From: Chloroflexota bacterium
GTDB taxonomy: Bacteria; Chloroflexota; Limnocylindria; QHBO01
Assembly: GCA_040902225.1 (NCBI GenBank)
Contig: JBBDXT010000007.1
Location: 513,112-577,111, forward strand
Direction of reading: 5' to 3'
DNA: 64,000 bases
A program made the position numbers and the translations under genes. Under the pieces are notes generated by a model, which saw nothing but the letters and a program-made list of their open reading frames with translations, made no database searches and was not told where the DNA came from. Shown piece after piece: positions 1-64,000 of this stretch (positions are counted from its first letter, which is position 1; every line of letters starts with the position of its first letter).

Positions 1-11
1 GAGGCCGTCCC

Positions 12-17
12 TATACT
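12..17 (+). promoter_or_regulatory. -10-like hexamer TATACT, leaderless promoter candidate
   Basis: TATACT lies 7 nt before the GTG start of the PAP2 gene, so transcription would begin at or next to the start codon. No Shine-Dalgarno sequence is present. The -35 region lies outside the window. Confidence 0.4.
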
Positions 18-24
18 ACGCAGC

Positions 25-774
25 GTGCGACGAGCCCCGGACCCCACGAGCCGTTCGATCGCGGCCGCCGAGGCCCCGGATCCTGGCAGCGCGGTTCCCA
101 GTCCCGCCTTCGCGTTCCTGCTGGCGCTGATCGCGCTGCCGAGCCTCTTCTGGCTGGTCACGTTCAAGCGTCTCACCGACCACACGGTGCCGGAAGACTG
201 GCTGATGATGGAGGTCGTCCTGCCCGTCCAGCACTGGGTCATGACCACCGCGCCGCCGCTCGACGCGCTGCTGGTCGGGATCAGCGGCCTTGGCTCCGGC
301 TGGTTCGTGGGCCTTGTCTTCGGGGTCGCCGGTGTGGTGGCGGTGTGGCGGGGCCGGACCGATCTTGCCCTCCTGCTGGCGGCCGGGACGCTCGCCTTCC
401 CGATCGAGTGGGCGCTGAAGTACTTCACCGCCATCCCGGAGATCAGCCTGGCGACGCTGGGGAACGCGATGTTCAACATTGGGGGTATCGGTCTGGATGA
501 CATCGCCGACTTCCCCGCCGGACACGCCCTGCGCGCCACCGTCTTCTACGGCCTGCTCGCGTTCTGCGTGGCGCGGGTCAGCCTGGATCGGCGGCGCGGC
601 ATGATCGCCTATGGCGCGGCGATTGGCCTGATCGGCGCCATCAGCCTGATTCGCCTCTATCTCGGGGCCCACTACCCGATCGACCTGCTCGGCGGCTGGA
701 TGGCGGGCGGCGCACTGCTGGCGGTGATCGTGGCGGTCTACTCCCTGGCGGTGGACTACCGAGTCCCCGCCTGA
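25..774 (+). CDS. PAP2-superfamily membrane phosphatase
   Basis: Predicted integral-membrane phosphatase of the type 2 phosphatidic acid phosphatase family, which dephosphorylates lipid or isoprenoid (pyro)phosphates at the membrane. The 249-residue protein is mostly hydrophobic helices. Two family motifs are visible: FPAGHA with H167, and R210-x5-H216-x3-D220, which is the SRx5Hx3D signature with Ile before the Arg. The first motif (Kx6RP) is not clear; only an isolated K132 stands near the expected place. The GTG start sits 7 nt after TATACT without a Shine-Dalgarno sequence. The stop is 3 nt before the DedA gene, so the two are probably co-transcribed; both families handle membrane lipids. 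The substrate cannot be named from sequence. Confidence 0.8.
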   Translation: MRRAPDPTSRSIAAAEAPDPGSAVPSPAFAFLLALIALPSLFWLVTFKRLTDHTVPEDWLMMEVVLPVQHWVMTTAPPLDALLVGISGLGSGWFVGLVFGVAGVVAVWRGRTDLALLLAAGTLAFPIEWALKYFTAIPEISLATLGNAMFNIGGIGLDDIADFPAGHALRATVFYGLLAFCVARVSLDRRRGMIAYGAAIGLIGAISLIRLYLGAHYPIDLLGGWMAGGALLAVIVAVYSLAVDYRVPA

Positions 775-777
775 CCG

Positions 778-1452
778 ATGCTCGACTTCATCGATCGGAC
801 CATCATCCCCTTCTTCCTGGGCCTGTACGACGCGGTCGGCTACCTGGGGGTGGCGATCGCCATCGCGCTGGAGACCTTTGTGCCGATCATCCCGTCCGAG
901 GTGATCGTGCCGATGGCCGGCTGGAAGGTGAGCCAGTCTGCGTCCGATCCCTCGATCCTCGAACCGCTGACCAATGCGCCGTGGAGCTGGCTGATCGTGC
1001 TGGTGATTGCCACTGTCGGGGCGGTGCTGGGGTCGCTGGCGGGCTACTTGATCGGTGCCTGGGGCGGGCGACCCCTGCTGGACCGATGGGGACGCTACGT
1101 CCACATCAAGCCCGATGACCTCGATCGCGCCGACGCGTGGTTTGCGCGCTACGGGGATCGGGCGGTGTTCTTCGCTCGACTGGTGCCGCTGCTGCGGGCC
1201 TTGATCAACTACCCCGCCGGGGTGGCCCGCATGCCCGTCGGCCGCTTCCTGCTCTTCAGCGCGCTGGGGTCGTTGCCCTGGAACGCAGGTCTGCTGCTCG
1301 GCGGCTACCTGCTCGGGGAAAACTACAAGCGACTGTACGAGGCGGTGCGCCCGTTCGAGCTCGTTATCTACGTCATCGTGGTGGTGGGCATGGTGTATGT
1401 CATCTACCGCTGGCTGCGGGCTCGAGGGGGGACCGACCAGGTCATTGCGTGA
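778..1452 (+). CDS. DedA family (VTT/SNARE-associated) membrane protein
   Basis: A 224-residue DedA-family protein; members act in the cytoplasmic membrane and several are linked to flipping undecaprenyl phosphate or phospholipids. Visible family features are the early ETFVPIIPSEV segment (the E-x-x-x-P-x-x-P-S-E pattern), a glycine-rich helix near residue 85, the RYGDRAVFFARLVPLLRAL block and the YPAGVARMP turn around residues 120-150, followed by hydrophobic helices. It begins 3 nt after the PAP2-type gene, which suggests a shared transcript and related lipid-carrier roles. Family assignment is secure; the substrate is inference. Confidence 0.88.
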   Translation: MLDFIDRTIIPFFLGLYDAVGYLGVAIAIALETFVPIIPSEVIVPMAGWKVSQSASDPSILEPLTNAPWSWLIVLVIATVGAVLGSLAGYLIGAWGGRPLLDRWGRYVHIKPDDLDRADAWFARYGDRAVFFARLVPLLRALINYPAGVARMPVGRFLLFSALGSLPWNAGLLLGGYLLGENYKRLYEAVRPFELVIYVIVVVGMVYVIYRWLRARGGTDQVIA

Positions 1453-1732
1453 TCCGCGGTGCGCGGGGGTTAACGGGCGAGCTTGGCCTCCCGTCGCGAC
1501 CGCGACTTCGCCCGGCTAATTCTCTGACGCGGGGGCTTATGCCCAATCATGGGCGCAGATTCGGCGGACGGCGCCTTCAATTCTCGGGCTGTGAGGAATG
1601 ACTAGACCTGCATCCCTTGCGCGGCACATTGCTCTCCGAGGGCGAGAAATAGGCGTGGACGTTGGGGGGCTGCACCTGGCTGCTTGACCGCCAGGTGCGC
1701 AGCGTGCACGCTGGCGTCAACTGAACGATTCA
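1453..1732 (+). other. Non-coding stretch upstream of the FMN riboswitch
   Basis: No convincing gene. The only structures seen lie at its 3' end: a 9-bp inverted repeat (arms 1672-1680 and 1690-1698, 9-nt loop) and a perfect 14-bp palindrome at 1700-1713. The first could be a terminator for the PAP2-dedA transcript, although it has no T-run. Either could be an operator for the importer operon promoter. Confidence 0.5.
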
Positions 1733-1924
1733 TCGCCTTCGGGGCGGGGTGAAAGTCCCCACCGGCGGTCGGCTCGCTGAGGCGAGCCAGCCCGCGAACC
1801 CCATCAGGCCCTGACGCCGAGGAGCGGCTGACGGGGCGAACCTGACGGGGCCGACCTGACCCGGCGAGCGCAAAGCTCGCAGGCAGACAGGGCCGACGGT
1901 CACAGTCCGGATGGGAGAAGGCGA
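1733..1924 (+). promoter_or_regulatory. FMN riboswitch (RFN element)
   Basis: The conserved RFN core is present in order: TTCGGGGCGGGGTGAAAG, CCCACCGGCGGT, the AGCCCGCGA block, and near the 3' end CAGTCCGGATGGGAGAAG. Closing stem P1 is a perfect 8-bp pairing between 1733-1740 (TCGCCTTC) and 1917-1924 (GAAGGCGA). This RNA class binds flavin mononucleotide and turns off downstream riboflavin genes. About 130 nt separate it from the ATPase start. That stretch holds a strong GGCGCGC/GCGCGCC hairpin at 1961-1978 but no T-run, so control may act on translation rather than termination. Confidence 0.95.
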
Positions 1925-2054
1925 CCGCGAGGCGCTCTCCGACGCATCGACGAAGCCGATGGCGCGCGCGTGCGCGCCCGACGCACGTCGAGCCACGAGA
2001 GCCCGCGGCCGAGCCCCGCGCGCGATGCCAGGACGGCGTCAGCGGGAGCGAACG

Positions 2055-2900
2055 ATGATCAGCGAGGCGGCGACGAAACCGGCGGAGGCGCCGATGCCTT
2101 CCGGCATGCCCGTCCGCCTCGAGGGCGTGAGCGTCCAGTTCCCCGAGGCATCGGGCATGGTTGAGGCGCTGCGAGACCTCACCCTCGGCATCCCTGCGGG
2201 CAGCCTGACCGTGATCATCGGTCCCAATGGCTGCGGCAAGAGCACCCTCCTGCGAGTCATTGCCGGGCTGTTGCCACCAGCCGCCGGCCGAGTTCTGATC
2301 GGCGAGGGATCAGCCGCCGGGCCGCGAGCCGGTGACGGGCGGGTCGGCCTTGCGTTCCAGCAGCCGCGCCTGCTGCCGTGGCTGTCGACCCTCGACAACG
2401 TCACGCTGCCGCTCACCCTGGCCGGCGCCCCGGCCGTCGAAGCAAGGCAACGCGCGCAAGAAGCACTCGAACGCGTGGGGCTGGCGGAGGCTGCGGAGCT
2501 TCGGCCGGCGCAGCTCTCGGGCGGGATGGCACAGCGAGCGGGACTGGCTCGAGCCCTGATCACCGACCCGCCGATCCTCCTGCTGGACGAGCCGTTCAGC
2601 GCGCTCGACGCCCTCACCCGCGAGGGATTCGACGGCGAGCTGCAGCGCCTCTGGATGGACCGCCCGCGAACGGTGGTCCTGGTGACGCACTCCGTGAGCG
2701 AAGCGGTCCGCATGGCCGATCGAATCGTGGTCATGACAGCGCGACCGGGCAGAGTGGCCCAGATCATCCCGGTCGAGCTGCCACGGCCGCGGCCAGCGAC
2801 GCTCTCCGGAGACCCAGCGGCCGCGAGCATCGACGCCGCGACCCGCACAGCGCTGGCGGAGGTCCATCCGCCGGAGCTGACGCCGTGGCTCGATCGATGA
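2055..2900 (+). CDS. ABC transporter ATPase, predicted riboflavin/flavin-precursor importer
   Basis: ATP-binding subunit of an ABC importer, 281 residues. Walker A GPNGCGKST is at 56-64, the signature LSGGM at 154-158, Walker B LLDEP at about 176-180 and the switch histidine H212 in VTHSVSEAV. It resembles the ATPases of nitrate/taurine/HMP-type importers that pair with NMT1-like binding proteins. The start is ATG 2055, 6 nt after GGGAG; an upstream in-frame ATG at 1911 lies inside the riboswitch and is rejected. The stop overlaps the permease start (ATGA). The FMN riboswitch directly upstream makes a flavin-related substrate the best prediction. Confidence 0.88.
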   Translation: MISEAATKPAEAPMPSGMPVRLEGVSVQFPEASGMVEALRDLTLGIPAGSLTVIIGPNGCGKSTLLRVIAGLLPPAAGRVLIGEGSAAGPRAGDGRVGLAFQQPRLLPWLSTLDNVTLPLTLAGAPAVEARQRAQEALERVGLAEAAELRPAQLSGGMAQRAGLARALITDPPILLLDEPFSALDALTREGFDGELQRLWMDRPRTVVLVTHSVSEAVRMADRIVVMTARPGRVAQIIPVELPRPRPATLSGDPAAASIDAATRTALAEVHPPELTPWLDR

Positions 2901-3640
2901 GAAGCCTCGCCACGACTCTCATCTCGCTCGCAGCCTTCCTGGTTGCCTGGAAGGTGCTCACCGTCGTGACCGGCACGCCCGACTACATCCTCCCCGCGCC
3001 CGAGGTGGTGGCTGAGCGCGCCGTGCGCGCCATCGGCTCAGGACTGCTCTGGGAGCACACCGCCGTGACCCTCTCCGAGATCCTGCTGGGTCTCGTGGTC
3101 GGAGCTGCGTCAGCGATCGCCGTGGGAACCGCCCTGGGCAAGAGCGTGGTGATCGAGCGGGTCCTCTCGCCGTATATCGTCGCGGCCCAGTCGGTGCCGA
3201 TCCTGGCGCTGGCCCCGCTGCTCGACATCTGGTTCGGCGGCGGCCTCTTGGCGCGAGTGCTGATCTGCGCCCTTATCGTCTTCTTCCCGATCGCCATCGC
3301 CACGATGGTCGGCATCCGCTCGGCCGATCCGTTGCTGGTCGAGCTGTTCCGTTCGCTGGGCGCGACAGCGGGCCAGCGGACCACCCGGCTGGAGATTCCC
3401 TCAGCCCTCCCCGTCATCTTCGGCGGCCTGCGGGTGGGAGTGACCCTGGCCGTCATCGGCGCCGTCGTGGCCGAATGGGCTGGTGCCGGCAGCGGCCTCG
3501 GCGTCCTGATCAACATTGCCGACCAGGGGCTCTTCGACACCCCTCTCATGTTCGTCGCTCTCGCCACCCTTGCGATCATCGGCATCGGCCTGCACGGGCT
3601 GGTCGTGCTAGTCGAGCGCCGTCTCGTCGTGCAACCGTAA
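2897..3640 (+). CDS. ribX: ABC transporter permease, predicted riboflavin importer (RibX-like)
   Basis: Membrane-spanning subunit (247 residues) of the same importer, in the BPD_transp_1 family. It has a signal-anchor-like N-terminus and about six hydrophobic helices. The cytoplasmic EAA-type loop that docks on the ATPase runs from the FRSLGATAGQ segment to LEIPSALPVI around residues 155-180. Its ATG overlaps the ATPase stop codon, so translation is probably coupled. FMN-riboswitch-linked importers of this architecture, RibXY, have been described in Chloroflexota. The symbol rests on that context and not on a substrate-specific motif. Confidence 0.8.
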   Translation: MRSLATTLISLAAFLVAWKVLTVVTGTPDYILPAPEVVAERAVRAIGSGLLWEHTAVTLSEILLGLVVGAASAIAVGTALGKSVVIERVLSPYIVAAQSVPILALAPLLDIWFGGGLLARVLICALIVFFPIAIATMVGIRSADPLLVELFRSLGATAGQRTTRLEIPSALPVIFGGLRVGVTLAVIGAVVAEWAGAGSGLGVLINIADQGLFDTPLMFVALATLAIIGIGLHGLVVLVERRLVVQP

Positions 3641-3653
3641 GAAAGGAAGACCG

Positions 3654-4625
3654 ATGTCTCCGCGCCGCCTCCTCCTGCCGCTGATCGTCCTGATGCTGGT
3701 CGCCTGCCAGAACGCGGGTACGTCCTCGCCATCCGTGGCCCTCAGACCGGTCACGCTGCTGCTCGGCTTCCGGCCTGACGTGCAGTTCGCCCCCTTCTAC
3801 CTCGCCCAGCGGGCCGGCTACTTCGCGGATGCGGGCCTGGACGTGAGCATCGAGTTCAAGGACGCGAGTGACGTTCTCGTCCTGGTGGCCGATGGACAGG
3901 CCGAGTTCGGGGTGGCCGACGCCACTGACGTCATGATCGGCCGAACTTCGGGCATCCCCGTGAAGTACATCTCCACGCTGTACGACCACTTCCCGGTGGC
4001 CCTCATCGGACCTCGCGGCTCCGTGCCCTCCGAACCGGCCGAGCTAGCCGGCATGCGAATCGGCACACCGGGAGAGTTTGGCTCGTCGTGGCACGCGCTC
4101 CTGGCACTTCTCGACGCCGGCGGAATGACTCCCGACGACGTGGTGATCCGCGGCTACCCGCAGTTCAACCAGGTCCAGGGGCTGCTGAACGGGGACGTCG
4201 ACATGATCACCGGCTTCCGCAATAACGAGCCGCTGCGCCTCGAGGGCGAAGGGATGGCGGTCGATTTGCTGACCCTGGACGACCTCGCTCCGCTGCCCGG
4301 CCCGGGGCTGATCGCGGGGGACGATCTCCTCGCCAGCGACCCGGCCTTGGCGACCGAGTTCGCCAGGGCGATCATTCGTGCGCTAGTGGCCATTGCCGCG
4401 AACCCGGAGGTGGGACTGGATGCGGCCGTCGCTGCGGTGCCGGCGATCGGCGAGGACCGGGCGACGGCGTTCGCCGTGCTGGAGGCGACCGTGGAGCTCT
4501 GGAGTCAGGACGGGGCGATCGACACGTCGGTCTGGACGAGCGGCTACGAAACGATGCTGCGACTCGGCTTCATCGACGGCTCGGTGCCGCTCGATGACAT
4601 GATCGAGGCCATCGCCTCGCCCTGA
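3654..4625 (+). CDS. ribY: NMT1-like substrate-binding lipoprotein, predicted riboflavin binding (RibY-like)
   Basis: Substrate-binding component of 323 residues. The N-terminus is a lipoprotein signal ending in the lipobox LVAC with Cys18. The mature part begins with a typical NMT1/THI5-like fold (VTLLLGFRPDVQFAPFY, then AGYFADAGLDV), the family that binds HMP, riboflavin and similar heterocycles. AAGGA lies 6-11 nt before ATG 3654. It closes the riboswitch-controlled three-gene operon and ends 4 bp from the convergent folD stop. Riboflavin is the likely ligand because of the upstream FMN riboswitch; thiamine precursors are less likely. Confidence 0.82.
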   Translation: MSPRRLLLPLIVLMLVACQNAGTSSPSVALRPVTLLLGFRPDVQFAPFYLAQRAGYFADAGLDVSIEFKDASDVLVLVADGQAEFGVADATDVMIGRTSGIPVKYISTLYDHFPVALIGPRGSVPSEPAELAGMRIGTPGEFGSSWHALLALLDAGGMTPDDVVIRGYPQFNQVQGLLNGDVDMITGFRNNEPLRLEGEGMAVDLLTLDDLAPLPGPGLIAGDDLLASDPALATEFARAIIRALVAIAANPEVGLDAAVAAVPAIGEDRATAFAVLEATVELWSQDGAIDTSVWTSGYETMLRLGFIDGSVPLDDMIEAIASP

Positions 4626-4629
4626 TCGA

Positions 4630-5544
4630 TCAGCGATCCGATTTGGTCGGAGCTCGCTCCGGGAGGGCGTATCGGTCGAGTGCGGGCTCGTCGGATGACT
4701 CGGCCCGCTCAGCGGCATCGACCGTCTGCTGCAAAAGCATCATGGTCGTGACCGGGCCAACCCCACCCGGCACGGGGGTGATGGCGCTGACCACCGGCCG
4801 CACCGCGGCGAAGTCGACGTCGCCCACGATCCCGTCCGGCGTGGTGTTGATGCCGCAGTCGATCACCACCGCCGAGCGATTCACCATCTCGGCTCGAACC
4901 AGGTGCGGCACGCCGGCGGCGACCACCAGGATCTCCGCTCGTCGCGTCTCGCGGGCCAGGTTGCGGGTCCGGCGATGGCAGATCTGCACGGTCGCGTCGG
5001 CGGCCAGCAACAGGGCCGCGGCGGGCCGTCCCACGACCGCGGAGCGACCGACCACCACGGCGCGCTTGCCCGCGATCGGGATCCCATAGCTGCGCAGGAT
5101 GGCCATCACCGCCAGCGCCGTGGCCGGCACGAAGGTCCGCTCGCCGCGCGCGATGCGGCCGGCATTGAGCGGCGTGGCGCCGTCCACATCCTTCACCGGG
5201 TCGATCAACTCCACCACGGCTGCCGCGTCGAGGTGGGCAGGCACCGGCTGGGCGATCACGATGCCGGCGATGCTCGGGTCGCGGCTCAGGGCGCCGATGC
5301 GCGCTGAAAGGTCGGAGAGCGCCACCCCCTCCGGCGGGGCGATCTCGAACGCGTCGACGCCCACGCTGCGAGCCGCGCGCCACACGCTCGCCGCATAGAC
5401 CGCGGACGGGCCCCGTGCGTCGAGCCGGACGATCGCCAGGCGAGGCGTGGCCCCCGTCCGCTCATGCAGTTCGGCGATGCGGTCCGAGAGGTCGCGCCAC
5501 AGGCGGGATGCGACGGTCCGGCCGTCGAGGATCTTGGCCGTCAT
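4630..5544 (-). CDS. folD: FolD-type methylene-THF dehydrogenase, cyclohydrolase residues lost
   Basis: Methylenetetrahydrofolate dehydrogenase/cyclohydrolase family, 304 residues, cytoplasmic. Recognisable parts are DVDG (119-122), the Rossmann segment GKRAVVVGRSAVVGRP and the C-terminal PVPGGVGPVTTMMLL. Using E. coli numbering, which aligns without gaps here, Tyr50 and Asp121 are kept. The catalytic Lys54 is Val54, Gln98 is Ala98, and the usual PCTP is PATA. Lys and Gln at these positions are needed mainly for the cyclohydrolase step, so this enzyme may be a monofunctional dehydrogenase. The gene directly upstream, overlapping by ATGA, is a separate cyclohydrolase-family gene (fchA), which fits that reading. 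Loss of all activity is the alternative. Confidence 0.85.
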   Translation of the reverse strand: MTAKILDGRTVASRLWRDLSDRIAELHERTGATPRLAIVRLDARGPSAVYAASVWRAARSVGVDAFEIAPPEGVALSDLSARIGALSRDPSIAGIVIAQPVPAHLDAAAVVELIDPVKDVDGATPLNAGRIARGERTFVPATALAVMAILRSYGIPIAGKRAVVVGRSAVVGRPAAALLLAADATVQICHRRTRNLARETRRAEILVVAAGVPHLVRAEMVNRSAVVIDCGINTTPDGIVGDVDFAAVRPVVSAITPVPGGVGPVTTMMLLQQTVDAAERAESSDEPALDRYALPERAPTKSDR

Positions 5545-6191
5545 TTGGCCGCCAGCCGCTCGTCCACGGCAGCCAGCGCCGCCTGCTCGCCCGTCGTGGC
5601 CAACGCCTCGAGACGTGCGATCTCGGCGGGCGCCGACTCGCGCAACGGGTCGTCATCGGCGAGGTAGGGAAGGTTGATGCGGACGTTGAGGAGCGCGCCG
5701 CGCAGCCCCGCCGCGGCCAGCTGGGCGGCCACACCCGCATCGCTGGCCGCGTTGCGATTCCCAATCGGTGCGATCCGCTCGGCCAGGTCGAGGACCTCCG
5801 AGGCGACCACCGCGGCACGCAAGGGGATTCGTGCCGCTTCCGTCATGGCCCCCTGCAGGGCGCCGGTACGTGCCGTGCGCTCCGCCTCCGAGTCCTTCGG
5901 CATGTGGCGAGCGCGGACAACTGCGTCGTAGGCAGTGGCGTCCTCCTGGGCCAGGCTGAGCAGCTCGGCCTTGCGGTCCAGGGCATCGAAGCGCAGGTGC
6001 CTGACGGTCGCTTCGTGTTCGGCGTAGGCCGGACGGCCGATCGTCAGCTCCGCCACCATCGCGACCAGGGCGGCGCCCATGGCGGCCGTCAGCGCGGCGG
6101 CGCTGCCGCCACCGGGGACCGGATCGCTGCTCCCCAGGCGCTCAAGAAACTCGTGCAGGGGAAGGTCGGTGAGTTGGGTGGAATCGCCCAT
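5541..6191 (-). CDS. fchA: Methenyl-THF cyclohydrolase / formimino-THF cyclodeaminase (FchA family)
   Basis: Cyclodeaminase/cyclohydrolase family (FTCD_C), 216 residues, all-helical. It interconverts 5,10-methenyl-THF and 10-formyl-THF, or deaminates 5-formimino-THF. Evidence is the N-terminal DLPLHEFLERLGS, the glycine-rich PVPGGGSAAALTAAMGAAL at about 24-42, and the C-terminal ARLEALATTGEQAA region. ATG 6191 was chosen because it starts at the family's usual N-terminus; the frame stays open about 290 nt further upstream without resembling protein. Its stop overlaps the folD start, so the pair forms one translational unit. It probably supplies the hydrolase step that the neighbouring FolD seems to have lost. 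Confidence 0.85.
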   Translation of the reverse strand: MGDSTQLTDLPLHEFLERLGSSDPVPGGGSAAALTAAMGAALVAMVAELTIGRPAYAEHEATVRHLRFDALDRKAELLSLAQEDATAYDAVVRARHMPKDSEAERTARTGALQGAMTEAARIPLRAAVVASEVLDLAERIAPIGNRNAASDAGVAAQLAAAGLRGALLNVRINLPYLADDDPLRESAPAEIARLEALATTGEQAALAAVDERLAAK

Positions 6192-6266
6192 CGGCGAGCT
6201 GCCTCGTGTGGTCTTCGGACGCCCGCACGGCGCCCGCGGGCGAGCCTTGCCTCGGATTGTACGGGC

Positions 6267-6272
6267 TAGACT
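6267..6272 (+). promoter_or_regulatory. -10-like hexamer TAGACT, leaderless promoter candidate
   Basis: TAGACT ends 9 nt before the ATG of the formyltransferase-like gene, with no Shine-Dalgarno sequence between. No good -35 hexamer is visible. Confidence 0.4.
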
Positions 6273-6281
6273 CCGAACCGC

Positions 6282-7130
6282 ATGAAGCAGGTGGGCTGGC
6301 GCATCGCGCTCATCACGACCGTGCCGCCCGTGGCCGCGGCATTTGTTCCCACACTGCGCGAGCTCGGCCATGACCCGGTCGCCATCATCAGCGCTCGCCG
6401 GCGGCAGCCTACACCGCCCGGTCGCGAGCCGATGGGCGACGAGACCGCGCCCCCTGGCCTCGACGTGCTGCTGGCGCACGACAAGTGGTCGGTCGAGCCG
6501 CTCCTGCGCGCCAGCCGCCCGGACCTGGCGCTGTGCTGGGGATTCCCGTGGCGCATTCCGCAGGGGGCGCTGGATGTGCCCCCGCTCGGTTCAGTCAACT
6601 GCCACCCCGGCATGCTGCCCCGCCATCGCGGCCCGATCCCGCTGGCCTGGGCCTTCCGCGATGGAGACGCGCAGTTCGGCGTGACCTGGCATCGGATGGA
6701 CTCGGAGCTCGACACCGGTCCGATCCTGGCCCAGGCCCCGGTGCCGATGCTCGACGACGACTATGGCATCGACGTGGTCGGTCCGCGCATGGGCGCGGTG
6801 GCGCTCAGCCTGTTGCCGGAAGTCTTCGCCCGCATCGCGGCCGGCGACCCCGGCGACCCGCAGCCGACCGAGGGGGTCACCTGGGCCGGCCATTTCGGCG
6901 AGGACTACGCGACCGTCGACTGGTCCCAGTCTGCGCGACAGATCCACGACCAGGCGCGCGCCTGGGCCTTCACGTTCGGCCTGTCGCCGGTGGTTGGCCC
7001 CATCGCCGAACTGGATGGTAAGCGGGTCCGCTTGGTCCGCACATCTCTCAGCGACCCGGGCGGCGACGCTCGGCGCGTTGAAGCCGGCGACGGGCCGCTC
7101 TGGATCGTTGAGGCCGAGCCCTTGGACTGA
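6282..7130 (+). CDS. Formyltransferase family protein, Fmt-like
   Basis: Formyl-transferase fold using 10-formyl-THF, 282 residues. The catalytic triad aligns with E. coli methionyl-tRNA formyltransferase at the same numbers: N106 and H108 in NCHPGMLPRHRGP, and D144 in GVTWHRMDSELDTG. The usual SLLP is GMLP, and a C-terminal domain is present but short (Fmt is usually about 310 residues). It may be the cell's Fmt or a paralogue that formylates another amine. It starts opposite fchA-folD, in a small one-carbon neighbourhood, and ends 6 bp from the convergent SOS-controlled small gene. Confidence 0.72.
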   Translation: MKQVGWRIALITTVPPVAAAFVPTLRELGHDPVAIISARRRQPTPPGREPMGDETAPPGLDVLLAHDKWSVEPLLRASRPDLALCWGFPWRIPQGALDVPPLGSVNCHPGMLPRHRGPIPLAWAFRDGDAQFGVTWHRMDSELDTGPILAQAPVPMLDDDYGIDVVGPRMGAVALSLLPEVFARIAAGDPGDPQPTEGVTWAGHFGEDYATVDWSQSARQIHDQARAWAFTFGLSPVVGPIAELDGKRVRLVRTSLSDPGGDARRVEAGDGPLWIVEAEPLD

Positions 7131-7136
7131 GGCTCC

Positions 7137-7397
7137 CTACGCTGCCTCGTCGAGTGCGTCCACGAACCAGCGCCGGCGCCGTCCATCGAACACGACCGAA
7201 GCCTGGCCCGCATCGGTCTCGACCAGGTAGGTGATGCGCGGGCCGCGATCAGCGGGGTAGGCCGCGGTCTCGTCGCGCATCACGTCAAGCCCGGTTACGG
7301 TCAGCTGTCGGCCACCGACCCGGACGGTCGAGGGCCTTGCGAGTCGCCGGTCCCACTGCACGCGTGCCGGGGTCGGCGTGATCTTGGTGAGCGCCAT
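7137..7397 (-). CDS. Small SOS-controlled protein of unknown function
   Basis: A basic, hydrophilic 86-residue protein with no membrane segment, ending FDGRRRRWFVDALDEAA. It is predicted to be mostly beta-strand. ATG 7397 is preferred, with AAGGAG 11 nt upstream; GTG 7406 would be only 2 nt from it. The gene follows dinB on the same strand but has its own promoter with two LexA boxes (7437-7488), so it should be induced by DNA damage both independently and by read-through from lexA-dinB. It loosely resembles small domains found next to Y-family polymerases in Actinobacteria (DUF6504-type), which is only an impression. Function is unknown. Confidence 0.75.
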   Translation of the reverse strand: MALTKITPTPARVQWDRRLARPSTVRVGGRQLTVTGLDVMRDETAAYPADRGPRITYLVETDAGQASVVFDGRRRRWFVDALDEAA

Positions 7398-7436
7398 CGG
7401 TTCCACAACTCCTTCACGCCGCCTGCCGCAGGCACC

Positions 7437-7488
7437 GAACAGGCGTTCTATTAGGCGGCAGCATACGAACAGGTGTTCGACTTGTCAA
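7437..7488 (-). promoter_or_regulatory. SOS promoter with tandem LexA boxes
   Basis: On the minus strand a perfect -35 TTGACA (7488-7483) and a -10 TATGCT (7465-7460) are 17 nt apart. LexA box 1, CGAACACCTGTTCG, fills the spacer at 7479-7466. Box 2, GAACGCCTGTTC, lies at 7448-7437, just downstream of the expected start. Box centres are 30 bp apart, about three helical turns. The -35 overlaps the dinB stop codon. It serves the 86-residue gene. Confidence 0.9.
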
Positions 7489-8696
7489 GGGTCCGGGTCG
7501 GGTGGCAGCTCGGGCTTCTCCCCGAAGTCAAAGCGGCGCCGATCCCGGTGCCCGATGAGCCGCGCCCGCGTGATCGCCTTCTCCCCGAACCGTCCGCGCA
7601 CCGCGTCGATCGAGCGCGTGATGCGATCGGCCTTGTCGGGTTCGTCGAAGAGGGTGAGCTGCTGGACATCGGTCAGATTGATGGCGGTCAGGCCGATGAG
7701 GCGCACGGCGCGGTCGCGGACCAGCGTCTTGCGCAGCAGGGCGACGCCGGCGGCATAGATCGGCTCCGATTCGCGGGTCTGGCGTGGCACCGGCATCTGC
7801 CGGGTGAGCGTTTCAAACCCCTCGTAGCGGAGCTTGAGCTGCACGGCGCCCGCGGCCAGGTGATGGCTGCGCAGACGGCTCGCCACCGATTCGGCCAGGT
7901 CGAGCAGCGTCGCCTCCAGGCGCGCCGGATCGTCGACGTCACGCTCGAACGTCAGCTCATGACCGATGCTCTTGGGTGCCTGCCACGCGACCACGGGCGC
8001 CGGGTCGATGCCGCGAGCGCGGAGCGCCAGGTCGTGGCCGTGGCTCCCGAATCGGCGGCGGAGGGTCCCATCGGGCAGCGCCGCCAGCTGCCCGATCGTG
8101 GTCACGCCATAGTCGGCCAGTGCCTGGCGCGATTGCGGCCCGACGCCCCACAGCCGGCTGACGGGGAGCGGAGCCAGGAACTCTGCCTCACCGCCAGGAG
8201 GGACGACGACCAGCGCGTCGGGCTTGCGCAGGTCCGATGCGACCTTGGCGCACAGCTTGTTGGTCGCCACCCCCACACTGACCACCAGTCCGGCCTCTGC
8301 GAGCACGCGCTGCTTGAGCGCCCGCCCGATCGTCTCGCCGTCGCCGAACACCTCGCGGCTGGCGGTGACATCCAGGAACGCCTCGTCCAGGCTGATCGGC
8401 TCGACCATTGGCGTGTACGAGGCGAAGATCCGCATCACCTGGGTCGAGAGGTCGCGGTAGCGGTCCGGGTGGCCGGGAAGGAAGACGCCGGTAGGGCAGA
8501 GTGCAGCCGCGGTGCGGATGGGCATGGCGGAGTGGACGCCGAACTTGCGCGCCTCGTACGAGGCGGCCATCACCACGCCCCGCGTTCCGCGATCGCCGCC
8601 CACGATCACCGGTTTGCCGCGCAGGGACGGGTTGTCGAGCACCTCGACGCTCGCGTAGAAGGCGTCGAGATCGGCGTGGAGGATGGTGCGAGTCAT
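7485..8696 (-). CDS. dinB: DNA polymerase IV (Y-family)
   Basis: Error-prone translesion polymerase, 403 residues. Catalytic palm motifs are present: HADLDAFYASVE near the N-terminus with the first metal-binding Asp, and SLDEAFLDVT around residue 105 with the D-E pair. The steric YEARKFGVHSAMP block and a little-finger domain follow. The C-terminal tail is short and shows no clear beta-clamp motif. It lies 12 nt downstream of lexA on the same strand with no promoter between, so it is the second gene of an auto-regulated SOS operon. The start is the ATG beginning MTRTILHADL. Confidence 0.96.
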   Translation of the reverse strand: MTRTILHADLDAFYASVEVLDNPSLRGKPVIVGGDRGTRGVVMAASYEARKFGVHSAMPIRTAAALCPTGVFLPGHPDRYRDLSTQVMRIFASYTPMVEPISLDEAFLDVTASREVFGDGETIGRALKQRVLAEAGLVVSVGVATNKLCAKVASDLRKPDALVVVPPGGEAEFLAPLPVSRLWGVGPQSRQALADYGVTTIGQLAALPDGTLRRRFGSHGHDLALRARGIDPAPVVAWQAPKSIGHELTFERDVDDPARLEATLLDLAESVASRLRSHHLAAGAVQLKLRYEGFETLTRQMPVPRQTRESEPIYAAGVALLRKTLVRDRAVRLIGLTAINLTDVQQLTLFDEPDKADRITRSIDAVRGRFGEKAITRARLIGHRDRRRFDFGEKPELPPDPDP

Positions 8697-8708
8697 CGCC
8701 CCCCGAGC

Positions 8709-9392
8709 CTACGTCAGCTTGCGGATGACCCCGACCACCTTGCCCTGGATCTGGACCTCGGTGGCGTAGATCGGCTCCATCTCGGCATTCGCCGGCTGCA
8801 GTCGAATGCGGTCCTTCTCGCGATAGAAGCGCTTGAGCGTGACCCCATTGTCCTCGAGCAGGGCCACGACGATGTCGCCGTCGTGGGCGGTTGCCTGGGG
8901 CTGGACCACGACGTAATCGCCGTCGTCGATGAGGTCGTCGATCATGCTCTTGCCGCGCACGCGAAGGACGTACGAGTCGTCGCGCGCCTGCAGCGAGCGG
9001 GGGACATCGAGCGTCTCGGCGCCCTCCGCGTAGGCCTCGATCGGCTGGCCGGCGGCGATCTCGCCGACCACCGGGAGGGCCAGGCGATCGCGCTCCATCC
9101 GCATCCGGAACGGCGTGACCCGGCTCCGTTCGGCCGGTACCGGGCGGCGAGCGGGTAGACCCAGCTCGGCTTCAGCGCGAACCGTCAGTCGCAGGGCGCG
9201 CGATGAGTGGGAGCCGCGCTCGACCATCCCGTCGCGCTCGAGGGCGGTCAGGTGGTGGTGCACAGCCGATGGCGAGGCAAGGCCGACCGCCTCGGCAATC
9301 TCTCGCACGCTGGGCGGATAGCCGCGCTCCGCGACGATGCGGGCGATGCTCTCGAGGATCTTCCTGCGGCGCTCGGCGTCATGCTTTGTCAC
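8709..9392 (-). CDS. lexA: LexA repressor
   Basis: SOS repressor and autoprotease, 227 residues. The N-terminal winged helix (PPSVREIAEAVGLASPSAVHHHL, residues about 26-48) binds GAAC-N4-GTTC operators. The cleavage site is Ala114-Gly115 in GEIAAG, with catalytic Ser149 (GKSM) and Lys187 (VTLK). A linker of about 30 residues separates the domains. The start is GTG 9392, 6 nt after AAGGAG. Its own promoter holds one LexA box (9432-9443), so it represses itself and dinB. Actinobacterial and Bacillus LexA proteins recognise the same operator type. Confidence 0.97.
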   Translation of the reverse strand: MTKHDAERRRKILESIARIVAERGYPPSVREIAEAVGLASPSAVHHHLTALERDGMVERGSHSSRALRLTVRAEAELGLPARRPVPAERSRVTPFRMRMERDRLALPVVGEIAAGQPIEAYAEGAETLDVPRSLQARDDSYVLRVRGKSMIDDLIDDGDYVVVQPQATAHDGDIVVALLEDNGVTLKRFYREKDRIRLQPANAEMEPIYATEVQIQGKVVGVIRKLT

Positions 9393-9422
9393 CGGCGACT
9401 CCTTGGTAGGGCGTTACCCGCG

Positions 9423-9452
9423 ACAGTACCAGAACAGGCGTTCTAATGTCAA
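9423..9452 (-). promoter_or_regulatory. lexA promoter with LexA box
   Basis: Minus-strand TTGACA (9452-9447) is followed after 18 nt by TACTGT (9428-9423). The LexA box GAACGCCTGTTC (9443-9432) fills the spacer, so LexA binding would block RNA polymerase. The layout matches the promoter at 7437-7488. Confidence 0.85.
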
Positions 9453-9532
9453 TGGGCTTTGGCCCACGAAACCTGAAATCTGGCGGCTCTGATACCATCG
9501 GGGCCCACCTGGACCGGAACCGGAGAATCACC

Positions 9533-10096
9533 GTGAAGCTATCCGGCCAACTGCGCTATGCGCGCATGGCACGCCTGATCTGGAAGCTCCCGATGTACGC
9601 GCGCGTCATCTGGGGACTCGTCCGCGACCCGCGCACGCCCCTCCCCCTCAAGGGTCTGCTGGGAGCCGCGCTCGTCTACCTGGTGATGCCCTTTGACCTG
9701 ATCCCGGACGCCATCCCGATCCTCGGCCAGGCCGATGACCTGACGGTCCTGATGCTGGTGCTGGACCTGTTCATCGCCAATGCGCCGGCACAGGTTCGCA
9801 AGGATCACCTGGACCGCGCGAAGAACGGCACCGCCGACCTCGACAAGGACCTGGCGCGACTCCGCTCGCTGATGGGCCATCGCTACGACGAGATCCGCGA
9901 CAACCTGCCGGAGCTGCTCGAGCGCTACAGCGATCTGCGGGATCCACGCGCGGTCAAGAGCCTCCTCGCGCGGCTGAGGATCTCGCGACGCGGCAACCCC
10001 GCGGAGCGTGAGGGGGCCACTGCCGACCCAGAGTCAGCCGACGACCAATGGCAGCTCCAGGTTGCCGCTGGACGTGGCGAGCCAAAGCTCAACTGA
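9533..10096 (+). CDS. YkvA/DUF1232 family membrane-associated protein
   Basis: A 187-residue protein whose middle carries the DUF1232 (YkvA) signature: RDPRTPLPLKGLLGAALVYL followed by MPFDLIPDAIPILGQADD, a hydrophobic hairpin with a conserved D-x-I-P-D-x-I-P core. Function of the family is unknown. The C-terminus is charged and probably disordered. The start is GTG 9533, 7 nt after GGAG; an upstream in-frame ATG at 9446 overlaps the lexA promoter and is rejected. The gene ends 25 nt before rplI, so the two may share a transcript. Confidence 0.82.
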   Translation: MKLSGQLRYARMARLIWKLPMYARVIWGLVRDPRTPLPLKGLLGAALVYLVMPFDLIPDAIPILGQADDLTVLMLVLDLFIANAPAQVRKDHLDRAKNGTADLDKDLARLRSLMGHRYDEIRDNLPELLERYSDLRDPRAVKSLLARLRISRRGNPAEREGATADPESADDQWQLQVAAGRGEPKLN

Positions 10097-10121
10097 CCAG
10101 CGGAAAGGGACGACAGACGGC

Positions 10122-10571
10122 ATGAAGGTGATCTTGAAGCGCGATGTGAAGGGGCTCGGTCACGCCGGCGACGTGAAGGAGGTCAAGAACGGCTACGCGC
10201 GCAACCTCCTCTTCCCGACCGGTGCAGCGGCCCTCGCCGACGCCGGAGCGCTCGCCAACTGGGAGCGCCACCGTGGCGAGCGCGAGGCTCGCGAGCAGGG
10301 TCTCCGCGCCGAGGCCGAGGCCACGGCCGAGCGGCTGCGCTCCATGAAGCTCGAGGTCGCGGTCAAGTCCGGCGAGAAGAATCGCCTCTTCGGATCGGTC
10401 ACCAACCGCGAGATTGCCGAGCTGATTGCCAAGGAGGGGATCGAGGTTGATCGGCACGACATCCACCTCCGCTCGCCGATCAAGATGCTCGGCGACTTCA
10501 AGATCGACGTGCGGCTGATGCCCGGCGTCGAGGCCGAGATGACGGTCAGCGTGGTGCCACTCCAGGGCTGA
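10122..10571 (+). CDS. rplI: 50S ribosomal protein bL9
   Basis: Large-subunit ribosomal protein of 149 residues, the normal bL9 length. The N-terminal domain is classical: MKVILKRDVKGLGHAGDVKE, then NGYARNLLFPTGAA. A long connecting helix and the C-terminal domain with LFGSVTNREIAE and the final VSVVPLQ follow. ATG 10122 has AAGGGA 11 nt upstream. As in many bacteria it precedes dnaB, but rpsF, ssb and rpsR are not adjacent here. Confidence 0.96.
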   Translation: MKVILKRDVKGLGHAGDVKEVKNGYARNLLFPTGAAALADAGALANWERHRGEREAREQGLRAEAEATAERLRSMKLEVAVKSGEKNRLFGSVTNREIAELIAKEGIEVDRHDIHLRSPIKMLGDFKIDVRLMPGVEAEMTVSVVPLQG

Positions 10572-10648
10572 CGAGTTCCCGCGAGCCGCCGCTCGGCGAG
10601 GGCAGGGCCGGGACAGACTAGGTGTCGCGGCCGAGGGCTTGACTGGCA

Positions 10649-10752
10649 TCATCCACGCAGCTGGTGTGCCACGTGAACAGCTCTCGCGCGTCGCCGATGT
10701 CCACAGCCTGTCCCCACCCGCGTTTCGGTTTGGTGGGTAAGTCGGTGGACAA
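10649..10752. promoter_or_regulatory. Cluster of DnaA-box-like sites upstream of dnaB
   Basis: Three near-matches to the DnaA box lie in 104 bp: TCATCCACG at 10649-10657 and ATGTCCACA at 10697-10705 (each 7/9 to TTATCCACA), and TTGTCCACC on the minus strand at 10752-10744, the form common in high-GC genomes. The last is just upstream of the likely dnaB promoter (TAGGGT at 10780-10785). They may let DnaA tune dnaB transcription. An origin is unlikely because no AT-rich stretch is present. Confidence 0.35.
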
Positions 10753-10792
10753 CCGTGCCCTTCCCACGTGCTGTGCCGGTAGGGTCTGGACC

Positions 10793-10840
10793 ATGCCTCG
10801 CCAATGCCTCGCCGTGCCTGCCTGCGTGGCGAGCCGATGA
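10793..10840 (+). CDS. Possible 15-codon leaderless leader peptide of dnaB
   Basis: ATG 10793 lies 7 nt after the -10-like TAGGGT (10780-10785), the same spacing as other apparent leaderless genes in the window. It opens a 15-codon frame (MPRQCLAVPACVASR) whose TGA overlaps the dnaB ATG at 10837 (ATGA). dnaB has no convincing Shine-Dalgarno sequence, so re-initiation from this frame could drive it. A dnaB start at ATG 10804 is the competing explanation. Confidence 0.3.
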   Translation: MPRQCLAVPACVASR

Positions 10841-13455
10841 GCATCGACAAGCTGGCACCACAGGCGGTCGAGGCCGAGCAGAGCGTCCTCGGCTCGATCC
10901 TGATCGATCCTGAGGCGATCCTCAAGGTCGCCGACTTCCTTCATCCGCCCGACTTCTACCGCCAGCAGCACTCCGACATCTACGAGGCCATGCTCGGCCT
11001 GCATGGCCAGCGTGAGCCGATCGACCTGGTGACGCTGGGGGACGAGCTGGCGCGTCGGGATCGGCTGGAACCGATCGGCGGCCCGGCCTACCTGGCCAGC
11101 CTGATGAACATGGTCCCCACCGCCGTCCACGTGGAGCACTACGGCCGGATCGTCGAGCGCAAGGCGGTGCTCCGCAACCTGATCGGCGCGGCCGGCAAGA
11201 TCGCCGCTGTCGGCTACGAGGAGGCCAACGACGCGGAGGCCGCCATCGACCGGGCCGAGGGGATCCTGTTCGAGATCAGCCAGCGCCGCACAGTTGGCGG
11301 ATTCGAATCCCTCGCCACGCTGCTGGGCCAGGCCTACGACCGCCTCGAGTACCTGCACGAGCATCGGGGCCAGATCCTGGGCATCCCGAGCGGGCTCTCG
11401 CAGCTGGATGCGCTGCTGGGTGGCTTCCAGCCGTCCGACCTGATCATCCTCGCCGCCCGGCCGAGCGTCGGGAAGACGAGCATGGCGCTGAATATCGCAC
11501 AGCACGCGGCGGTGCACGAGGGAAAAAAGGTCGGCGTCTTCTCGCTGGAGATGAGCAAGGAGCAGCTCGCGCTGCGCCTCCTCTCGGCCGAGTCGGGGAT
11601 CAACCCGCGACCCCTGCAGAGCGGCTTCGTGGACGAGACCGACTGGAGCAAGATCGCCCAGGTCATGAACTCGATGCACGCGGCGCCGATGTGGATCGAC
11701 GACTCGCCGGTGCTCACCGTCCTGGAGCTGCGGACCAAGGCCCGTCGCCTGGAGGCGGAGCAGCGCGGGCTCGATCTGCTGATCGTCGACTACCTGCAGC
11801 TGATGCAAGGGGGCTACTCGCAACGGGAGCCGAACCGGGTCCAGGAGGTGAGCGAGATCAGCCGAGGCCTGAAGCAGCTGTCGCGGGAGCTGAAGGTGCC
11901 GGTGATCGCCCTCTCCCAGCTGTCACGCGGCGTCGAGCAGCGAGGCAGTGCCGAGCCACGCCTCTCCGACCTGAGGGAGTCGGGCTGCCTGACAGCGGAC
12001 ACCCGGATCCTTCGCGCCGATACGGGGGCTTCGGAGTCTCTCGGCGAGCTGCTGGCCCGCGGCGAGCGAAACGTCCCCGTCTGGTCTGTCACCGACAACC
12101 TGCGATTGGTGCGCCGCACCATGACGCATGTCTTTCCCAGCGGCATGAAACCGACCTACCGTTTGCGACTTGCCTCCGGTCGCGAGGTGAAGGCCAGCGG
12201 CAACCACCCATTCCTGACCATGGACGGCTGGGCCGCCCTCGATGATCTGCGGGTGGGAAGCCGGGTGGCTGTGCCGCGCCGCGTCAGCGCTCCGGCGTCG
12301 GTGCGCGAGTGGCCGGCAGCCGAGGTCGTGATGCTCGCGCACCTGATCGGGGATGGGACCGTTGCCAGCCATCAGCCGATCCACTACACCAGTGCCGACG
12401 AGGAAAATCTCCGGGCCGTGGCCGACGCCGCATCTCACTTCGGAGTCACGCACCGGCGGGTGAAGCAGGGCAGCTGGACTCACATCTACCTGCCATCGCC
12501 ATACCCGCTCGCGCGCGGCCGTCACAACCCCATCGCTGCGTGGCTGACCGGCCTCAACCTCTATGGCCTGCGGGCGCATGAGAAGTTCCTGCCGCCGCAG
12601 GTCTTCGGCCTGCCGGACACACAGGTACGCCTCTTCCTGCGCCACCTGTGGGCGACCGATGGGTCGGTCACCACCGCGCGCGGCGGAGCAGTCAGGATCT
12701 ACTACGCCACCACGAGCCGACCGCTCGCCGAGGACGTGCAGGCTCTGTTGCTCCGGGTTGACCTGCGTGCGCGGCTGCGATCCGTGCCAGCGACGCGCGG
12801 TCGTTTCGGCTACACCGTCGATGTATCGGGGGTCTCCGATCAGCGGAGGTTCCTGGAGGAGATCGGTGTCCACGGGGCGCGGGCGGAGAGTTGCCGGTCG
12901 GCCCTGGTCCGACTGCGCGGTGTGGCCTCGAACCCCAACGTCGACACCATCCCGCTGCAGGTCTGGCGTTCAGTCCGCCTGGCAATGAACGGACGCGGTC
13001 TGTCCGAGCGAGCGCTGCAGGTGGCAGTCGGGTCGTCCTACGCGGGCAGTTCTTTCTACCGCCACGCACCGAGTCGCCCACGGTTGGCGAAGCTGGCGGA
13101 GGTTCTCGAGGACCCGGGGCTGCAAGACCTGGACACTGGCGATCTGTTCTGGGATCGGGTGGTGGCCATCGAGCCGCTCGGGCAGGAGATGGTCTACGAC
13201 GCCACGGTGCCCGACACGAACAACTTCATCGCCGACGGCATCGTCGTCCACAACTCCATAGAGCAGGATGCGGACGTTGTGATCTTTCTCTATCGCGACG
13301 GCGAGGCGAACGCGAACAGCGACGTGGAATTGATCAAGGCCAAGGTGGCCAAGCACCGCAACGGCCCGATCGGGGAGGTCCCGCTGCAGTTCCGCAAGAC
13401 AAACACGCGCTTCTACACGATGGCCGCCCGGGAGACCGAGGCCGTTACCTACTAG
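10837..13455 (+). CDS. dnaB: Replicative DNA helicase DnaB, interrupted by an intein
   Basis: Replicative hexameric helicase precursor of 872 residues; removal of the 423-residue intein leaves a 449-residue DnaB, the normal length. The N-terminal domain (AVEAEQSVLGSILIDPEA) and the RecA-like domain with Walker A ARPSVGKTS (K213) and Walker B LLIVDYLQLM are intact. The C-terminal extein SIEQDADVVIFLYRD restores the arginine-finger region. The intein sits at the conserved RESG/SIEQD site also used by the Synechocystis DnaB intein. ATG 10837 (MSIDKLAPQAVEAEQ) fits the family start; ATG 10804 would add 11 residues. The gene follows rplI after a 265-bp regulatory gap. Confidence 0.95.
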   Translation: MSIDKLAPQAVEAEQSVLGSILIDPEAILKVADFLHPPDFYRQQHSDIYEAMLGLHGQREPIDLVTLGDELARRDRLEPIGGPAYLASLMNMVPTAVHVEHYGRIVERKAVLRNLIGAAGKIAAVGYEEANDAEAAIDRAEGILFEISQRRTVGGFESLATLLGQAYDRLEYLHEHRGQILGIPSGLSQLDALLGGFQPSDLIILAARPSVGKTSMALNIAQHAAVHEGKKVGVFSLEMSKEQLALRLLSAESGINPRPLQSGFVDETDWSKIAQVMNSMHAAPMWIDDSPVLTVLELRTKARRLEAEQRGLDLLIVDYLQLMQGGYSQREPNRVQEVSEISRGLKQLSRELKVPVIALSQLSRGVEQRGSAEPRLSDLRESGCLTADTRILRADTGASESLGELLARGERNVPVWSVTDNLRLVRRTMTHVFPSGMKPTYRLRLASGREVKASGNHPFLTMDGWAALDDLRVGSRVAVPRRVSAPASVREWPAAEVVMLAHLIGDGTVASHQPIHYTSADEENLRAVADAASHFGVTHRRVKQGSWTHIYLPSPYPLARGRHNPIAAWLTGLNLYGLRAHEKFLPPQVFGLPDTQVRLFLRHLWATDGSVTTARGGAVRIYYATTSRPLAEDVQALLLRVDLRARLRSVPATRGRFGYTVDVSGVSDQRRFLEEIGVHGARAESCRSALVRLRGVASNPNVDTIPLQVWRSVRLAMNGRGLSERALQVAVGSSYAGSSFYRHAPSRPRLAKLAEVLEDPGLQDLDTGDLFWDRVVAIEPLGQEMVYDATVPDTNNFIADGIVVHNSIEQDADVVIFLYRDGEANANSDVELIKAKVAKHRNGPIGEVPLQFRKTNTRFYTMAARETEAVTY
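11986..13254 (+). mobile_element. DnaB intein with LAGLIDADG homing endonuclease
   Basis: In-frame protein intron of 423 residues. Splicing residues are complete: Cys1 (CLTADTRIL), block B ASGNHPFLTMDGW with the N-x-H-type pair, C-terminal block F VYDATVPDTNNFIADG, and the terminal His-Asn followed by Ser+1. Two endonuclease motifs are intact, LAHLIGDGT (Asp at intein position 123) and LRHLWATDGSV (Asp at 225), so the homing enzyme may still cut intein-less dnaB alleles. Intein spread is horizontal, so its origin need not match the host gene. Confidence 0.96.
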
Positions 13456-13459
13456 GCCC

Positions 13460-13909
13460 CTACGGCTCGACGACCACCACGGCGTGCATCCCAGCCTCCC
13501 AGTGGCCCGGAAGGTGGCAGCCGAGCAGGATCTCGGCGGCCGTGTCGAAGCGGTAGCTGACCACACCGGTTTCGCGCGGCGCCAGGAAGATCCCGTACCC
13601 GGCGTGGCGCACCTGTGGCTGAGCGCTCGCCGCCGCGGCCATGTGCATGGCGGCGTGCGCCAGCTGATCGGCCTCCGTGCCGATGAAGAGCTCGTGCGCG
13701 ATGTCATCCGGGTTGGTGACCACGAACGCCACCAGCTCGCCGGCTCGGACCTCGACGCGGTCGGGGATGAAGTGCATCCCTTCCATCGAAAGCTCCACCA
13801 CGCGATCGGTGCCGGCCGGCACATCGCGCCGGGCGGCGCTCGGCGAGCAAGCGACCAGGAGCAGCGCCAGCCCGACGATCGTGAATCCCTTCCAGGCGGT
13901 TGAGGCCAT
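13460..13909 (-). CDS. Cupredoxin-like copper-binding lipoprotein
   Basis: Predicted exported blue-copper-type protein of 149 residues. The signal peptide ends in lipobox LVAC with Cys21, so the protein is anchored outside the membrane. All four type-1 copper ligands are seen: H72 (DIAHELF), C131, H136 and M141 (GCHLPGHWEAGM, spacing C-x4-H-x4-M). It could carry electrons or buffer copper. ATG 13909 follows GAGGG by about 7 nt and gives a clean signal; an upstream GTG would add 13 residues. It converges on dnaB with a 4-bp gap and has no obvious partner. Confidence 0.85.
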   Translation of the reverse strand: MASTAWKGFTIVGLALLLVACSPSAARRDVPAGTDRVVELSMEGMHFIPDRVEVRAGELVAFVVTNPDDIAHELFIGTEADQLAHAAMHMAAAASAQPQVRHAGYGIFLAPRETGVVSYRFDTAAEILLGCHLPGHWEAGMHAVVVVEP

Positions 13910-14031
13910 CGGCTCACCCTCTGCGGCGAATTGGCTTAGGCGTACCACCGGGCGGCACGGCTGTCACGAGGCGAACGGCCCGAATCGAGCGGGTCGATCG
14001 GTGCCAAATGGCACTTGCAGGCGAGTTCCGC

Positions 14032-14883
14032 TCAGCGACACTCCCAGCTGAGCTCGCCGCTCAGGCTTGCCGGCCAGGCTGGGTCCGGCGTCGTCTCCAT
14101 CGGCACATCGGAAAACGCCAGACGGCCGCTGAGGCCAAGGTAGGCGATCTCCTCGATCGTCACCAGATCCGTCCAGCCGATGGTGCGTCCGGAGGTGGCG
14201 GCCATGAGGGCCGCGATCGGCACCGATTGGGCGGGAGACGGGGCGGCGATGTGAACGCTCAACATCAGGTGCACCTCGTCGCCGGCCCGTGGATCGCCTA
14301 GCAGGCCGAGAGCGAGGGCCATCGGTTCCCCCTGGAGCAAGCCGACCTTGTCGCTCGCAACGCCTGCGACCGAGCCATCGGCCTCGAAGTCGCACGTCGC
14401 GGTGGCGCTGGAGTCCCCGACCCACCCGATCCTCGAAAGCTCGAGGGTGATCTGTCCCACCACCGTCGGAGCGCCAGGTGCATCCTCGGCGAACCATGGT
14501 CCACATGACCAGGTGATCTCGCCTGAGAGAGTCGTGGGCCAGGATGGCCCCGGCGCACCCAGCTCCGGGTCGACGCGGATCGGTGCGTCTGCAAATCGGA
14601 CGCTGCCGCTCGCGCCACCGGAAGACGATTGGATCTCCACCTCGTCGGTGTCCCACATCGGAGCCACCGATCCATCGGGGAAGTGAGCTGCGTCGATGAA
14701 CAGTGAGACATGGCCCGAGGCGCCCGCCGCCGGCAGGTTGACTGCCGCACGCAAGGCGTTGCCATCCATGTCGCCAAGGCTCAGTGCCGTCACACCTGCG
14801 ACGTCGGTGCCGGCCACCACTGACTGGCAGTTCGCTCGGCCAGCCGTCGAAGGCTCGAAGGTTGGGACGCCGTCCAGCGTCAC
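14032..14883 (-). CDS. Uncharacterised protein with two homologous halves
   Basis: A 283-residue protein of unknown function, acidic and rich in small residues, probably all beta. It contains an internal duplication. The first half ends SVRFADAPIRV...PGPSWPTTLSGEITWSC and the second RLAFSDVP...PDPAWPASLSGELSWEC, so each unit closes with P-x-W-P-x-x-L-S-G-E-x-x-W-x-C. The paired cysteines suggest an extracytoplasmic, disulphide-bonded protein, yet no signal peptide is visible from this start. The GTG start overlaps the stop of the upstream membrane-protein gene, so both are made together. The signal may be missing because the true start lies elsewhere. Confidence 0.65.
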   Translation of the reverse strand: MTLDGVPTFEPSTAGRANCQSVVAGTDVAGVTALSLGDMDGNALRAAVNLPAAGASGHVSLFIDAAHFPDGSVAPMWDTDEVEIQSSSGGASGSVRFADAPIRVDPELGAPGPSWPTTLSGEITWSCGPWFAEDAPGAPTVVGQITLELSRIGWVGDSSATATCDFEADGSVAGVASDKVGLLQGEPMALALGLLGDPRAGDEVHLMLSVHIAAPSPAQSVPIAALMAATSGRTIGWTDLVTIEEIAYLGLSGRLAFSDVPMETTPDPAWPASLSGELSWECR

Positions 14884-15278
14884 GCTTGCCTCGCCCCGGC
14901 CTGGAGCACCACCGGCGGGTGATAGCCGATGTCAAGGATCGGGACGGCGGCCCAGCCCCCGGCGCCACCCGCTGCGATGAGCGCTGCTGCAGCGAAGGAA
15001 TAGCGACTGGCCACCCGTCCACGCCCGGCCGGGCGCAGGGCGTTGCCGACTCCCGCCAGGCCCGCGATGAGCACCAACCCGCCGATCGCGTATGCCAGGT
15101 ACGCGGCGCCGAACGCCCCGCCAAACCCGCCGAGCGACGACTGGTACGCCGCCTGGTAGCCGAGGAAGGCCCCGATGCCAAGCGGAACCACGGCCAACAG
15201 CCACCGCCACACCGTTTGTGGCACTCGTCGGGCGGGCGGCGCAGATGACTGCTCGTTCACGTCGGGATCATCGGCCAT
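14880..15278 (-). CDS. Small multi-pass membrane protein, unknown
   Basis: A 132-residue protein with a short charged N-terminus (MADDPDVNEQSS) and about three or four hydrophobic helices rich in Ala and Gly. No family is recognised. ATG 15278 is chosen over a longer open frame because it precedes a typical cytoplasmic tail and the first helix at about residue 23. Its stop overlaps the GTG of the two-domain protein downstream (GTGA), implying joint function, perhaps as its membrane partner. Confidence 0.6.
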   Translation of the reverse strand: MADDPDVNEQSSAPPARRVPQTVWRWLLAVVPLGIGAFLGYQAAYQSSLGGFGGAFGAAYLAYAIGGLVLIAGLAGVGNALRPAGRGRVASRYSFAAAALIAAGGAGGWAAVPILDIGYHPPVVLQAGARQA

Positions 15279-15473
15279 CCGACTGCGGCCGCATAGAGGC
15301 ACGGATTGCACTCTAGGCAGGCCTTGAAGGCGTGTGTATAGTCGGCCGCGCAACGTCCGGTCCACTGCTCAACCCGAGTCCGACCGATCCAGCGCGACGC
15401 CGCCGATCAGCCCAGGCCCGAGGAACAGCACCGTACATATCGGCCCGGGCGTGACGATGGAGGGCAGGGGTAG

Positions 15474-15782
15474 GTGTACGCCGACAAGACGATCAGCTGC
15501 CGCGACTGCGGGATGGACTTTGTCTTCTCCGCCGGCGAGCAGCAGTTCTACGCCGAGAAGGGCCTCGTCAACGAGCCTCAGCGCTGTCCGAGTTGCCGCG
15601 CAACCGCGAAGCAGAATCGGGCCCTGGGGATCAGCTCGGGTGGCGGTACGGGCCAGCGCGAAATGCACGCCGCGGTGTGCGCCGAGTGCGGTGGACAGGC
15701 GCTCGTGCCATTCCTGCCGCGCAATGACCGCCCGGTCTACTGCAGCAGCTGCTTCGACAAGGTGCGTGCCACCCGGACCTGA
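15474..15782 (+). CDS. Zinc-ribbon protein with two CxxC-pair domains
   Basis: A 102-residue soluble protein built from two predicted zinc-binding modules. The first uses CRDC at residues 9-12 and CPSC, with an FSAGEQQFYAEKG segment typical of the probable zinc-ribbon (zf-trcl) family; the second uses CAEC and CSSC. All eight cysteines are present. Small proteins of this type are common in Chloroflexota and of unknown role, possibly nucleic-acid binding. The start is GTG 15474 behind a purine-rich AGGGGTAG stretch. It sits alone between a divergent membrane gene and purA. Confidence 0.75.
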   Translation: MYADKTISCRDCGMDFVFSAGEQQFYAEKGLVNEPQRCPSCRATAKQNRALGISSGGGTGQREMHAAVCAECGGQALVPFLPRNDRPVYCSSCFDKVRATRT

Positions 15783-15909
15783 CCCGTCCGACATTCGTCA
15801 GGCACGCGCACCGGAACGCCGCCGCCCGAGGGCGTCGTTCGCGCATCCCCACCCGCCGGCCGGCGCTACGATGCGTCGTCTCCCAAGCATTTGAGGTCTG
15901 TGCCTGCCC

Positions 15910-17232
15910 ATGGCCGTAATAGCCGTCGTCGGCGCCCAGTGGGGCGACGAGGGGAAGGGCCGCGTGGTCGACTACCTCGCCACCGATGCCGACCTGGTGA
16001 TCCGCTACGGCGGCGGCAACAACGCCGGTCACACGGTGGTGAACCCGCACGGCCACTTCAAACTGCACCTGATCCCTTCCGGCATCTTCTACCCGGCGAC
16101 CCGCAACCTGCTGGGCGGGGGCGTGGTGATCAATCCCCCGGCGCTGGTCCGCGAGCTCGACGGCCTTGCCGCGGCGGGCTTCGACGGCGCCAATCTCTTC
16201 ATCAGCGAGCGAGCCCACCTGGTGATGCCCTACCACGTGCTGCTCGACCAGCTCGAGGAGCGTGAGCGCGGCACGGCGAAGCTGGGGACGACCAGCCGAG
16301 GCATCGGTCCGGCCTACGTCGACAAGGTGGCCCGCCGCGGCATCCGGGTGGTCGACCTGATGGAGCCCGATGATTTCCGGGCGCAGCTTCACTCCGCGCT
16401 GAAGCGAATACGACGCATCGTCACCGGTTACTTCGGGGCGGGTGGTGATGGCGACGAGCTGCTCCCCGCCATCGACGAGGCGACCGATGAAGATCGCATC
16501 GCCACCGAATACCTGGCCGCGGCGGAACGGCTGCGACCGCATGTCGTGGACGGCCAGGAGCTGGTCGACGGCGCGCTGGTGGATGGGCAGCGCATCCTGC
16601 TCGAGGGCCAGCTCGGCACCATGCGTGACATCGACTGGGGGACCTATCCCTACGTCACCTCCTCGTCCCCGATCCCCGGTGGCGCGTCGATCGGGGCGGG
16701 CCTGCCCGCAGTGGCGATTGACAAGGTGATCGGCGTCGCCAAGGCCTACACCACGGCCGTGGGCGCGGGACCGCTGCCGACCGAGATGCTCGATGCGGAG
16801 GGGGAGGGACTGCGCGAGCGCGGCGTCGAGTACGGCACCTCGACGGGGCGTCCGCGGCGGTGTGGCTGGTACGACGCCGTGACGGTGCGGTTCAGCGTGC
16901 GGCTGGCCGGCTACTCGAGCATCGCCCTGACCAAGCTGGACGTGCTCGACGGATCCGACCGGATCAGGGTCTGCGTCGCCTATCGCGATCCGGAGACGGG
17001 AGCGGAATGGAAGACGGTGCCCGCCTCGACATCGGTCTACCAGCGGTTGGAGCCCGTGTACGAGGACCTTGCCGGATGGGAGGCCGATACGACCGGCTGC
17101 CGCGAGTTCGGTGAGCTGCCACCGGCGGCACGCGCCTACGTCGAGCGGCTCGAGGGGCTGGCTGGCGTGCCGATCGGGCTCGTCTCCGTCGGCCCCGAGC
17201 GGGACCAGATGATCGTCCGCGGAGCCGGGTAG
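15910..17232 (+). CDS. purA: Adenylosuccinate synthetase
   Basis: Joins IMP and aspartate with GTP to form adenylosuccinate, the first step from IMP to AMP. The 440-residue protein has the P-loop-like QWGDEGKGRVVDYLA at the N-terminus (Asp as general acid), NNAGHTVV with the catalytic His, the IMP loop GTTSRGIGPAY, and the C-terminal nucleotide loop GRPRRCGWYDAV. Length is normal. A TACGAT hexamer lies at 15867-15872. A small lipoprotein gene and then guaB3-guaA follow, so AMP and GMP branches lie side by side. Confidence 0.97.
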   Translation: MAVIAVVGAQWGDEGKGRVVDYLATDADLVIRYGGGNNAGHTVVNPHGHFKLHLIPSGIFYPATRNLLGGGVVINPPALVRELDGLAAAGFDGANLFISERAHLVMPYHVLLDQLEERERGTAKLGTTSRGIGPAYVDKVARRGIRVVDLMEPDDFRAQLHSALKRIRRIVTGYFGAGGDGDELLPAIDEATDEDRIATEYLAAAERLRPHVVDGQELVDGALVDGQRILLEGQLGTMRDIDWGTYPYVTSSSPIPGGASIGAGLPAVAIDKVIGVAKAYTTAVGAGPLPTEMLDAEGEGLRERGVEYGTSTGRPRRCGWYDAVTVRFSVRLAGYSSIALTKLDVLDGSDRIRVCVAYRDPETGAEWKTVPASTSVYQRLEPVYEDLAGWEADTTGCREFGELPPAARAYVERLEGLAGVPIGLVSVGPERDQMIVRGAG

Positions 17233-17239
17233 GGAGCAG

Positions 17240-17800
17240 ATGACCGCGGCCCTCGGTCGGCTGGCTGCGGGCTGCGCCGGCGTCGCAATGCTGACGGCCT
17301 GCGCGGCGGCCCTCGAACACCCTGCCCCGCAGGGGCCTTCGTTTGAGAATGATGACTTCCGATTCGTCGCGCCGACCGGTTGGAACATCCAGCCCTCGAC
17401 AGCCGGGCCATCCGCTGAAGGCGGCATCGTGCTGTATGTGGCGAATCAAGCGTTGCGCGACGACTGCTCAGGAGCGGCGTCCGCGATCACCTGCCAATTG
17501 CCGATTGACGGCGAACTGCATCGCGGGGGGATCCTCGTCACGTGGGTCCGCCACGCGTGCGTGGCAAAGGGCTGCGACCTGCCTCCGGCACAGCTCATCG
17601 CCATCGGGAATCGACAGGGCGTCAGGGTGCCCGCAACGCAGGGATGTGAGGGCACGGGTAACACCGATGGATCGGTCTACTACGTCACGGTCACTCCCCA
17701 GCGGGTGGACGGCCTATTCGTCTGCGAGCGCGACCCGAGCGACGCGACGCGCTCCGCCCTCCTCGGCTTCATCGACGCGATCCAGTGGCGGATCCCCTGA
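17240..17800 (+). CDS. Uncharacterised lipoprotein
   Basis: A 186-residue predicted lipoprotein: a hydrophobic N-terminus ends in lipobox LTAC with Cys21. The mature part (FRFVAPTGWNIQPS at its start, IDAIQWRIP at its end) contains six further cysteines, which suggests disulphides in an extracytoplasmic domain. The opening resembles small PsbP/DUF1795-like lipoproteins with a P-x-G-W motif, but no firm family can be given. It starts 7 nt after purA, with GGGAG only 3 nt before the ATG, and is probably co-transcribed without a clear link to purine synthesis. Confidence 0.65.
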   Translation: MTAALGRLAAGCAGVAMLTACAAALEHPAPQGPSFENDDFRFVAPTGWNIQPSTAGPSAEGGIVLYVANQALRDDCSGAASAITCQLPIDGELHRGGILVTWVRHACVAKGCDLPPAQLIAIGNRQGVRVPATQGCEGTGNTDGSVYYVTVTPQRVDGLFVCERDPSDATRSALLGFIDAIQWRIP

Positions 17801-17811
17801 GGTCTCGGCCC

Positions 17812-17817
17812 TATACT
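17812..17817 (+). promoter_or_regulatory. -10-like hexamer TATACT upstream of guaB3
   Basis: TATACT lies 26 nt before the TTG start of guaB3, leaving a short leader that holds the Shine-Dalgarno GGAGG at 17833-17837. No clear -35. Confidence 0.4.
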
Positions 17818-17843
17818 CGCCCGACACCCCGCGGAGGCCGTCG

Positions 17844-19010
17844 TTGATCGACCCGGCAATCATCTCCCCCGACGCGACCTCCACCCGGCTGCGACGCGCA
17901 TACGGATTCGACGAGGTGGCGCTGGTGCCGGGTGCCATCACGGTCGACCCCGCCGAGGTCGACCTCACCACCGAGATCGGGGGACATCGGCTCCAGATCC
18001 CGTTCATCGCCTCGGCCATGGACGCCGTCGCTGATGCCGATTTCGCCGCCCGCATGAGCCTTCACGGTGGCCTCGCCTTCATCAACCTGGAGGGCCTCTA
18101 CACCCGATACGCGGACGCCGGCCCGATCATCGAGCGGGTCGCCGCGGCGGACTCGAACCAGCAGGCGGCCGAGCTTCTTGCGGGGGCATACGCCGCCCCC
18201 GTGCGCGACGACCTGATCACGGCGCTCATCACTCGTGTCCGGGCCCAGGGCGGCGGCGCGGCAGTGGCCACCACCCCCGGCTCGGCCTGGCACCACGCCG
18301 AGGTCGCCGCCGAGGCGGGCGCGGAGCTCTTCCTCGTCCAGTCGCAGGTCTCGAGCGCCCAGCACATCTCGGCCGGCGGCCGGGTGTTGTCGCTCTCCGA
18401 CCTGACCGGAGCGCTCAAGATCCCGGTCCTGGTCGGCAACACGGTGAGTGGCGAGGCCGCCTATCAGTTGATGCACCAGGGAGCGGCCGCGATCCTGGTC
18501 GGCGTCGGGCCGGGAGCCGCCTGCACGACTCGCGAGGTGCTCGGCATCGGTGTGCCGCAGGTCAGCGCCACCCTTGAGGTTGCGGCGGCGCGCGATCGAT
18601 ACCAGCAGGAGACGGGCCGCTACGTCCCGGTGGTCACCGACGGTGGCATGAAGACCGGCGGCGATATCGCCAAGGCGATTGCGAGCGGAGCCGATGCGGT
18701 GATGCTCGGCTCACCCTTTGCGGCGGCGCTCGAGGCGCCCGGCCTCGGCTTCAACTGGGGCATGGCGGCGCCGTCGCCGACGCTGCCGCGCGGGACCCGG
18801 ATCAAGATCGGCGAGCGGCTGCCGCTGGAGCAGATCCTGTTCGGACCGGCGCACACCACGCACGGCACGCAGAACCTGGTCGGGGCGCTTCGCCAGTCGA
18901 TGGCAGCACTGGGCGCGCGCACGATCCACGAGATGCACAGCGTCGAGATGGTCATCGCCCCGTCAATCGCCACGGAGGGCAAGTCATGGCAGCTCGCCGC
19001 CAAGGAGTGA
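17844..19010 (+). CDS. guaB3: GuaB3-family IMP dehydrogenase (no CBS domains)
   Basis: Predicted to oxidise IMP to XMP, the first GMP-specific step. The 388-residue TIM-barrel protein has the catalytic loop GPGAACTTR with Cys227, the VTDGGMKTGGDIAKAIASGA phosphate site, and a flap with GMAAPSPTLPRGT. The tandem CBS domains of ordinary GuaB are absent, which is the GuaB3 form known from Actinobacteria, Cyanobacteria and Chloroflexota. Start TTG 17844 is fixed by GGAGG 6 nt upstream; the open frame extends far upstream without protein-like sequence. guaA follows after 15 nt, supporting the IMP dehydrogenase role. Confidence 0.9.
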   Translation: MIDPAIISPDATSTRLRRAYGFDEVALVPGAITVDPAEVDLTTEIGGHRLQIPFIASAMDAVADADFAARMSLHGGLAFINLEGLYTRYADAGPIIERVAAADSNQQAAELLAGAYAAPVRDDLITALITRVRAQGGGAAVATTPGSAWHHAEVAAEAGAELFLVQSQVSSAQHISAGGRVLSLSDLTGALKIPVLVGNTVSGEAAYQLMHQGAAAILVGVGPGAACTTREVLGIGVPQVSATLEVAAARDRYQQETGRYVPVVTDGGMKTGGDIAKAIASGADAVMLGSPFAAALEAPGLGFNWGMAAPSPTLPRGTRIKIGERLPLEQILFGPAHTTHGTQNLVGALRQSMAALGARTIHEMHSVEMVIAPSIATEGKSWQLAAKE

Positions 19011-19025
19011 GCTAGGGAGGGGTCA

Positions 19026-20729
19026 TTGCCGGACGAGCCATCAACACCGCCGACCCGGGGGCGGACCGTCCACGGCGAGGCGGCGAACGCGGGCCACCGG
19101 GTCCTCGCCCCTGACGACGCCGAGGTCGAGGCGTACCTCGAGCAGGCGCTCCACGCGCCGCCTCCGGAGCGCGCCGAAGAGGTTCCGTCCGAGCCGGACA
19201 CCGTCGTCATCCTCGACTTCGGGAGCCAGTTCGCCCAGCTGATCGCCCGCCGCGTGCGGGAGCTTCACGTCTACAGTGAGCTGCTCCCGCATGACACGGC
19301 GTGGGCGGAGATCGAGCGCCGCAGTCCGAAGGCCATCATCCTCTCCGGCGGTCCCTCATCGGTCTATGACGAGGGTGCACCGCAACCGGATCCGGCATTG
19401 TGGGGAGGCGGGATACCGGTCCTCGGCATCTGTTACGGGCTGCAGCTGATGGCCCAGCAGCTCGGCGGCGAGGTGGCGCCCAGCACCAAGCGTGAGTACG
19501 GGCCGGCATCGGTCCAGATCACGACCGAGGACGGGCTGTTCCGCGGCCTCGACCGGCAACAGCCGGTCTGGATGAGCCACGGAGACCAGATCGTCCGCCC
19601 GCCGACCGGCTTCGTGACCACCGCCCAGACGGAGACGAGCGCCTTCGCGGGCCTGGCCGATCCGACCCGCAACCTGTACGGGATCCAATTCCACCCCGAG
19701 GTGGTGCACACCCCGGCGGGGCGAGAGATCCTGCGCAACTTCGTGATCGAGATCGCCGGCGCGCGGCCGACGTGGACGCCGGCGAGCTTCGTCGAGACGA
19801 CCGTCGCCGGGATCCGCGAACGGGTGGGTGACGGCAAAGTGATCTGCGCGCTCTCCGGCGGCGTCGACTCCGCGGTGGCGGCCACCCTGGTGCAGCAGGC
19901 GATCGGCGACCAGCTGACCTGCATCTACGTCGACCACGGCCTGATGCGCAAGCGAGAGTCGGAGCTGCTGCGAGCGACCTTCGCCGAGAACCTTGGCATG
20001 AAGCTGGTGATGGTCGACGCGCGGGAGCGGTTCCTGCGGCGCCTGGCCGGCGTGGAGGATCCGGAGGAGAAGCGGCGCATCATCGGCGACGAGTTCATCC
20101 GGGTCTTCGAGGAGGAGGCGGCCAGACTCGGGCAGATCGACTTCCTGACCCAGGGCACCCTCTACCCCGATGTCATCGAGTCGAAGACCGCCGAGACGAA
20201 GACGGCAGCCAAGATCAAGACGCATCACAACGTCGGCGGCCTGCCGGCCGACCTGCGCTTCAGCCTGATCGAGCCGCTGCGCTACCTCTTCAAGGACGAG
20301 GTGCGGAATGTGGGGGTGGAGCTCGGCCTGCCCGAGGCGATGGTCCTGCGGCAGCCGTTCCCGGGCCCTGGCCTCGCCATCCGGATCATCGGCGAGGTGA
20401 CCGCCGATCGGCTTGAGACGCTGCGCGAGGCGGACTGGATCGTGATCGACGAGATCAAGGCCGCCGGGCTGTATCGGTCCCTGTGGCAGTCCTTCGCGAT
20501 CCTGACCCCGGTGCGATCGGTCGGCGTGATGGGTGACGGACGAACCTACGCAAACGTGGTCGCCATCCGCGCCGTGACCAGCGACGACGGCATGACCGCC
20601 GATTGGGCACGCCTCCCCTACGACCTGCTGGCGAGGATCAGCTCGCGGATCGTGAACGAGGTGGCCGGCGTCAACCGAGTCGTCTACGACATCAGCAGCA
20701 AGCCGCCGGCCACCATCGAATGGGAGTGA
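19026..20729 (+). CDS. guaA: GMP synthase (glutamine-hydrolysing) with N-terminal extension
   Basis: Converts XMP to GMP with glutamine and ATP. The 567-residue chain has a class I glutaminase domain ([17 protein letters not shown], nucleophile C136 in GICYGLQ, IQFHPEV), an ATP-pyrophosphatase domain (SGGVDS) and a dimerisation domain ending KPPATIEWE. About 57 extra residues, acidic and probably disordered, precede the usual start. TTG 19026 is supported by GGGAGG 5 nt upstream. A shorter start inside the extension cannot be ruled out, but no other start has a comparable Shine-Dalgarno. It is operonic with guaB3. Confidence 0.96.
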
Positions 20730-20736
20730 GTCCGGG

Positions 20737-21000
20737 CTAATCGTCCGGGCCGTTGGCGCAGTTCGCGCCGCCCTGGTCCTCGGTTGGGCCCTGGCCGGGC
20801 ACGCCGACCGGCGGCAGCGGGATCGTCTGCGCCGTGTTGTGCGACAGGCCGAACCTCACTTTGCCGTTCGTGTCGGATGGTTCTCCCGCGACGTCGGCGG
20901 AGCAGAGGGTGGACGGCAGGCCACCGTGATGGAAGCCCAGGACTGTGCCGGGGAGGGCGAGGGATCCGAGCAGCAGGGCGAGGATGAGAAGACGCTTCAT
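20737..21000 (-). CDS. Small secreted protein, unknown
   Basis: An 87-residue protein with a classical signal peptide (MKRLLILALLLGSLALPGTV, cleavage probably just after) and a short polar mature part with two cysteines and a Pro/Gly-rich C-terminal half. No family is recognised. ATG 21000 has GGAG 7 nt upstream. It converges on guaA, 7 nt away, and diverges from the UPF0182 gene 71 nt away, so both may share a control region. Confidence 0.6.
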   Translation of the reverse strand: MKRLLILALLLGSLALPGTVLGFHHGGLPSTLCSADVAGEPSDTNGKVRFGLSHNTAQTIPLPPVGVPGQGPTEDQGGANCANGPDD

Positions 21001-21056
21001 GGGGTCACTCCAGGTGGGGTCTTGTGCTCGCAAATACGGTCTCGGTTACACCCGGC

Positions 21057-21062
21057 TACGAT
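21057..21062 (+). promoter_or_regulatory. -10-like hexamer TACGAT, leaderless promoter candidate
   Basis: TACGAT ends 9 nt before the ATG of the UPF0182 gene. A GGAG is present but only 3 nt from the ATG, too close for normal use. Confidence 0.35.
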
Positions 21063-21071
21063 GCGGAGCAC

Positions 21072-24029
21072 ATGTCCAGCTGGTTCGACAAGCTTCTGGA
21101 GGAACTGCAGCGCCGCCAGGCTGAGGAGGATGCCCGCCGCGAGGGCCGGCCGATTCCCCCATCCGGGCCGCGACGCACCGGCGGCAACGGCGGTGACCAG
21201 GGCAACGGGCACGACCGGTCCGCCGGTGACGATGAGCCCGCTCCGTTCCGGCCCGGCCGACCGCGCGTCCTTCGACCGCGCGGAGACGGGCGAGGGCCGC
21301 GCTGGGGACTGTGGATCGGCGTCGCGGTGGTCGCCTTCGTAGTGTTCGGCTTCCTGGGCGGCATCGTGAACCTGATCACCGACCTGATGTGGTACGACGC
21401 CCTGGGTCGGACCAGCGTGCTGACCACCCGTCTGTGGTCGCAGGTCGGCCTCTTCGTGGTCGGCTTCCTGGCGTTCGCGCTGCCGGCCATTGCCAGCATC
21501 CTGCTCGCCCGCCGGATTGCGCCGCAGGTGCCGGTCCGCCGCATCGGACAGTTCGAGATCCCGGACGTGTCGCGCGCGGTCACGCTGGGGCTGATCGGGC
21601 TGGCGCTGCTGCTGGCGCTCCTGTCGGGGACCGCCTGGAGCGGCAGCTGGGAGACGGTCCTGCTCTTTGCCAACGGCGGCGACTTTGGAAGCGTGGACCC
21701 GAACTTCGGGCGCGACATCGGCTTCTACATCTTCGACCTGCCGTTCTGGCGCTTCCTGCAGGGCTGGGGCATCGCCAGCCTGATCGGCATCCTGCTGCTC
21801 AGCCTGGGAGCCTACGCGGCTGGTGCCATGCGCTGGCAGTTCCGGCTCACCACTTCGGTGCGGGCGCACCTCTCGGTCCTCGGCGCGCTGCTACTGATCC
21901 TGATCGCGGCCGGCTACCAGCTCGACATCCCTGAGCTCTCCTACTCGCCGAGCGGGTACGACGCGATCCAGGCCGCCACCTACACCGACATGAACGCCCA
22001 GCTGCCGGCCTACGTGATCCTGACCTTCGTGGCGCTGGCGTCCGCGACGCTCCTGCTCCTGAACATCTGGTTCCGCACCCTGTGGGCGCTGGTCCTCGCC
22101 GGCGGCGCCTGGTTCGGGCTCTCGATCCTGGTCGGCGCGCTCTTCCCCGCCTACGTGCAGAACTTCCAGGTCAACCCGAATGAGCTGGACGTCGAGCGAC
22201 CGTACATCGCCAAGCACCTGGCCTCGACGCGCGCTGCCTTCGACCTGGACACGATCGAGCAGCGCAGCTTCACCGGTGAGCAGGCGCTCACCGAAGCCGT
22301 CTTCCAGCAGGACGCGGCCACCATCGACAACCTGCGCCTGTGGGACTACCGGCCGCTGCTGACGACCTTCGGCCAGGACCAGATCCTGCGTCGCTACTAC
22401 GACTTCCTCGATGTCGACATCGACCGCTACACGATCGACGGGGATCAGCGCCAGATCATGCTGAGCGCGCGAGAGCTGGACATCGAAAAGCTGGCGACTG
22501 ACGCCCGGACGTGGACCAACGAACGGCTGGTCTACACGCACGGCTACGGGATCACCGCGGTGCCGGTCGACGGGGTCACCAGCCAGGGCCAGCCCGACTA
22601 CCTGGTCAGCGGCATCAACCGCGAGGCGCGTCTGCCGGTGGAGCAACCGCGCATCTATTTCGGCGAGGCGACCGACACCTACGTCATCACCGGGACCGAC
22701 ACCGAGGAGTTCGACTACCCGCTCGGCGAGTCATCCGACCAGGGAGCCACCACCGTATGGAACGGAACGACCGGCGTGGCGATCGACAACCTGATCAGCC
22801 GCGCACTGTTCGCGATGCGCTTCGGCGACCTGAACATGCTGATCAGCACCCAGCTGACGGCCGAGTCGCAGATCCTCTTCCGGCGGGCCATCGACGAGCG
22901 CGTGCCGGAGCTCGCCCCCTTCCTCGCCTACGACCACGACCCATACATCGTCAGCGCGGCGGATCGGCTCCTGTGGGTCTGGGATGCCTACACCCTGACC
23001 GACCGCTACCCCAATGCCCAGCCACTGGGTGCGGACGGCCCGTTCCCGGGGGCCAACTACATCCGCAACAGCGTCAAGGTGGTGATGGACGCCTATGACG
23101 GCAGCGTCCGCTTCTTCATCACCGACCCTGATGAGCCGATCATCGCCGCCTGGGCCAAGATCTTTCCGGGCTTGTTCGAGCCCCAGTCGGCGATGCCGGA
23201 GGAGCTCGAGGCACACCTGCGCTATCCCGAGCAGCTGTTCATCGCCCAGAACCAGATCTATCGCCTGTACCACCTGCCGGCGACCGATAACGGCGCCTCA
23301 GTCTTCTACAACCAGGACGACCGCTGGGCAATCCCCGAGGACGTGGTGGCCAAGGGGGTGCCGATGGAGCCCTATTACGTGATCATGCGCATCCCGGGCG
23401 AGGACGAGGCCGAGTTCGTCCTCATCCAGCCGCTGGTCCCCGAGGAGCGTCCGAACATGATCGCCTGGACGGCGGCGCGCATGGACCCCGGCGTCTACGG
23501 CGAGCGCATCGCGTTCCACTTCCCGAACGACACATCGACCGATGGCCCGGCGCTGGTCGAGGCGCGGATCGACCAGGACGACGCGATCGCAGCGCAGTTC
23601 GGCATATGGCAGCGGTCCGACTCGTCCGTGATCCGCGGCAACCTGCTGGTGCTGCCCATCGGCGAGGACGGCCTGGTGTACGTGGAGCCGATCTTCCTCC
23701 AGGCCGAGGGGGCGCCCTTCCCGGAGTTCGTGCGGCTGATCATGGTCAGCAACGACCGGGTCGCCTTTGCCGAGGACCTCCAGGGCGCGATTGAGCAGGT
23801 CCTGGGCGAGGCGCTCCCGCCGCCGCCCGACGGCAATGGCGGCCTGCCGGAAGACGTTGCCGGATTGGTCGCAGAGGCGAGCCGGTTGTATGGGGAGGCA
23901 CAGGACGCACTGGCCGCCGGTGACCTGGGCACCTACCAGGCGAGGCTCAACGAACTCGAGCCGATTCTTCAGCGACTCGCCGAATTGACCGGTGCCTCCG
24001 TGGAGCCTTCGCCCAGCCCGTCTCCCTAA
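21072..24029 (+). CDS. UPF0182 family membrane protein
   Basis: Large membrane protein of 985 residues matching UPF0182 (COG1615), widespread in Actinobacteria and Chloroflexota, function unknown. A charged, disordered N-terminus of about 75 residues precedes roughly seven hydrophobic helices (to about residue 370), then a large extracytoplasmic domain with family segments such as NPNELDVERPYIAKHLAST, LYHLPATDNGASVFYN and IAWTAARMDPGVYG. The tail is Pro/Ser-rich (PSPSPSP). ATG 21072 is chosen by its protein-like N-terminus. purD starts 5 nt downstream, so this gene heads the purD transcript. Confidence 0.92.
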   Translation: MSSWFDKLLEELQRRQAEEDARREGRPIPPSGPRRTGGNGGDQGNGHDRSAGDDEPAPFRPGRPRVLRPRGDGRGPRWGLWIGVAVVAFVVFGFLGGIVNLITDLMWYDALGRTSVLTTRLWSQVGLFVVGFLAFALPAIASILLARRIAPQVPVRRIGQFEIPDVSRAVTLGLIGLALLLALLSGTAWSGSWETVLLFANGGDFGSVDPNFGRDIGFYIFDLPFWRFLQGWGIASLIGILLLSLGAYAAGAMRWQFRLTTSVRAHLSVLGALLLILIAAGYQLDIPELSYSPSGYDAIQAATYTDMNAQLPAYVILTFVALASATLLLLNIWFRTLWALVLAGGAWFGLSILVGALFPAYVQNFQVNPNELDVERPYIAKHLASTRAAFDLDTIEQRSFTGEQALTEAVFQQDAATIDNLRLWDYRPLLTTFGQDQILRRYYDFLDVDIDRYTIDGDQRQIMLSARELDIEKLATDARTWTNERLVYTHGYGITAVPVDGVTSQGQPDYLVSGINREARLPVEQPRIYFGEATDTYVITGTDTEEFDYPLGESSDQGATTVWNGTTGVAIDNLISRALFAMRFGDLNMLISTQLTAESQILFRRAIDERVPELAPFLAYDHDPYIVSAADRLLWVWDAYTLTDRYPNAQPLGADGPFPGANYIRNSVKVVMDAYDGSVRFFITDPDEPIIAAWAKIFPGLFEPQSAMPEELEAHLRYPEQLFIAQNQIYRLYHLPATDNGASVFYNQDDRWAIPEDVVAKGVPMEPYYVIMRIPGEDEAEFVLIQPLVPEERPNMIAWTAARMDPGVYGERIAFHFPNDTSTDGPALVEARIDQDDAIAAQFGIWQRSDSSVIRGNLLVLPIGEDGLVYVEPIFLQAEGAPFPEFVRLIMVSNDRVAFAEDLQGAIEQVLGEALPPPPDGNGGLPEDVAGLVAEASRLYGEAQDALAAGDLGTYQARLNELEPILQRLAELTGASVEPSPSPSP

Positions 24030-24034
24030 GCGGC

Positions 24035-25306
24035 GTGGACGTCCTCGTACTCGGCTCTGGGGCGCGCGAACACGCCCTTGCCTGGCGGCTGGCGCGCGAC
24101 GAAGGGGTCGAGCGATTGCGGATCGCGCCGGGCAACGGGGGCACACCGGCCGTGGCCGGTACGGTTCAAGACCTGGACATCCTGGATCCGGCGGCGGTCG
24201 CCCGTCACGCTGCCCGTGAGCGCTACGACCTGGTGGTGATCGGCCCGGAGGCGCCGCTGGCGGCCGGCGTCGCCGACGCGTTGCGGCAGGCCTCGGTCCC
24301 GGTCTTCGGGCCATCTCGTGCCGCCGCGCGCCTCGAGTCGAGCAAGGCGTTCGCCAAGGAGCAGCTGCGCCGGGCCGATATTCCGACCGCTGCCAGCGCC
24401 ATCTTCGATGACCTTGGCGAGGCCCTCGCCTACCTGCGAGCGTCTGACGCGCCTCCGGTGGTCAAGGCCGATTGGCTGGCCGCCGGCAAGGGCGTGGTGG
24501 TTCCCGACAGCCACGAGGACGCGGAGCAAGCGATCCGCGAGCTGATCGGCGACGCGCCCCAGGGCGCCCGGGTGCTGCTCGAGGAACGCCTGAGCGGGCG
24601 AGAGGTCTCGGTCTTCGCGCTGGTGAGCGACGAGTCGGTCGTCCCGCTCGGTGCGGCATGCGATTACAAGCGCCTGCGTGACGGGGACGAGGGGCCGAAC
24701 ACCGGCGGGATGGGCGCCTACACGCCAGTCCCGTGGTTCGGAACGGCAGAGACGGACCAGGCCGTGGCGACCATCTTCGAACCGATCGCCTGGCGCATGG
24801 CCCGCGACGGGACACCCTACCGTGGGGTCCTGTACGCGGGGCTGATGCTGACCGACGCGGGCCCGATGGTGCTGGAGTTCAACGCACGCTTCGGCGATCC
24901 CGAGGCACAGGCTCTCCTTCCGCTGCTGGACGGGAACCTGGCCACGGCGCTCCTGGGCGTGGCGGTCGGCGACCGTCGGGCGATGGAGGGCTCATTGGCC
25001 ACCCGACCGGGAGCCGCCGCGGCGGTGGTCGTCGCCTCGGAAGGGTACCCGGAGTCGCCCGTCGTCGGGCGCCCGCTGACTGGAGGCGAGCCATCGGGGC
25101 CGGACGACGCTGGCCCCATCCTGCGATTTCATGCCGGCACCGCCACCGCGCGGTCGGGGTACACCTCGTCGGGCGGGCGCGCACTCACCGTGGTCGGCCT
25201 CGGTCCGGACCTCGGAACAGCTCGGGATGAGGCGTACCGGGGCGTCGCCGGCATCGGTCTGGCTGGGAGCCAGCACCGGACGGACATCGCCCTACGCGAG
25301 CTCTAG
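24035..25306 (+). CDS. purD: Phosphoribosylamine-glycine ligase (GAR synthetase)
   Basis: Second step of de novo purine synthesis: joins phosphoribosylamine and glycine with ATP. The 423-residue ATP-grasp protein shows the N-terminal VLVLGSGAREHALAWRL, the ATP-grasp segment VVKADWLAAGKGVVV, DYKRLRDGDEGPNTGGMGAYTP and FNARFGDPEAQALLPLL with metal-binding residues. The start is GTG 24035, 5 nt after the UPF0182 stop, without a Shine-Dalgarno, so translation may be coupled. Length is typical. Confidence 0.97.
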   Translation: MDVLVLGSGAREHALAWRLARDEGVERLRIAPGNGGTPAVAGTVQDLDILDPAAVARHAARERYDLVVIGPEAPLAAGVADALRQASVPVFGPSRAAARLESSKAFAKEQLRRADIPTAASAIFDDLGEALAYLRASDAPPVVKADWLAAGKGVVVPDSHEDAEQAIRELIGDAPQGARVLLEERLSGREVSVFALVSDESVVPLGAACDYKRLRDGDEGPNTGGMGAYTPVPWFGTAETDQAVATIFEPIAWRMARDGTPYRGVLYAGLMLTDAGPMVLEFNARFGDPEAQALLPLLDGNLATALLGVAVGDRRAMEGSLATRPGAAAAVVVASEGYPESPVVGRPLTGGEPSGPDDAGPILRFHAGTATARSGYTSSGGRALTVVGLGPDLGTARDEAYRGVAGIGLAGSQHRTDIALREL

Positions 25307-25343
25307 TCCGTCGGCCGCTCGCCCGCGGGATATCCTAGGACCG

Positions 25344-25835
25344 ATGACCTCCAAGCCCATGGTCGCCGTCATCTGCGGCTCCCGATCCGACCTGCCGGCC
25401 CTCAAAGGCTGCTTCGATGTCCTGGATGACTATGCGATCGCATGGGAGGCGAGCGTCATCAGCGCTCATCGCCAACCGCAGGCGCTCGCCGGCTACGTTC
25501 GGGACGCGGAGGCGCGCGGGGTGCGCATCTTCGTGGGTGCCGCCGGGATGGCCGCGCACCTGCCCGGCGTGCTCGCCTCGCTGACCGCGAGACCGGTGAT
25601 CGGCGTGCCGCTCGACGCGGGCGCGCTCGGTGGTGCCGACGCGCTGTACAGCGTGGTCCAGATGCCGCCCGGCGTCCCGGTTGCAGCGGTCGCCATCGGC
25701 TCCGGTGGGGCGAAGAATGCAGCGCACCTGGCGGCGCGCATCCTGGCGCTCGGCGATGCCGCCCTCGCCACGCAGGTGGATGGGGTGCGCGCAAAGCTGG
25801 CGGATGCGGCCGAGCTGGATATCGATCCCAGATGA
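25344..25835 (+). CDS. purE: N5-carboxyaminoimidazole ribonucleotide mutase
   Basis: Rearranges N5-CAIR to CAIR in purine synthesis. The 163-residue protein has the CGSRSDLPALKG start, SAHRQP with the catalytic His, and the FVGAAGMAAHLPGVLASLT and GVPLDAGALGGADALYSVVQMPPGVPVA core split over residues 68-115. The partner purK is not in the window. A TATCCT hexamer (25331-25336) ends 7 nt before ATG 25344, and AGGA lies between them. The stop overlaps the purB start (ATGA), which begins a seven-gene chain of overlapping genes. Confidence 0.96.
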   Translation: MTSKPMVAVICGSRSDLPALKGCFDVLDDYAIAWEASVISAHRQPQALAGYVRDAEARGVRIFVGAAGMAAHLPGVLASLTARPVIGVPLDAGALGGADALYSVVQMPPGVPVAAVAIGSGGAKNAAHLAARILALGDAALATQVDGVRAKLADAAELDIDPR

Positions 25836-27151
25836 TCGACCGGTATGCGCTGCCGGAGCTGCGGGAGCTCTTCTCGGAGCAGCACAAGCTGGACCTCTGG
25901 TTGCGGATCGAGCTGCTGGCGGTGGAGGCGAGGCACGCCGCCGGCCTCGTGCCGGACGACGACTGGGAGCGAATCAGCGCCTCCGCCGGGAGCATCGACG
26001 GGGCACGGGCCCACGAGATCGAGCAGGAGTCGCAGCACGACGTGATCGCCTTTCTGCGATCGGTCACCGAGCGGCTGGGCCCGGAGGGGCGCTGGCTGCA
26101 TTTCGGTTTGACCAGCTCCGACGTCCTGGACACTGCCACCGCGGTCGTGCTGCGCGACGCGACCCGCTTCGTGGAGGAGGAGCTGCGCAAGCTGGCAGAG
26201 CTGCTGGGCGGGATGGCGCTCGAGCATCGGTCCACCCCGATGGTCGGTCGCAGCCACGGCATCCATGCCGAGCCGATCACCTTCGGATTCAAGGCGGCCG
26301 GCTGGCTGGCCGAGGTGCAGCGCGACCAGGCGCGGCTGACGCGCGCACGGGAGGGGATCGCGGTCGGCAAGATCTCCGGCGCGGTGGGCACGCATGCCCA
26401 TGTCGGCGCCGACGTGGAGGAGTTCGTGTGCCGCTCGCTGGGGCTCGGCGTCGACCCCGCCTCGACCCAGGTGGTGAGCCGCGATCGGCATGCCGAGCTG
26501 CTGACGGCGCTGGCCATCCTGGGTGGGACGCTGGAACGGATGGCGGTCGAGGTCCGGCACCTGCAGCGCACGGAAGTGGCCGAGGCGTTCGAGCCGTTCG
26601 GCGCCGGCCAGCAGGGGAGCAGCGCGATGCCCCACAAGCGCAATCCGGTGATCGCCGAGCGGATCAGCGGCCTGGCCCGCCTGCTGCGAGCTGACGCGCT
26701 GGTCGGCCTCGAGAACATGGCCCTGTGGCATGAGCGCGACATCAGCCACTCCAGCGCCGAGCGCTTTGTCTTCGAACGAGCCCTTGGCGTCGCCGGCTAC
26801 GCCACCCGATCCATGACCGGGCTGCTCGGCGGCCTGGAGATCGACGCGGGCCGGATGGCGCGCAACCTCGACCTCCTGGGGGGGATGGTCCACTCCGAGG
26901 CGCTCCTGCTGGCCATGATCGCCAAGGGGGCCGACCGCCAGGAGGCCTACCGCCTGGTGCAGGCGGCCGCCAGGCGCGCCTGGTCCGGAGAGAGCAGCTT
27001 CCGCGCGGCGCTGGGTGCGGATGCGGAGGTCGGGCGGTGGCTCTCCACCGACGAAGTGGAGAAGGCCATGACCATGCAGCCGCACCTGGATGGCATCGAG
27101 GCGACCTATCGCGCACTGGGCCTGGCCGCGGTGGACGGGAACCGCGGATGA
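25832..27151 (+). CDS. purB: Adenylosuccinate lyase
   Basis: Cleaves SAICAR to AICAR and adenylosuccinate to AMP, releasing fumarate in both. The 439-residue fumarase-superfamily enzyme has LTSSDVLDTATA, the GRSHGIHAEPIT segment with the catalytic His, and the signature loop GSSAMPHKRNPV with the catalytic Ser. The C-terminal all-helical domain is complete. ATG 25832 overlaps the purE stop, and its own stop overlaps the next gene's ATG. It fits both the IMP-forming cluster here and the AMP branch with purA. Confidence 0.97.
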   Translation: MIDRYALPELRELFSEQHKLDLWLRIELLAVEARHAAGLVPDDDWERISASAGSIDGARAHEIEQESQHDVIAFLRSVTERLGPEGRWLHFGLTSSDVLDTATAVVLRDATRFVEEELRKLAELLGGMALEHRSTPMVGRSHGIHAEPITFGFKAAGWLAEVQRDQARLTRAREGIAVGKISGAVGTHAHVGADVEEFVCRSLGLGVDPASTQVVSRDRHAELLTALAILGGTLERMAVEVRHLQRTEVAEAFEPFGAGQQGSSAMPHKRNPVIAERISGLARLLRADALVGLENMALWHERDISHSSAERFVFERALGVAGYATRSMTGLLGGLEIDAGRMARNLDLLGGMVHSEALLLAMIAKGADRQEAYRLVQAAARRAWSGESSFRAALGADAEVGRWLSTDEVEKAMTMQPHLDGIEATYRALGLAAVDGNRG

Positions 27152-28068
27152 GCGGGCAAGCGAGGTGGGTCGGAAATGCGGCGGTCGCAGCGCGCGTGGC
27201 CGCGGATCGCGGGGAGCTGTGGCTGCCCGGGGCGCTGGGCGCCCTCACCTACCTCGCCTGGCTGCCGCTGGTGCTCACCGTTGCCGCTCCCCCGCGGACC
27301 AGCGATATCGCCTTCCTGGGGGCCGGCCTCATCGGCTCGGAGCTCTTTCCGCTCAACCTGATCCTGATCGCCGCGCTCGCGGCGCTGGGTGTCCTGATCG
27401 CCTGCCTGCTCGCGGCCTTTGCCGAGGTGGCCCTTCTGCGCGCGCAGGGCCTAGGTACGCCTGATCGCTCGATGACGCGGGAGCTCGAGGTTGCCCTCAG
27501 CGTGACGCTGCTGGCGGTGCTGCCTGCGGTGGCGGTGGGCGCTGCGCTGGTCAGCGGTGCCGCGGCGGTTGCGCCCGCCGAGTTCGGGGCGCCCGACCTG
27601 GGGGCGCCCCTGGCGCTGCGCATCGCCCTCCGCCTCGCACCGCTGCTGGCGGCGTTCGCCCTCGTTGCATGGCTCGGACAGGCCTTCGGCGCGGTGGCGC
27701 TGCGAAAGGCCGTCGGCCCGGGTGCCATGCCGGTCGGCGACGCGCTGAAGTCAGCCGGGCGAGACCTGTTCCGCCGACCGATGCGCCTGCTTGGGCTGGC
27801 GCTGACCTCATTCCTGGCCGACCTCCTGGCGGTCGCCCTTGCGGTCGCGTTGCTGCGCGTCCTGTGGGCGCCCATCAGCGTCGAGCTTGCAGGTGGGCAG
27901 CTGGTCAGCCCTGCGGCGCTCCTGCTGCTGGTAGGCTTCGTGGCGATCTGGCTGGCCGTCACATTGGCCTTCGGAGCGCTGCATGTCCTGGTCTCGACGT
28001 GGTGGTCGCTCGAGGTCGGAACGTCCGGATGGGAGGCCCGGCCAGAGGCGCAGGAGGCACAGCGCTGA
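27148..28068 (+). CDS. Multi-pass membrane protein of unknown function
   Basis: A 306-residue hydrophobic protein with about six or seven predicted helices, very rich in Ala, Leu and Val. No catalytic or binding motif is visible. It resembles DUF4013/YciC-like bacterial membrane proteins in overall layout only. The ATG overlaps the purB stop (ATGA), and its stop overlaps the likely start of the MgtC-like gene. It is therefore locked into the pur operon by translational coupling although no purine role is evident; nucleobase transport is conceivable but not shown. Confidence 0.7.
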   Translation: MSGQARWVGNAAVAARVAADRGELWLPGALGALTYLAWLPLVLTVAAPPRTSDIAFLGAGLIGSELFPLNLILIAALAALGVLIACLLAAFAEVALLRAQGLGTPDRSMTRELEVALSVTLLAVLPAVAVGAALVSGAAAVAPAEFGAPDLGAPLALRIALRLAPLLAAFALVAWLGQAFGAVALRKAVGPGAMPVGDALKSAGRDLFRRPMRLLGLALTSFLADLLAVALAVALLRVLWAPISVELAGGQLVSPAALLLLVGFVAIWLAVTLAFGALHVLVSTWWSLEVGTSGWEARPEAQEAQR

Positions 28069-28574
28069 TCCCCGAACTCGGCTTCCGTCTCGAACTCGAG
28101 CTGGTGGGACGCATGGCGGTCGGCCTGGTCCTGGGGGCGGTGATCGGCTTCGAGCGCGAGCTGCACCACCAGCCTGCGGGGTTCCGGACCCATTCGCTGG
28201 TGGCGGTCGGATCGGCCCTCTTCACCATCGTCTCGGCCTACGGGTTCGCCGGATCCGCGGTCGACCCGACCCGCATCGCCGCCCAGATCGTGTCCGGGAT
28301 CGGCTTCATCGGGGCGGGCACCATCCTCCAGCACCGCGGCAGCGTTCGCGGCCTGACCACCGCCGCATCGCTCTGGTCGGTGGCGGCCGTGGGCATGGCG
28401 GCCGGGGCGGGGATGCTGGCCATCGCGACGGTGGGCACGCTCCTGATCCTGGTGGTCCTCTCGCTCCTCGACCGCATCGAGGAATTCGCTCGGCGGCGCC
28501 TGGGGATCCGAGCCGAATCGCCTGAGTCGATTGACGAGCGGTCGGCCGACGGCCGAACCCAGGACCTGCCATGA
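28065..28574 (+). CDS. MgtC/SapB family membrane protein, possible CTG start
   Basis: MgtC-like membrane protein of about 169 residues. Members modulate Mg2+ or phosphate physiology, and the biochemical activity is unresolved. The signature is clear: MAVGLVLGAVIGFERELHHQ, AGFRTHSLVAVGSAL, and GIGFIGAGTILQHRGSVRGLTTAASLW. The start is unusual: CTG 28065 lies 7 nt after a perfect AGGAGG and overlaps the preceding stop (CTGA), mirroring the ATGA junctions around it. Alternatives are ATG 28029, overlapping the previous gene by 40 nt, or GTG 28104, which would cut into the first helix. The stop overlaps purC (ATGA). Confidence 0.8.
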   Translation: MIPELGFRLELELVGRMAVGLVLGAVIGFERELHHQPAGFRTHSLVAVGSALFTIVSAYGFAGSAVDPTRIAAQIVSGIGFIGAGTILQHRGSVRGLTTAASLWSVAAVGMAAGAGMLAIATVGTLLILVVLSLLDRIEEFARRRLGIRAESPESIDERSADGRTQDLP

Positions 28575-29470
28575 CGCTCACGGAGTCGGTGATCCCGGGG
28601 CTGACCCTGCTCCATCGCGGCAAGGTGCGGGAGACGTACGCCGTCGGCGAGGATCGTCTGCTGCTGGTGGCGACCGATCGCCTCTCCGCCTTCGACGTGG
28701 TCTTCGAGCAACCGATCCCCGACAAGGGGAGGCTCCTGACGGCGCTCTCGGCGTTCTGGTTCAGGCAGCTCGAATCCCTTGGCCCGACCCACTTTCTGTC
28801 GACCGATGCGGACCAGCTGCCGCCCGCCGCCTGCGGCCCGGAGCTGGCAGGTCGCGTCACCCTGGCGCGGCGCGCACAACGGATCGATGCCGAATGCGTC
28901 GTGCGCGGCTACCTGGCGGGGTCGGGCTGGGCCGAGTACCGGGCCAGCGGCGAGGTGGGAGGACATCGGTTGCCAGGGGGTCTGCGCGAGGCCGATCAGC
29001 TGCCCGAGCCGATCTTCACGCCCTCGACCAAGGCAGAGGTCGGGCATGACGAGAACATCACCCGCCAGCGGCTGGCCGAGATGGTGGGCGCCGAGCTCGC
29101 CCGCGAGCTGGAAGAGCGGTCGCTGGCCCTGTATCGCGCCGGCGCCACGCGGGCGGCCGAGGTGGGGCTGATCCTGGCCGACACGAAATTCGAATTCGGC
29201 TGGATCGATGGTGCCGTGGCGCTCATCGACGAGCTGCTGACGCCGGACTCGTCGCGCTTCTGGGATGCGGGACTCTATCAGCCGGGCTCCAGCCCGCCGT
29301 CGTTCGACAAGCAATACGTGCGCGATTTCGTGGCCGGATCAGGCTGGAACCGCGAGCCGCCAGCCCCCCGCCTGCCGGACGAGGTGATCGACGGGACGCG
29401 GGAGCGCTACGCCACGGCCTACGAGCGGCTGACCGGCGAGACGTGGCGCCCGGGGGAGGGATCGGCCTGA
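28571..29470 (+). CDS. purC: SAICAR synthetase
   Basis: Phosphoribosylaminoimidazole-succinocarboxamide synthase, joining CAIR and aspartate with ATP. The 299-residue length matches the long, yeast-like form. Family features are HRGKVRETYAVGEDRLLLVATDRLSAFD at the N-terminus (two consecutive blocks), ECVVRGYLAGSGW around residue 115, and LADTKFEFGW at about 200. The start overlaps the MgtC-like stop. The stop shares one base with purS (TGATG). Confidence 0.97.
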   Translation: MTLTESVIPGLTLLHRGKVRETYAVGEDRLLLVATDRLSAFDVVFEQPIPDKGRLLTALSAFWFRQLESLGPTHFLSTDADQLPPAACGPELAGRVTLARRAQRIDAECVVRGYLAGSGWAEYRASGEVGGHRLPGGLREADQLPEPIFTPSTKAEVGHDENITRQRLAEMVGAELARELEERSLALYRAGATRAAEVGLILADTKFEFGWIDGAVALIDELLTPDSSRFWDAGLYQPGSSPPSFDKQYVRDFVAGSGWNREPPAPRLPDEVIDGTRERYATAYERLTGETWRPGEGSA

Positions 29471-29748
29471 TGCGCTGGCTGGCGGAGGTCCATGTCCGGC
29501 TGCGGCCGGGGATCGCTGACCCGGAGGGACAGACCATCGCCGGCGGGCTGCGCTCGCTCGGCTTCGAGGATGTGGCTGAGGTGCGCGCCGGCAAGCTGCT
29601 CCGAGTCATGTTTGAGGCTGCTGACCGCGCGAGCGCGGAGGCGGCCGTGGCGCAGATGTGCAGCCGGCTGCTCGCCAATCCGGTCATGGAGACGGCCGAC
29701 TGGGAGCTGACCGTCGACGAGTCCGTGGCGGTGGGCATCGAATCGTGA
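29470..29748 (+). CDS. purS: FGAM synthase subunit PurS
   Basis: Small structural subunit of the three-part formylglycinamidine ribonucleotide synthase with PurQ and PurL. The 92-residue protein has the usual alternating beta-alpha pattern: VHVRLRPGIADPEGQ, LRSLGFEDVAEVRAGKLL and MCSRLLANPVMETADWEL. ATG 29470 shares a base with the purC stop and has GGAGGG upstream within purC. The stop overlaps the purQ GTG. Its presence shows that the PurL here is the small type needing separate subunits. Confidence 0.95.
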   Translation: MRWLAEVHVRLRPGIADPEGQTIAGGLRSLGFEDVAEVRAGKLLRVMFEAADRASAEAAVAQMCSRLLANPVMETADWELTVDESVAVGIES

Positions 29749-30473
29749 GTCGCGCGCCGCGCGTCGCCGTCCTCGTCTTTCCGGGGACCTGGAGCGACCG
29801 CGACTTCGCGCACGTCGCCGGCCTCGTCGGCTGGGACGCGCGGATGGTGTGGCACACCGAGGTCGACCTCGGCGACGCGGATGCGGTCGTGCTTCCGGGC
29901 GGCTTCGCCCACGGCGACCATCTGCGGACCGGGGCGATCGCTCGCTTCTCCCCGGTGATGCCCGCGGTCGAGGCCTTCGCCGCGGCAGGTGGGGCCGTCC
30001 TTGGCTCCTGCAACGGCTTCCAGATCCTCACCGAGGCCGGGATCCTGCCGGGGGTCCTGCTGCGGAACGACCACCTGCAGTTCCGCTGCGACTGGCAGCC
30101 GCTGCGGGTCGAGGGGGCCACCGGTCCCTGGCTCGGCGAGCTGCACGCGGGCGAGACGATCCGCCTGCCGATCTCGCACGGTGAGGGTCGCTACTACGCC
30201 GAGGCGCCGGTCCTCGACGAGCTCGAGGCGACGGGTCGTGTCGTGCTGCGCTATGCCGATGGGGACGGGACCGTGACCCCCGACGGCAACCCCAATGGCT
30301 CGCTGCGATCGATCGCCGGGATCGTCAACGAGCGCGGCAACGTGCTCGGCCTGATGCCCCACCCGGAGCGCGCGGCCGAGGCCGAGGTGGGCGGAACCGA
30401 CGGTCTCCGGATCCTGCGCGCTCTCGACGCGTGGCTGGTCATGCAGCCGGCAGCGGCGGAGCGTCGGCTATGA
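29745..30473 (+). CDS. purQ: FGAM synthase glutaminase subunit PurQ
   Basis: Class I glutamine amidotransferase that feeds ammonia to PurL. The 242-residue protein shows PGTWSDRDF at the N-terminus, the nucleophile Cys in VLGSCNGFQIL, and the His/Glu pair in GLMPHPERA. The usual GICNG is GSCNG here, with the Cys kept. GTG 29745 overlaps the purS stop (GTGA). It ends the overlap chain that starts at purE. Confidence 0.96.
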   Translation: MSRAPRVAVLVFPGTWSDRDFAHVAGLVGWDARMVWHTEVDLGDADAVVLPGGFAHGDHLRTGAIARFSPVMPAVEAFAAAGGAVLGSCNGFQILTEAGILPGVLLRNDHLQFRCDWQPLRVEGATGPWLGELHAGETIRLPISHGEGRYYAEAPVLDELEATGRVVLRYADGDGTVTPDGNPNGSLRSIAGIVNERGNVLGLMPHPERAAEAEVGGTDGLRILRALDAWLVMQPAAAERRL

Positions 30474-30515
30474 TTCGATGCCTCCGAAGCGGTCCTGATG
30501 GAGGTCCATCGCCCG

Positions 30516-31496
30516 ATGCAGGATGATGAGCGGGACCACCGCGACGCAGCGGCCGAGCAGCCCGCTGAGCCCGCTGAGCCGCCCCCGCCCGCTGAGCCGG
30601 CCGAGCTGGCCACGGAGGCGGCCGATCAGCCGGGTGAGCCGGTAGCGGAAGCGCAGCCAGGCCTGGCGCCGAGTGAGGCCGAGGCATGGGTCGTCCCACC
30701 ACCACAGACCCCTTCCAATCCCGACGTGATCCCCGCGCATCCCGTGCCGGCGACGCCGCTCAGCGAGGGGACGGTCTGCCCGCGTTGCGGCACCGACAAC
30801 CGGCCAGGGATCGCCTTCTGCCGCGCCTGCGGCCAGCGCCTGATGGCCCCGGGCGCTCCCGCCGCGGTTGAGCGCCCCACTCCTCCGGAGGGGACGCAGG
30901 CCTGCCCTCGCTGCGGAACCCACAATCGCGCCGGCGTCGCCTTCTGCCAGAACTGCGGCGCGAACCTCCGACCCGCCGACGCAGCGGCCGAGCCCGCACC
31001 GACCACGGCTCCGACCCCCGAGGCCCCGCGGCGGGCCATCCTCGGCCCGATCGTGCTCCTGATCGGGGCGGCTGGCCTGCTGATGGGCTGGCTGCTCCCC
31101 TTTGCATTCGGAGGCGCGTCGCTCTGGGACCGCTCGTATGGTGCGCCGGGCGGTTACGGCATCGGCTTCTGGCAGGGCTACCCCGACGGCCAGATCAGCG
31201 AGACCGCCTACTTCGGGCTGGCAGCTCCCGTCCCGATCCTGGTCGGGCTCCTGGTGATTCTGGCCGGGGCCGGACTGCTGCGGGCCGCGCCCGGCAGGGT
31301 TCAGCGCATCGCCGTGCTGGTGGCGCTCGCCTGGGGGCTGGGACTGGTTGCCCTCTTCCTGGTGGTCGAGCTGCTCGGCGGACCGGGCGGCGACATGGTC
31401 CAGGTCCTCCGCGCCCTGTCGCCGGGCGGGATCATCTTCCTGCTGGCCGGACTGATCGTCGCCATCGGCACCCTGACCCGCCTGTGGCGAGCCTGA
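30516..31496 (+). CDS. Membrane protein with two N-terminal zinc ribbons
   Basis: A 326-residue protein with a disordered Pro/Glu/Ala-rich N-terminus (about 85 residues), two successive zinc ribbons (CPRCGTDNRPGIAFCRACG and CPRCGTHNRAGVAFCQNCG) and about four transmembrane helices. The ribbons are close copies. Function unknown; such proteins are common in Chloroflexota. ATG 30516 has GGAGGT 10 nt upstream; ATG 30498 lacks a Shine-Dalgarno. Its last 13 nt overlap purL, so it is coupled to purine genes without an obvious role there. Confidence 0.75.
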   Translation: MQDDERDHRDAAAEQPAEPAEPPPPAEPAELATEAADQPGEPVAEAQPGLAPSEAEAWVVPPPQTPSNPDVIPAHPVPATPLSEGTVCPRCGTDNRPGIAFCRACGQRLMAPGAPAAVERPTPPEGTQACPRCGTHNRAGVAFCQNCGANLRPADAAAEPAPTTAPTPEAPRRAILGPIVLLIGAAGLLMGWLLPFAFGGASLWDRSYGAPGGYGIGFWQGYPDGQISETAYFGLAAPVPILVGLLVILAGAGLLRAAPGRVQRIAVLVALAWGLGLVALFLVVELLGGPGGDMVQVLRALSPGGIIFLLAGLIVAIGTLTRLWRA

Positions 31497-33751
31497 CGGT
31501 CGAGGGCGAGCCGCAGCGCGTGAGCATCGCAGCGCCCGTGGAGCGCCACGGGCTGACCGAGGCCGAATACGGGCTGGTGGTCAATGCGCTCGGCCGCGAG
31601 CCGAACCCGGTCGAGCTCGGCATGTTCGGCGCCATGTGGAGCGAGCACTGCGCCTACAAGCACTCTCGGCCCCTGCTGAGCGGCCTGCCGTCAGGTGGCG
31701 AGCGGGTGCTCGTCGGCCCGGGTGAGAACGCCGGCGTCCTCGACATCGGCGATGGGCTGGCGGTCGTCTTCAAGGTCGAGTCGCACAACCACCCCAGCGC
31801 GGTGGAGCCCTACCAGGGCGCGGCGACCGGGGTGGGCGGCATCATCCGCGACATCTTCACGATGGGGGCGCGTCCGATCGCCCTCCTCAACTCGCTCCGC
31901 TTCGGTCCGCTCGCCCCAGCCGAGGACGCCAGCCTGCGCACCGATGAGGCGGCTGCCACCCGGAACCGCTACCTCCTGGGTGGGGTCGTGGCCGGGATCG
32001 CCGGCTACGGCAACTGCATCGGCATCCCCGATGTCGGCGGAGAGATCGGCTTCGATGCCTCCTACAACGGCAACCCGCTTGTGAACGCGATGTGCGTGGG
32101 GATCGCGCGACACGAGGAGATCACCCTGGCCCGGGCGGCCGGCCCGGGCAACGCGCTGCTCCTGGTGGGAGCCTCGACCGGCAGGGATGGAATCCAGGGA
32201 GCGAGCTTCGCATCAGCCACGCTCGGGGAGGATCGGGACGAGCGCCGGCCGGCGGTCCAGGTCGGGAACCCATTCCTGGAGAAGCTGCTGATGGAGGCCT
32301 GCCTAAAGCTTTCCTCCTCCGATTCGGTCGTGGCGATGCAGGATCTCGGGGCGGCCGGCCTGACCTGCGCGCTGGCCGAGCTGTCGGCGCGCGGTGGCTG
32401 CGGCGCCGAGGTGGACCTGGACCTGGTCCAGCGCCGGGAGCCGGGGATGACGCCGTACGAGGTCCTGCTGAGCGAGTCGCAGGAACGGATGCTCCTGGTC
32501 GTCCGGGCCGGGGACGAGGCGTCCGTCCAGGCGGTCTTCGAGCCATACGACCTCCACGCGGTGGTCATCGGTCGGGTCATCGGCGAGCCCGTGGTCCGCG
32601 CCGTGGCCGGTGGCGGCCTGGTGTGTGAGGTGCCCGGTCGCGCCCTGGCCGACGACGCCCCGCGCTACACGCCACCGGCAGCTCCAGCTTTCAACCTGGC
32701 GCTGCGCCGGGCTGAACGGCTCGACGAGCTGGCCGCCGAGATCCCAACCGCCGACACCCTGCTCGAGCTGGTGGCGAGTCCCAACGCGCGCAGCCGGAAG
32801 CCGATCTGGCAGCGCTACGACCACATGAACGGGACGAACACGCTGGTCGGACCGGGGGCCGGCGACGCGGCACTCCTCCGCGTCAAGGGCACGCGCCGCG
32901 CGATCGCGCTGTCGCTGGATGGGCCTGGGCGCATCGGTGCGCTTGACCCGCGACTTGCCGGGATCGCCGCCGTGGTCGAGGGTGCGCTGAACGTCGCCTG
33001 CAGTGGCGCGACTCCGATCGGGATCACCAACTGCCTCAACTTCGCCTCGCCGGAGCGACCCGACGGCTACTGGGAGCTTGCCGAGGCGGTGGCAGGCATG
33101 GCCGAGGCGTGCGTTGCGCTTGGGCTGCCCATCGTGTCGGGCAACGTCAGCCTCTACAACGAGACGCCAGACGGACCGATCCTGCCCACCCCCGTCATAG
33201 GCACGGTGGGTCTGCTCGACGACCGGTCGCGCGCGATCCCGATGCGCTGGAGCGAGGGCGACGAGATCTGGCTGCTCGGCGCGCCGGCGTGGGACGCTTC
33301 GGCGCTCGCCGCGTCGGAGCTCGCCTGGCGGCGCGGCCGCTTTGGCGGGGCCCCCTCGCTCGACCTTGCCGCGGCGGTGAGGCTGGTGGCGCTGCTGAGG
33401 CATCTCGGCGCCCACGGCATGCTGGCCGGAGCGCACGACATATCGGTCGGGGGCCTGGGCGTGGCCATCACTCGGCTGGCGATCGCCTCGGGCGTGGGAG
33501 CCACGGTTGCGCTCCCGCCGGAAGCGGCGTCGCTGCCGACCGCCGGCCTGCTCGGGGAGCGGGGCGGCCGTGTGCTGGTGGCGGTGAATCCGGGGTCAGC
33601 GGGGGCCGTGGCCGGCGCGGCGAAGGCGGCGGGCGTTCCGGTCGGACGGCTCGGCACGGCCGAAGGTCTCAGCCTGAGCCTTGCGGTCGGCGGCGTGCGG
33701 CTGAACCTGGAGCTCGATCAGCTGCGGGCAGCCTGGAGCACGGCCTTCTAG
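31484..33751 (+). CDS. purL: FGAM synthase large subunit PurL (small type)
   Basis: Catalytic subunit of formylglycinamidine ribonucleotide synthase, 755 residues, the length of the small PurL that works with PurS and PurQ. Motifs include MFGAMWSEHCAYKHSRPLL with the catalytic His, VVFKVESHNHPSAVEPYQGA, GVGGIIRDIFTMGARPIALL, and a second AIRS-like half with GNVSLYNETPDGPILPTPVIG and AHDISVGGLG. GTG 31484 lies inside the end of the zinc-ribbon gene. It ends at CTAG, sharing that sequence with the stop of the convergent GGDEF gene. Confidence 0.97.
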   Translation: MASLTVEGEPQRVSIAAPVERHGLTEAEYGLVVNALGREPNPVELGMFGAMWSEHCAYKHSRPLLSGLPSGGERVLVGPGENAGVLDIGDGLAVVFKVESHNHPSAVEPYQGAATGVGGIIRDIFTMGARPIALLNSLRFGPLAPAEDASLRTDEAAATRNRYLLGGVVAGIAGYGNCIGIPDVGGEIGFDASYNGNPLVNAMCVGIARHEEITLARAAGPGNALLLVGASTGRDGIQGASFASATLGEDRDERRPAVQVGNPFLEKLLMEACLKLSSSDSVVAMQDLGAAGLTCALAELSARGGCGAEVDLDLVQRREPGMTPYEVLLSESQERMLLVVRAGDEASVQAVFEPYDLHAVVIGRVIGEPVVRAVAGGGLVCEVPGRALADDAPRYTPPAAPAFNLALRRAERLDELAAEIPTADTLLELVASPNARSRKPIWQRYDHMNGTNTLVGPGAGDAALLRVKGTRRAIALSLDGPGRIGALDPRLAGIAAVVEGALNVACSGATPIGITNCLNFASPERPDGYWELAEAVAGMAEACVALGLPIVSGNVSLYNETPDGPILPTPVIGTVGLLDDRSRAIPMRWSEGDEIWLLGAPAWDASALAASELAWRRGRFGGAPSLDLAAAVRLVALLRHLGAHGMLAGAHDISVGGLGVAITRLAIASGVGATVALPPEAASLPTAGLLGERGGRVLVAVNPGSAGAVAGAAKAAGVPVGRLGTAEGLSLSLAVGGVRLNLELDQLRAAWSTAF

Positions 33752-35406
33752 GGACTCTGTTCCCTATATCCGGCCGGCGTCTCGGTAGCTTCGACCGGCG
33801 CGTCCGCAGGCCTGGCGCGGGGCGGGCGGACCCGTCGGCTGACGTTCGGGCGGCCGCCTGCATCGGTTGGCGGATTGAGCCGATGGAGCCCGTCGCGAGC
33901 CCGCTCATGCAGGTTGTAGACCTCCTGCAGGCCGTCGGGCGGCACCCCATCGGCGAAGACCTCACAGAACACGTCGACGACCTCGGGATCGAACTGGGTC
34001 CCTGCGTTGGCCCGCACTTCGGCGAGGGCGTGGGCGTGATCCCGCGCGTTGCGATAGGGTCGGTCTTGGATCATGGCGTGATACGCATCGGCGACCGCCA
34101 CGATGCGGGCGCCGAGCGGGATCTCCTTGCCGCGCAGCCCGTGCGGATAGCCGCCACCGTTGAAGTGCTCGTGGTGATGGAGGACGGTGGGGACCGCCTC
34201 ACGCAGCGATGACGCCTGCTCCAGGATCACCTGCCCGATGCGCGGGTGCTCGCCGATCGCCTGCCATTCGTGATCAGACAGGGAGCTCCGCTTGTCCAGG
34301 ATCTCGAGCGGCACTGCCAGCTTCCCGAGATCGTGGAGGAGGCTGGCGATGCGAATCCGCTCGATCTCGTCCTGCGACAGTCCCATCTGGAGCGCCATCC
34401 CGGTCGCCAGCGTGGCGATCAGGTCGGACGGCTGCCCGCCATGCTGTGGCTGTGGCGCCAGGACCGATGCCAGCGCCTCCGCTGCCGTATCGCTGGCCCA
34501 CTGGCCGATCGCCGTCGCGGCTGCGCGCCGCTCGGCCGAGATCGGTGCGCGGCGGACGGGGGCATTGTCATCGACCGCCCGATAGCGGTAGGTCCGGTTC
34601 CTGCCGAGTGACTTCGCGGCGTACATCGCCGCATCGGCCTGGTCGACCAGCCGATCGGCCTGCAGCTGCGACCCCACGTCGCCAGCTACGCCGATGCTGA
34701 TGGTGACTTTCAGACCCTGGCCCGGGGCGGTGCTGAGAGGGTGGTCCATCACCAGCTGGCGCAGGTGCTCCGCCAGGACGGTCGCCTCCTCGGGGGTCGT
34801 CTCCGGCAGGATCAGCATGAACTCCTCGCCGCCATAGCGGCCGAAGAGGTCGCTGCCGCGGATGTTGTCGCCGATCAGGCTGGCGATCTCTTGCAGCACC
34901 GCGTCCCCGGTGTGGTGGCCGTAGGTGTCATTGATCGGCTTGAAGCGGTCGATGTCGATGAAGGCGACCGACAGCCACTTGTGATGGCGCGACGCTCGCT
35001 CGATCTCGGAGGCGAGAGTGGTGAGCAACGTCTCGCGGTTGACGACGCCCGTCAGGCGATCGTGGGCGGCACGCGCCTCGACCTGCACGAATGCGCCGCT
35101 GGCGGCATTGAAGGCGCGCGCCAGGCGTCGCTCCGCACGGGTGCCCGCCACGCGCAGCCGGACCGGTTGATCGCTGGTGAGGCTTGCCTCCAGGGCTGCG
35201 GCGACGTGACCCAGCCGGAGTCCGAAGTAGGTGTAGCAGGCGAGCGCGACGACTGTCGCGCCGGCTGCCCCTGCCAGGATGGTCAGCGCGCTGAAGGTGA
35301 AGCGCTGATGCGCGTCCGCGACGACCGCGACCGAGAAGCCAACCATCGCCAACAGGACGACGGGGATCGGAGCCATGAATCCGAGCGCCCTGATGAGTCG
35401 AAGCAT
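33748..35406 (-). CDS. GGDEF and HD-GYP two-domain c-di-GMP enzyme
   Basis: A 552-residue protein with both synthesis and degradation modules for cyclic di-GMP. Two N-terminal helices (about 8-30 and 38-60) anchor it and a HAMP-like stretch follows. The GGDEF domain (about 115-280) has an intact GRYGGEEF active site and an inhibitory RxxD site five residues before it. The HD-GYP domain (about 320-500) has HDLGK, HHHEHFNGGGYP and VADAYHAM. Both active sites look complete. A disordered Pro-rich tail ends the protein. Its stop overlaps the purL stop on the other strand. Net activity cannot be told from sequence. Confidence 0.93.
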   Translation of the reverse strand: MLRLIRALGFMAPIPVVLLAMVGFSVAVVADAHQRFTFSALTILAGAAGATVVALACYTYFGLRLGHVAAALEASLTSDQPVRLRVAGTRAERRLARAFNAASGAFVQVEARAAHDRLTGVVNRETLLTTLASEIERASRHHKWLSVAFIDIDRFKPINDTYGHHTGDAVLQEIASLIGDNIRGSDLFGRYGGEEFMLILPETTPEEATVLAEHLRQLVMDHPLSTAPGQGLKVTISIGVAGDVGSQLQADRLVDQADAAMYAAKSLGRNRTYRYRAVDDNAPVRRAPISAERRAAATAIGQWASDTAAEALASVLAPQPQHGGQPSDLIATLATGMALQMGLSQDEIERIRIASLLHDLGKLAVPLEILDKRSSLSDHEWQAIGEHPRIGQVILEQASSLREAVPTVLHHHEHFNGGGYPHGLRGKEIPLGARIVAVADAYHAMIQDRPYRNARDHAHALAEVRANAGTQFDPEVVDVFCEVFADGVPPDGLQEVYNLHERARDGLHRLNPPTDAGGRPNVSRRVRPPRARPADAPVEATETPAGYREQSP

Positions 35407-35615
35407 CTGCCGTCCATTCGCGAGGGGTTGCCACCCTTGGTCGTCCGAGCATGGCCCTCCGCTGCATTGGCTGCCATGGGCTGATCGTCACCTCTCCGCC
35501 GAGCGATGCACGTCCGCGACCGGCTCAGCGCCCGAGAGCGGTGCGGTGCAGTACTGCCGCGGTACGTTGGTTCGAGACGGCGTCGGGTGGCGGGTGGCTC
35601 CGGTATCATCAGGCT

Positions 35616-35642
35616 GTGCCTCGACCCCACCTCGCCCGCTGA
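35616..35642 (+). CDS. Possible 8-codon leaderless leader peptide of purF
   Basis: GTG 35616 starts 6 nt after TATCAT (35604-35609) and encodes MPRPHLAR before TGA, which ends 5 nt ahead of the purF GTG at 35648. purF has no Shine-Dalgarno. The layout resembles the one at dnaB (10793-10840). Weak on its own. Confidence 0.22.
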   Translation: MPRPHLAR

Positions 35643-35647
35643 TCACG

Positions 35648-37180
35648 GTGCGACGGACCGCCCTGCCGGCTCCTGAATTCGAGGCGGGACCACACCTCCG
35701 CGAGCTGCCGCGGTACGAGCCGCATGGGCCCAGAGAAGAGTGCGGCGTGGTCGGGGTCTACGCCCCCGGACTGCCGGTTGCGCACCTGGTGGCACTCGGG
35801 CTGCACGCGCTCCAGCATCGGGGACAGGAGTCGGCCGGGATCGCGGTCTCCGATGGATCCCAACTCACGCTGCACAAGCGGCTCGGGCTGGTCGGCCAGG
35901 TCTTCGACGAGGAGACCCTCGCCCGGCTGGAGGCCGATCAGGATGGGGCTCCGGGTGGGCACGCGGCGCGCCTGGCGATCGGACACACCCGCTACAGCAC
36001 GACCGGTTCGAACAGCCTGCCGAACGTGCAGCCGGTCTACGCCGCGAGCGAGCTGGGGGAGCTCATGCTCGGGCACAACGGCAACCTGACCAACGCGACC
36101 TGGCTGCGCGACGAGCTGACCGAGCAGGGGATCGAGTTCGTGACCGCCAGCGACACGGAGGTGCTGGCCAAGCTTATCGCGCACGCCCCCGGGCGAAGCT
36201 GGGCGCAGCGGGTGGAGCACGCTTTCCATCGCGCCTCGGGTGCATACACCTTCACCATGCTTACCGGCCAGTCGCTGGTGGCGGCGCGCGACCCGGTTGG
36301 CTTTCGCCCGCTGGCGCTCGGCCGGCTGCACGACGCCGCCGGGCGGCCTTCCGGCTGGGCAATCGCGTCGGAGAGCGTCGGCCTCGACGCGATGGGTGCC
36401 ACGTTCGTGCGTGACGTCGAGGCGGGCGAGATCCTGACGATCGATGAGGAAGGGGTGCACGCGTCGCGGCCGGGGGTGAGTGCCGAGGCGAGCGACGCAC
36501 GCGAGCGGCTGTGCGTCTTCGAATTCGTCTACCTGGCCCGTCCGGACAGCGTCATCGGCGGCCGCCTCCTGTACGAGGCCCGCCTGCGGATGGGTCGGCG
36601 CCTGGCGATCGAGCAGCCCGCCGACGCCGATCTCGTGATCCCGGTCCCGGATTCCGCCGTCCCGGCCGCCATCGGCTATGCGGAGCAATCCGGCCTGCCG
36701 TTCCGCGAAGGGCTGATCAAGAACCGATACGTGGGTCGTACCTTCATCCAGCCCGGGCAGACCTCCCGCGAGGCGTCGGTCCGACTGAAGTTCAACCCGC
36801 TGCCCGAGGTCCTGGCCGGCAAGCGGGTGGTGGTGGTCGACGACTCCATCGTGCGCGGAACGACGACCGGGCCGATCGTCGCCATGCTGCGGAGGGCCGG
36901 AGCACGCGAGGTGCACGTCCGGATCCACTCGCCGCAGATGCGATACCCGTGCTACATGGGGGTGGACACGGGCCGTCGTGCGGAGCTGATCGCTGCCAAC
37001 CTGGGGCTCGACGGGATCCGGCAGCAGATCGGTGCCGACACGCTCGGCTACCTGTCACAGGAAGGGCTGCTGGCGGCGGTCGGCGGCGATGAGCGTCGGC
37101 ACTGCACCGCCTGCTTCGACGGCAACTACCCCGTCGACGTGCCACTCGACGTCGACAAGTTCGCGCTCGAGCGCGGCTGA
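35648..37180 (+). CDS. purF: Amidophosphoribosyltransferase (Fe-S, propeptide type)
   Basis: First committed step of purine synthesis: PRPP plus glutamine gives phosphoribosylamine. The precursor is 510 residues. The nucleophile Cys32 in REECGVVGVYAPG must be exposed by removing a 31-residue propeptide, longer than the 11 residues of B. subtilis PurF. The PRPP site VVVVDDSIVRGTTTGP is intact. Cysteines in LCVFEF, YPCYMG and HCTACF match the four 4Fe-4S ligands of the B. subtilis type, so the enzyme is probably oxygen-sensitive. GTG 35648 is the first in-frame start near the domain but has no Shine-Dalgarno, so the propeptide length is uncertain. Confidence 0.94.
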   Translation: MRRTALPAPEFEAGPHLRELPRYEPHGPREECGVVGVYAPGLPVAHLVALGLHALQHRGQESAGIAVSDGSQLTLHKRLGLVGQVFDEETLARLEADQDGAPGGHAARLAIGHTRYSTTGSNSLPNVQPVYAASELGELMLGHNGNLTNATWLRDELTEQGIEFVTASDTEVLAKLIAHAPGRSWAQRVEHAFHRASGAYTFTMLTGQSLVAARDPVGFRPLALGRLHDAAGRPSGWAIASESVGLDAMGATFVRDVEAGEILTIDEEGVHASRPGVSAEASDARERLCVFEFVYLARPDSVIGGRLLYEARLRMGRRLAIEQPADADLVIPVPDSAVPAAIGYAEQSGLPFREGLIKNRYVGRTFIQPGQTSREASVRLKFNPLPEVLAGKRVVVVDDSIVRGTTTGPIVAMLRRAGAREVHVRIHSPQMRYPCYMGVDTGRRAELIAANLGLDGIRQQIGADTLGYLSQEGLLAAVGGDERRHCTACFDGNYPVDVPLDVDKFALERG

Positions 37181-37185
37181 TCCGG

Positions 37186-38217
37186 ATGGGGCAGAGCTAT
37201 CGGGCCGCGGGAGTCAACGTCGACGAGGCTCAGCGCGCGGTTGACCTGATCGCGCGCGCCGCGGCGACGACGGCGACCCCGGCGGTGATGGGTGGCGTCG
37301 GGGGCTTCGGCAGCCTCTTTCGCTTCGACCCGAGAACGCATCCCGACCCCGTGCTGGTGGCATCGACCGATGGCGTCGGCACCAAGCTGAAGCTGGCCAT
37401 TGCCCTGGATCGCTATGACAGCATCGGGATCGACCTGGTCCATCACTGCCTCAATGACATCGCCGTGCAGGGGGCCGATCCGCTCTTCTTCCTCGACTAT
37501 CTCGCCGTCGGGCGGCTGCGCGCAGAGGTGGCCGCCCAGATCGTGACCGGCATCGCCAACGCGTGCGCGGCCGCCGGGGTCGCGCTCGTTGGCGGGGAGA
37601 CGGCCGAGCTGCCGGACCTGTACCGCGGCGACGACTTCGACCTTGCCGGCTTCATCGTCGGGGTGGTGGCCGCGGCCGACGTGATCGACGGCTCGCTGGT
37701 GCGCGAGGGCGACATCCTCCTGGGCCTGCCGTCGAGTGGCCTGCACACCAACGGCTATTCACTCGCGCGTCGGATCTTCGGCGAGGACGATTGGTCCCGA
37801 ACGGCGCCGGGGCTGGAGCGGACAATCGGCGAGGCGCTGCTCGAGCCGCATCGGTCCTATCTCGACGAGATCAGGATCCTGCGTCGCGCGCTGCGTGCGG
37901 CAGGCGGGGACACCTTGGCCTTCGCGCACATCACGGGCGGTGGCTGGGTGGACAACATTCCACGGACCCTTCCCCCCGGCCTGGGCGTCGCGGTCGAGCT
38001 GGGGTCGTGGCAGGTCCCGCTCATCTTCAGCTTGATCCAGGAGCGCGGCGACATCGCCGACGATGAGATGGTGCGCGCCTTCAACCTGGGGATCGGCCTC
38101 ACCTGCGTCGTTCATCCGGAGCATGAGACGGTCGCCCGCGACGCGTTGCCCGAGGCCAGTCGTGTCGGCACGGTGGTGAGCGCGGCGCCGGGGTCGGCGC
38201 GCGTCACCTTCGCATAG
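37186..38217 (+). CDS. purM: Phosphoribosylformylglycinamidine cyclo-ligase (AIR synthetase)
   Basis: Closes the imidazole ring, turning FGAM into AIR. The 343-residue protein has YRAAGVNVDEAQRAVDLI at the start, the ATP-binding VASTDGVGTKLKLA, HHCLNDIAVQGADPLFFLDY, ALVGGETAELP, GLPSSGLHTNGYSLAR and AHITGGGWVDNIPR. Length is typical. It begins 5 nt after purF and ends 4 nt before purN, forming a purFMN operon. Confidence 0.97.
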   Translation: MGQSYRAAGVNVDEAQRAVDLIARAAATTATPAVMGGVGGFGSLFRFDPRTHPDPVLVASTDGVGTKLKLAIALDRYDSIGIDLVHHCLNDIAVQGADPLFFLDYLAVGRLRAEVAAQIVTGIANACAAAGVALVGGETAELPDLYRGDDFDLAGFIVGVVAAADVIDGSLVREGDILLGLPSSGLHTNGYSLARRIFGEDDWSRTAPGLERTIGEALLEPHRSYLDEIRILRRALRAAGGDTLAFAHITGGGWVDNIPRTLPPGLGVAVELGSWQVPLIFSLIQERGDIADDEMVRAFNLGIGLTCVVHPEHETVARDALPEASRVGTVVSAAPGSARVTFA

Positions 38218-38221
38218 GCCG

Positions 38222-38842
38222 ATGCGCCTCGGCATCCTGGTATCGGGGCGCGGCTCGAACCTCGAGGCGGTCCTGGACGCCATTGCCTCCGGGCGACTCC
38301 CGGGGGTCGAGCCGGCCATGGTGATCGCCAACCGGCCGGGGATCCGGGCGCTCGAGGTGGCTGCCCGCCGTGGCGTTCCGTGGCGGCTCCTGGTGCGGAA
38401 CGACTTCCCGAGTGCCAGAGCGCGTGATGAGGCGATCGGTCGCGCGCTGGTGGAGTCGGCGTGCGACGTGGCGCTGCTGGCCGGCTTCGACCAGGTCCTG
38501 CGGGCCTCATATTTTGCTGCGTTTGGCGGTCGCACCATCAACATTCACCCCTCGCTGCTTCCTCGACACGGCGGCCACGGGATGGTCGGGCTCGCGGTGC
38601 ACGCCGCCGTCCTGGCCGCGGGCGAGGCCGAGACCGGAGTCACCATCCACGATGTGACGCCGTCCCTCGACGCCGGGCCGGCGATCCTGCAGGTCCGGCT
38701 ACCGGTCGTTCCCGGAGAGTCGGCGACGGACCTCGCGGAGCGTGTGCTGGAGGTCGAGCACCGGGCGCTGGTGGAGGTGCTGGCGCAGCTATCTGGTAGC
38801 ATGACCGCCGCGTCGCCAGCGCCGATCCGCGCGCGGCGGTAA
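38222..38842 (+). CDS. purN: Phosphoribosylglycinamide formyltransferase
   Basis: Transfers formyl from 10-formyl-THF to GAR. The 206-residue protein shows LVSGRGSNLEAVLDAI, the catalytic NIHPSLLPRHGGHGM (Asn-x-His) and the Asp loop TGVTIHDVTPSLDAGPAI. It depends on 10-formyl-THF, which links it to the folD-fchA pair at 4.6-6.2 kb. The last purine-cluster gene in the window; purH, the other formyl-THF-using step, is not here. Confidence 0.96.
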   Translation: MRLGILVSGRGSNLEAVLDAIASGRLPGVEPAMVIANRPGIRALEVAARRGVPWRLLVRNDFPSARARDEAIGRALVESACDVALLAGFDQVLRASYFAAFGGRTINIHPSLLPRHGGHGMVGLAVHAAVLAAGEAETGVTIHDVTPSLDAGPAILQVRLPVVPGESATDLAERVLEVEHRALVEVLAQLSGSMTAASPAPIRARR

Positions 38843-38860
38843 CCGGAGAGGTTCCTTCCC

Positions 38861-39451
38861 ATGCCTGACGGCCTGCCGGATCCGGGGAAGATCTGGAACG
38901 ACTTCATCACCAACCCGCTGGTCCAGACCGCGGGCACACTCATCGTCGTATACGTCGTCCTGCTCTGGCTGGGGACCGCCTATTGGGCATTCCGCGACAT
39001 GCAGGCGCGCTCCGAGAACCCGATCCTTCCCTACTTCGCGTCGGCCCTGATCATCTTCTTCACGCCGCTCCTGTTCCTGTTTGCGGTGGTCCTGTACCTC
39101 ATCGTCCGCCCCCGCGAGTCGTTGGCGGAGGTGTACGAGCGCTCGCTGGCCGAGGAATCGCTGCTGGCCGAGGTCGAGAAGAACGAGCTCTGCCCGGTCT
39201 GCCGCGACCGCGTCCACGCCGATTGGCTGGTCTGCCCGAACTGCCGCACCCGGCTGCACCGCGTGTGCCCTTCGTGCAGCAGGCTGGCCGATCCGGAGTG
39301 GCCGCTGTGCGCCTACTGCGGACACGAGTTTCAGCGTCCGGCCGCACGCCCGGTCGAGCGCGTCATGGAGCGCACCGCTCCGGCGCGGCCCGCGGAGCGG
39401 GCCCCCGACCTGGGCGCCGAACCTGGCCTCCGCCCCGCCTCTAATCCCTGA
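38861..39451 (+). CDS. Two-helix membrane protein with C-terminal double zinc ribbon
   Basis: A 196-residue protein with two transmembrane helices (about 23-43 and 60-82), then cytoplasmic CPVCRDRVHADWLVCPNC and CPSCSRLADPEWPLCAYCG ribbons and a disordered Arg/Pro/Ala-rich tail. The helix-plus-ribbon plan is common among uncharacterised Chloroflexota proteins. The start is 18 nt after purN, so it probably rides on the purFMN transcript. No function can be assigned. Confidence 0.75.
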   Translation: MPDGLPDPGKIWNDFITNPLVQTAGTLIVVYVVLLWLGTAYWAFRDMQARSENPILPYFASALIIFFTPLLFLFAVVLYLIVRPRESLAEVYERSLAEESLLAEVEKNELCPVCRDRVHADWLVCPNCRTRLHRVCPSCSRLADPEWPLCAYCGHEFQRPAARPVERVMERTAPARPAERAPDLGAEPGLRPASNP

Positions 39452-39465
39452 CCAGCAGTCCGCCG

Positions 39466-40473
39466 GTGGACGAGCCCCGGCCTGAAGGAGTGTGGAACGC
39501 GGAGCCCCCGCGCGTCCCGCATCACGACCTCCTGAGCCGCTACCGCGCGCTGCAGGTCATCTCGCTGGCATTCATTGCGGCCGGGATCATCCTCCCCGTC
39601 GTCGCGCTGGTTGGCAGCCCGGAGATCCTCACACAGAGCCAGACACCCGAATCCGTCCAGCGCCTGATCGGCCCGCTGCTGCTGCTTGGCGTGGGGGGTA
39701 TCCTCCTGATCGTCGGCCTGGTGATGAATGCGGTGCGCGCGCTCATCGTGCGCGCGGCACTCCCGCCCGAGCGCTACCGCGGGCCGGCGGTCCTCGTACT
39801 GCTCCTGCTGGCTGCCATCCTCGGCACGATCCTGGCGCTCGGGGCCGGCAGAACCGTGCTGGCGCTCTTCGACGGTGGCGAGCTCTCCGTCGGCGGGTCG
39901 CTGCTCCTGCTCACCTCGACCCAGATCGGCCTGCTTGCGGTGTCCGGCCTCCTGGTGGTGGCCCCGCGGGCCCTGGCCGGGGTCCGGCTCGTCGGGCGGA
40001 CCGGCGTGGGCCGGAGCCTGTTGATCGGCCTCGGAGCCGCAATCCCGGCCTGGATCGCGGCGACCCTGCTCGGTGCCCTGGCTGCGGTTGCGCTCGAGGC
40101 CATCGGCCTCTCCGAGCAGCCCGGGCCGTTGGACACCTTCCTGGAACGTGGTGACCCGACCGTGATCCTCGTCGCGTTTCTGCTGGTTGCGCCGGCCGCC
40201 GAGGAGATCTTCTTCCGTGGCGTCGTCTACAACGCGTGGGAGCGCGAGCGAGGACCGTGGGTGGCGGTCGTCGGCTCGGCGGCGCTCTTCGCGGTGATCC
40301 ACAGCAGCATCTTCGCGCTCGTCCCGATCTTTGCCCTGGGCGTGGCCCTCGCTCTTCTGTACCGCTCGACCCGCAGCCTCGCCGCCACCATCGCCATGCA
40401 TGCCGGCTTCAATGCGATCTCGGTCGCCATCGCTCTGCTGGTCCGGCAGGGGATCCTGTCGCTCCCGACCTGA
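39466..40473 (+). CDS. CPBP-family intramembrane metalloprotease (Abi/CAAX-like)
   Basis: Predicted multi-pass protease of 335 residues in the CPBP (CAAX-processing/bacteriocin-protection, Rce1-like) family. The three active-site motifs are present near the C-terminus: EEIFFRG (EExxxR), the FAVIHSS histidine and the HAGFN box. About eight hydrophobic helices surround them. Substrate unknown; members cut within or near membranes or protect against bacteriocins. GTG 39466 has no Shine-Dalgarno, and the gene follows the zinc-ribbon gene by 14 nt. Confidence 0.87.
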   Translation: MDEPRPEGVWNAEPPRVPHHDLLSRYRALQVISLAFIAAGIILPVVALVGSPEILTQSQTPESVQRLIGPLLLLGVGGILLIVGLVMNAVRALIVRAALPPERYRGPAVLVLLLLAAILGTILALGAGRTVLALFDGGELSVGGSLLLLTSTQIGLLAVSGLLVVAPRALAGVRLVGRTGVGRSLLIGLGAAIPAWIAATLLGALAAVALEAIGLSEQPGPLDTFLERGDPTVILVAFLLVAPAAEEIFFRGVVYNAWERERGPWVAVVGSAALFAVIHSSIFALVPIFALGVALALLYRSTRSLAATIAMHAGFNAISVAIALLVRQGILSLPT

Positions 40474-40514
40474 CGCGATAAGCCGCCGATAATCGGCCGG
40501 TGAGGTGCCAGGGC

Positions 40515-40520
40515 TAGCCT
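40515..40520 (+). promoter_or_regulatory. -10-like hexamer TAGCCT, leaderless promoter candidate
   Basis: TAGCCT ends 7 nt before the GTG of radC, which has no Shine-Dalgarno sequence. No -35 is visible. Confidence 0.35.
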
Positions 40521-40527
40521 CGCCACG

Positions 40528-41211
40528 GTGTCCGCCGTGCTTCGACCGATACCCTTCGACGCCGGGGAGGCGCCGCCGCAGGCTGCCCCGATGGCGCTGG
40601 CGAAGCTTGCTCGCTTCGGACCGAGTGCCCTTCACGATGACGAGCTGCTCGCGATTGTGGTCGGCGGTCGCGACGCCGCGAAAGCTGTCCGGTCCGTCCT
40701 CGACCCGCGAGGATTGGCCGGGCTGGCATCCGCCGGGCTCGCCGAGCTGCGACCGATCGGGCATCGCCGTGCAGCCTGCCTCCTGGCCGCGATCGAGCTC
40801 GGCCGCCGGGTTGCGTCCACGTGGCCGGCCGCCGGCTGGCGCATCCGCGCCCCTGCCGACCTGGCCGAGCGTCTGGTGCCGGTGATGGGTCACCTGGAGC
40901 GCGAGGAGCTGCGATCGGTGCTGCTCAACACCAAGAACACGGTCACCGGCATGGTCACCGTCTACGCCGGGAACCTGGCAGGCTCATCGGTCAGGGTCGG
41001 TGAGGTCTTTCGTGAAGCGGTCCAACGCCAATCGGCGGCCATGGTGGTCGTCCACAACCACCCATCCGGAGACCCGTCGCCGTCGACCGAGGACCTGCGC
41101 ATCACCCGCGAGCTGGCTGAAGCGGGGAGGCTGCTCGATATCGAGCTGCTCGACCACCTGGTGATCGGCCACGGGCGCTGGGTCAGCCTGCGTGCGCTCG
41201 GCGCCCTGTAG
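40528..41211 (+). CDS. radC: RadC family JAB/MPN-domain protein
   Basis: A 227-residue RadC-type protein. A short helix-hairpin-helix-like N-terminal part (GLASAGLAELRPIGHRRA) is followed by a JAMM/MPN+ domain with the metal motif VVHNHPSGDPSPSTED and an upstream Glu in REELRSVLLNTKN. Despite the historic name, a role in DNA repair is not established; a metal-dependent hydrolase activity is inferred from the motif. GTG 40528 lies 7 nt after TAGCCT. It converges on the ice-binding-like gene across a strong hairpin. Confidence 0.93.
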   Translation: MSAVLRPIPFDAGEAPPQAAPMALAKLARFGPSALHDDELLAIVVGGRDAAKAVRSVLDPRGLAGLASAGLAELRPIGHRRAACLLAAIELGRRVASTWPAAGWRIRAPADLAERLVPVMGHLEREELRSVLLNTKNTVTGMVTVYAGNLAGSSVRVGEVFREAVQRQSAAMVVVHNHPSGDPSPSTEDLRITRELAEAGRLLDIELLDHLVIGHGRWVSLRALGAL

Positions 41212-41240
41212 GGCCCATGCGTCCAATGCCCCTGCACAAC

Positions 41241-41275
41241 CTGCGAGGCCCCCGGCCGATCCGGGAGCCTCGCAG
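41241..41275. terminator. Strong hairpin between convergent genes
   Basis: Arms CTGCGAGGC (41241-41249) and GCCTCGCAG (41267-41275) pair perfectly. After one C/A mismatch the stem continues as CCCGG/CCGGG around the loop CCGAT. This 14-bp stem between the convergent radC and ice-binding-like genes probably ends both transcripts, although neither side has a real T-run. Confidence 0.7.
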
Positions 41276-41294
41276 CTTGAGCGAGTGGTCGGGC

Positions 41295-42188
41295 CTACCG
41301 GCTCCGGCGAGCCGTTCGCACGCCCGTCGTTGCCAAGGCGGCCAGCATGGCGGTCAGGACCAGCGCGAAGACCACCGTACCCAAGGGGTTGCCTCGCTCT
41401 GAGCCACTGATCGCAACGTCCGTCAAGGAGGGGCTTGGCGTCGGCGCGCTTGATGCCGGCGCGCCCGCGCAGGTTGACGTATCGATGCTGTCGTTGATCA
41501 GGGTCACCTGCCCGTTTCGGGCCAGTGCTCGACCGGTCACCGTCACGCTGTCCTGCATCGTGATCGATGACAGAGCCATGATCGTCCCCACGAAGGTGGA
41601 GCCCGATCCGAGCGTCGCCGAGCTGGTGACCTGCCAGAAGACGTTGCACGCGCTCGCGCCGTTGATGAGCGCCACCGTACTGGATGAGGCCGTGATGAGG
41701 TCCGACGTTGCCTGGAAGACCCACACCGAACTCGGGTCGTTCTCGCCGTCAAGCGTGAGCGTCCCGGTGAGGCCGAGCGTGACGCCCCCTGCGTTATAGA
41801 CGCCGCCGACGAGGGTCAGACCACCCAGCGTCCCGTGCGTGGCCGTCACCGGCAGCGCTGCGGCTACCGTGTACGCGGCGGCGAGATCGATCTTGGCCTG
41901 CAGCGCGACCGCGTCGGCCCTGTGGATCGTCCCGCTCACCGTCCCGGGCGGGAATCCCGTCACGGCGGCCGCCGGGCTGATGCCGAGGTCTCCCGTGATG
42001 GTGGTCAGCCCGGTATTTGTCACCGCCGGGGTGCCGGCCAGGACCGCGAAGGGCGCTGCCGTTCCAAGGCCGATCGGCGGCGGACCTGCCGCAATTGCGA
42101 TCTGTCCGACGGCAAGCATGCTGGTCGCGAGGGCGACCGCGATGCCAGCCGGGAGCCTTAGCCTGGGATTGCGAATTCGTGCCTTCAT
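41295..42188 (-). CDS. Ice-binding-like (DUF3494) surface protein
   Basis: Secreted protein of 297 residues. A signal peptide (about residues 1-33) precedes a DUF3494/ice-binding beta-solenoid: LGTAAPFAVLAGTPAVTNTG, ITGDLGISPAAAVTGFPPG, LTLDGENDPSSVWVFQ, and the ACNVFWQVTSSATLGSGSTF and LARNGQVTLINDSI turns. A Pro/Ser-rich linker and a C-terminal helix with a basic tail (RTARRSR) would hold it on the cell surface. The family binds ice crystals in cold-adapted microbes, but many members act as adhesins. ATG 42188 follows GAGG by 8 nt, and a TAGACT hexamer lies about 50 nt upstream on the minus strand (42243-42238). Confidence 0.9.
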   Translation of the reverse strand: MKARIRNPRLRLPAGIAVALATSMLAVGQIAIAAGPPPIGLGTAAPFAVLAGTPAVTNTGLTTITGDLGISPAAAVTGFPPGTVSGTIHRADAVALQAKIDLAAAYTVAAALPVTATHGTLGGLTLVGGVYNAGGVTLGLTGTLTLDGENDPSSVWVFQATSDLITASSSTVALINGASACNVFWQVTSSATLGSGSTFVGTIMALSSITMQDSVTVTGRALARNGQVTLINDSIDTSTCAGAPASSAPTPSPSLTDVAISGSERGNPLGTVVFALVLTAMLAALATTGVRTARRSR

Positions 42189-42307
42189 CGTGCCTACCTC
42201 GAATCAGCGAACTGCCCCACCCTTCGTGGCAGGAGGCAGTCTACTCCCGCCGCCGTGCACTGGACCGACGGGCCGATCACGCCAACGGTGCGGAGCGATT
42301 CATCCCC

Positions 42308-43567
42308 TCAGCCATCGGCCAGCACTCGATAAAGGTCGCCGTCACTGATGTCGACGAGGTAGATCTCCCCATCCTCTCCCTCCCCGAACGCGGAGATTCG
42401 GAGCCCCGTGTCGGCCAGGGGCATGGCGGTCAGACCCTCCGCGGGGAGGGTGAAGACGGTGCCGGAGCAGTAGTCTGCAAACAGGTAGCTCCCCTGCATC
42501 ACCGGCTGACGCGTGCCGCGATACACGTAGCCACCAGTGACCGAGCACCCTCTGTCGTGCCCGTACTCGGCGATCGGCCCGACCCCGCTGACCCCTTTGC
42601 AGTCCCGGAAGCAGTGCGATCCTTCGTAGATATTCCAACCGTAGTTCTCGCCTCCCGCAGAATCGGCGGGCTGGCGGTCGATCTCTTCCCATGCGTTCTG
42701 GCCCACGTCGCCGATGTACAGGTCGCCCGTGGCGCGGTCGAAGCTGAAGCGCCAGGGATTCCGCAGGCCGTAGGCCCAGATCTCGGACAGCCCCGCACCC
42801 GGGTCGACGCCGCCGGGCGCGTAGGGGTTGGTGTCGGGGATTGAGTATTGCTGCGTGGGTGCCGGCGCGGCGTCGACGTCGATGCGCAGGATCTTGCCGA
42901 GCAGCGTCTGCCGGTTCTGCCCGTTCCCAAACGGATCGCCACCCGACCCGCCGTCGCCAAGGCCGATGTAGAGGTAGCCGTCGGGCCCGAAGGCGATCTC
43001 TCCGCCGTTGTGGTTCGCAAACGGCTGATCCTGGGTCAAGAGGATCCGCTCGCTCGCTGCGCTGGCAGCGCCGCGGTCCGTCGACGCGGCCAGCTCCGAG
43101 ATGACCGTCGCGCCGTCACCGCCGCGGCTGTAGTGCACGAAGAGGCGCCCGTTGGCGGCGAAGTCGGGGTGGAAGGCGACCCCCAGCAGCCCGCGTTCGC
43201 CGCCGGCTCGGACGCGGTCCGAGAGGTCGACGAAATCGACCCCGCGCACGGTTCCGTCCGGGTTGACGACACGGATTCGGCCACCCCGCTGGTTGACGAA
43301 CAGGCGACCGCTGCCGTCACCCGCGTTGGTGATCCCGATGGGGTCGATGAGCCCCGAGGCGATCGGCTCTAGCCTGATCCCCTCCAGCGGCCCGAGGCTC
43401 GGCATGAGCGAAGGAGACGGGGAAACGGCCAGCGACGACGGGCTCGGCGCACCGGGAGCGGACGGAGACGCCTGGGGGCTCTCCGTGGGGGAGCTGCATC
43501 CGACCGCCAGCAGGACCGTGAGCGCGGCAGCCGACCAGTGGTTCTGTCGACGGTTTCGGGCGTGCAT
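42308..43567 (-). CDS. PQQ-dependent sugar dehydrogenase-like lipoprotein (GSDH family)
   Basis: Predicted exported six-bladed beta-propeller of the glucose/sorbosone dehydrogenase family, 419 residues. Lipobox AVGC places the modified Cys at 24; a Pro/Ser linker of about 35 residues follows. Family segments include ERGLLGVAFHPDFAANG, FANHNGGEIAFGPDGYLYIG, GDGGSGGDPFGNGQNR, EIWAYGLRNPWRFSFD and IGDVGQNAWEEI. They cover the conserved His and Arg that surround PQQ, but PQQ use and substrate are not certain. ATG 43567 is preferred to GTG 43576 because TAGGCT ends 9 nt before it. It diverges from glgE, 51 nt away. Confidence 0.87.
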   Translation of the reverse strand: MHARNRRQNHWSAAALTVLLAVGCSSPTESPQASPSAPGAPSPSSLAVSPSPSLMPSLGPLEGIRLEPIASGLIDPIGITNAGDGSGRLFVNQRGGRIRVVNPDGTVRGVDFVDLSDRVRAGGERGLLGVAFHPDFAANGRLFVHYSRGGDGATVISELAASTDRGAASAASERILLTQDQPFANHNGGEIAFGPDGYLYIGLGDGGSGGDPFGNGQNRQTLLGKILRIDVDAAPAPTQQYSIPDTNPYAPGGVDPGAGLSEIWAYGLRNPWRFSFDRATGDLYIGDVGQNAWEEIDRQPADSAGGENYGWNIYEGSHCFRDCKGVSGVGPIAEYGHDRGCSVTGGYVYRGTRQPVMQGSYLFADYCSGTVFTLPAEGLTAMPLADTGLRISAFGEGEDGEIYLVDISDGDLYRVLADG

Positions 43568-43576
43568 GTCGGCCAC

Positions 43577-43582
43577 AGCCTA
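43577..43582 (-). promoter_or_regulatory. -10-like hexamer TAGGCT, leaderless promoter candidate
   Basis: On the minus strand TAGGCT ends 9 nt before the ATG of the sugar-dehydrogenase-like gene; no Shine-Dalgarno sequence is present. A TACGGT on the plus strand at 43600-43605 may serve the divergent glgE. Confidence 0.35.
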
Positions 43583-43618
43583 CCCGGGCGTGGATGGGGT
43601 ACGGTTGCGCTCCAACCG

Positions 43619-45703
43619 ATGACGACGACCCGAGCAGCCCTCACGCGCGCCGCCGTAGCCGCTCATGCCGCGCTCGAGCCAGGGCCCGAGGCGATCGGGA
43701 CGCGCCGGTCGATCGTGATCGAGGCCGTGGACCCGGAGATCGACTGCGGCGAGGCCGCGGTCAAGCGCGTCGTGGGAGACGAGCTGCGCGTCACCGCCGA
43801 CATCTTCGGCGAAGGGCACGACCTGCTTGATGCGGCGCTGCTCATTCGTCGCGAGGACGAGCAACGCTGGACGGAGTCCGGCATGCGCCTGGTCTCCAAC
43901 GACCGCTGGAGCGGCACTGCACGGCTGCGCCATAGCGCGAGGCATCGGTACACGATCGAGGCCTGGCGAGATGCCATCGGCTCATGGCGAGAGGCAATCA
44001 CCAAGAAGCTCGACGCCGGCCAGCCGGTCGCCACCGAGCTGGCCGAGGGCCGCGCGCTGCTGGAGGCGACACAGGGGCGCACGCGCGGGGCGGACGCGCG
44101 CCTGATCGCCGCCGCACTGACGCGGGAGAGTCGAGCCCGCACCGAGCGCACGCGTGCCGCGGCGCTTGCGGACGACCGAGTCGTGGCAGCGGCTCGCCGA
44201 CACCCCGATCGCGGCGCGGCGACGCGGTATCGGCGCGAGCTGCCGCTGGTGGTCGATCGCGAGCTGGCGCGCTGCTCCGCCTGGTACGAGCTGTTTCCGC
44301 GATCCCAGGGCCGCGATCCAGCCCACCCGGTGGCAACTACCCTGCGCGAGGCCGAGTGGCGTCTCTCGCAGATTGCCGCGATGGGCTTCGACGTCGTGTA
44401 TCTGCCGCCCATCCACCCGATCGGTCGCACGAATCGCAAGGGACGCGACAATGCCGTGCGGGCGCGGCGCGGCGATCCCGGCTCGCCGTGGGCGATCGGA
44501 CGTGACGGCGGGGGCCACACCCAGGTGGCGAAGGAGCTGGGCGGGATGGAGGCGCTCGATGATTTCCGAGGGAGAGCCGAGGCGCTTGGCCTCGAAGTGG
44601 CGATCGACCTCGCGCTCCAGGCATCACCCGACCACCCGTGGGTGAAGCAGCATCCGGAGTGGTTCAGTCAGGCGCCGGACGGCACGATCAAGTACGCGGA
44701 GAATCCGCCGAAGCGTTACGAGGACATCTACCCGTTCGACTTCGTCGGCGCGGCGCTCGCCGATCGCGAGGCGCTGTGGCACGCGTGGCTTCAGGTGGTG
44801 CTGACCTGGGTCGAGCGCGGCATTCGCATCTTCCGCGTCGACAACCCGCACACCAAGCCGGTCGCCTTCTGGCGGTGGCTGATCGCCGAGGTGCAGGCCG
44901 TCGATCCCGGCGTCATCTTCCTGGCGGAGGCGTTCACCGCCCCAAAGATGATGCGGGCCCTGGCCAAGGCGGGATTCAGCCAGAGCTACACCTACTTCAC
45001 CTGGCGCGACTCCCCCGACGAGCTGCGCGACTACCTGACCGAGCTGACGGCAGGCCCGATGCGCGAGTACTTCCGCGGCAACCTGTGGCCGAACACCCCC
45101 GACATCTTCCCGCACCACCTCGAACACGGCCGAGCTGCCTTCGCGACCCGGGCCGTCCTGGCCGCGACGCTCGCTCCGTCGTGGGGGATCTACTCCGGCT
45201 TCGAGCTGTGCGAGCGCGGGCGCCTCGATGACCGGGAGGAGTACGCGCGCAGCGAGAAGTACGAGATCCGCGCGCGCGATTGGGGCGCGCCAGGCAACAT
45301 CATGGCGCTGGTCTCCGGACTCAATCGACTGCGGCGCGAGTGGCGTGCCCTGCGGCTGAATGACAACCTGCGCTTCGAGCGGATGACCGGCGAACGATCC
45401 CTCTTCTATCGCAAGGCCATGCCCACGGGCGAGATCGATCCGCTCACCGGATCCTCGAGCCTGTGGCGCGATCCGGTCTACGTCGCGGTCAACTGTGATC
45501 CCGGGAGCCCGGAGAGCGCGATCCTGCACCCTGACCTGCCCGCGATCGGGATGGGCTGGGATGAGCCCTACCTGATGGTCGACCTCCTGACGGGACGCTC
45601 CCGCCGGCTGCGTGGCGCGGAGATCCAGGTCGAGCTCAACCCGGCGCGCCTCCCGTATCGGGTCTTCACCATTCGCCCGATCGCCGGCTCGCCCGCCAGG
45701 TGA
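43619..45703 (+). CDS. glgE: Alpha-1,4-glucan:maltose-1-phosphate maltosyltransferase
   Basis: GH13_3 enzyme extending alpha-glucans with maltose 1-phosphate. The 694-residue chain has the GlgE-specific N-terminal domain (IVIEAVDPEIDCGEAAVKRVVG, split at residues 25-46), SAWYELFPRS at the core start, and the active site. Nucleophile D408 in FRVDNPHTKP and acid/base E437 in FLAEAFTAP are 29 residues apart, as in Streptomyces GlgE. ATG 43619 fits the family start; an earlier GTG frame overlaps the divergent gene. It overlaps glgX (GTGA). treS, pep2/mak and glgM, which supply maltose 1-phosphate, are not in the window. Confidence 0.94.
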   Translation: MTTTRAALTRAAVAAHAALEPGPEAIGTRRSIVIEAVDPEIDCGEAAVKRVVGDELRVTADIFGEGHDLLDAALLIRREDEQRWTESGMRLVSNDRWSGTARLRHSARHRYTIEAWRDAIGSWREAITKKLDAGQPVATELAEGRALLEATQGRTRGADARLIAAALTRESRARTERTRAAALADDRVVAAARRHPDRGAATRYRRELPLVVDRELARCSAWYELFPRSQGRDPAHPVATTLREAEWRLSQIAAMGFDVVYLPPIHPIGRTNRKGRDNAVRARRGDPGSPWAIGRDGGGHTQVAKELGGMEALDDFRGRAEALGLEVAIDLALQASPDHPWVKQHPEWFSQAPDGTIKYAENPPKRYEDIYPFDFVGAALADREALWHAWLQVVLTWVERGIRIFRVDNPHTKPVAFWRWLIAEVQAVDPGVIFLAEAFTAPKMMRALAKAGFSQSYTYFTWRDSPDELRDYLTELTAGPMREYFRGNLWPNTPDIFPHHLEHGRAAFATRAVLAATLAPSWGIYSGFELCERGRLDDREEYARSEKYEIRARDWGAPGNIMALVSGLNRLRREWRALRLNDNLRFERMTGERSLFYRKAMPTGEIDPLTGSSSLWRDPVYVAVNCDPGSPESAILHPDLPAIGMGWDEPYLMVDLLTGRSRRLRGAEIQVELNPARLPYRVFTIRPIAGSPAR

Positions 45704-47703
45704 CGGCCGACCTCGGCGCTCCGCTCGGCGCCACGCCAGCGGAGGACGGCACAACCTTTCGCCTGTGGAGCGAGCACGGCGAGGCGGTAGAGCTCTGCAT
45801 CTTCGAAGCCGATGGTGCGGAGCGGCGCGTCCCCCTGGCACGCGGCCCGGACCAGCTGTGGGCAGTCCACGTCACGGGGGTGGGCGAGGGCCAGCGCTAC
45901 GGCTACCGGGTGCACGGACCGTTCGATCTGGAGGAGGGCCATCGCTTCAACCCGGCCAAGCTGCTGCTGGACCCGTACGCGCGCCGGCTGGAGGGGCCGA
46001 TCTCCCTCCGCGAGGAGCATTTCAGCCATCGCGATGGCGAGGGGGACGACGACCGGGGACCTGATCAGCGCGACTCGGCGCCGTTCAGCCCGAAGACCAT
46101 CGTCGAGCGTGCGATGCCGGCCATCGACGAGGCCGAGCGGCCACGCACCCCGATGCTCGAATCGGTGATCTACGAGCTCCACGTCAAGAGCTTCACGCGT
46201 CGCCACCCGGAGATCCCCGAAGGACTGCGCGGTACGTATGCCGGTCTGGCTCATCCCGCGGCGGTCGCGCACCTGCACACACTCGGCGTCACTGCGGTCG
46301 AGCTGCTGCCGGTGCAGCAGCAGCTGACTCCGCGATTCGTTCTCGAACGCGGCCAGATCGACTACTGGGGCTATAACACGGTCGCCTTCCTGGCTCCCGA
46401 TCCGCGACTGGCGGCCACCTCCGATCCGCGGGCGGAGCTGCGCGAGACGATCCAAACGCTCCATGCGGAGGGGATCGAGGTCCTGCTTGACGTGGTCTAC
46501 AACCACACCGGTGAGGGCGACGAGCTCGGCCCGACGGTCGCCTTCCGCGGCATCGACAACGCCGCCTACTATCGCCTCGACCCGGCTGACGCGAGCAAGT
46601 ATCGGAATGATTCGGGCACGGGCAACACGCTCGACGCGACGCATCCGGCCGTGGTGCGCCTGGTCCTCGACAGCCTCCACACCTTCGCCTCCGAGTACGG
46701 TGCCGATGGCTTCCGCTTCGACCTGGCGACCGTGCTGGGCCGCACGCCGGCGGGGTTCTCGGCCGACGCCCCGCTCTTCGCCGCGATTCAGGCCGACGTG
46801 CGCCTCGCCGGCCTCAAGCTGATCGCCGAGCCGTGGGACCTGGGCGTGCTCGGCTACCGGCTGGGGGAGTTTCCCGCGGGCTGGAGCGAGTGGAACGGGC
46901 AATACCGCGACGCGGTCCGGCGCTTCTGGGCCGGCATGGAGCATCTCCCGGGGGACCTGGCCCTCCGCATCGGCGGCTCGCCCGACCTCTTCCCGATGGA
47001 GGCCCGCGGGCCGGCGGCATCGGTCAACTTCGTGACCTCGCACGACGGCTTCACGCTGCGCGACCTGGTGAGCTACGCCGAGAAGCACAACGAGGCGAAC
47101 GGCGAGGACAACGAGGATGGCGAGACGACGAACGACTCGCTGAACTTTGGCGTCGAGGGCGACGCGGATGACGAGGGGATCCTGGCCCTGCGCGAGCGCC
47201 AGCGGCGCGCCCTGCTGGCGACGCTGCTCTGCTCCCGCGGCGCCGCAATGCTCCTCTCCGGCGACGAGCTGGGCCGCACGCAGCGCGGCAACAACAACGC
47301 CTACAGCCAGGACAACGAGGTCAGCTGGCTCGACTGGAGGCCGGCCACCCGTGACGCGGCATTGCTTCCGTTCGTGCGGTCGCTGGTCGCAGTTCGCCAG
47401 GCGCACCCCCTCCTCCGGCATGGCGCTGCCTCCGTGGTGGGCACCATGCCGCTGACCCTGCTGATCACGTCCGACGGCCCACAGGAGGGGCCTGATGCTG
47501 CGCTCCTGCTTGCCCTGAACCCGACCGATGCACCCTCCGTCGTCCACCTGCCGGCCGAGGAGCCGGGCGGCTGGATCAGGTATCTCGACTCCGCCGATCC
47601 GGAGCCGACGCCCCCCGCGGGGCGTCCGCTGCGCCCGGAGCCTGCCACGCTCGCACTTCCCGGTCGCAGTGTCATCCTGCTGGGACGCTCGCCCAAGCCC
47701 TAA
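45700..47703 (+). CDS. glgX: Glycogen debranching enzyme (isoamylase type)
   Basis: Hydrolyses alpha-1,6 branches of glycogen-like glucans. The 667-residue protein has an N-terminal CBM48-like domain (GATPAEDGTTFRLWSEHGEA), YELHVKSFTRRHPEIPEGLRG in two blocks, LLDVVYNHTGEGDE, the nucleophile in GFRFDLATVLGR, the acid/base Glu in IAEPWDLG, and NFVTSHDGFTLRDLV. GTG 45700 overlaps the glgE stop, so both are made together. It converges on glgB with a 32-bp coding overlap. Confidence 0.95.
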   Translation: MTADLGAPLGATPAEDGTTFRLWSEHGEAVELCIFEADGAERRVPLARGPDQLWAVHVTGVGEGQRYGYRVHGPFDLEEGHRFNPAKLLLDPYARRLEGPISLREEHFSHRDGEGDDDRGPDQRDSAPFSPKTIVERAMPAIDEAERPRTPMLESVIYELHVKSFTRRHPEIPEGLRGTYAGLAHPAAVAHLHTLGVTAVELLPVQQQLTPRFVLERGQIDYWGYNTVAFLAPDPRLAATSDPRAELRETIQTLHAEGIEVLLDVVYNHTGEGDELGPTVAFRGIDNAAYYRLDPADASKYRNDSGTGNTLDATHPAVVRLVLDSLHTFASEYGADGFRFDLATVLGRTPAGFSADAPLFAAIQADVRLAGLKLIAEPWDLGVLGYRLGEFPAGWSEWNGQYRDAVRRFWAGMEHLPGDLALRIGGSPDLFPMEARGPAASVNFVTSHDGFTLRDLVSYAEKHNEANGEDNEDGETTNDSLNFGVEGDADDEGILALRERQRRALLATLLCSRGAAMLLSGDELGRTQRGNNNAYSQDNEVSWLDWRPATRDAALLPFVRSLVAVRQAHPLLRHGAASVVGTMPLTLLITSDGPQEGPDAALLLALNPTDAPSVVHLPAEEPGGWIRYLDSADPEPTPPAGRPLRPEPATLALPGRSVILLGRSPKP

Positions 47704-49591
47704 GGCTCCCCGCCGGCTGGTCCGCCGAGGGGCGCAGGAAGAGGGTGCCTCGCGGGGGGACGATGACCTGTGCCGACGCGGGCTGCCCGCCCCAGGGGTG
47801 CGCCTCGGCCCACACGCTTCCACCGTTTCCCACATTGGTGCCGCCGTAAGACTCTGAGTCGGTGTTGAGCAGCTCGTCCCACCGGCCGGAGACGGGAAGC
47901 CCCAGGAGGTACCCATGGCGAGAAGTGGCAGCGCCGTTCTGCACCACGACCGTCATCTGCTCCTGCATGCCCGGAAGTGCCCCACGACGCACCCAGGCCA
48001 CGACCGAAGCATCGGCTGTCCCCTCGCCGTCGATCCATGCGAAGCCTGCGGGGTCGGCGTCCCCTGCCCAGAGCGACGGTGACGAGTGATACAGCGCGGC
48101 GAGGTCGTTGAGCAGCCTTGCATAGCCGATCCGCGCGACATCGCCTTCAGCCTCCTTCCACGGAAGCTGGCGATCGTGGTTCCATTCCCGCTCAGGGGCC
48201 AGTTCGGTGCCCATGAACAGCAGCTTCTTCCCCGGCTGACCGACCTGGTTGGCGACGAGCGACCGAAGACTCGCAAACTGCCGTTCACCCTTGCCCGGCA
48301 TCTTCCCAAGCAAGGTGCCCTTGCCGTGGACGACTTCGTCGTGCGAGAGGGGCAGGACCCATCGCTCGTTGTCCAGGTAGAACCCCCGGAAGGTGATCTC
48401 GCGACGATGGAGCCGGCGCCTGTCGGGTCGCTTGTGGAAGTAGACCAGCGTGTCGTGCATCCAGCCGAGGTCCCACTTGAGGTCGAAACCGAGGCCGCCG
48501 TCGGCCACCGGGCGGCTGACGCCAGTGAAATCGGTCGACTCCTCGGCGATCGTGATCACCCCGGGAAGCCCGATGCGACACCGCGTGTTCAGCTCGCGCA
48601 GGAAGGCGATCGCCTCGAGGTTGTGGTTGCCACCCTGGACGTTCGGCGTCCACTGGGCGCGTTTGCGCGCGTAGTCGAGGTAGAGCATCGAGGCGACGGC
48701 GTCGACCCGCAGCCCGTCGACGTGGAACTCCTCCAGCCAGTAGCGAGCATTGCCGATCAGGAAGTCGCGGATCTCCGCCCGCCCGAAGTTGAAAACGAGG
48801 CTGCCCCATTCGGGGTGCTCCCGTCGCTGCGGGTCGGGATCCTCGTAGAGGTGTGTCCCGTCGAAGCGGGCGAGCCCATACGCATCACGTGCGAAGTGCG
48901 CCGGCACCCAGTCGAGGATCACGCCGATCCCAGACTGATGGAGCAGGTCGACCATGCCGCGCAGTTGATCCGGGGTCCCGTAGCGCGCGGTCGGGGCGTG
49001 GAACGCCGTCACCTGGTAGCCCCACGATGCATAGAACGGGTGCTCGGCGAGCGGGAGCAGCTCGATGTGGGTGAATCCGTGCCGAATGCAGTGCTCGGCG
49101 AGGAGCGGCCCCAGCTCCGCGTAGGTCAGGAACCTGCCTCGTGGTCCGCGTCGCCACGAGCCGAGGTGGACCTCGTAGATCCGCATTGGAGAGCGCTGGA
49201 GATCGCGCCGCGACCGCTCCTCCAGCCAGCCGTCGTCCGACCAGGCGTGCGCCGATGGCGTCGCCACGTGGCTCGCGCTTCCGGGCGGAAGGTCCATCGA
49301 CTGCCCGTAGGGATCGGCCTTGTGCCTGGTTCGGCCATCGGCTCCGCGGACGACGTACCGGTAGCGATCGCCCGCCTTCACGCCGGGGACGAAGCACTCC
49401 CAGATGCCAGTGGCGGATGACAAGGTCATGGACACGGCGTCGTCGTGCCAGTTGCAGAACGCTCCGGTCACGCTGACCCGCCGCGCGTTGGGCGCCCACA
49501 CCGAGAACGCCACCCCATCGGTCCCGCCGACCCTGCGGAGGTGCGAGCCGAGGACCTGCCAGGGTCGTGCGGGCTGTTGCTCGTCGGCCAT
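47672..49591 (-). CDS. glgB: 1,4-alpha-glucan branching enzyme
   Basis: Introduces alpha-1,6 branches into glucans. The 639-residue GH13 enzyme has a CBM48 domain (FSVWAPNARRVSVTGAFCNW), YEVHLGSWRR, LLPLAEHPFYASWGYQVTAF, nucleophile Asp in GLRVDAVASMLYLDY, acid/base Glu in ITIAEEST and LPLSHDEVVHGKG. Its last codons overlap glgX on the other strand. With glgE and glgX it makes a set for building and trimming a branched glucan through the GlgE route. Confidence 0.96.
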   Translation of the reverse strand: MADEQQPARPWQVLGSHLRRVGGTDGVAFSVWAPNARRVSVTGAFCNWHDDAVSMTLSSATGIWECFVPGVKAGDRYRYVVRGADGRTRHKADPYGQSMDLPPGSASHVATPSAHAWSDDGWLEERSRRDLQRSPMRIYEVHLGSWRRGPRGRFLTYAELGPLLAEHCIRHGFTHIELLPLAEHPFYASWGYQVTAFHAPTARYGTPDQLRGMVDLLHQSGIGVILDWVPAHFARDAYGLARFDGTHLYEDPDPQRREHPEWGSLVFNFGRAEIRDFLIGNARYWLEEFHVDGLRVDAVASMLYLDYARKRAQWTPNVQGGNHNLEAIAFLRELNTRCRIGLPGVITIAEESTDFTGVSRPVADGGLGFDLKWDLGWMHDTLVYFHKRPDRRRLHRREITFRGFYLDNERWVLPLSHDEVVHGKGTLLGKMPGKGERQFASLRSLVANQVGQPGKKLLFMGTELAPEREWNHDRQLPWKEAEGDVARIGYARLLNDLAALYHSSPSLWAGDADPAGFAWIDGEGTADASVVAWVRRGALPGMQEQMTVVVQNGAATSRHGYLLGLPVSGRWDELLNTDSESYGGTNVGNGGSVWAEAHPWGGQPASAQVIVPPRGTLFLRPSADQPAGSLRAWASVPAG

Positions 49592-49731
49592 CGCTCGTCA
49601 CCTTAGCGAACTCATCGCCGAGGGCGACTTCGCATTGCCCGCGGCTGGCCGATCCGTCACACTTCGCCCATCGCCAGCCGCCCAGCTGGAGTCCCCACCG
49701 CGCGTCATTCACCGTCCCAGCTGGAGGCACC

Positions 49732-50787
49732 TTGGGCATCTTCGACGGCCTGCTCGGGCTCCTCTCGCACGACGTGGGGATCGACCTCGGCACGGCCAAT
49801 ACGCTCGTCACGGTGCGCCATCGCGGAATCGTGATCTCGGAGCCGAGCGTGGTCGCCATGGACACGCGCACGAAGCGGGTGCTCGCGATCGGCGCCGAGG
49901 CCAAGCGAATGGTGGGCCGCACGCCGGCCAACATCGTCGCCATCCGCCCCCTCCGCGACGGGGTGATCAGCGACTTCGACGTCACCGAGCAGATGATCCG
50001 GTACTTCATCCAGAAAGTGCACGACCGATACGCCCGCATCCCGCGGCCGCGCGTCCTGGTCGGCATCCCGTCAGGCGTGACCGAGGTCGAGAAGCGCGCC
50101 GTCCGGGATGCGACGCTGAACGCCGGCGCGCGCTGGGCGCGCCTGATCGAGGAACCGATGGCCGCGGCGATCGGGGCCGGGTTGCCGGTCAGCGAGCCGA
50201 CGGGGTCGTTGATCGTGGACATCGGGGGCGGTACCACCGAGGTCGCGGTCATCAGCCTGGGTGGGATCGTGGTCAGCCGCTCGATCCGGATCGGCGGAGA
50301 CGAGATGGACGTGGACATCGTCAGCTTCGCCCGCCGCGAGTACAACCTGCTGATGGGCGAGCGCACCGCCGAGGAGATCAAGATCGCGGTCGGATCGGCC
50401 TACCCGATGGACAACCCACGCACGGTCACCTTCCGCGGGCGAGACCTGCTGACCGGTTTGCCGCGCGGCGTCGAGGTGGGGAGCGACCAGATCCGCGAGG
50501 CGCTGGAGCCCTCCGTGGCGCAGATCATCGACGCCATCAAGGAGACGATCGAGGAGACGCCGCCCGAGCTGGTGGCGGACATCATGGACCAGGGGATCGT
50601 CCTCGCCGGCGGCGGCGCGCTGCTCATCGGCCTCGACAAGCGGGTCGCCGAGGCGACGCAGATGCCGGTCCACGTCGCGGACGACCCGCTGACCTGCGTC
50701 GTGCGCGGTACGGGGCGCGTCCTGGAGGAGCTCGACACGCTCGAGCGGGTGATGGTGAGCGAGCAGTTCACCCGCGCCCCGCGCTAG
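49732..50787 (+). CDS. mreB: Rod-shape-determining protein MreB
   Basis: Actin-like ATPase that organises side-wall synthesis. The 351-residue length is standard. Motifs are the phosphate-1 loop GIDLGTANTLV, the PRVLVGIPSGVTEVEKRAV block, the phosphate-2 loop LIVDIGGGTTEVAVISLGG, and the adenosine motif GIVLAGGGALL. The usual membrane-inserting start (GIFDGLLGLLSHD) follows TTG 49732, whose Shine-Dalgarno GGAGG is 4 nt upstream. The frame stays open further upstream but that part is not protein-like and overlaps glgB. mreC follows after 7 nt. Confidence 0.96.
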   Translation: MGIFDGLLGLLSHDVGIDLGTANTLVTVRHRGIVISEPSVVAMDTRTKRVLAIGAEAKRMVGRTPANIVAIRPLRDGVISDFDVTEQMIRYFIQKVHDRYARIPRPRVLVGIPSGVTEVEKRAVRDATLNAGARWARLIEEPMAAAIGAGLPVSEPTGSLIVDIGGGTTEVAVISLGGIVVSRSIRIGGDEMDVDIVSFARREYNLLMGERTAEEIKIAVGSAYPMDNPRTVTFRGRDLLTGLPRGVEVGSDQIREALEPSVAQIIDAIKETIEETPPELVADIMDQGIVLAGGGALLIGLDKRVAEATQMPVHVADDPLTCVVRGTGRVLEELDTLERVMVSEQFTRAPR

Positions 50788-50794
50788 GCACCCC

Positions 50795-51664
50795 ATGCTC
50801 GACGGCAGCCCGCACCGTCGGTCGCGTGCCGGCCTCTGGTTTGCGGCCGGCACCGTCGTCTCGTTGCTCCTGCTGCTCACCTCCCGCACGCCTCAGGCGC
50901 TGGCGCTGCAAGAGGTCACGGCACATGCGCTGGACCCGCTCCACGGCGCGATCGGCGGCGTGGGGGCGGGGATCTCGGGCTTCTTCACGACCATCGGGGA
51001 GATCGACCGGCTGCGATCGGAGAACGACCGCCTGCGGGGGGAGCTGGCGGGTGCCGAGGCACGGCTGGCCGAGCTGCGGGAGGCCGCGGCCGAGAACGCC
51101 GAGCTGCGGGGCCTGCTCGGCCTCACCACCTCGATGCAGATGGATCTGCTGCCGGTCCGGATCCTTGGACGGGATCCCAGCAACTTCACCTGGGAGGTCG
51201 GGATCGACGCTGGCACGAATGACGGCGTCAGGATCGGGATGCCGGTGGTTGCCGCGGCCGATGGGTCCGGAGCGTTGGCGGGCACTGTGATCGCCACCGG
51301 TTCCGACTCAGCAACCGTACGCCTGCTTGTTGACGCGCGTGCCAGCGTGGTGGCGATCGATCAGCAGTCGCGCGCCCTTGGCCTGGTGCGCGGTCAGCTC
51401 GGGGGGCAGCTGGTCATGGTCCAGGTGCGCGCCACCGACCTGGCTGCCGTCGGGGACACGATTGCCAGCGCGGGCCTGACCCTGACCGATGCGGGCGGCG
51501 CCGCGATCGGGCGCAGCCCGTACCCGCGCGGGCTGTTGATCGGAACGATCCAGGCCCTCGAGCTGGATGCCGACGGCCTCACCCAGACCGCGTTCGTGCG
51601 TCCTGCCGTCGACTTCTCGGCCGTCGGGCGCCTCCTGGTGGTGCTCCACTTCGACCAGGACTAG
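50795..51664 (+). CDS. mreC: Rod-shape-determining protein MreC
   Basis: Membrane-anchored partner of MreB in the elongation complex, 289 residues. One N-terminal helix (about 14-30) leads to a coiled coil (IDRLRSENDRLRGELAGAEA, residues about 70-105, ending AENAELRGLLGL) and the paired beta-barrel domain (RILGRDPSNFTWEVGIDAG, GMPVVAAADGSGALAGTVI). mreD, normally next, is missing; large secreted proteins follow instead. Confidence 0.95.
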   Translation: MLDGSPHRRSRAGLWFAAGTVVSLLLLLTSRTPQALALQEVTAHALDPLHGAIGGVGAGISGFFTTIGEIDRLRSENDRLRGELAGAEARLAELREAAAENAELRGLLGLTTSMQMDLLPVRILGRDPSNFTWEVGIDAGTNDGVRIGMPVVAAADGSGALAGTVIATGSDSATVRLLVDARASVVAIDQQSRALGLVRGQLGGQLVMVQVRATDLAAVGDTIASAGLTLTDAGGAAIGRSPYPRGLLIGTIQALELDADGLTQTAFVRPAVDFSAVGRLLVVLHFDQD

Positions 51665-51836
51665 TCGCCGCCCAGGGGTGCCCCTGCCCGGGTTGCCCCC
51701 GCGCAACATGGCCCCATCGCCGTGGTTGCAGCGGACGAACGGGGCATGGGCGTGAGCTGCCCCGCTGGGTACGGTGGCAGCAGATAAACGTCTCCGGACA
51801 CGTGTGCCCGGATCCCATGCCACCCAGGAGATCCCA

Positions 51837-53543
51837 TTGCCGAACCGCGTCAAGGTCGCGCTCATCGCCTCGCTGACCATCATCTCGTCGCTGATGGCAG
51901 CTGCGCCCATGGGCGCCGCGGTGACGCCGCAGAAGGTCGTCATCATCGTCGGTCCCACCGGGGCACAGACCGATAACTACCGCTCCAAGGGCGACGCCAT
52001 CGCCGCCGTTGCGGTGGCCGCTGGTGCGACTGCAGTCAAGGTCTACTCGCCCAACGCGACCTGGGCCAACGTCAAGGCAGCGGTCAATGGGGCGAACATC
52101 GTCGTCTATCTGGGCCACGGCAACGGCTTCCCGAACCCGTACGGCAGCACCGAGCTCACCGACCGACACAACGGCTGGGGCCTCAACCGGACGACTACCA
52201 ATGGCGATGGCGACAACTGGGGCAGCACGATGGTCTACTGCGGCGAGAAGGTTCTCCGCGGGATGCTGACCTCGTCCGACGATTCTGCCCGGCTGACCTA
52301 TTGCGGCGGCACCGCCAATGACGGCATCACCCCCGCGCCCAACTGGGTGATGATCTTTTCCAATGCCTGCTATGCCCCTGGGGCGAGCGAGGGTTGGGAC
52401 ACGCCGGCCACTGAGTCGGTAGCGTTTCAGCGCGTCCGAAATTACAGCTACCCCGGACTCTCCATCGGCGGCGGGGCCTACTTCGCGACCGACATGCAGA
52501 GCGGCGCCCCGCAGCTGGTCGACACCATCCTGCGCAACCCGGGGATGGCCTTCGGTGCAATCGCCGAGAACGCCAACGGGTACGACCTGTACCGCCAGCG
52601 GCACTTCGCCCATCCCGATCTTGCGGGCACGCGGATCTGGATCCAGAACAGCGGCGACGCGACGAGCGGCGACTACTTCCTCGCCTACGCCGGCAAGCCC
52701 GCGCTCACCCCGTCCGGCACGACCGTCGCGTACACCGAACCGGTGCCGCCCGCCGTGCCGACATTGGCCGCCCGCAACCCCGGAGTGAATGCCACCGGAG
52801 TGGCGACCACCGTCCAGCCCTATGTCCGCTTCGACCGGGTCGTGACCGGCGTCAGCACCAGCACCTTCCTCCTGAAGCGGACCGGCAGCGGGAGCCTGGC
52901 CGGCACGGTCACCAGTGCGGGTGATGGGATGCAGTACACCTTCCACCCATCCGCGCCGCTGGTCCCGTTGGCGACTTACACCGTTACCCTCAGCACGGCC
53001 ATCAAGAGCAGCGAGGGGGTGGCGCTGGCGCCCACCACGTGGAACTTCAGTGTGGGGGGAACGCTCACCTTCAAGCAGGGCACCCATACCGGCTACCAGT
53101 TCAGCAGCACCGGGGTCATGACCGCGGTCAAGAGCTACACCCTGGGCAAGGACTCGAGCGCCTACACCACCAAGCGCCAGAGCATCAGCAACCAGTCCGG
53201 CACCTGGTTCTACGTGAGCAGCGGCGTGTGGGCCGGCTACTGGATGCGGCAGTCGAGTGTCCTGTACCTGACCAGCGCTCCCATCGCGACAGTGTCGATG
53301 CCGAACGCCACCTACAGCCCGACCGTGCTCCTGACCTTCCTGAAGGGCACTCACACCGGCTACCGGTTCAGCAGCGGGGTCATGACCGCGCAGAAGAGCT
53401 ACACCCTCGGCTGGAACTCAAGCGCCTACACCAGCAGACGCCAGACCGTCAGCAACCAGGCCGGCACCTGGTACTACGTCAGCAGCGGGGTGTGGGCCGG
53501 CTACTGGCTGCGCGCCTCGGACGTGGTCTACCTCAAGCCCTGA
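51837..53543 (+). CDS. Secreted protein, possible caspase-fold domain plus Big_5 and SH3-like repeats
   Basis: A 568-residue exported protein. TTG 51837 has AGGAG 6 nt upstream and gives a clean signal peptide (residues 1-28). The N-terminal domain (about 32-300) has His94 after a hydrophobic strand (NIVVYLGHG) and Cys178 after another (WVMIFSNAC). This strand-HG and strand-AC layout is that of clan CD caspase-fold peptidases such as gingipains and CHAT proteins. The 84-residue spacing and lack of a recognised family leave this as inference. A Big_5 Ig-like domain (about 307-405) and two repeats with GTHTGYxFSS and SGTWFYVSSGVWAGYW follow. The same C-terminal modules end the next gene. Confidence 0.8.
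   Translation: MPNRVKVALIASLTIISSLMAAAPMGAAVTPQKVVIIVGPTGAQTDNYRSKGDAIAAVAVAAGATAVKVYSPNATWANVKAAVNGANIVVYLGHGNGFPNPYGSTELTDRHNGWGLNRTTTNGDGDNWGSTMVYCGEKVLRGMLTSSDDSARLTYCGGTANDGITPAPNWVMIFSNACYAPGASEGWDTPATESVAFQRVRNYSYPGLSIGGGAYFATDMQSGAPQLVDTILRNPGMAFGAIAENANGYDLYRQRHFAHPDLAGTRIWIQNSGDATSGDYFLAYAGKPALTPSGTTVAYTEPVPPAVPTLAARNPGVNATGVATTVQPYVRFDRVVTGVSTSTFLLKRTGSGSLAGTVTSAGDGMQYTFHPSAPLVPLATYTVTLSTAIKSSEGVALAPTTWNFSVGGTLTFKQGTHTGYQFSSTGVMTAVKSYTLGKDSSAYTTKRQSISNQSGTWFYVSSGVWAGYWMRQSSVLYLTSAPIATVSMPNATYSPTVLLTFLKGTHTGYRFSSGVMTAQKSYTLGWNSSAYTSRRQTVSNQAGTWYYVSSGVWAGYWLRASDVVYLKP
52757..52945 (+). repeat. Big_5-encoding DNA repeat, copy 1
   Basis: This 189-bp segment matches 55694-55882 with only two mismatches (at 52892 and in the GGTCACC near 52908); the first 135 bp are identical. 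It encodes most of the Big_5 domain in both secreted proteins. Such identity at synonymous sites points to recent duplication or gene conversion. Confidence 0.95.
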
Positions 53544-53684
53544 GCGGCAGTCCTTCGTTCGGGCTACGACGCGCAGGCCATCGGTACCATGGTCTGGAGA
53601 GGTGCGGTTCCGTAGGGTGAGGACGTAGCGGTCGCCGGTGATCCGTCGGCCGCAGGTCCCGAGCCCGCAGCTGGTCCAATCCAA

Positions 53685-56516
53685 GTGATCCGACGCATCC
53701 TCGCCCTCGTCACCCTCCTCATCGTCCTTGCCGGGTCGGCATCGGCCCCTCCGATGGCACTCGCCGGCGGCCCGCCGATTCCCCCGCTGCGCGCCGACGG
53801 GCCTGTCGTCCTGCCCAATGCGCGCGTACTGCCGATGAAGCCTGACTGGGTTCAGGAGTCCTCCGTTCAGGCAGAGATGCTGGCCGAGCACGCCAACGAT
53901 CGCCTCACCTTCGAGCCGGGGGCCAGGCCCCGCAGGCTCGGGGAGGCAGGCGCGACGTTTGGACTCGCCTCGGGCGGACCATCGTCGATCATCCCGCTCA
54001 GCCTGGCCGCCCCCTCGGGTGCCGAGGCCCCCCTCGCAACCACGGCGGCGTTGCCGAACGGGATGCGCAAGGAGATTCTCGGCTTCCTGCCCTACTGGAT
54101 GCTCGACGCGGGATCGCTGCAATGGATGCAGTACCAGCTGGTCACCACCATCGCCTACTTTGGGGTTGCAGCGCGCGCAGATGGCACCCTGGCCACCAGC
54201 AGCGGTGGCTCGCCCACGCCCGGCTGGAGCGGCTGGAACTCGGCCGCCATGACCAACGTGATCAATGCCGCGCATGCCAAGGGCGTGCGGGTGGTCCTGA
54301 CGGTCACCATGATGGCCTGGGACGGCGGAGCCGCACAGGCGGCTCTGCTCGGCAGCGCCACCGCCCGGGCGGCGCTGGTCAACTCCATCGTGACCACGGT
54401 GCGCAACCGCGCCGCGGACGGCGTGAACCTGGACTTCGAGCCGGTCTCGACGACGCTCCGCGACCAGTACACCAGCTTCGTCCGCCAGCTGAAGGCCGGC
54501 CTCGTGGCGGCGGGCGTCGGTTCGTACCTGACCGTGTGCACCATGGCAGGCGCGGCTACCTGGTCGACCGGGTACGACCTGGCCGGGCTGACCGCGGCGG
54601 GTGCAGCCAACGCGGTCTTCGTCATGGGCTATGACTACAGCTGGTCCGGATCCGCGCGTGCCGGCGGCGTCGCTCCGATGGATTCGCCCTACATCCTCGA
54701 CGTGCGCGAATCGGTCGATGACTACCTGTCGATCATCCCCGGCGGCAAGATCATCTGGGGCGTTCCGTACTACGGCCGGACGTGGCTGACGACGAGCAAC
54801 GCACTGAATGCCACTGTGCGGGCCGGCACGTCCGGCTCGTCCAAGGCCTACTTCTACACGGGCGCGCGCAACCTGGCCGCGAAGTACGGACGCCTCTGGG
54901 ACAACGTGGGCAAGGTGCCCTGGTTCAGGTACTACGACTCCGCCAAGGCCACGTGGGTCGAGGGCTACTACGACGACGCCGTCTCTCTGGCGGCGAAGTA
55001 CGACATGGTCAACCAGAAGAACCTGGCCGGGACGGGGATGTGGACCCTGCTCATGGACCAGGGCGACAACGCCCTGTGGGCGCTTCTCGCCAACAAGTTC
55101 GTCAACGACACCACGCCTCCGGCGGGCGGGATTGCCACCCTGCCGGCACTGTCCAGCACCGTCACGCTCAAGGTGACCTGGAGGGCCACTGACGTGGGGT
55201 CGGGCGTGAAGTCCTATTCGGTGCAGGTCCACGACCGCTCGACCTCGACCTGGGTCCCCTGGCTGACCGGAACCACTGCCACCACTGCCTCATACACCGG
55301 CGTGCCGGGGCATGCCTACGACTTCCGTGTTGCGGCCGTCGACTACAAGGGCAACACGCAGCCCTGGCTCCCGTCGCTGGCCGCGCCGGGGGCGACGCTC
55401 AAGATCGGTGGCTTCGCGCGTGTGGCGGTCGACACGCTGAACGTCCGTTCCGGCGCGGGGACCGGCTTCTCCACGCTGGCTCAGCTCTCGTCGGGTGCGA
55501 CCGTGGCCGTGCTGGCGGGTCCGATCGCCGCAGGTGGCTACCAGTGGTACCAGGTCCAGTTCGACTACAAGGAGTGGCCATCTGCCGACTACCCGCGAAC
55601 CGGGTGGGCGGCCTCTGGCAGCGGCGGCACCGCCTACCTCGTCCCCACCAAGCCTCCCAACATGATCACCATCTCTGCCACCGCAGACCCTGCGCCGACA
55701 TTGGCCGCCCGCAACCCCGGAGTGAATGCCACCGGAGTGGCGACCACCGTCCAGCCCTATGTCCGCTTCGACCGGGTCGTGACCGGCGTCAGCACCAGCA
55801 CCTTCCTCCTGAAGCGGACCGGCAGCGGCAGCCTGGCCGGCACCGTCACCAGTGCGGGTGATGGGATGCAGTACACCTTCCATCCGTCGCTGCCGTTGGT
55901 CGCTGGGGCCACCTATACCGTCACCCTCAGCACGGCCATCAAGAGCTCAGCGGGCGTGGCCCTGGCGCCCACCTCCTGGAACTTCACCGCGGCGTGGCCC
56001 TCCGGGGCCGTCACCTTTAGCCCGGCCGTGCTCCTGACGTTCAAGCAGGGCACCCACACCGGCTACAAGTTCAGCAGCGCCGGGGCCATGACCGCGGTCA
56101 AGAGCTATACCCTCGGCTGGAACTCGAGCGCCTACACCAGCAAGCGCCAGGGCATCAGCAACCAGTCCGGCACCTGGTTCTACGTGAGCAGCGGCGTGTG
56201 GGCCGGTCACTGGATCCGACAGTCGAGCGTGGTGTACCTCGCCAGCGCTCCGGTCGCCGCGGTGTCGATGACGAACGCCACCTTCACCCCGGCAAGGACG
56301 CTCGTCTTCAAGGAGGGCACCCATACCGGCTACCGGTTCAGCAGCACTGGCGTCATGACTGCGCAGAAGAGCTACACCCTGGGTGGCGGGTCCAGCGCCA
56401 GCACCACCAAACGCCAGAGCATCACCAACCAGTCCGGCACCTGGTTCTACGTGAGCAGCGGCGTATGGGCCGGCTACTGGCTGCGCGCCTCGGACGTGGT
56501 CTTCCTCAAGCCCTGA
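53685..56516 (+). CDS. Secreted GH18-type glycoside hydrolase with SH3, Big_5 and SH3-like repeats
   Basis: A 943-residue exported protein with signal peptide MIRRILALVTLLIVLAGSAS. The GH18 domain (about 125-475), like YaaH/spore-germination and chitinase proteins, begins KEILGFLPYWML and has the catalytic DGVNLDFE with acid Glu252 and Asp250. After it come a fibronectin-like domain (ADVGSGVKSYSVQVHD), a bacterial SH3 domain (VDTLNVRSGAGTGFSTL), a Big_5 domain almost identical to that of the preceding gene, and two GTHTGY repeats. Likely acts on peptidoglycan or another beta-glycan, held to the wall by its C-terminus. GTG 53685 gives a good signal but has no Shine-Dalgarno. Confidence 0.88.
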   Translation: MIRRILALVTLLIVLAGSASAPPMALAGGPPIPPLRADGPVVLPNARVLPMKPDWVQESSVQAEMLAEHANDRLTFEPGARPRRLGEAGATFGLASGGPSSIIPLSLAAPSGAEAPLATTAALPNGMRKEILGFLPYWMLDAGSLQWMQYQLVTTIAYFGVAARADGTLATSSGGSPTPGWSGWNSAAMTNVINAAHAKGVRVVLTVTMMAWDGGAAQAALLGSATARAALVNSIVTTVRNRAADGVNLDFEPVSTTLRDQYTSFVRQLKAGLVAAGVGSYLTVCTMAGAATWSTGYDLAGLTAAGAANAVFVMGYDYSWSGSARAGGVAPMDSPYILDVRESVDDYLSIIPGGKIIWGVPYYGRTWLTTSNALNATVRAGTSGSSKAYFYTGARNLAAKYGRLWDNVGKVPWFRYYDSAKATWVEGYYDDAVSLAAKYDMVNQKNLAGTGMWTLLMDQGDNALWALLANKFVNDTTPPAGGIATLPALSSTVTLKVTWRATDVGSGVKSYSVQVHDRSTSTWVPWLTGTTATTASYTGVPGHAYDFRVAAVDYKGNTQPWLPSLAAPGATLKIGGFARVAVDTLNVRSGAGTGFSTLAQLSSGATVAVLAGPIAAGGYQWYQVQFDYKEWPSADYPRTGWAASGSGGTAYLVPTKPPNMITISATADPAPTLAARNPGVNATGVATTVQPYVRFDRVVTGVSTSTFLLKRTGSGSLAGTVTSAGDGMQYTFHPSLPLVAGATYTVTLSTAIKSSAGVALAPTSWNFTAAWPSGAVTFSPAVLLTFKQGTHTGYKFSSAGAMTAVKSYTLGWNSSAYTSKRQGISNQSGTWFYVSSGVWAGHWIRQSSVVYLASAPVAAVSMTNATFTPARTLVFKEGTHTGYRFSSTGVMTAQKSYTLGGGSSASTTKRQSITNQSGTWFYVSSGVWAGYWLRASDVVFLKP
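55694..55882 (+). repeat. Big_5-encoding DNA repeat, copy 2
   Basis: Second copy of the 189-bp segment at 52757-52945, in the same orientation and frame, 2,937 bp downstream. Further shared stretches follow in the GTHTGY repeats, such as 55 identical bp at 53182-53236 and 56152-56206. The final codons up to and just past the stop also match closely. Confidence 0.95.
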
Positions 56517-56589
56517 GCGGCCCTGGGTCTGGGCGATGCGGCGCAGCCCCGCTTCTCGACTGCGCCGCGAACGATGCCCCCCGCCCGCG

Positions 56590-56595
56590 TAGAAT
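56590..56595 (+). promoter_or_regulatory. -10-like hexamer TAGAAT, leaderless promoter candidate
   Basis: TAGAAT ends 8 nt before the ATG of rph. No Shine-Dalgarno sequence lies between. Confidence 0.42.
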
Positions 56596-56603
56596 CGGCG
56601 GCG

Positions 56604-57338
56604 ATGTCAACCATCGCCCCGGCTCGACGCACCGATGGCCGTGCAGCCAACCAGCTGCGGCCGGTCAAGATCGTCCACGACTACCTGAAGTTCGCGGAGG
56701 GATCGGTCCTGATCCGGGTCGGCGACACCCGGGTGATCTGTGCGGCGACGATCGAGGATCGCGTCCCGGGCTGGATGCGGGGCAAGGGCGGTGGCTGGAT
56801 CACCGCCGAGTACTCGATGCTGCCGCGGGCCGGCACCGAACGCAGCCAGCGCGAAGCCAGCACCGGTCGGGTCGGCGGCCGGACCCACGAGATCCAGCGC
56901 CTGATCGGCCGATCCCTGCGCGCCTGCATCGACCTGCCGCGTCTCGGGGAGCGCACGATCACGCTGGACTGTGACGTGGTCCAGGCCGACGGCGGCACCC
57001 GGACCGCGAGCATCACGGGTGCGTACGTGGCGCTCGCACGGGCGCTCAACAAGTTCGGCATGGCTCACCTGCTGGTGGGCAAGGTCGCCGCAGTCAGCGT
57101 TGGCATCGTGGGCGGGCAGACGCTCCTCGACCTGAACTACGCAGAAGACTCGACCGCAGAGGTCGACATGAACATCGTGATGACCGATGACGATCGCCTG
57201 ATCGAGGTGCAGGGCACGGGCGAGCAACGGTCGTTCTCGCGGGACCAGATGAACCAGATGCTCGATCTCGGGTCGGCCGGGATCCGTCAGCTGTTCGAGG
57301 TACAGCGGCTGGCGATCGAAGCTCCCGCGGCCGAGTGA
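56604..57338 (+). CDS. rph: Ribonuclease PH
   Basis: Phosphorolytic 3'-exoribonuclease trimming tRNA 3' ends, 244 residues. Typical features are [15 protein letters not shown] at the start, [36 protein letters not shown] and the [17 protein letters not shown] block with the phosphate-binding Arg, and the catalytic D-x-x-x-x-D near [20 protein letters not shown] (residues about 193-212). The stop overlaps the next gene (GTGA). Adjacent rph and RdgB/HAM1 genes are common in bacteria. Confidence 0.97.
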
Positions 57339-57949
57339 GCGACCTGCTGCTGGCGACCGGCAACCCGGGCAAGCAGCGCGAGTTCTCCCGTCTACTGGAG
57401 GGCCTGCCCGGCCGCCTTGTGCTCCCGCAGCAGATTGGGCTGACCCTCGACATCCCGGAGCCGCACCCCACCTACGCCGAGAATGCCGCCGCCAAGGCAT
57501 CTGCCTACGCCCGCGCGTCCGGGTTGCCCGCGCTGGCCGATGACTCAGGTATCGAAGTGGCGGCGCTCGACTGGGGCCCCGGCGCGCGATCTGCCCGCTA
57601 CGGTGGCTCGGAGGTTGACGATCGAGCAACCCTGATCCTGGACCTGCTTGGCGATGCGAGCGACCGACGGGCGCGAATGGTCTGCTGGCTCGCGCTGGCA
57701 ATTCCCGGCGCCGCGCCGGACGGAACGGCGCGCTCGCCGCGCATCGAGCTGTTCAGCGGGGTCATGGAGGGGGAGATCGCGCACGAACGCCGAGGCCACG
57801 GGGGTTTCGGCTACGACCCCATCTTCCAGCTTCCCAGCGGGATCACCACCGCCGAGCTGCCAGAGGGCGAGAAAGACCTCGTCTCGCACCGCGGCCGAGC
57901 AGTGGCAGCAGCGCTGCCGCGCCTCCGCTCGCTGCTCGGGGCGAGCTGA
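57335..57949 (+). CDS. rdgB: XTP/dITP diphosphatase (RdgB/HAM1)
   Basis: Removes non-canonical purine nucleotides (dITP, XTP) by hydrolysis to monophosphates. The 204-residue protein has [11 protein letters not shown] at the N-terminus, [36 protein letters not shown] with the catalytic Asp, and [12 protein letters not shown] near 150. GTG 57335 overlaps the rph stop. With mazG 3 kb downstream, two house-cleaning NTP pyrophosphatases lie in the same region. Confidence 0.96.
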
Positions 57950-57950
57950 C

Positions 57951-58766
57951 ATGGCCCGCGAAGGCCGCGCCTCGCCGGGTGGCGGATTGGCGTCGGACCC
58001 CCCGCAGGCGCCCCGCGTCGGGCTCGCAGCCGGGAAGGGCGTGGTCGTCGTCCTGCCGACGTACAACGAACGCGAGAATCTGGAGCGGATTGCGGAGGCG
58101 ATCCTGTCGGCATTACCAGAGGCGAATCTGCTGGTGGTCGATGACAGCTCCCCAGATGGGACCGGTACGCTGGCCGACACGATGGCGACGCGCGAACCGC
58201 GACTGCACGTCCTGCATCGCGCTGCCAAGGAGGGGTTGGGGGTCGCCTATCGGGACGGATTTCGCTGGGCATTGGCGCGAGCCGAAACCCGCGCGGTGGT
58301 CCAGATGGATGCCGACTTCAGCCACGATCCAGGCGACCTGCCAAGGCTGCTCGCGCCGCTCATGACCGGATCGGACCTCGTGCTCGGGACACGCTACATG
58401 CCCGGCGGTGGAACGGTCGGATGGCCGATCCACCGCAGGCTGATCAGCCGCGCCGGGACCACCTTCGCTCGGGTGATGCTGTTGCTTCCATACCGGGACC
58501 TGACCGGCGGCTTCAAGGCCTGGCGGCGAGAGCTGCTGGAGGCGATCCGCATGCGAGAGGCGAATACCAGCGGATATGGCTTCCAGATCGAGACGACCTG
58601 GTGGGCTCATCGGCGCCGGGCGGCCGTCACTCAGATCCCGATCATCTTTCGCGAGCGGGTGGCAGGGAGCTCGAAGATGAGCGGCGGCATCATCGGCGAG
58701 GCGCTGGGGCTCGTCCTGCGCCTCCGATTCGAGGCGATCCGCGACGCCTTACGACGGACCCCCTGA
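57951..58766 (+). CDS. Polyprenol monophosphomannose synthase-like glycosyltransferase (GT2)
   Basis: A 271-residue GT2 enzyme of the dolichol-phosphate mannose synthase type, transferring mannose (or another sugar) from a nucleotide sugar to polyprenyl phosphate. Motifs: VLPTYNERENLERI, VVDDSSPDGTG, MDADFSHDP (the DxD-like metal site) and LTGGFKAWRRE. About 30 extra residues precede the GT domain. No C-terminal membrane domain is present, as in Actinobacterial Ppm1 catalytic parts. ATG 57951 lies 1 nt after the rdgB stop. Confidence 0.88.
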   Translation: MAREGRASPGGGLASDPPQAPRVGLAAGKGVVVVLPTYNERENLERIAEAILSALPEANLLVVDDSSPDGTGTLADTMATREPRLHVLHRAAKEGLGVAYRDGFRWALARAETRAVVQMDADFSHDPGDLPRLLAPLMTGSDLVLGTRYMPGGGTVGWPIHRRLISRAGTTFARVMLLLPYRDLTGGFKAWRRELLEAIRMREANTSGYGFQIETTWWAHRRRAAVTQIPIIFRERVAGSSKMSGGIIGEALGLVLRLRFEAIRDALRRTP

Positions 58767-58805
58767 GCCCGAACCCGGGTGCTGGCGCGAGCACCACCCA
58801 TCGGC

Positions 58806-58811
58806 TAGCAT
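58806..58811 (+). promoter_or_regulatory. -10-like hexamer TAGCAT upstream of the PPIase gene
   Basis: TAGCAT lies about 60 nt before the ATG of the PPIase gene in a 104-bp gap. The expected transcript would have a leader of about 50 nt. No clear -35. Confidence 0.3.
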
Positions 58812-58870
58812 GGCGCCTCGCCCACCGTCGGAGATGTCCCTCTATCGCCCTGCGGAGAATCACGCGCTAG

Positions 58871-60595
58871 ATGTCGTTTCGCAACCGCCCGGTGCTCGAC
58901 CGGAAGCATCGCCCCCGCTGGCAGGACGAGCTGCGGACCCAGCAGCTGATCGTGGCCGGGTTTGCCGTCGCCATCGCCGTTGCGATCGGGATCTTCGCGG
59001 CCAACGCCTGGAGCGAACACTATGATGCCCACCTGCGGCCGGTCGCCGCCGTCGGGGATGTGACATACACATTCGACGACCTCACCGATCGGATGGACGC
59101 CATCGGCGTCGAGTTGCAGGCTCGCTACGAGGACCTGCAGAGCCGCATGGGGGGCGTGCGGGACTCCGTGATTCAGCAGGCCCTGCAGTCGATCCAGGAT
59201 GCGATCACGGCCCTCGGCCCGACTGCAGCCGATTCGCTTGTGCTCGGCCGGGTACTAACCACCACGGCGAGTCGCTATGACATTACCGTCAGCGACGAGG
59301 CGGTGAGTGCCGAGGTGACCAAGCGTCAGACCGTGCCTGAGCGACTGAAGCTCTCGATCATCACGGTCGATGCCCTGCCCGCCGACTCGGAGCCGGGCGC
59401 CGAGCCGACCGATGCCGATTGGGCTCGCGCCGAGGCCGAGATGAACGACATCGCGGACGCGATCAAAGGCGGGGCGGACTTCGCAGAGACGGCCAAGGAG
59501 AAGAGCTATGACTCGTCTGGCCCGGCGGGAGGTTCGCTCAGCTGGATCGAGGCCGACGACCCGCTGTACGCCACCTATTTCAGCGACGCCCGAGACGCCG
59601 CCACCGGTGACCTGGTTGGCCCGATCAAGGGTGACACAGGCTATCGGCTCGTGCGCGTCGACAACAAGAAGGCAGCCGGCACCAACCAGCGCATGAAGGA
59701 TCTCCTTTCCGCCGCCGGGGTGTCAGATGCGGAGTACCGCGCCTATGTCCGGGGTGACCTGCTGAAGTCCGCCTTCACCGACTACTTCAAGACGAGCGTC
59801 ATGGTTCCCTACCAGCCGCAGCGCAAGGTGGCACAGATCTTTATCGCGGCCCAGGTGGGGATCCCGGAGCCGGGACAGAAGGTCAGGCACTTCCTGGCCC
59901 AGCCGCTCCCGGGCGAGGCGGACCAGTCCAAGGCGACCGATGCGCAGTGGGCCGCAGCCCTGGCGCGCGCCGAGGCGTTCCGGGTCGAGGCGATCAGACC
60001 CGATGCGAATTGGTACGTGCTCGCCAAGGAGAGCGAGGACACGAGCAGCGCCAGCCGTGGCGGCGACGTGGGATGGTACAACCCCGGCTCATCGAGCTTC
60101 GTGCCGGAGTTCAAGGCTGCGATCGCCAAGCTCGAGGTGGGGGAGGTGAGCGAGCCCGTCAAGACGCAGTTCGGCTATCACGTCATGGAGGTCACCGCAG
60201 AGCGAATTACCGCACCAGTTCAGGCCGATGACCTGGTGGCCACGCTGCGAGAGGATCCTGACCAGTTCGCCAAGCTGGCCAGGGACCAGAGCGAGGACCC
60301 CGACAGTGCCGCGAAGGGCGGAGATCTCGGCTGGGTGATTCCGTATCAATTCGAGCCGGACCTGGCGAACGCAATCTTCGAGCTCACACAGCCCGACCAG
60401 ATCAGCGACCCGATCACGACGCAGGGTGGGTTTTACATATTCAAGCTGCTGGCGACCGCGGAGCTGCGCTGGGTGCCGACCACGCAGCTAGAGTCGGTGC
60501 GACAGACCGGGTTCAACCACTGGCTGAGCGAGATTCGTGATGGCGCAGGGACCTGGACGGACCCCCAGTTCATCGAAGCCCCCGGCACCGCATGA
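58871..60595 (+). CDS. Membrane-anchored peptidyl-prolyl isomerase with three parvulin-like domains
   Basis: Extracytoplasmic foldase of the SurA/PrsA/PpiC type, 574 residues. One N-terminal helix (about 26-45) anchors it. A SurA-N-like helical region follows. Three rotamase-like domains are then seen: the first around GGSLSWIEADDPLY (weak), the second RGGDVGWYNPGSSSFVPEF with QFGYHVMEV (best conserved), the third KGGDLGWVIPYQFEPDL with QGGFYIFKL. It probably helps fold exported proteins such as the large secreted ones nearby. Confidence 0.88.
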   Translation: MSFRNRPVLDRKHRPRWQDELRTQQLIVAGFAVAIAVAIGIFAANAWSEHYDAHLRPVAAVGDVTYTFDDLTDRMDAIGVELQARYEDLQSRMGGVRDSVIQQALQSIQDAITALGPTAADSLVLGRVLTTTASRYDITVSDEAVSAEVTKRQTVPERLKLSIITVDALPADSEPGAEPTDADWARAEAEMNDIADAIKGGADFAETAKEKSYDSSGPAGGSLSWIEADDPLYATYFSDARDAATGDLVGPIKGDTGYRLVRVDNKKAAGTNQRMKDLLSAAGVSDAEYRAYVRGDLLKSAFTDYFKTSVMVPYQPQRKVAQIFIAAQVGIPEPGQKVRHFLAQPLPGEADQSKATDAQWAAALARAEAFRVEAIRPDANWYVLAKESEDTSSASRGGDVGWYNPGSSSFVPEFKAAIAKLEVGEVSEPVKTQFGYHVMEVTAERITAPVQADDLVATLREDPDQFAKLARDQSEDPDSAAKGGDLGWVIPYQFEPDLANAIFELTQPDQISDPITTQGGFYIFKLLATAELRWVPTTQLESVRQTGFNHWLSEIRDGAGTWTDPQFIEAPGTA

Positions 60596-60608
60596 GCTCG
60601 CGCGGGGC

Positions 60609-61748
60609 GTGACGACGTCCCGCGGCGTCGACCGCCTCCTCGCGGCGGCAGGGCTCGACCCCGCGCTCGGCGTCCAGGTCGTGTCCGGCCGGCGCCTGGC
60701 CTCCATCGCCTTCGATCCATCCCTCCCGCTCGTCCTCCTCGCCGAACCCGTTGCGGCCGACAAGGCCACTGCGGCCGACCCGCCAGTCGTCCTGCCGGGG
60801 CGCCATGCGCGCAGGGGAGCGCGCGATGTGCTCCTCTCGCTCTACCCGCGTGATCACGCGCTGCAGCCGCTCCCGGGCGGGACGCCCTCGTCGCTCGAGA
60901 GCCTGAGCGACGAGGACCTGTGGCGCGCCGACTGGCTGGTTCCCGCTCTGAGGGCGGTCGACAACATCGCCTCGCCGCACGGCATGGCGGCCATCTCCGC
61001 CCGCCTGCGGGCGCTCGATGGCTGTCCGTGGGATCGCCGGCAGACGCACGCCAGCCTCCGCCCCTTCGTGCTGGAGGAGGCGTACGAGACGGTCGACGCA
61101 ATCGAGAGCGGCTCGTCGGAGGATCTGGCCGAAGAGCTCGGTGACCTCTTCCTGCAGATCATCCTGCACGCCCAGTTGGCAGCCGAGGATGGGGCCTTCG
61201 ACCTGACCGATGTCTATCGCAGGCTCGGGGCCAAGATCATTCGACGTCATCCGCACGTGTTCGGTGATGTCGAGGTCAGCGGGGCGGATGAGGTGCTTCG
61301 CAACTGGGAGACGATCAAGGCGGCCGAGCGACACGAGGCGGGCGGCCGGTCGTCGCCCTTCAGCGGAATCGCCCGGGCGCTCCCCGCCCTCGCCGCCAGC
61401 CGCGAGATCCAGGAGCGCGCGTCGTCGCTCGGCTGGGATTGGCCGGCCATCGACGGCGTCTGGGAGAAGGTCAATGAGGAGCTGACCGAGCTGCACGAGG
61501 CCGGGGCGATCGACGGCGATGCTGGACGGGACGCCCGTCTCCACGAGTTCGGCGACGTGCTGTTCGCCGCCGTCAACCTGGCGCGCTGGCTGAGGCTCGA
61601 TCCGGAAGAGGCGTTGCGCACGGCGAATCGCCGCTGGATCGACCGTTACCAAAGGGTCGAGGCGTTGGCATCTGAGCGTGGCCTGGTCCTTGTCGACCTC
61701 TCGTCGGATGCCAAGGATGCACTGTGGAATGAGGTCAAGGCGGAGTGA
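60609..61748 (+). CDS. mazG: Nucleoside triphosphate pyrophosphohydrolase MazG with degenerate N-terminal domain
   Basis: Hydrolyses (d)NTPs to monophosphate and pyrophosphate. The C-terminal two-thirds hold two MazG repeats: GCPWDRRQTHASLRPFVLEE with EEAYE and EELGDLF, then NEELTEL and EFGDVLFAAVNLARW. About 120 N-terminal residues (including LLSLYPRDHALQPLPG) look like the remnant of the tetrapyrrole-methylase half found fused to MazG in YabN proteins, but the SAM-binding motifs are missing. GTG 60609 is a guess; GTG 60537 or ATG 60540 would overlap the PPIase gene by about 56 nt and add a low-complexity start. Confidence 0.9.
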   Translation: MTTSRGVDRLLAAAGLDPALGVQVVSGRRLASIAFDPSLPLVLLAEPVAADKATAADPPVVLPGRHARRGARDVLLSLYPRDHALQPLPGGTPSSLESLSDEDLWRADWLVPALRAVDNIASPHGMAAISARLRALDGCPWDRRQTHASLRPFVLEEAYETVDAIESGSSEDLAEELGDLFLQIILHAQLAAEDGAFDLTDVYRRLGAKIIRRHPHVFGDVEVSGADEVLRNWETIKAAERHEAGGRSSPFSGIARALPALAASREIQERASSLGWDWPAIDGVWEKVNEELTELHEAGAIDGDAGRDARLHEFGDVLFAAVNLARWLRLDPEEALRTANRRWIDRYQRVEALASERGLVLVDLSSDAKDALWNEVKAE

Positions 61749-61782
61749 CGGGCGATCGCAAACCACGGGTGATACCCTCCAG

Positions 61783-61788
61783 TAGAAT
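61783..61788 (+). promoter_or_regulatory. -10-like hexamer TAGAAT upstream of tRNA-Pro
   Basis: TAGAAT ends 13 nt before the first base of tRNA-Pro, right for a start a few bases ahead of the mature tRNA. No -35 consensus is visible. Confidence 0.45.
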
Positions 61789-61801
61789 GGCCGCGCCGCG
61801 T

Positions 61802-61878
61802 CGGGGCGTAGCGCAGCCTGGTAGCGCACCTGCTTTGGGAGCAGGAGGTCGCCCGTTCGAATCGGGCCGCCCCGACCA
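61802..61878 (+). tRNA. tRNA-Pro (UGG anticodon)
   Basis: A complete cloverleaf of 77 nt with encoded CCA. Acceptor arms CGGGGCG (61802-61808) and CGCCCCG (61868-61874) pair fully, with discriminator A61875. The D arm has GCGC/GCGC, the anticodon arm CCTGC-TTTGGGA-GCAGG gives anticodon TGG (proline), and the T arm is GCCCG-TTCGAAT-CGGGC. It sits between mazG and a WecA-like gene. Confidence 0.98.
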
Positions 61879-61890
61879 CCACGGCGCCCG

Positions 61891-61896
61891 TATCAT
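61891..61896 (+). promoter_or_regulatory. -10-like hexamer TATCAT, leaderless promoter candidate
   Basis: TATCAT ends 9 nt before the ATG of the WecA-like gene and lies 13 nt past the tRNA. No Shine-Dalgarno sequence is present. Confidence 0.42.
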
Positions 61897-61905
61897 CGGC
61901 GCCCG

Positions 61906-62856
61906 ATGCTGACCCCCCTGGTGGCCCTGATCGTCGCGTTCGTGGCCGCCGCGGTGCTGACTCCGGTGGTGCGCAGCCTCGCCAGGCGGCGAGGCCTGCT
62001 GGACCACCCGAACAAGCGGAAGGTCCACGATGTCGCGCTCCCTCGGCTCGGTGGGATCGCCATCGCCGTCGGGTTCTACGCCGGCCTGGCGGGTGCATTG
62101 TTCGTTGCCTCACCGAGCACGAGCCCGGTGCGCGCCGCGGATCAGTTCGTCGCGGTGCTGCTGGGGGCGGCCCTCGTCGTCAGCATCGGGATGATCGACG
62201 ACCTGTTCGGGATGCGAGCACCGGTGAAGCTGTTGGCGCAGATCGCCGCCGCGAGCGCCGTGTTCCTGCTTGGGCTTTCCATCGACCACCTCGACGGTCC
62301 ATGGGGGAGGATGGAGCTCGGGATCTGGTCGCCGCTGGTGACCGTGGCGTGGTTCATCTTCGTCATGAATGCCATCAACCTGATTGACGGCCTGGATGGC
62401 CTGGCCGCAGGCGTGGGCCTCATCGGGATCGGTGCCTTCGCATTGATAGCATCGGCCGGTGACTCGCCCCTGTCAATCGGATTGATCCTGGCGGCCGGAG
62501 CGGGAGGAGTCCTCGGCTTTCTGCCCTTCAACGTATACCCGGCCAGCATCATCATGGGCGACACCGGATCCTTCCTTCTGGGTTTCATCCTTGCCGCGGC
62601 CGGTGTCGCCGTCACGCAATCGGGCTCGCCGGGCGCGGCTCCCTGGGCGCCCTTGCTGGTCGTCGGCCTGGCGCTGGGTGACACGGCGTGGGCGGTCATT
62701 CGGCGAGCGCGTGCACGCGCCTCCATCTTTGCGCCCGACAAACTGCATGTTCACCACCGATTGCTGGCTGCTGGCCTGTCGCAGCGCAGCGCCGTGCTCG
62801 TGCTGTGGACGATCTCGGCGGCCCTCGCACTGCTTGGCGTGGTGACGGCGCGCTGA
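61906..62856 (+). CDS. WecA/TagO-like polyprenyl-phosphate HexNAc-1-phosphate transferase
   Basis: Membrane GT4 enzyme (316 residues) that loads a sugar-1-phosphate, probably GlcNAc-1-P, on undecaprenyl phosphate to begin wall-polymer or polysaccharide synthesis. About ten helices. Motifs are GLLDHPNKRKVHDVALPRLGG split at residues 33-53, SIGMIDDLFGM (the DDxx pair), NAINLIDGLDGLAAG, MGDTGSFLLGF and the loop DKLHVHHRLL, which marks the WecA/TagO/WbcO group rather than MraY. The ATG follows TATCAT by 9 nt. Confidence 0.92.
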   Translation: MLTPLVALIVAFVAAAVLTPVVRSLARRRGLLDHPNKRKVHDVALPRLGGIAIAVGFYAGLAGALFVASPSTSPVRAADQFVAVLLGAALVVSIGMIDDLFGMRAPVKLLAQIAAASAVFLLGLSIDHLDGPWGRMELGIWSPLVTVAWFIFVMNAINLIDGLDGLAAGVGLIGIGAFALIASAGDSPLSIGLILAAGAGGVLGFLPFNVYPASIIMGDTGSFLLGFILAAAGVAVTQSGSPGAAPWAPLLVVGLALGDTAWAVIRRARARASIFAPDKLHVHHRLLAAGLSQRSAVLVLWTISAALALLGVVTAR

Positions 62857-63049
62857 CGTTTCGAGGCGGTGCCAGGATCCCGGTCGCGCCCGGTACCTTG
62901 CGACCATGTGGTGCGCGGACGCCACGGAAGGTCGTTCAGGTGGGGTTAGTACCTTTGCGCGCATCTCGCGCCAGCCCCTAGACTAGCCCGACGGCGGGCA
63001 GCGGCAAGTTGCGGGCACATCAAACGGCCAGGCGCCCTGAGTGAGGAAT

Positions 63050-64000
63050 GTGACAGCAGAACTGATCTTCATCCTCGTCAGCGGCGGGCTGGCTGGGCTC
63101 GTGGGTGTGGGGGCGCTCGTGGCGGTCCTCAGAGGATGGGGCGAGCCGACCACCACTCCGGCCTCCGCGCCGATTGCCACGGCCGCCGACTCGCGGGTGG
63201 AAACGACGCTGATGACCCCTTCCCATGAGGCGGTCGTGCGCGTGGTCTGGTGGGTGGCCATCGCGGGGGTGCTGGTCGGAATCGGCGTCTCGAATGCGTT
63301 TGCGGCGAACCGCCTGGCCATCTACGCCCTCGGCGGCGCCGCGGTGGTGATGGTGGTCGTCCTGCACGAGATGCTGCCGCGGCGCTGGCGCGGCCGGGCC
63401 ACCGTCGCCCTGGAGGTGGTCGCCGCTCTCGCCCTGGCAACCGGCCTTGTGTGGCTGACCGATGGTGCCAACTCACCCTTCGTCTTCACCTTCCACCTGC
63501 TGGTGGTTGCTGCGGCTCTGACGATGGGGAGCCAGTTGGCGCTGCTCGTAACGGCCGCTGCTTCGCTGGCCTACGTTGGGCAGCTGCTGCTGGATGCCAG
63601 CCTGACCGCAAGCAGCGTTGATCTACTGCGCGTGGGGGTCAATCTCGTCTCGCTCTGGCTGCTCGCCTATCTCGCCGGCGTGTACGCCAGCTCCGAGCGT
63701 CGCGTCCGCGCGAGGGTCCTGGAGCTGTCGCAGACCGATCCGCTGACCAGCCTCTTCAACCGCGGGCATCTCTTCCCGACCCTGGAGCAGGAGGTGCAGC
63801 GCACCCGGCGCAGCGGCCGCGGCTTCTGCGTGCTGATGATCGACCTGGACGGGCTGAAGGCGATCAACGACTCGTTGGGCCACCTGCGCGGCGACGACGT
63901 GCTGCGTGCGGTCGGGCGCGTCATCAATGGATCGATCCGAACCGTCGACTCGGCCTACCGCTACGGTGGCGACGAGTTCCTGATCCTCCTGCCGGAGACC
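63050..64000 (+). CDS. Membrane GGDEF diguanylate cyclase, truncated by window end
   Basis: The first 317 codons of a gene that runs off the window. About six hydrophobic helices (residues 5-225) precede a GGDEF domain beginning LSQTDPLTSLFNRGHLFPTL, with MIDLDGLKAINDSLGH and an intact RYGGDEF active site. The inhibitory RxxD site (RTVD) lies five residues before GGDEF. It should make cyclic di-GMP, possibly in response to a membrane-sensed signal. GTG 63050 follows GAGGA closely, and a TAGACT hexamer lies about 65 nt upstream. The 193-bp gap before it holds no gene. Confidence 0.9.
   Translation, partial: MTAELIFILVSGGLAGLVGVGALVAVLRGWGEPTTTPASAPIATAADSRVETTLMTPSHEAVVRVVWWVAIAGVLVGIGVSNAFAANRLAIYALGGAAVVMVVVLHEMLPRRWRGRATVALEVVAALALATGLVWLTDGANSPFVFTFHLLVVAAALTMGSQLALLVTAAASLAYVGQLLLDASLTASSVDLLRVGVNLVSLWLLAYLAGVYASSERRVRARVLELSQTDPLTSLFNRGHLFPTLEQEVQRTRRSGRGFCVLMIDLDGLKAINDSLGHLRGDDVLRAVGRVINGSIRTVDSAYRYGGDEFLILLPET

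Follow-up and report, generated by a model that had tools for sequence, protein, structure and literature searches.

Stand-alone ImuB-C proteins encoded beside DinB/PolY polymerases have already been published (Aravind et al. 2013, PMC3765255), and the domain is recognised by a highly conserved Trp at its C-terminus, together with two or more conserved basic residues (PMC3765255). In ImuB the ImuB-C domain follows a RecA-NT motif, and in Geobacter a lexA-imuB-C-polY operon, GeoPolY, was described in 2019 as damage-induced (PMC6511836). ImuB-C has been called the least characterised module of the mutasome (PMC6511836), and it has been reported as a new barrel, structurally unlike the SH3 barrel of YolD/YqjX (PMC12926913).

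The locus described herein lies on the minus strand of a 64,000-nucleotide stretch of a Chloroflexota genome (the window), where lexA (8709..9392), dinB, encoding Pol IV (7485..8696), and a gene for an 86-residue protein (P0001; 7137..7397) follow one another. From dinB to the small gene, there are a -35 element TTGACA (7483..7488), which contains the dinB stop codon TGA and is conserved class-wide, LexA box 1, CGAACACCTGTTCG (7466..7479), within the 17-nt promoter spacer, a -10 element TATGCT (7460..7465), LexA box 2, AGAACGCCTGTTCG (7436..7449), 3' of the -10 and 30 bp after box 1, and the ribosome-binding site AAGGAG (7409..7414). A single box, AGAACGCCTGTTCT (9431..9444), belongs to lexA. 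The small gene has its ATG at 7397-7395 and its stop codon at 7139-7137, and the MA(L/M) start is kept among 106 homologues; a GTG start at 7406 was rejected, as the ribosome-binding site lies too close to it and the ATG start is conserved. The product of dinB carries the catalytic motifs HADLDAFYASVE and SLDEAFLD, the clamp motif QQLTLF and a RecA-NT-like tail, RITRSIDAVRGRFGEKAITRARLI. An earlier note on this DNA had described a single small gene behind lexA-dinB under TTGACA, a 17-nt spacer holding one LexA box, TATGCT and another box 30 bp further along, and each of these elements lies exactly where it had been placed. Elsewhere in the window, dnaB (10804-13455) contains an apparent in-frame intein, the insert starting with CLTADTRILRAD and ending in IVVHN.

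Because the neighbouring formyltransferase-like gene (6282-7130, plus strand) is convergent, the small gene forms a one-gene unit, into which read-through transcription from lexA-dinB could also pass. It is scarcely credible that the double LexA promoter serves mainly the folate genes fchA-folD, with the small gene as their leader: these genes do lie downstream on the same strand in most relatives, but in the window the convergent gene intervenes, the spacing at other loci varies between less than 60 and more than 1700 bp, and the small protein is itself conserved.

Judged by its sequence, the 86-aa protein is a divergent stand-alone ImuB-C, a remote relative resembling Pfam DUF6504. The earlier note had recognised no family in it, which is corrected here, and its suggestion of DUF6504 as a lead for HMM searches proved sound. 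Of 106 members, 19 had a weak match to DUF6504 (best E 0.004), more than to any other Pfam family, and comparison with the ImuB-C of the class by hhalign gave a probability of 94% and a score of 42.6, collinear over 79 columns, against at most 1.5% and 15.6 in 30 column shuffles and 0.3% for the reversed profile. The probability was likewise 94% with the short DUF6504 subgroup of other Chloroflexota, and a non-significant 3% with the long subgroup alone. The small-protein HMM also matched the ImuB-C of its own genome directly, if weakly (E 0.05). No member reached the gathering cut-off of PF20114 (DUF6504; 24.2 bits); as the ImuB-C encoded behind imuB in the same class (L288) is likewise without a Pfam match, this cut-off evidently misses the class, and we file the family under the ImuB-C superfamily, not PF20114. 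NCBIfam and PHROGs held no match to the 86-aa protein, a PDB sequence search with it gave nothing significant, and a Pfam match to Peptidase_S6 (E 0.25) was discarded as chance.

In the class, DUF6504-like proteins are encoded with an ImuB-like protein on one side and DnaE2 on the other; ImuB of Bosea itself ends in a DUF6504 domain (residues 429-503, above the cut-off). Since DUF6504 thus adjoins ImuB and is fused to it in Bosea, we equate it with the ImuB-C domain of Aravind et al. (PMC3765255). No mention of DUF6504 was found in the literature searched, within which a divergent ImuB-C subfamily below Pfam detection appears to be new.

Structure prediction, suggested as a check by the earlier note, agrees with this assignment. 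The AF2 models of the 86-aa family (pLDDT 88.9) and of ImuB-C (pLDDT 89.3) have six strands in the same order at nearly the same positions, a likeness judged from strand order and position. Foldseek gave no match at E below 0.001, and hence no solved relative, in the PDB (86-aa protein only) or BFVD (both models), where the top match common to both, A0A8S5PG70, was weak (E 0.02 and 0.06); the absence of a clear structural match agrees with the report of ImuB-C as a new barrel (PMC12926913). W77 and R41 are invariant among the 106 members and R54 and R73 are conserved in at least 90%, with W77 and R54 aligning with the conserved W and R of ImuB-C and R41 adjoining a conserved WR pair. The protein therefore has the C-terminal Trp and basic residues of ImuB-C, along with the length of about 80 residues and predominantly beta structure (86 aa, six AF2 strands), the profile similarity and the linkage to SOS and Y-family polymerase genes that are expected of such a protein.

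Homologues occur in 131 of the 177 genomes of the class (Chloroflexota), and two perfect GAACN4GTTC boxes lie within 250 bp upstream in 105 of the 111 homologues examined, a count that rises to 110 if one mismatch is allowed: in five of the six remaining loci the second box, at 34-35 bp, deviates at a single position. The box-to-box distance in the 105 loci with two perfect boxes is 23-42 bp (mode 33-34), CTTGACA precedes box 1 by 8-10 nt in each of the three families having the gene, and the -35 and -10 elements show a mean of 2.5 mismatches, compared with 5.4 in shuffles. This promoter with its two boxes is kept while protein identity among homologues falls to about 30%. The double-site pattern GAACN4GTTC-N11-30-GAACN4GTTC is found once in the 2.28-Mb genome of the window, as the sole such site there, and in 144 of the 177 class genomes, nearly always once per genome; the reversed pattern, used as a control, is almost absent from the same 177. 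The double site therefore exceeds chance. With boxes placed to block the promoter and kept in relatives, the gene has the marks of a LexA-regulon member. Homologues without LexA boxes in unrelated contexts, which the earlier note had named as evidence that would count against it, are the opposite of what we found, the boxes being kept also at loci from which dinB has moved away or where it is encoded on the other strand. Within the literature searched, a class-wide tandem-LexA promoter of a stand-alone ImuB-C appears to be new.

Several loci differ in arrangement. In genus g37 (L127, L138 and L144), dinB and rplI are transcribed away from the small gene on the other strand, and the small gene retains its two boxes. 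In genus g21 (L105, L107, L108, L111 and L121), a gene recognised as Ada through Pfam/NCBIfam at L107 is divergent from the small gene and has the double-box intergenic region in common with it. On one short contig (L074; G034:C29), the gene and its boxes are present twice, in nearly identical copies that point towards one another and each have dinB sequence, which is perhaps an assembly artefact.

Tandem operators are often placed on harmful SOS genes, and the small gene is a stand-alone transcription unit; both would suit the checkpoint protein that the earlier note had offered as an alternative, that is, an inhibitor of division or replication of the SulA or YneA kind, tightly repressed as harmful. 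This idea found no support, and we regard it as very unlikely: Pfam and NCBIfam gave no match to SulA or YneA, the sequence has no hydrophobic segment and so neither a known domain of that type nor a membrane anchor, and the relation to ImuB-C and the retention of the gene together with dinB both speak against it.

The genome of the window has 28 perfect GAACN4GTTC sites. Intergenic perfect single boxes lie upstream of lexA, dnaE2, a dprA-like gene, an Lhr-type helicase and an imuA-imuB-ImuB-C cluster, with another near uvrA, and because of this company the boxes are predicted to be those of LexA and the genes bearing them to be the SOS regulon of the genome. No perfect box was present in the 1.1 kb examined upstream of recA. 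As lexA has one box and the 86-aa gene two, the tighter repression that the earlier note had suggested for the latter is a fair inference.

Across the class, the small gene is associated with dinB, the gene for Pol IV. At 75 of 111 loci, dinB is found within 700 bp upstream in the same orientation; the other loci mostly reach a contig end or have another gene inserted, and dinB is unlinked or divergent in some genomes. Genus g37 has the small gene in 17 of 19 genomes, 16 of these 17 having dinB and four a DnaE2-type match, with DnaE2 found in five of the 19 overall, four of them with the small gene, where a DnaE2-type call means more bits per position than DnaE1, read from the score table, and the genomes are small and incomplete. 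Nearly all of the 91 class DinBs examined keep the clamp motif and DxxRxRFGxxAxxRAxLL. The earlier note had proposed checking co-occurrence with dinB in relatives, which these counts bear out, and its suggested role in the damage response, perhaps with Pol IV, is supported by the position of dinB, the co-occurrence and the tandem LexA boxes.

In a published model for M. tuberculosis, ImuB-C binds DnaE2 (PMC12926913), and dnaE2 is present and LexA-boxed in the genome of the window, so the small protein might instead be the ImuB-C subunit of a DnaE2 mutasome, binding the PHP domain of DnaE2, with dinB an incidental neighbour. That genome, however, has a canonical LexA-boxed imuA-imuB-ImuB-C cluster as well as a separately boxed dnaE2. 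The box at G000 C4:183827 is predicted from its position to drive this cluster, and the second, canonical ImuB-C gene directly behind imuA-imuB (L308 2374-2625; G000:C4:185873-186124) was missed by Pfam DUF6504 and matched the ImuB-C profile with E 2.9e-28. Relatives keep imuA-imuB-ImuB-C-dnaE2 together as a group, and in genus g37 the small gene is far more widespread than DnaE2, which leaves a DnaE2 subunit improbable. Because the genome already possesses imuA-imuB-ImuB-C and a separately boxed dnaE2, the additional ImuB-C is probably for Pol IV, which, as far as sequence can tell, is probably a better partner for the 86-aa protein than DnaE2. A genome that carries ImuB-C twice, once alongside ImuA-ImuB and once alongside Pol IV, appears to be new within the literature searched.

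Aravind et al. proposed a sensor function for ImuB-C, noting its occurrence in operons with Pol IV, Pol V, DnaE2, Ku-ligase and SplB (PMC3765255). Applied here, the protein would bind DNA, sense damage in it and direct several repair enzymes to it, instead of being a polymerase subunit, which would fit its many conserved Arg and the Ada gene that uses the same promoter region in one genus. We think this unlikely, as the class-wide association is with dinB, whose tail has the motif that precedes ImuB-C in ImuB, and as the fusion of DUF6504 to ImuB in Bosea favours a polymerase partner.

In two families of the class, dinB is present but the small gene is absent. In family f5, which lacks it, the one tandem LexA-box site of the genome (L241-L260) is at the start of a gene for an Hrq1/MrfA-like DEAD-box helicase, seen in three loci examined by Pfam; the idea that this site marks a diverged copy of the small gene was rejected accordingly. 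The double-box site of family f4 yielded no gene identification at the one locus looked at. In both families (L294-L301), the slot behind dinB is taken by an unrelated small ORF of about 90-130 aa, without LexA boxes and with the motif AIDFIxFCFERR...WPxLYDEMCxVAxxRLYxGLGYxEL, and several of these genomes have a winged-helix, AlkZ-like gene upstream of dinB.

Like the stand-alone ImuB-C proteins and GeoPolY, the small protein is an all-beta protein of roughly 80 residues with a conserved C-terminal Trp and basic residues, and its gene adjoins lexA and the gene of an apparently active Y-family polymerase with a RecA-NT motif. It differs in falling below Pfam detection, in coexisting with a second ImuB-C in the same genome, and in having its own two-box promoter, whereas the imuB-C of GeoPolY lies inside the lexA-polY operon. 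Predicted fold, hallmark residues and LexA control are common to it and the ImuB-C of ImuB/DnaE2 loci, but the latter follows ImuB (fused in Bosea, separate in the class) and precedes DnaE2, whereas the 86-aa gene follows Pol IV. YolD/YqjX with YqjW/UvrX, a putative Gram-positive counterpart of Pol V, similarly places a small beta subunit beside a RecA-binding Y-family polymerase, with no sequence relation seen between YolD/YqjX and the 86-aa protein; a tblastn search of plasmids with the class ImuB gave Bacillus UvrX as the only match. By analogy only, the protein resembles UmuD of E. coli Pol V, an SOS-induced small subunit that licenses a Y-family polymerase; unlike UmuD, it is unrelated in sequence and without a protease domain, and any delay would come from the promoter, not from cleavage.

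We consider it likely that the 86-aa protein is a stand-alone ImuB-C acting as a damage-inducible accessory of Pol IV (DinB), a small beta-barrel-like subunit. The computed basis for this consists of the tandem promoter found class-wide, the kinship with ImuB-C, the association with dinB and the RecA-NT-like and clamp motifs on DinB. LexA on box 1 would compete with RNA polymerase, blocking between the -35 and -10, and LexA on box 2 would add a second block, on early elongation, such that expression of the small gene would need a deeper fall in LexA than that of lexA-dinB. The protein may then bind the DinB tail, and the RecA recruited there, at the clamp, where it would perform in trans the function that the ImuB-C domain serves in cis within ImuB, thereby licensing or steering Pol IV in translesion synthesis. 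More tentatively, Pol IV of this class could be a two-step machine, in which the polymerase is made early and leakily from the one-box lexA promoter while its own ImuB-C licensing subunit is held back by two boxes, confining error-prone bypass to heavy, lasting damage. If true, Pol IV would be subject to a delay comparable to the one that UmuD cleavage imposes on Pol V, but at the level of transcription.

Collectively, the data presented here put a name to a gene that some three quarters of the genomes in this little-studied class possess. They suggest that this lineage has one ImuB-C apart from the DnaE2 mutasome, probably paired with Pol IV and under a tandem-LexA promoter that is the sole one in its genome, and another ImuB-C that stays with ImuA-ImuB; comparison of the two copies would make the role of the domain directly testable.
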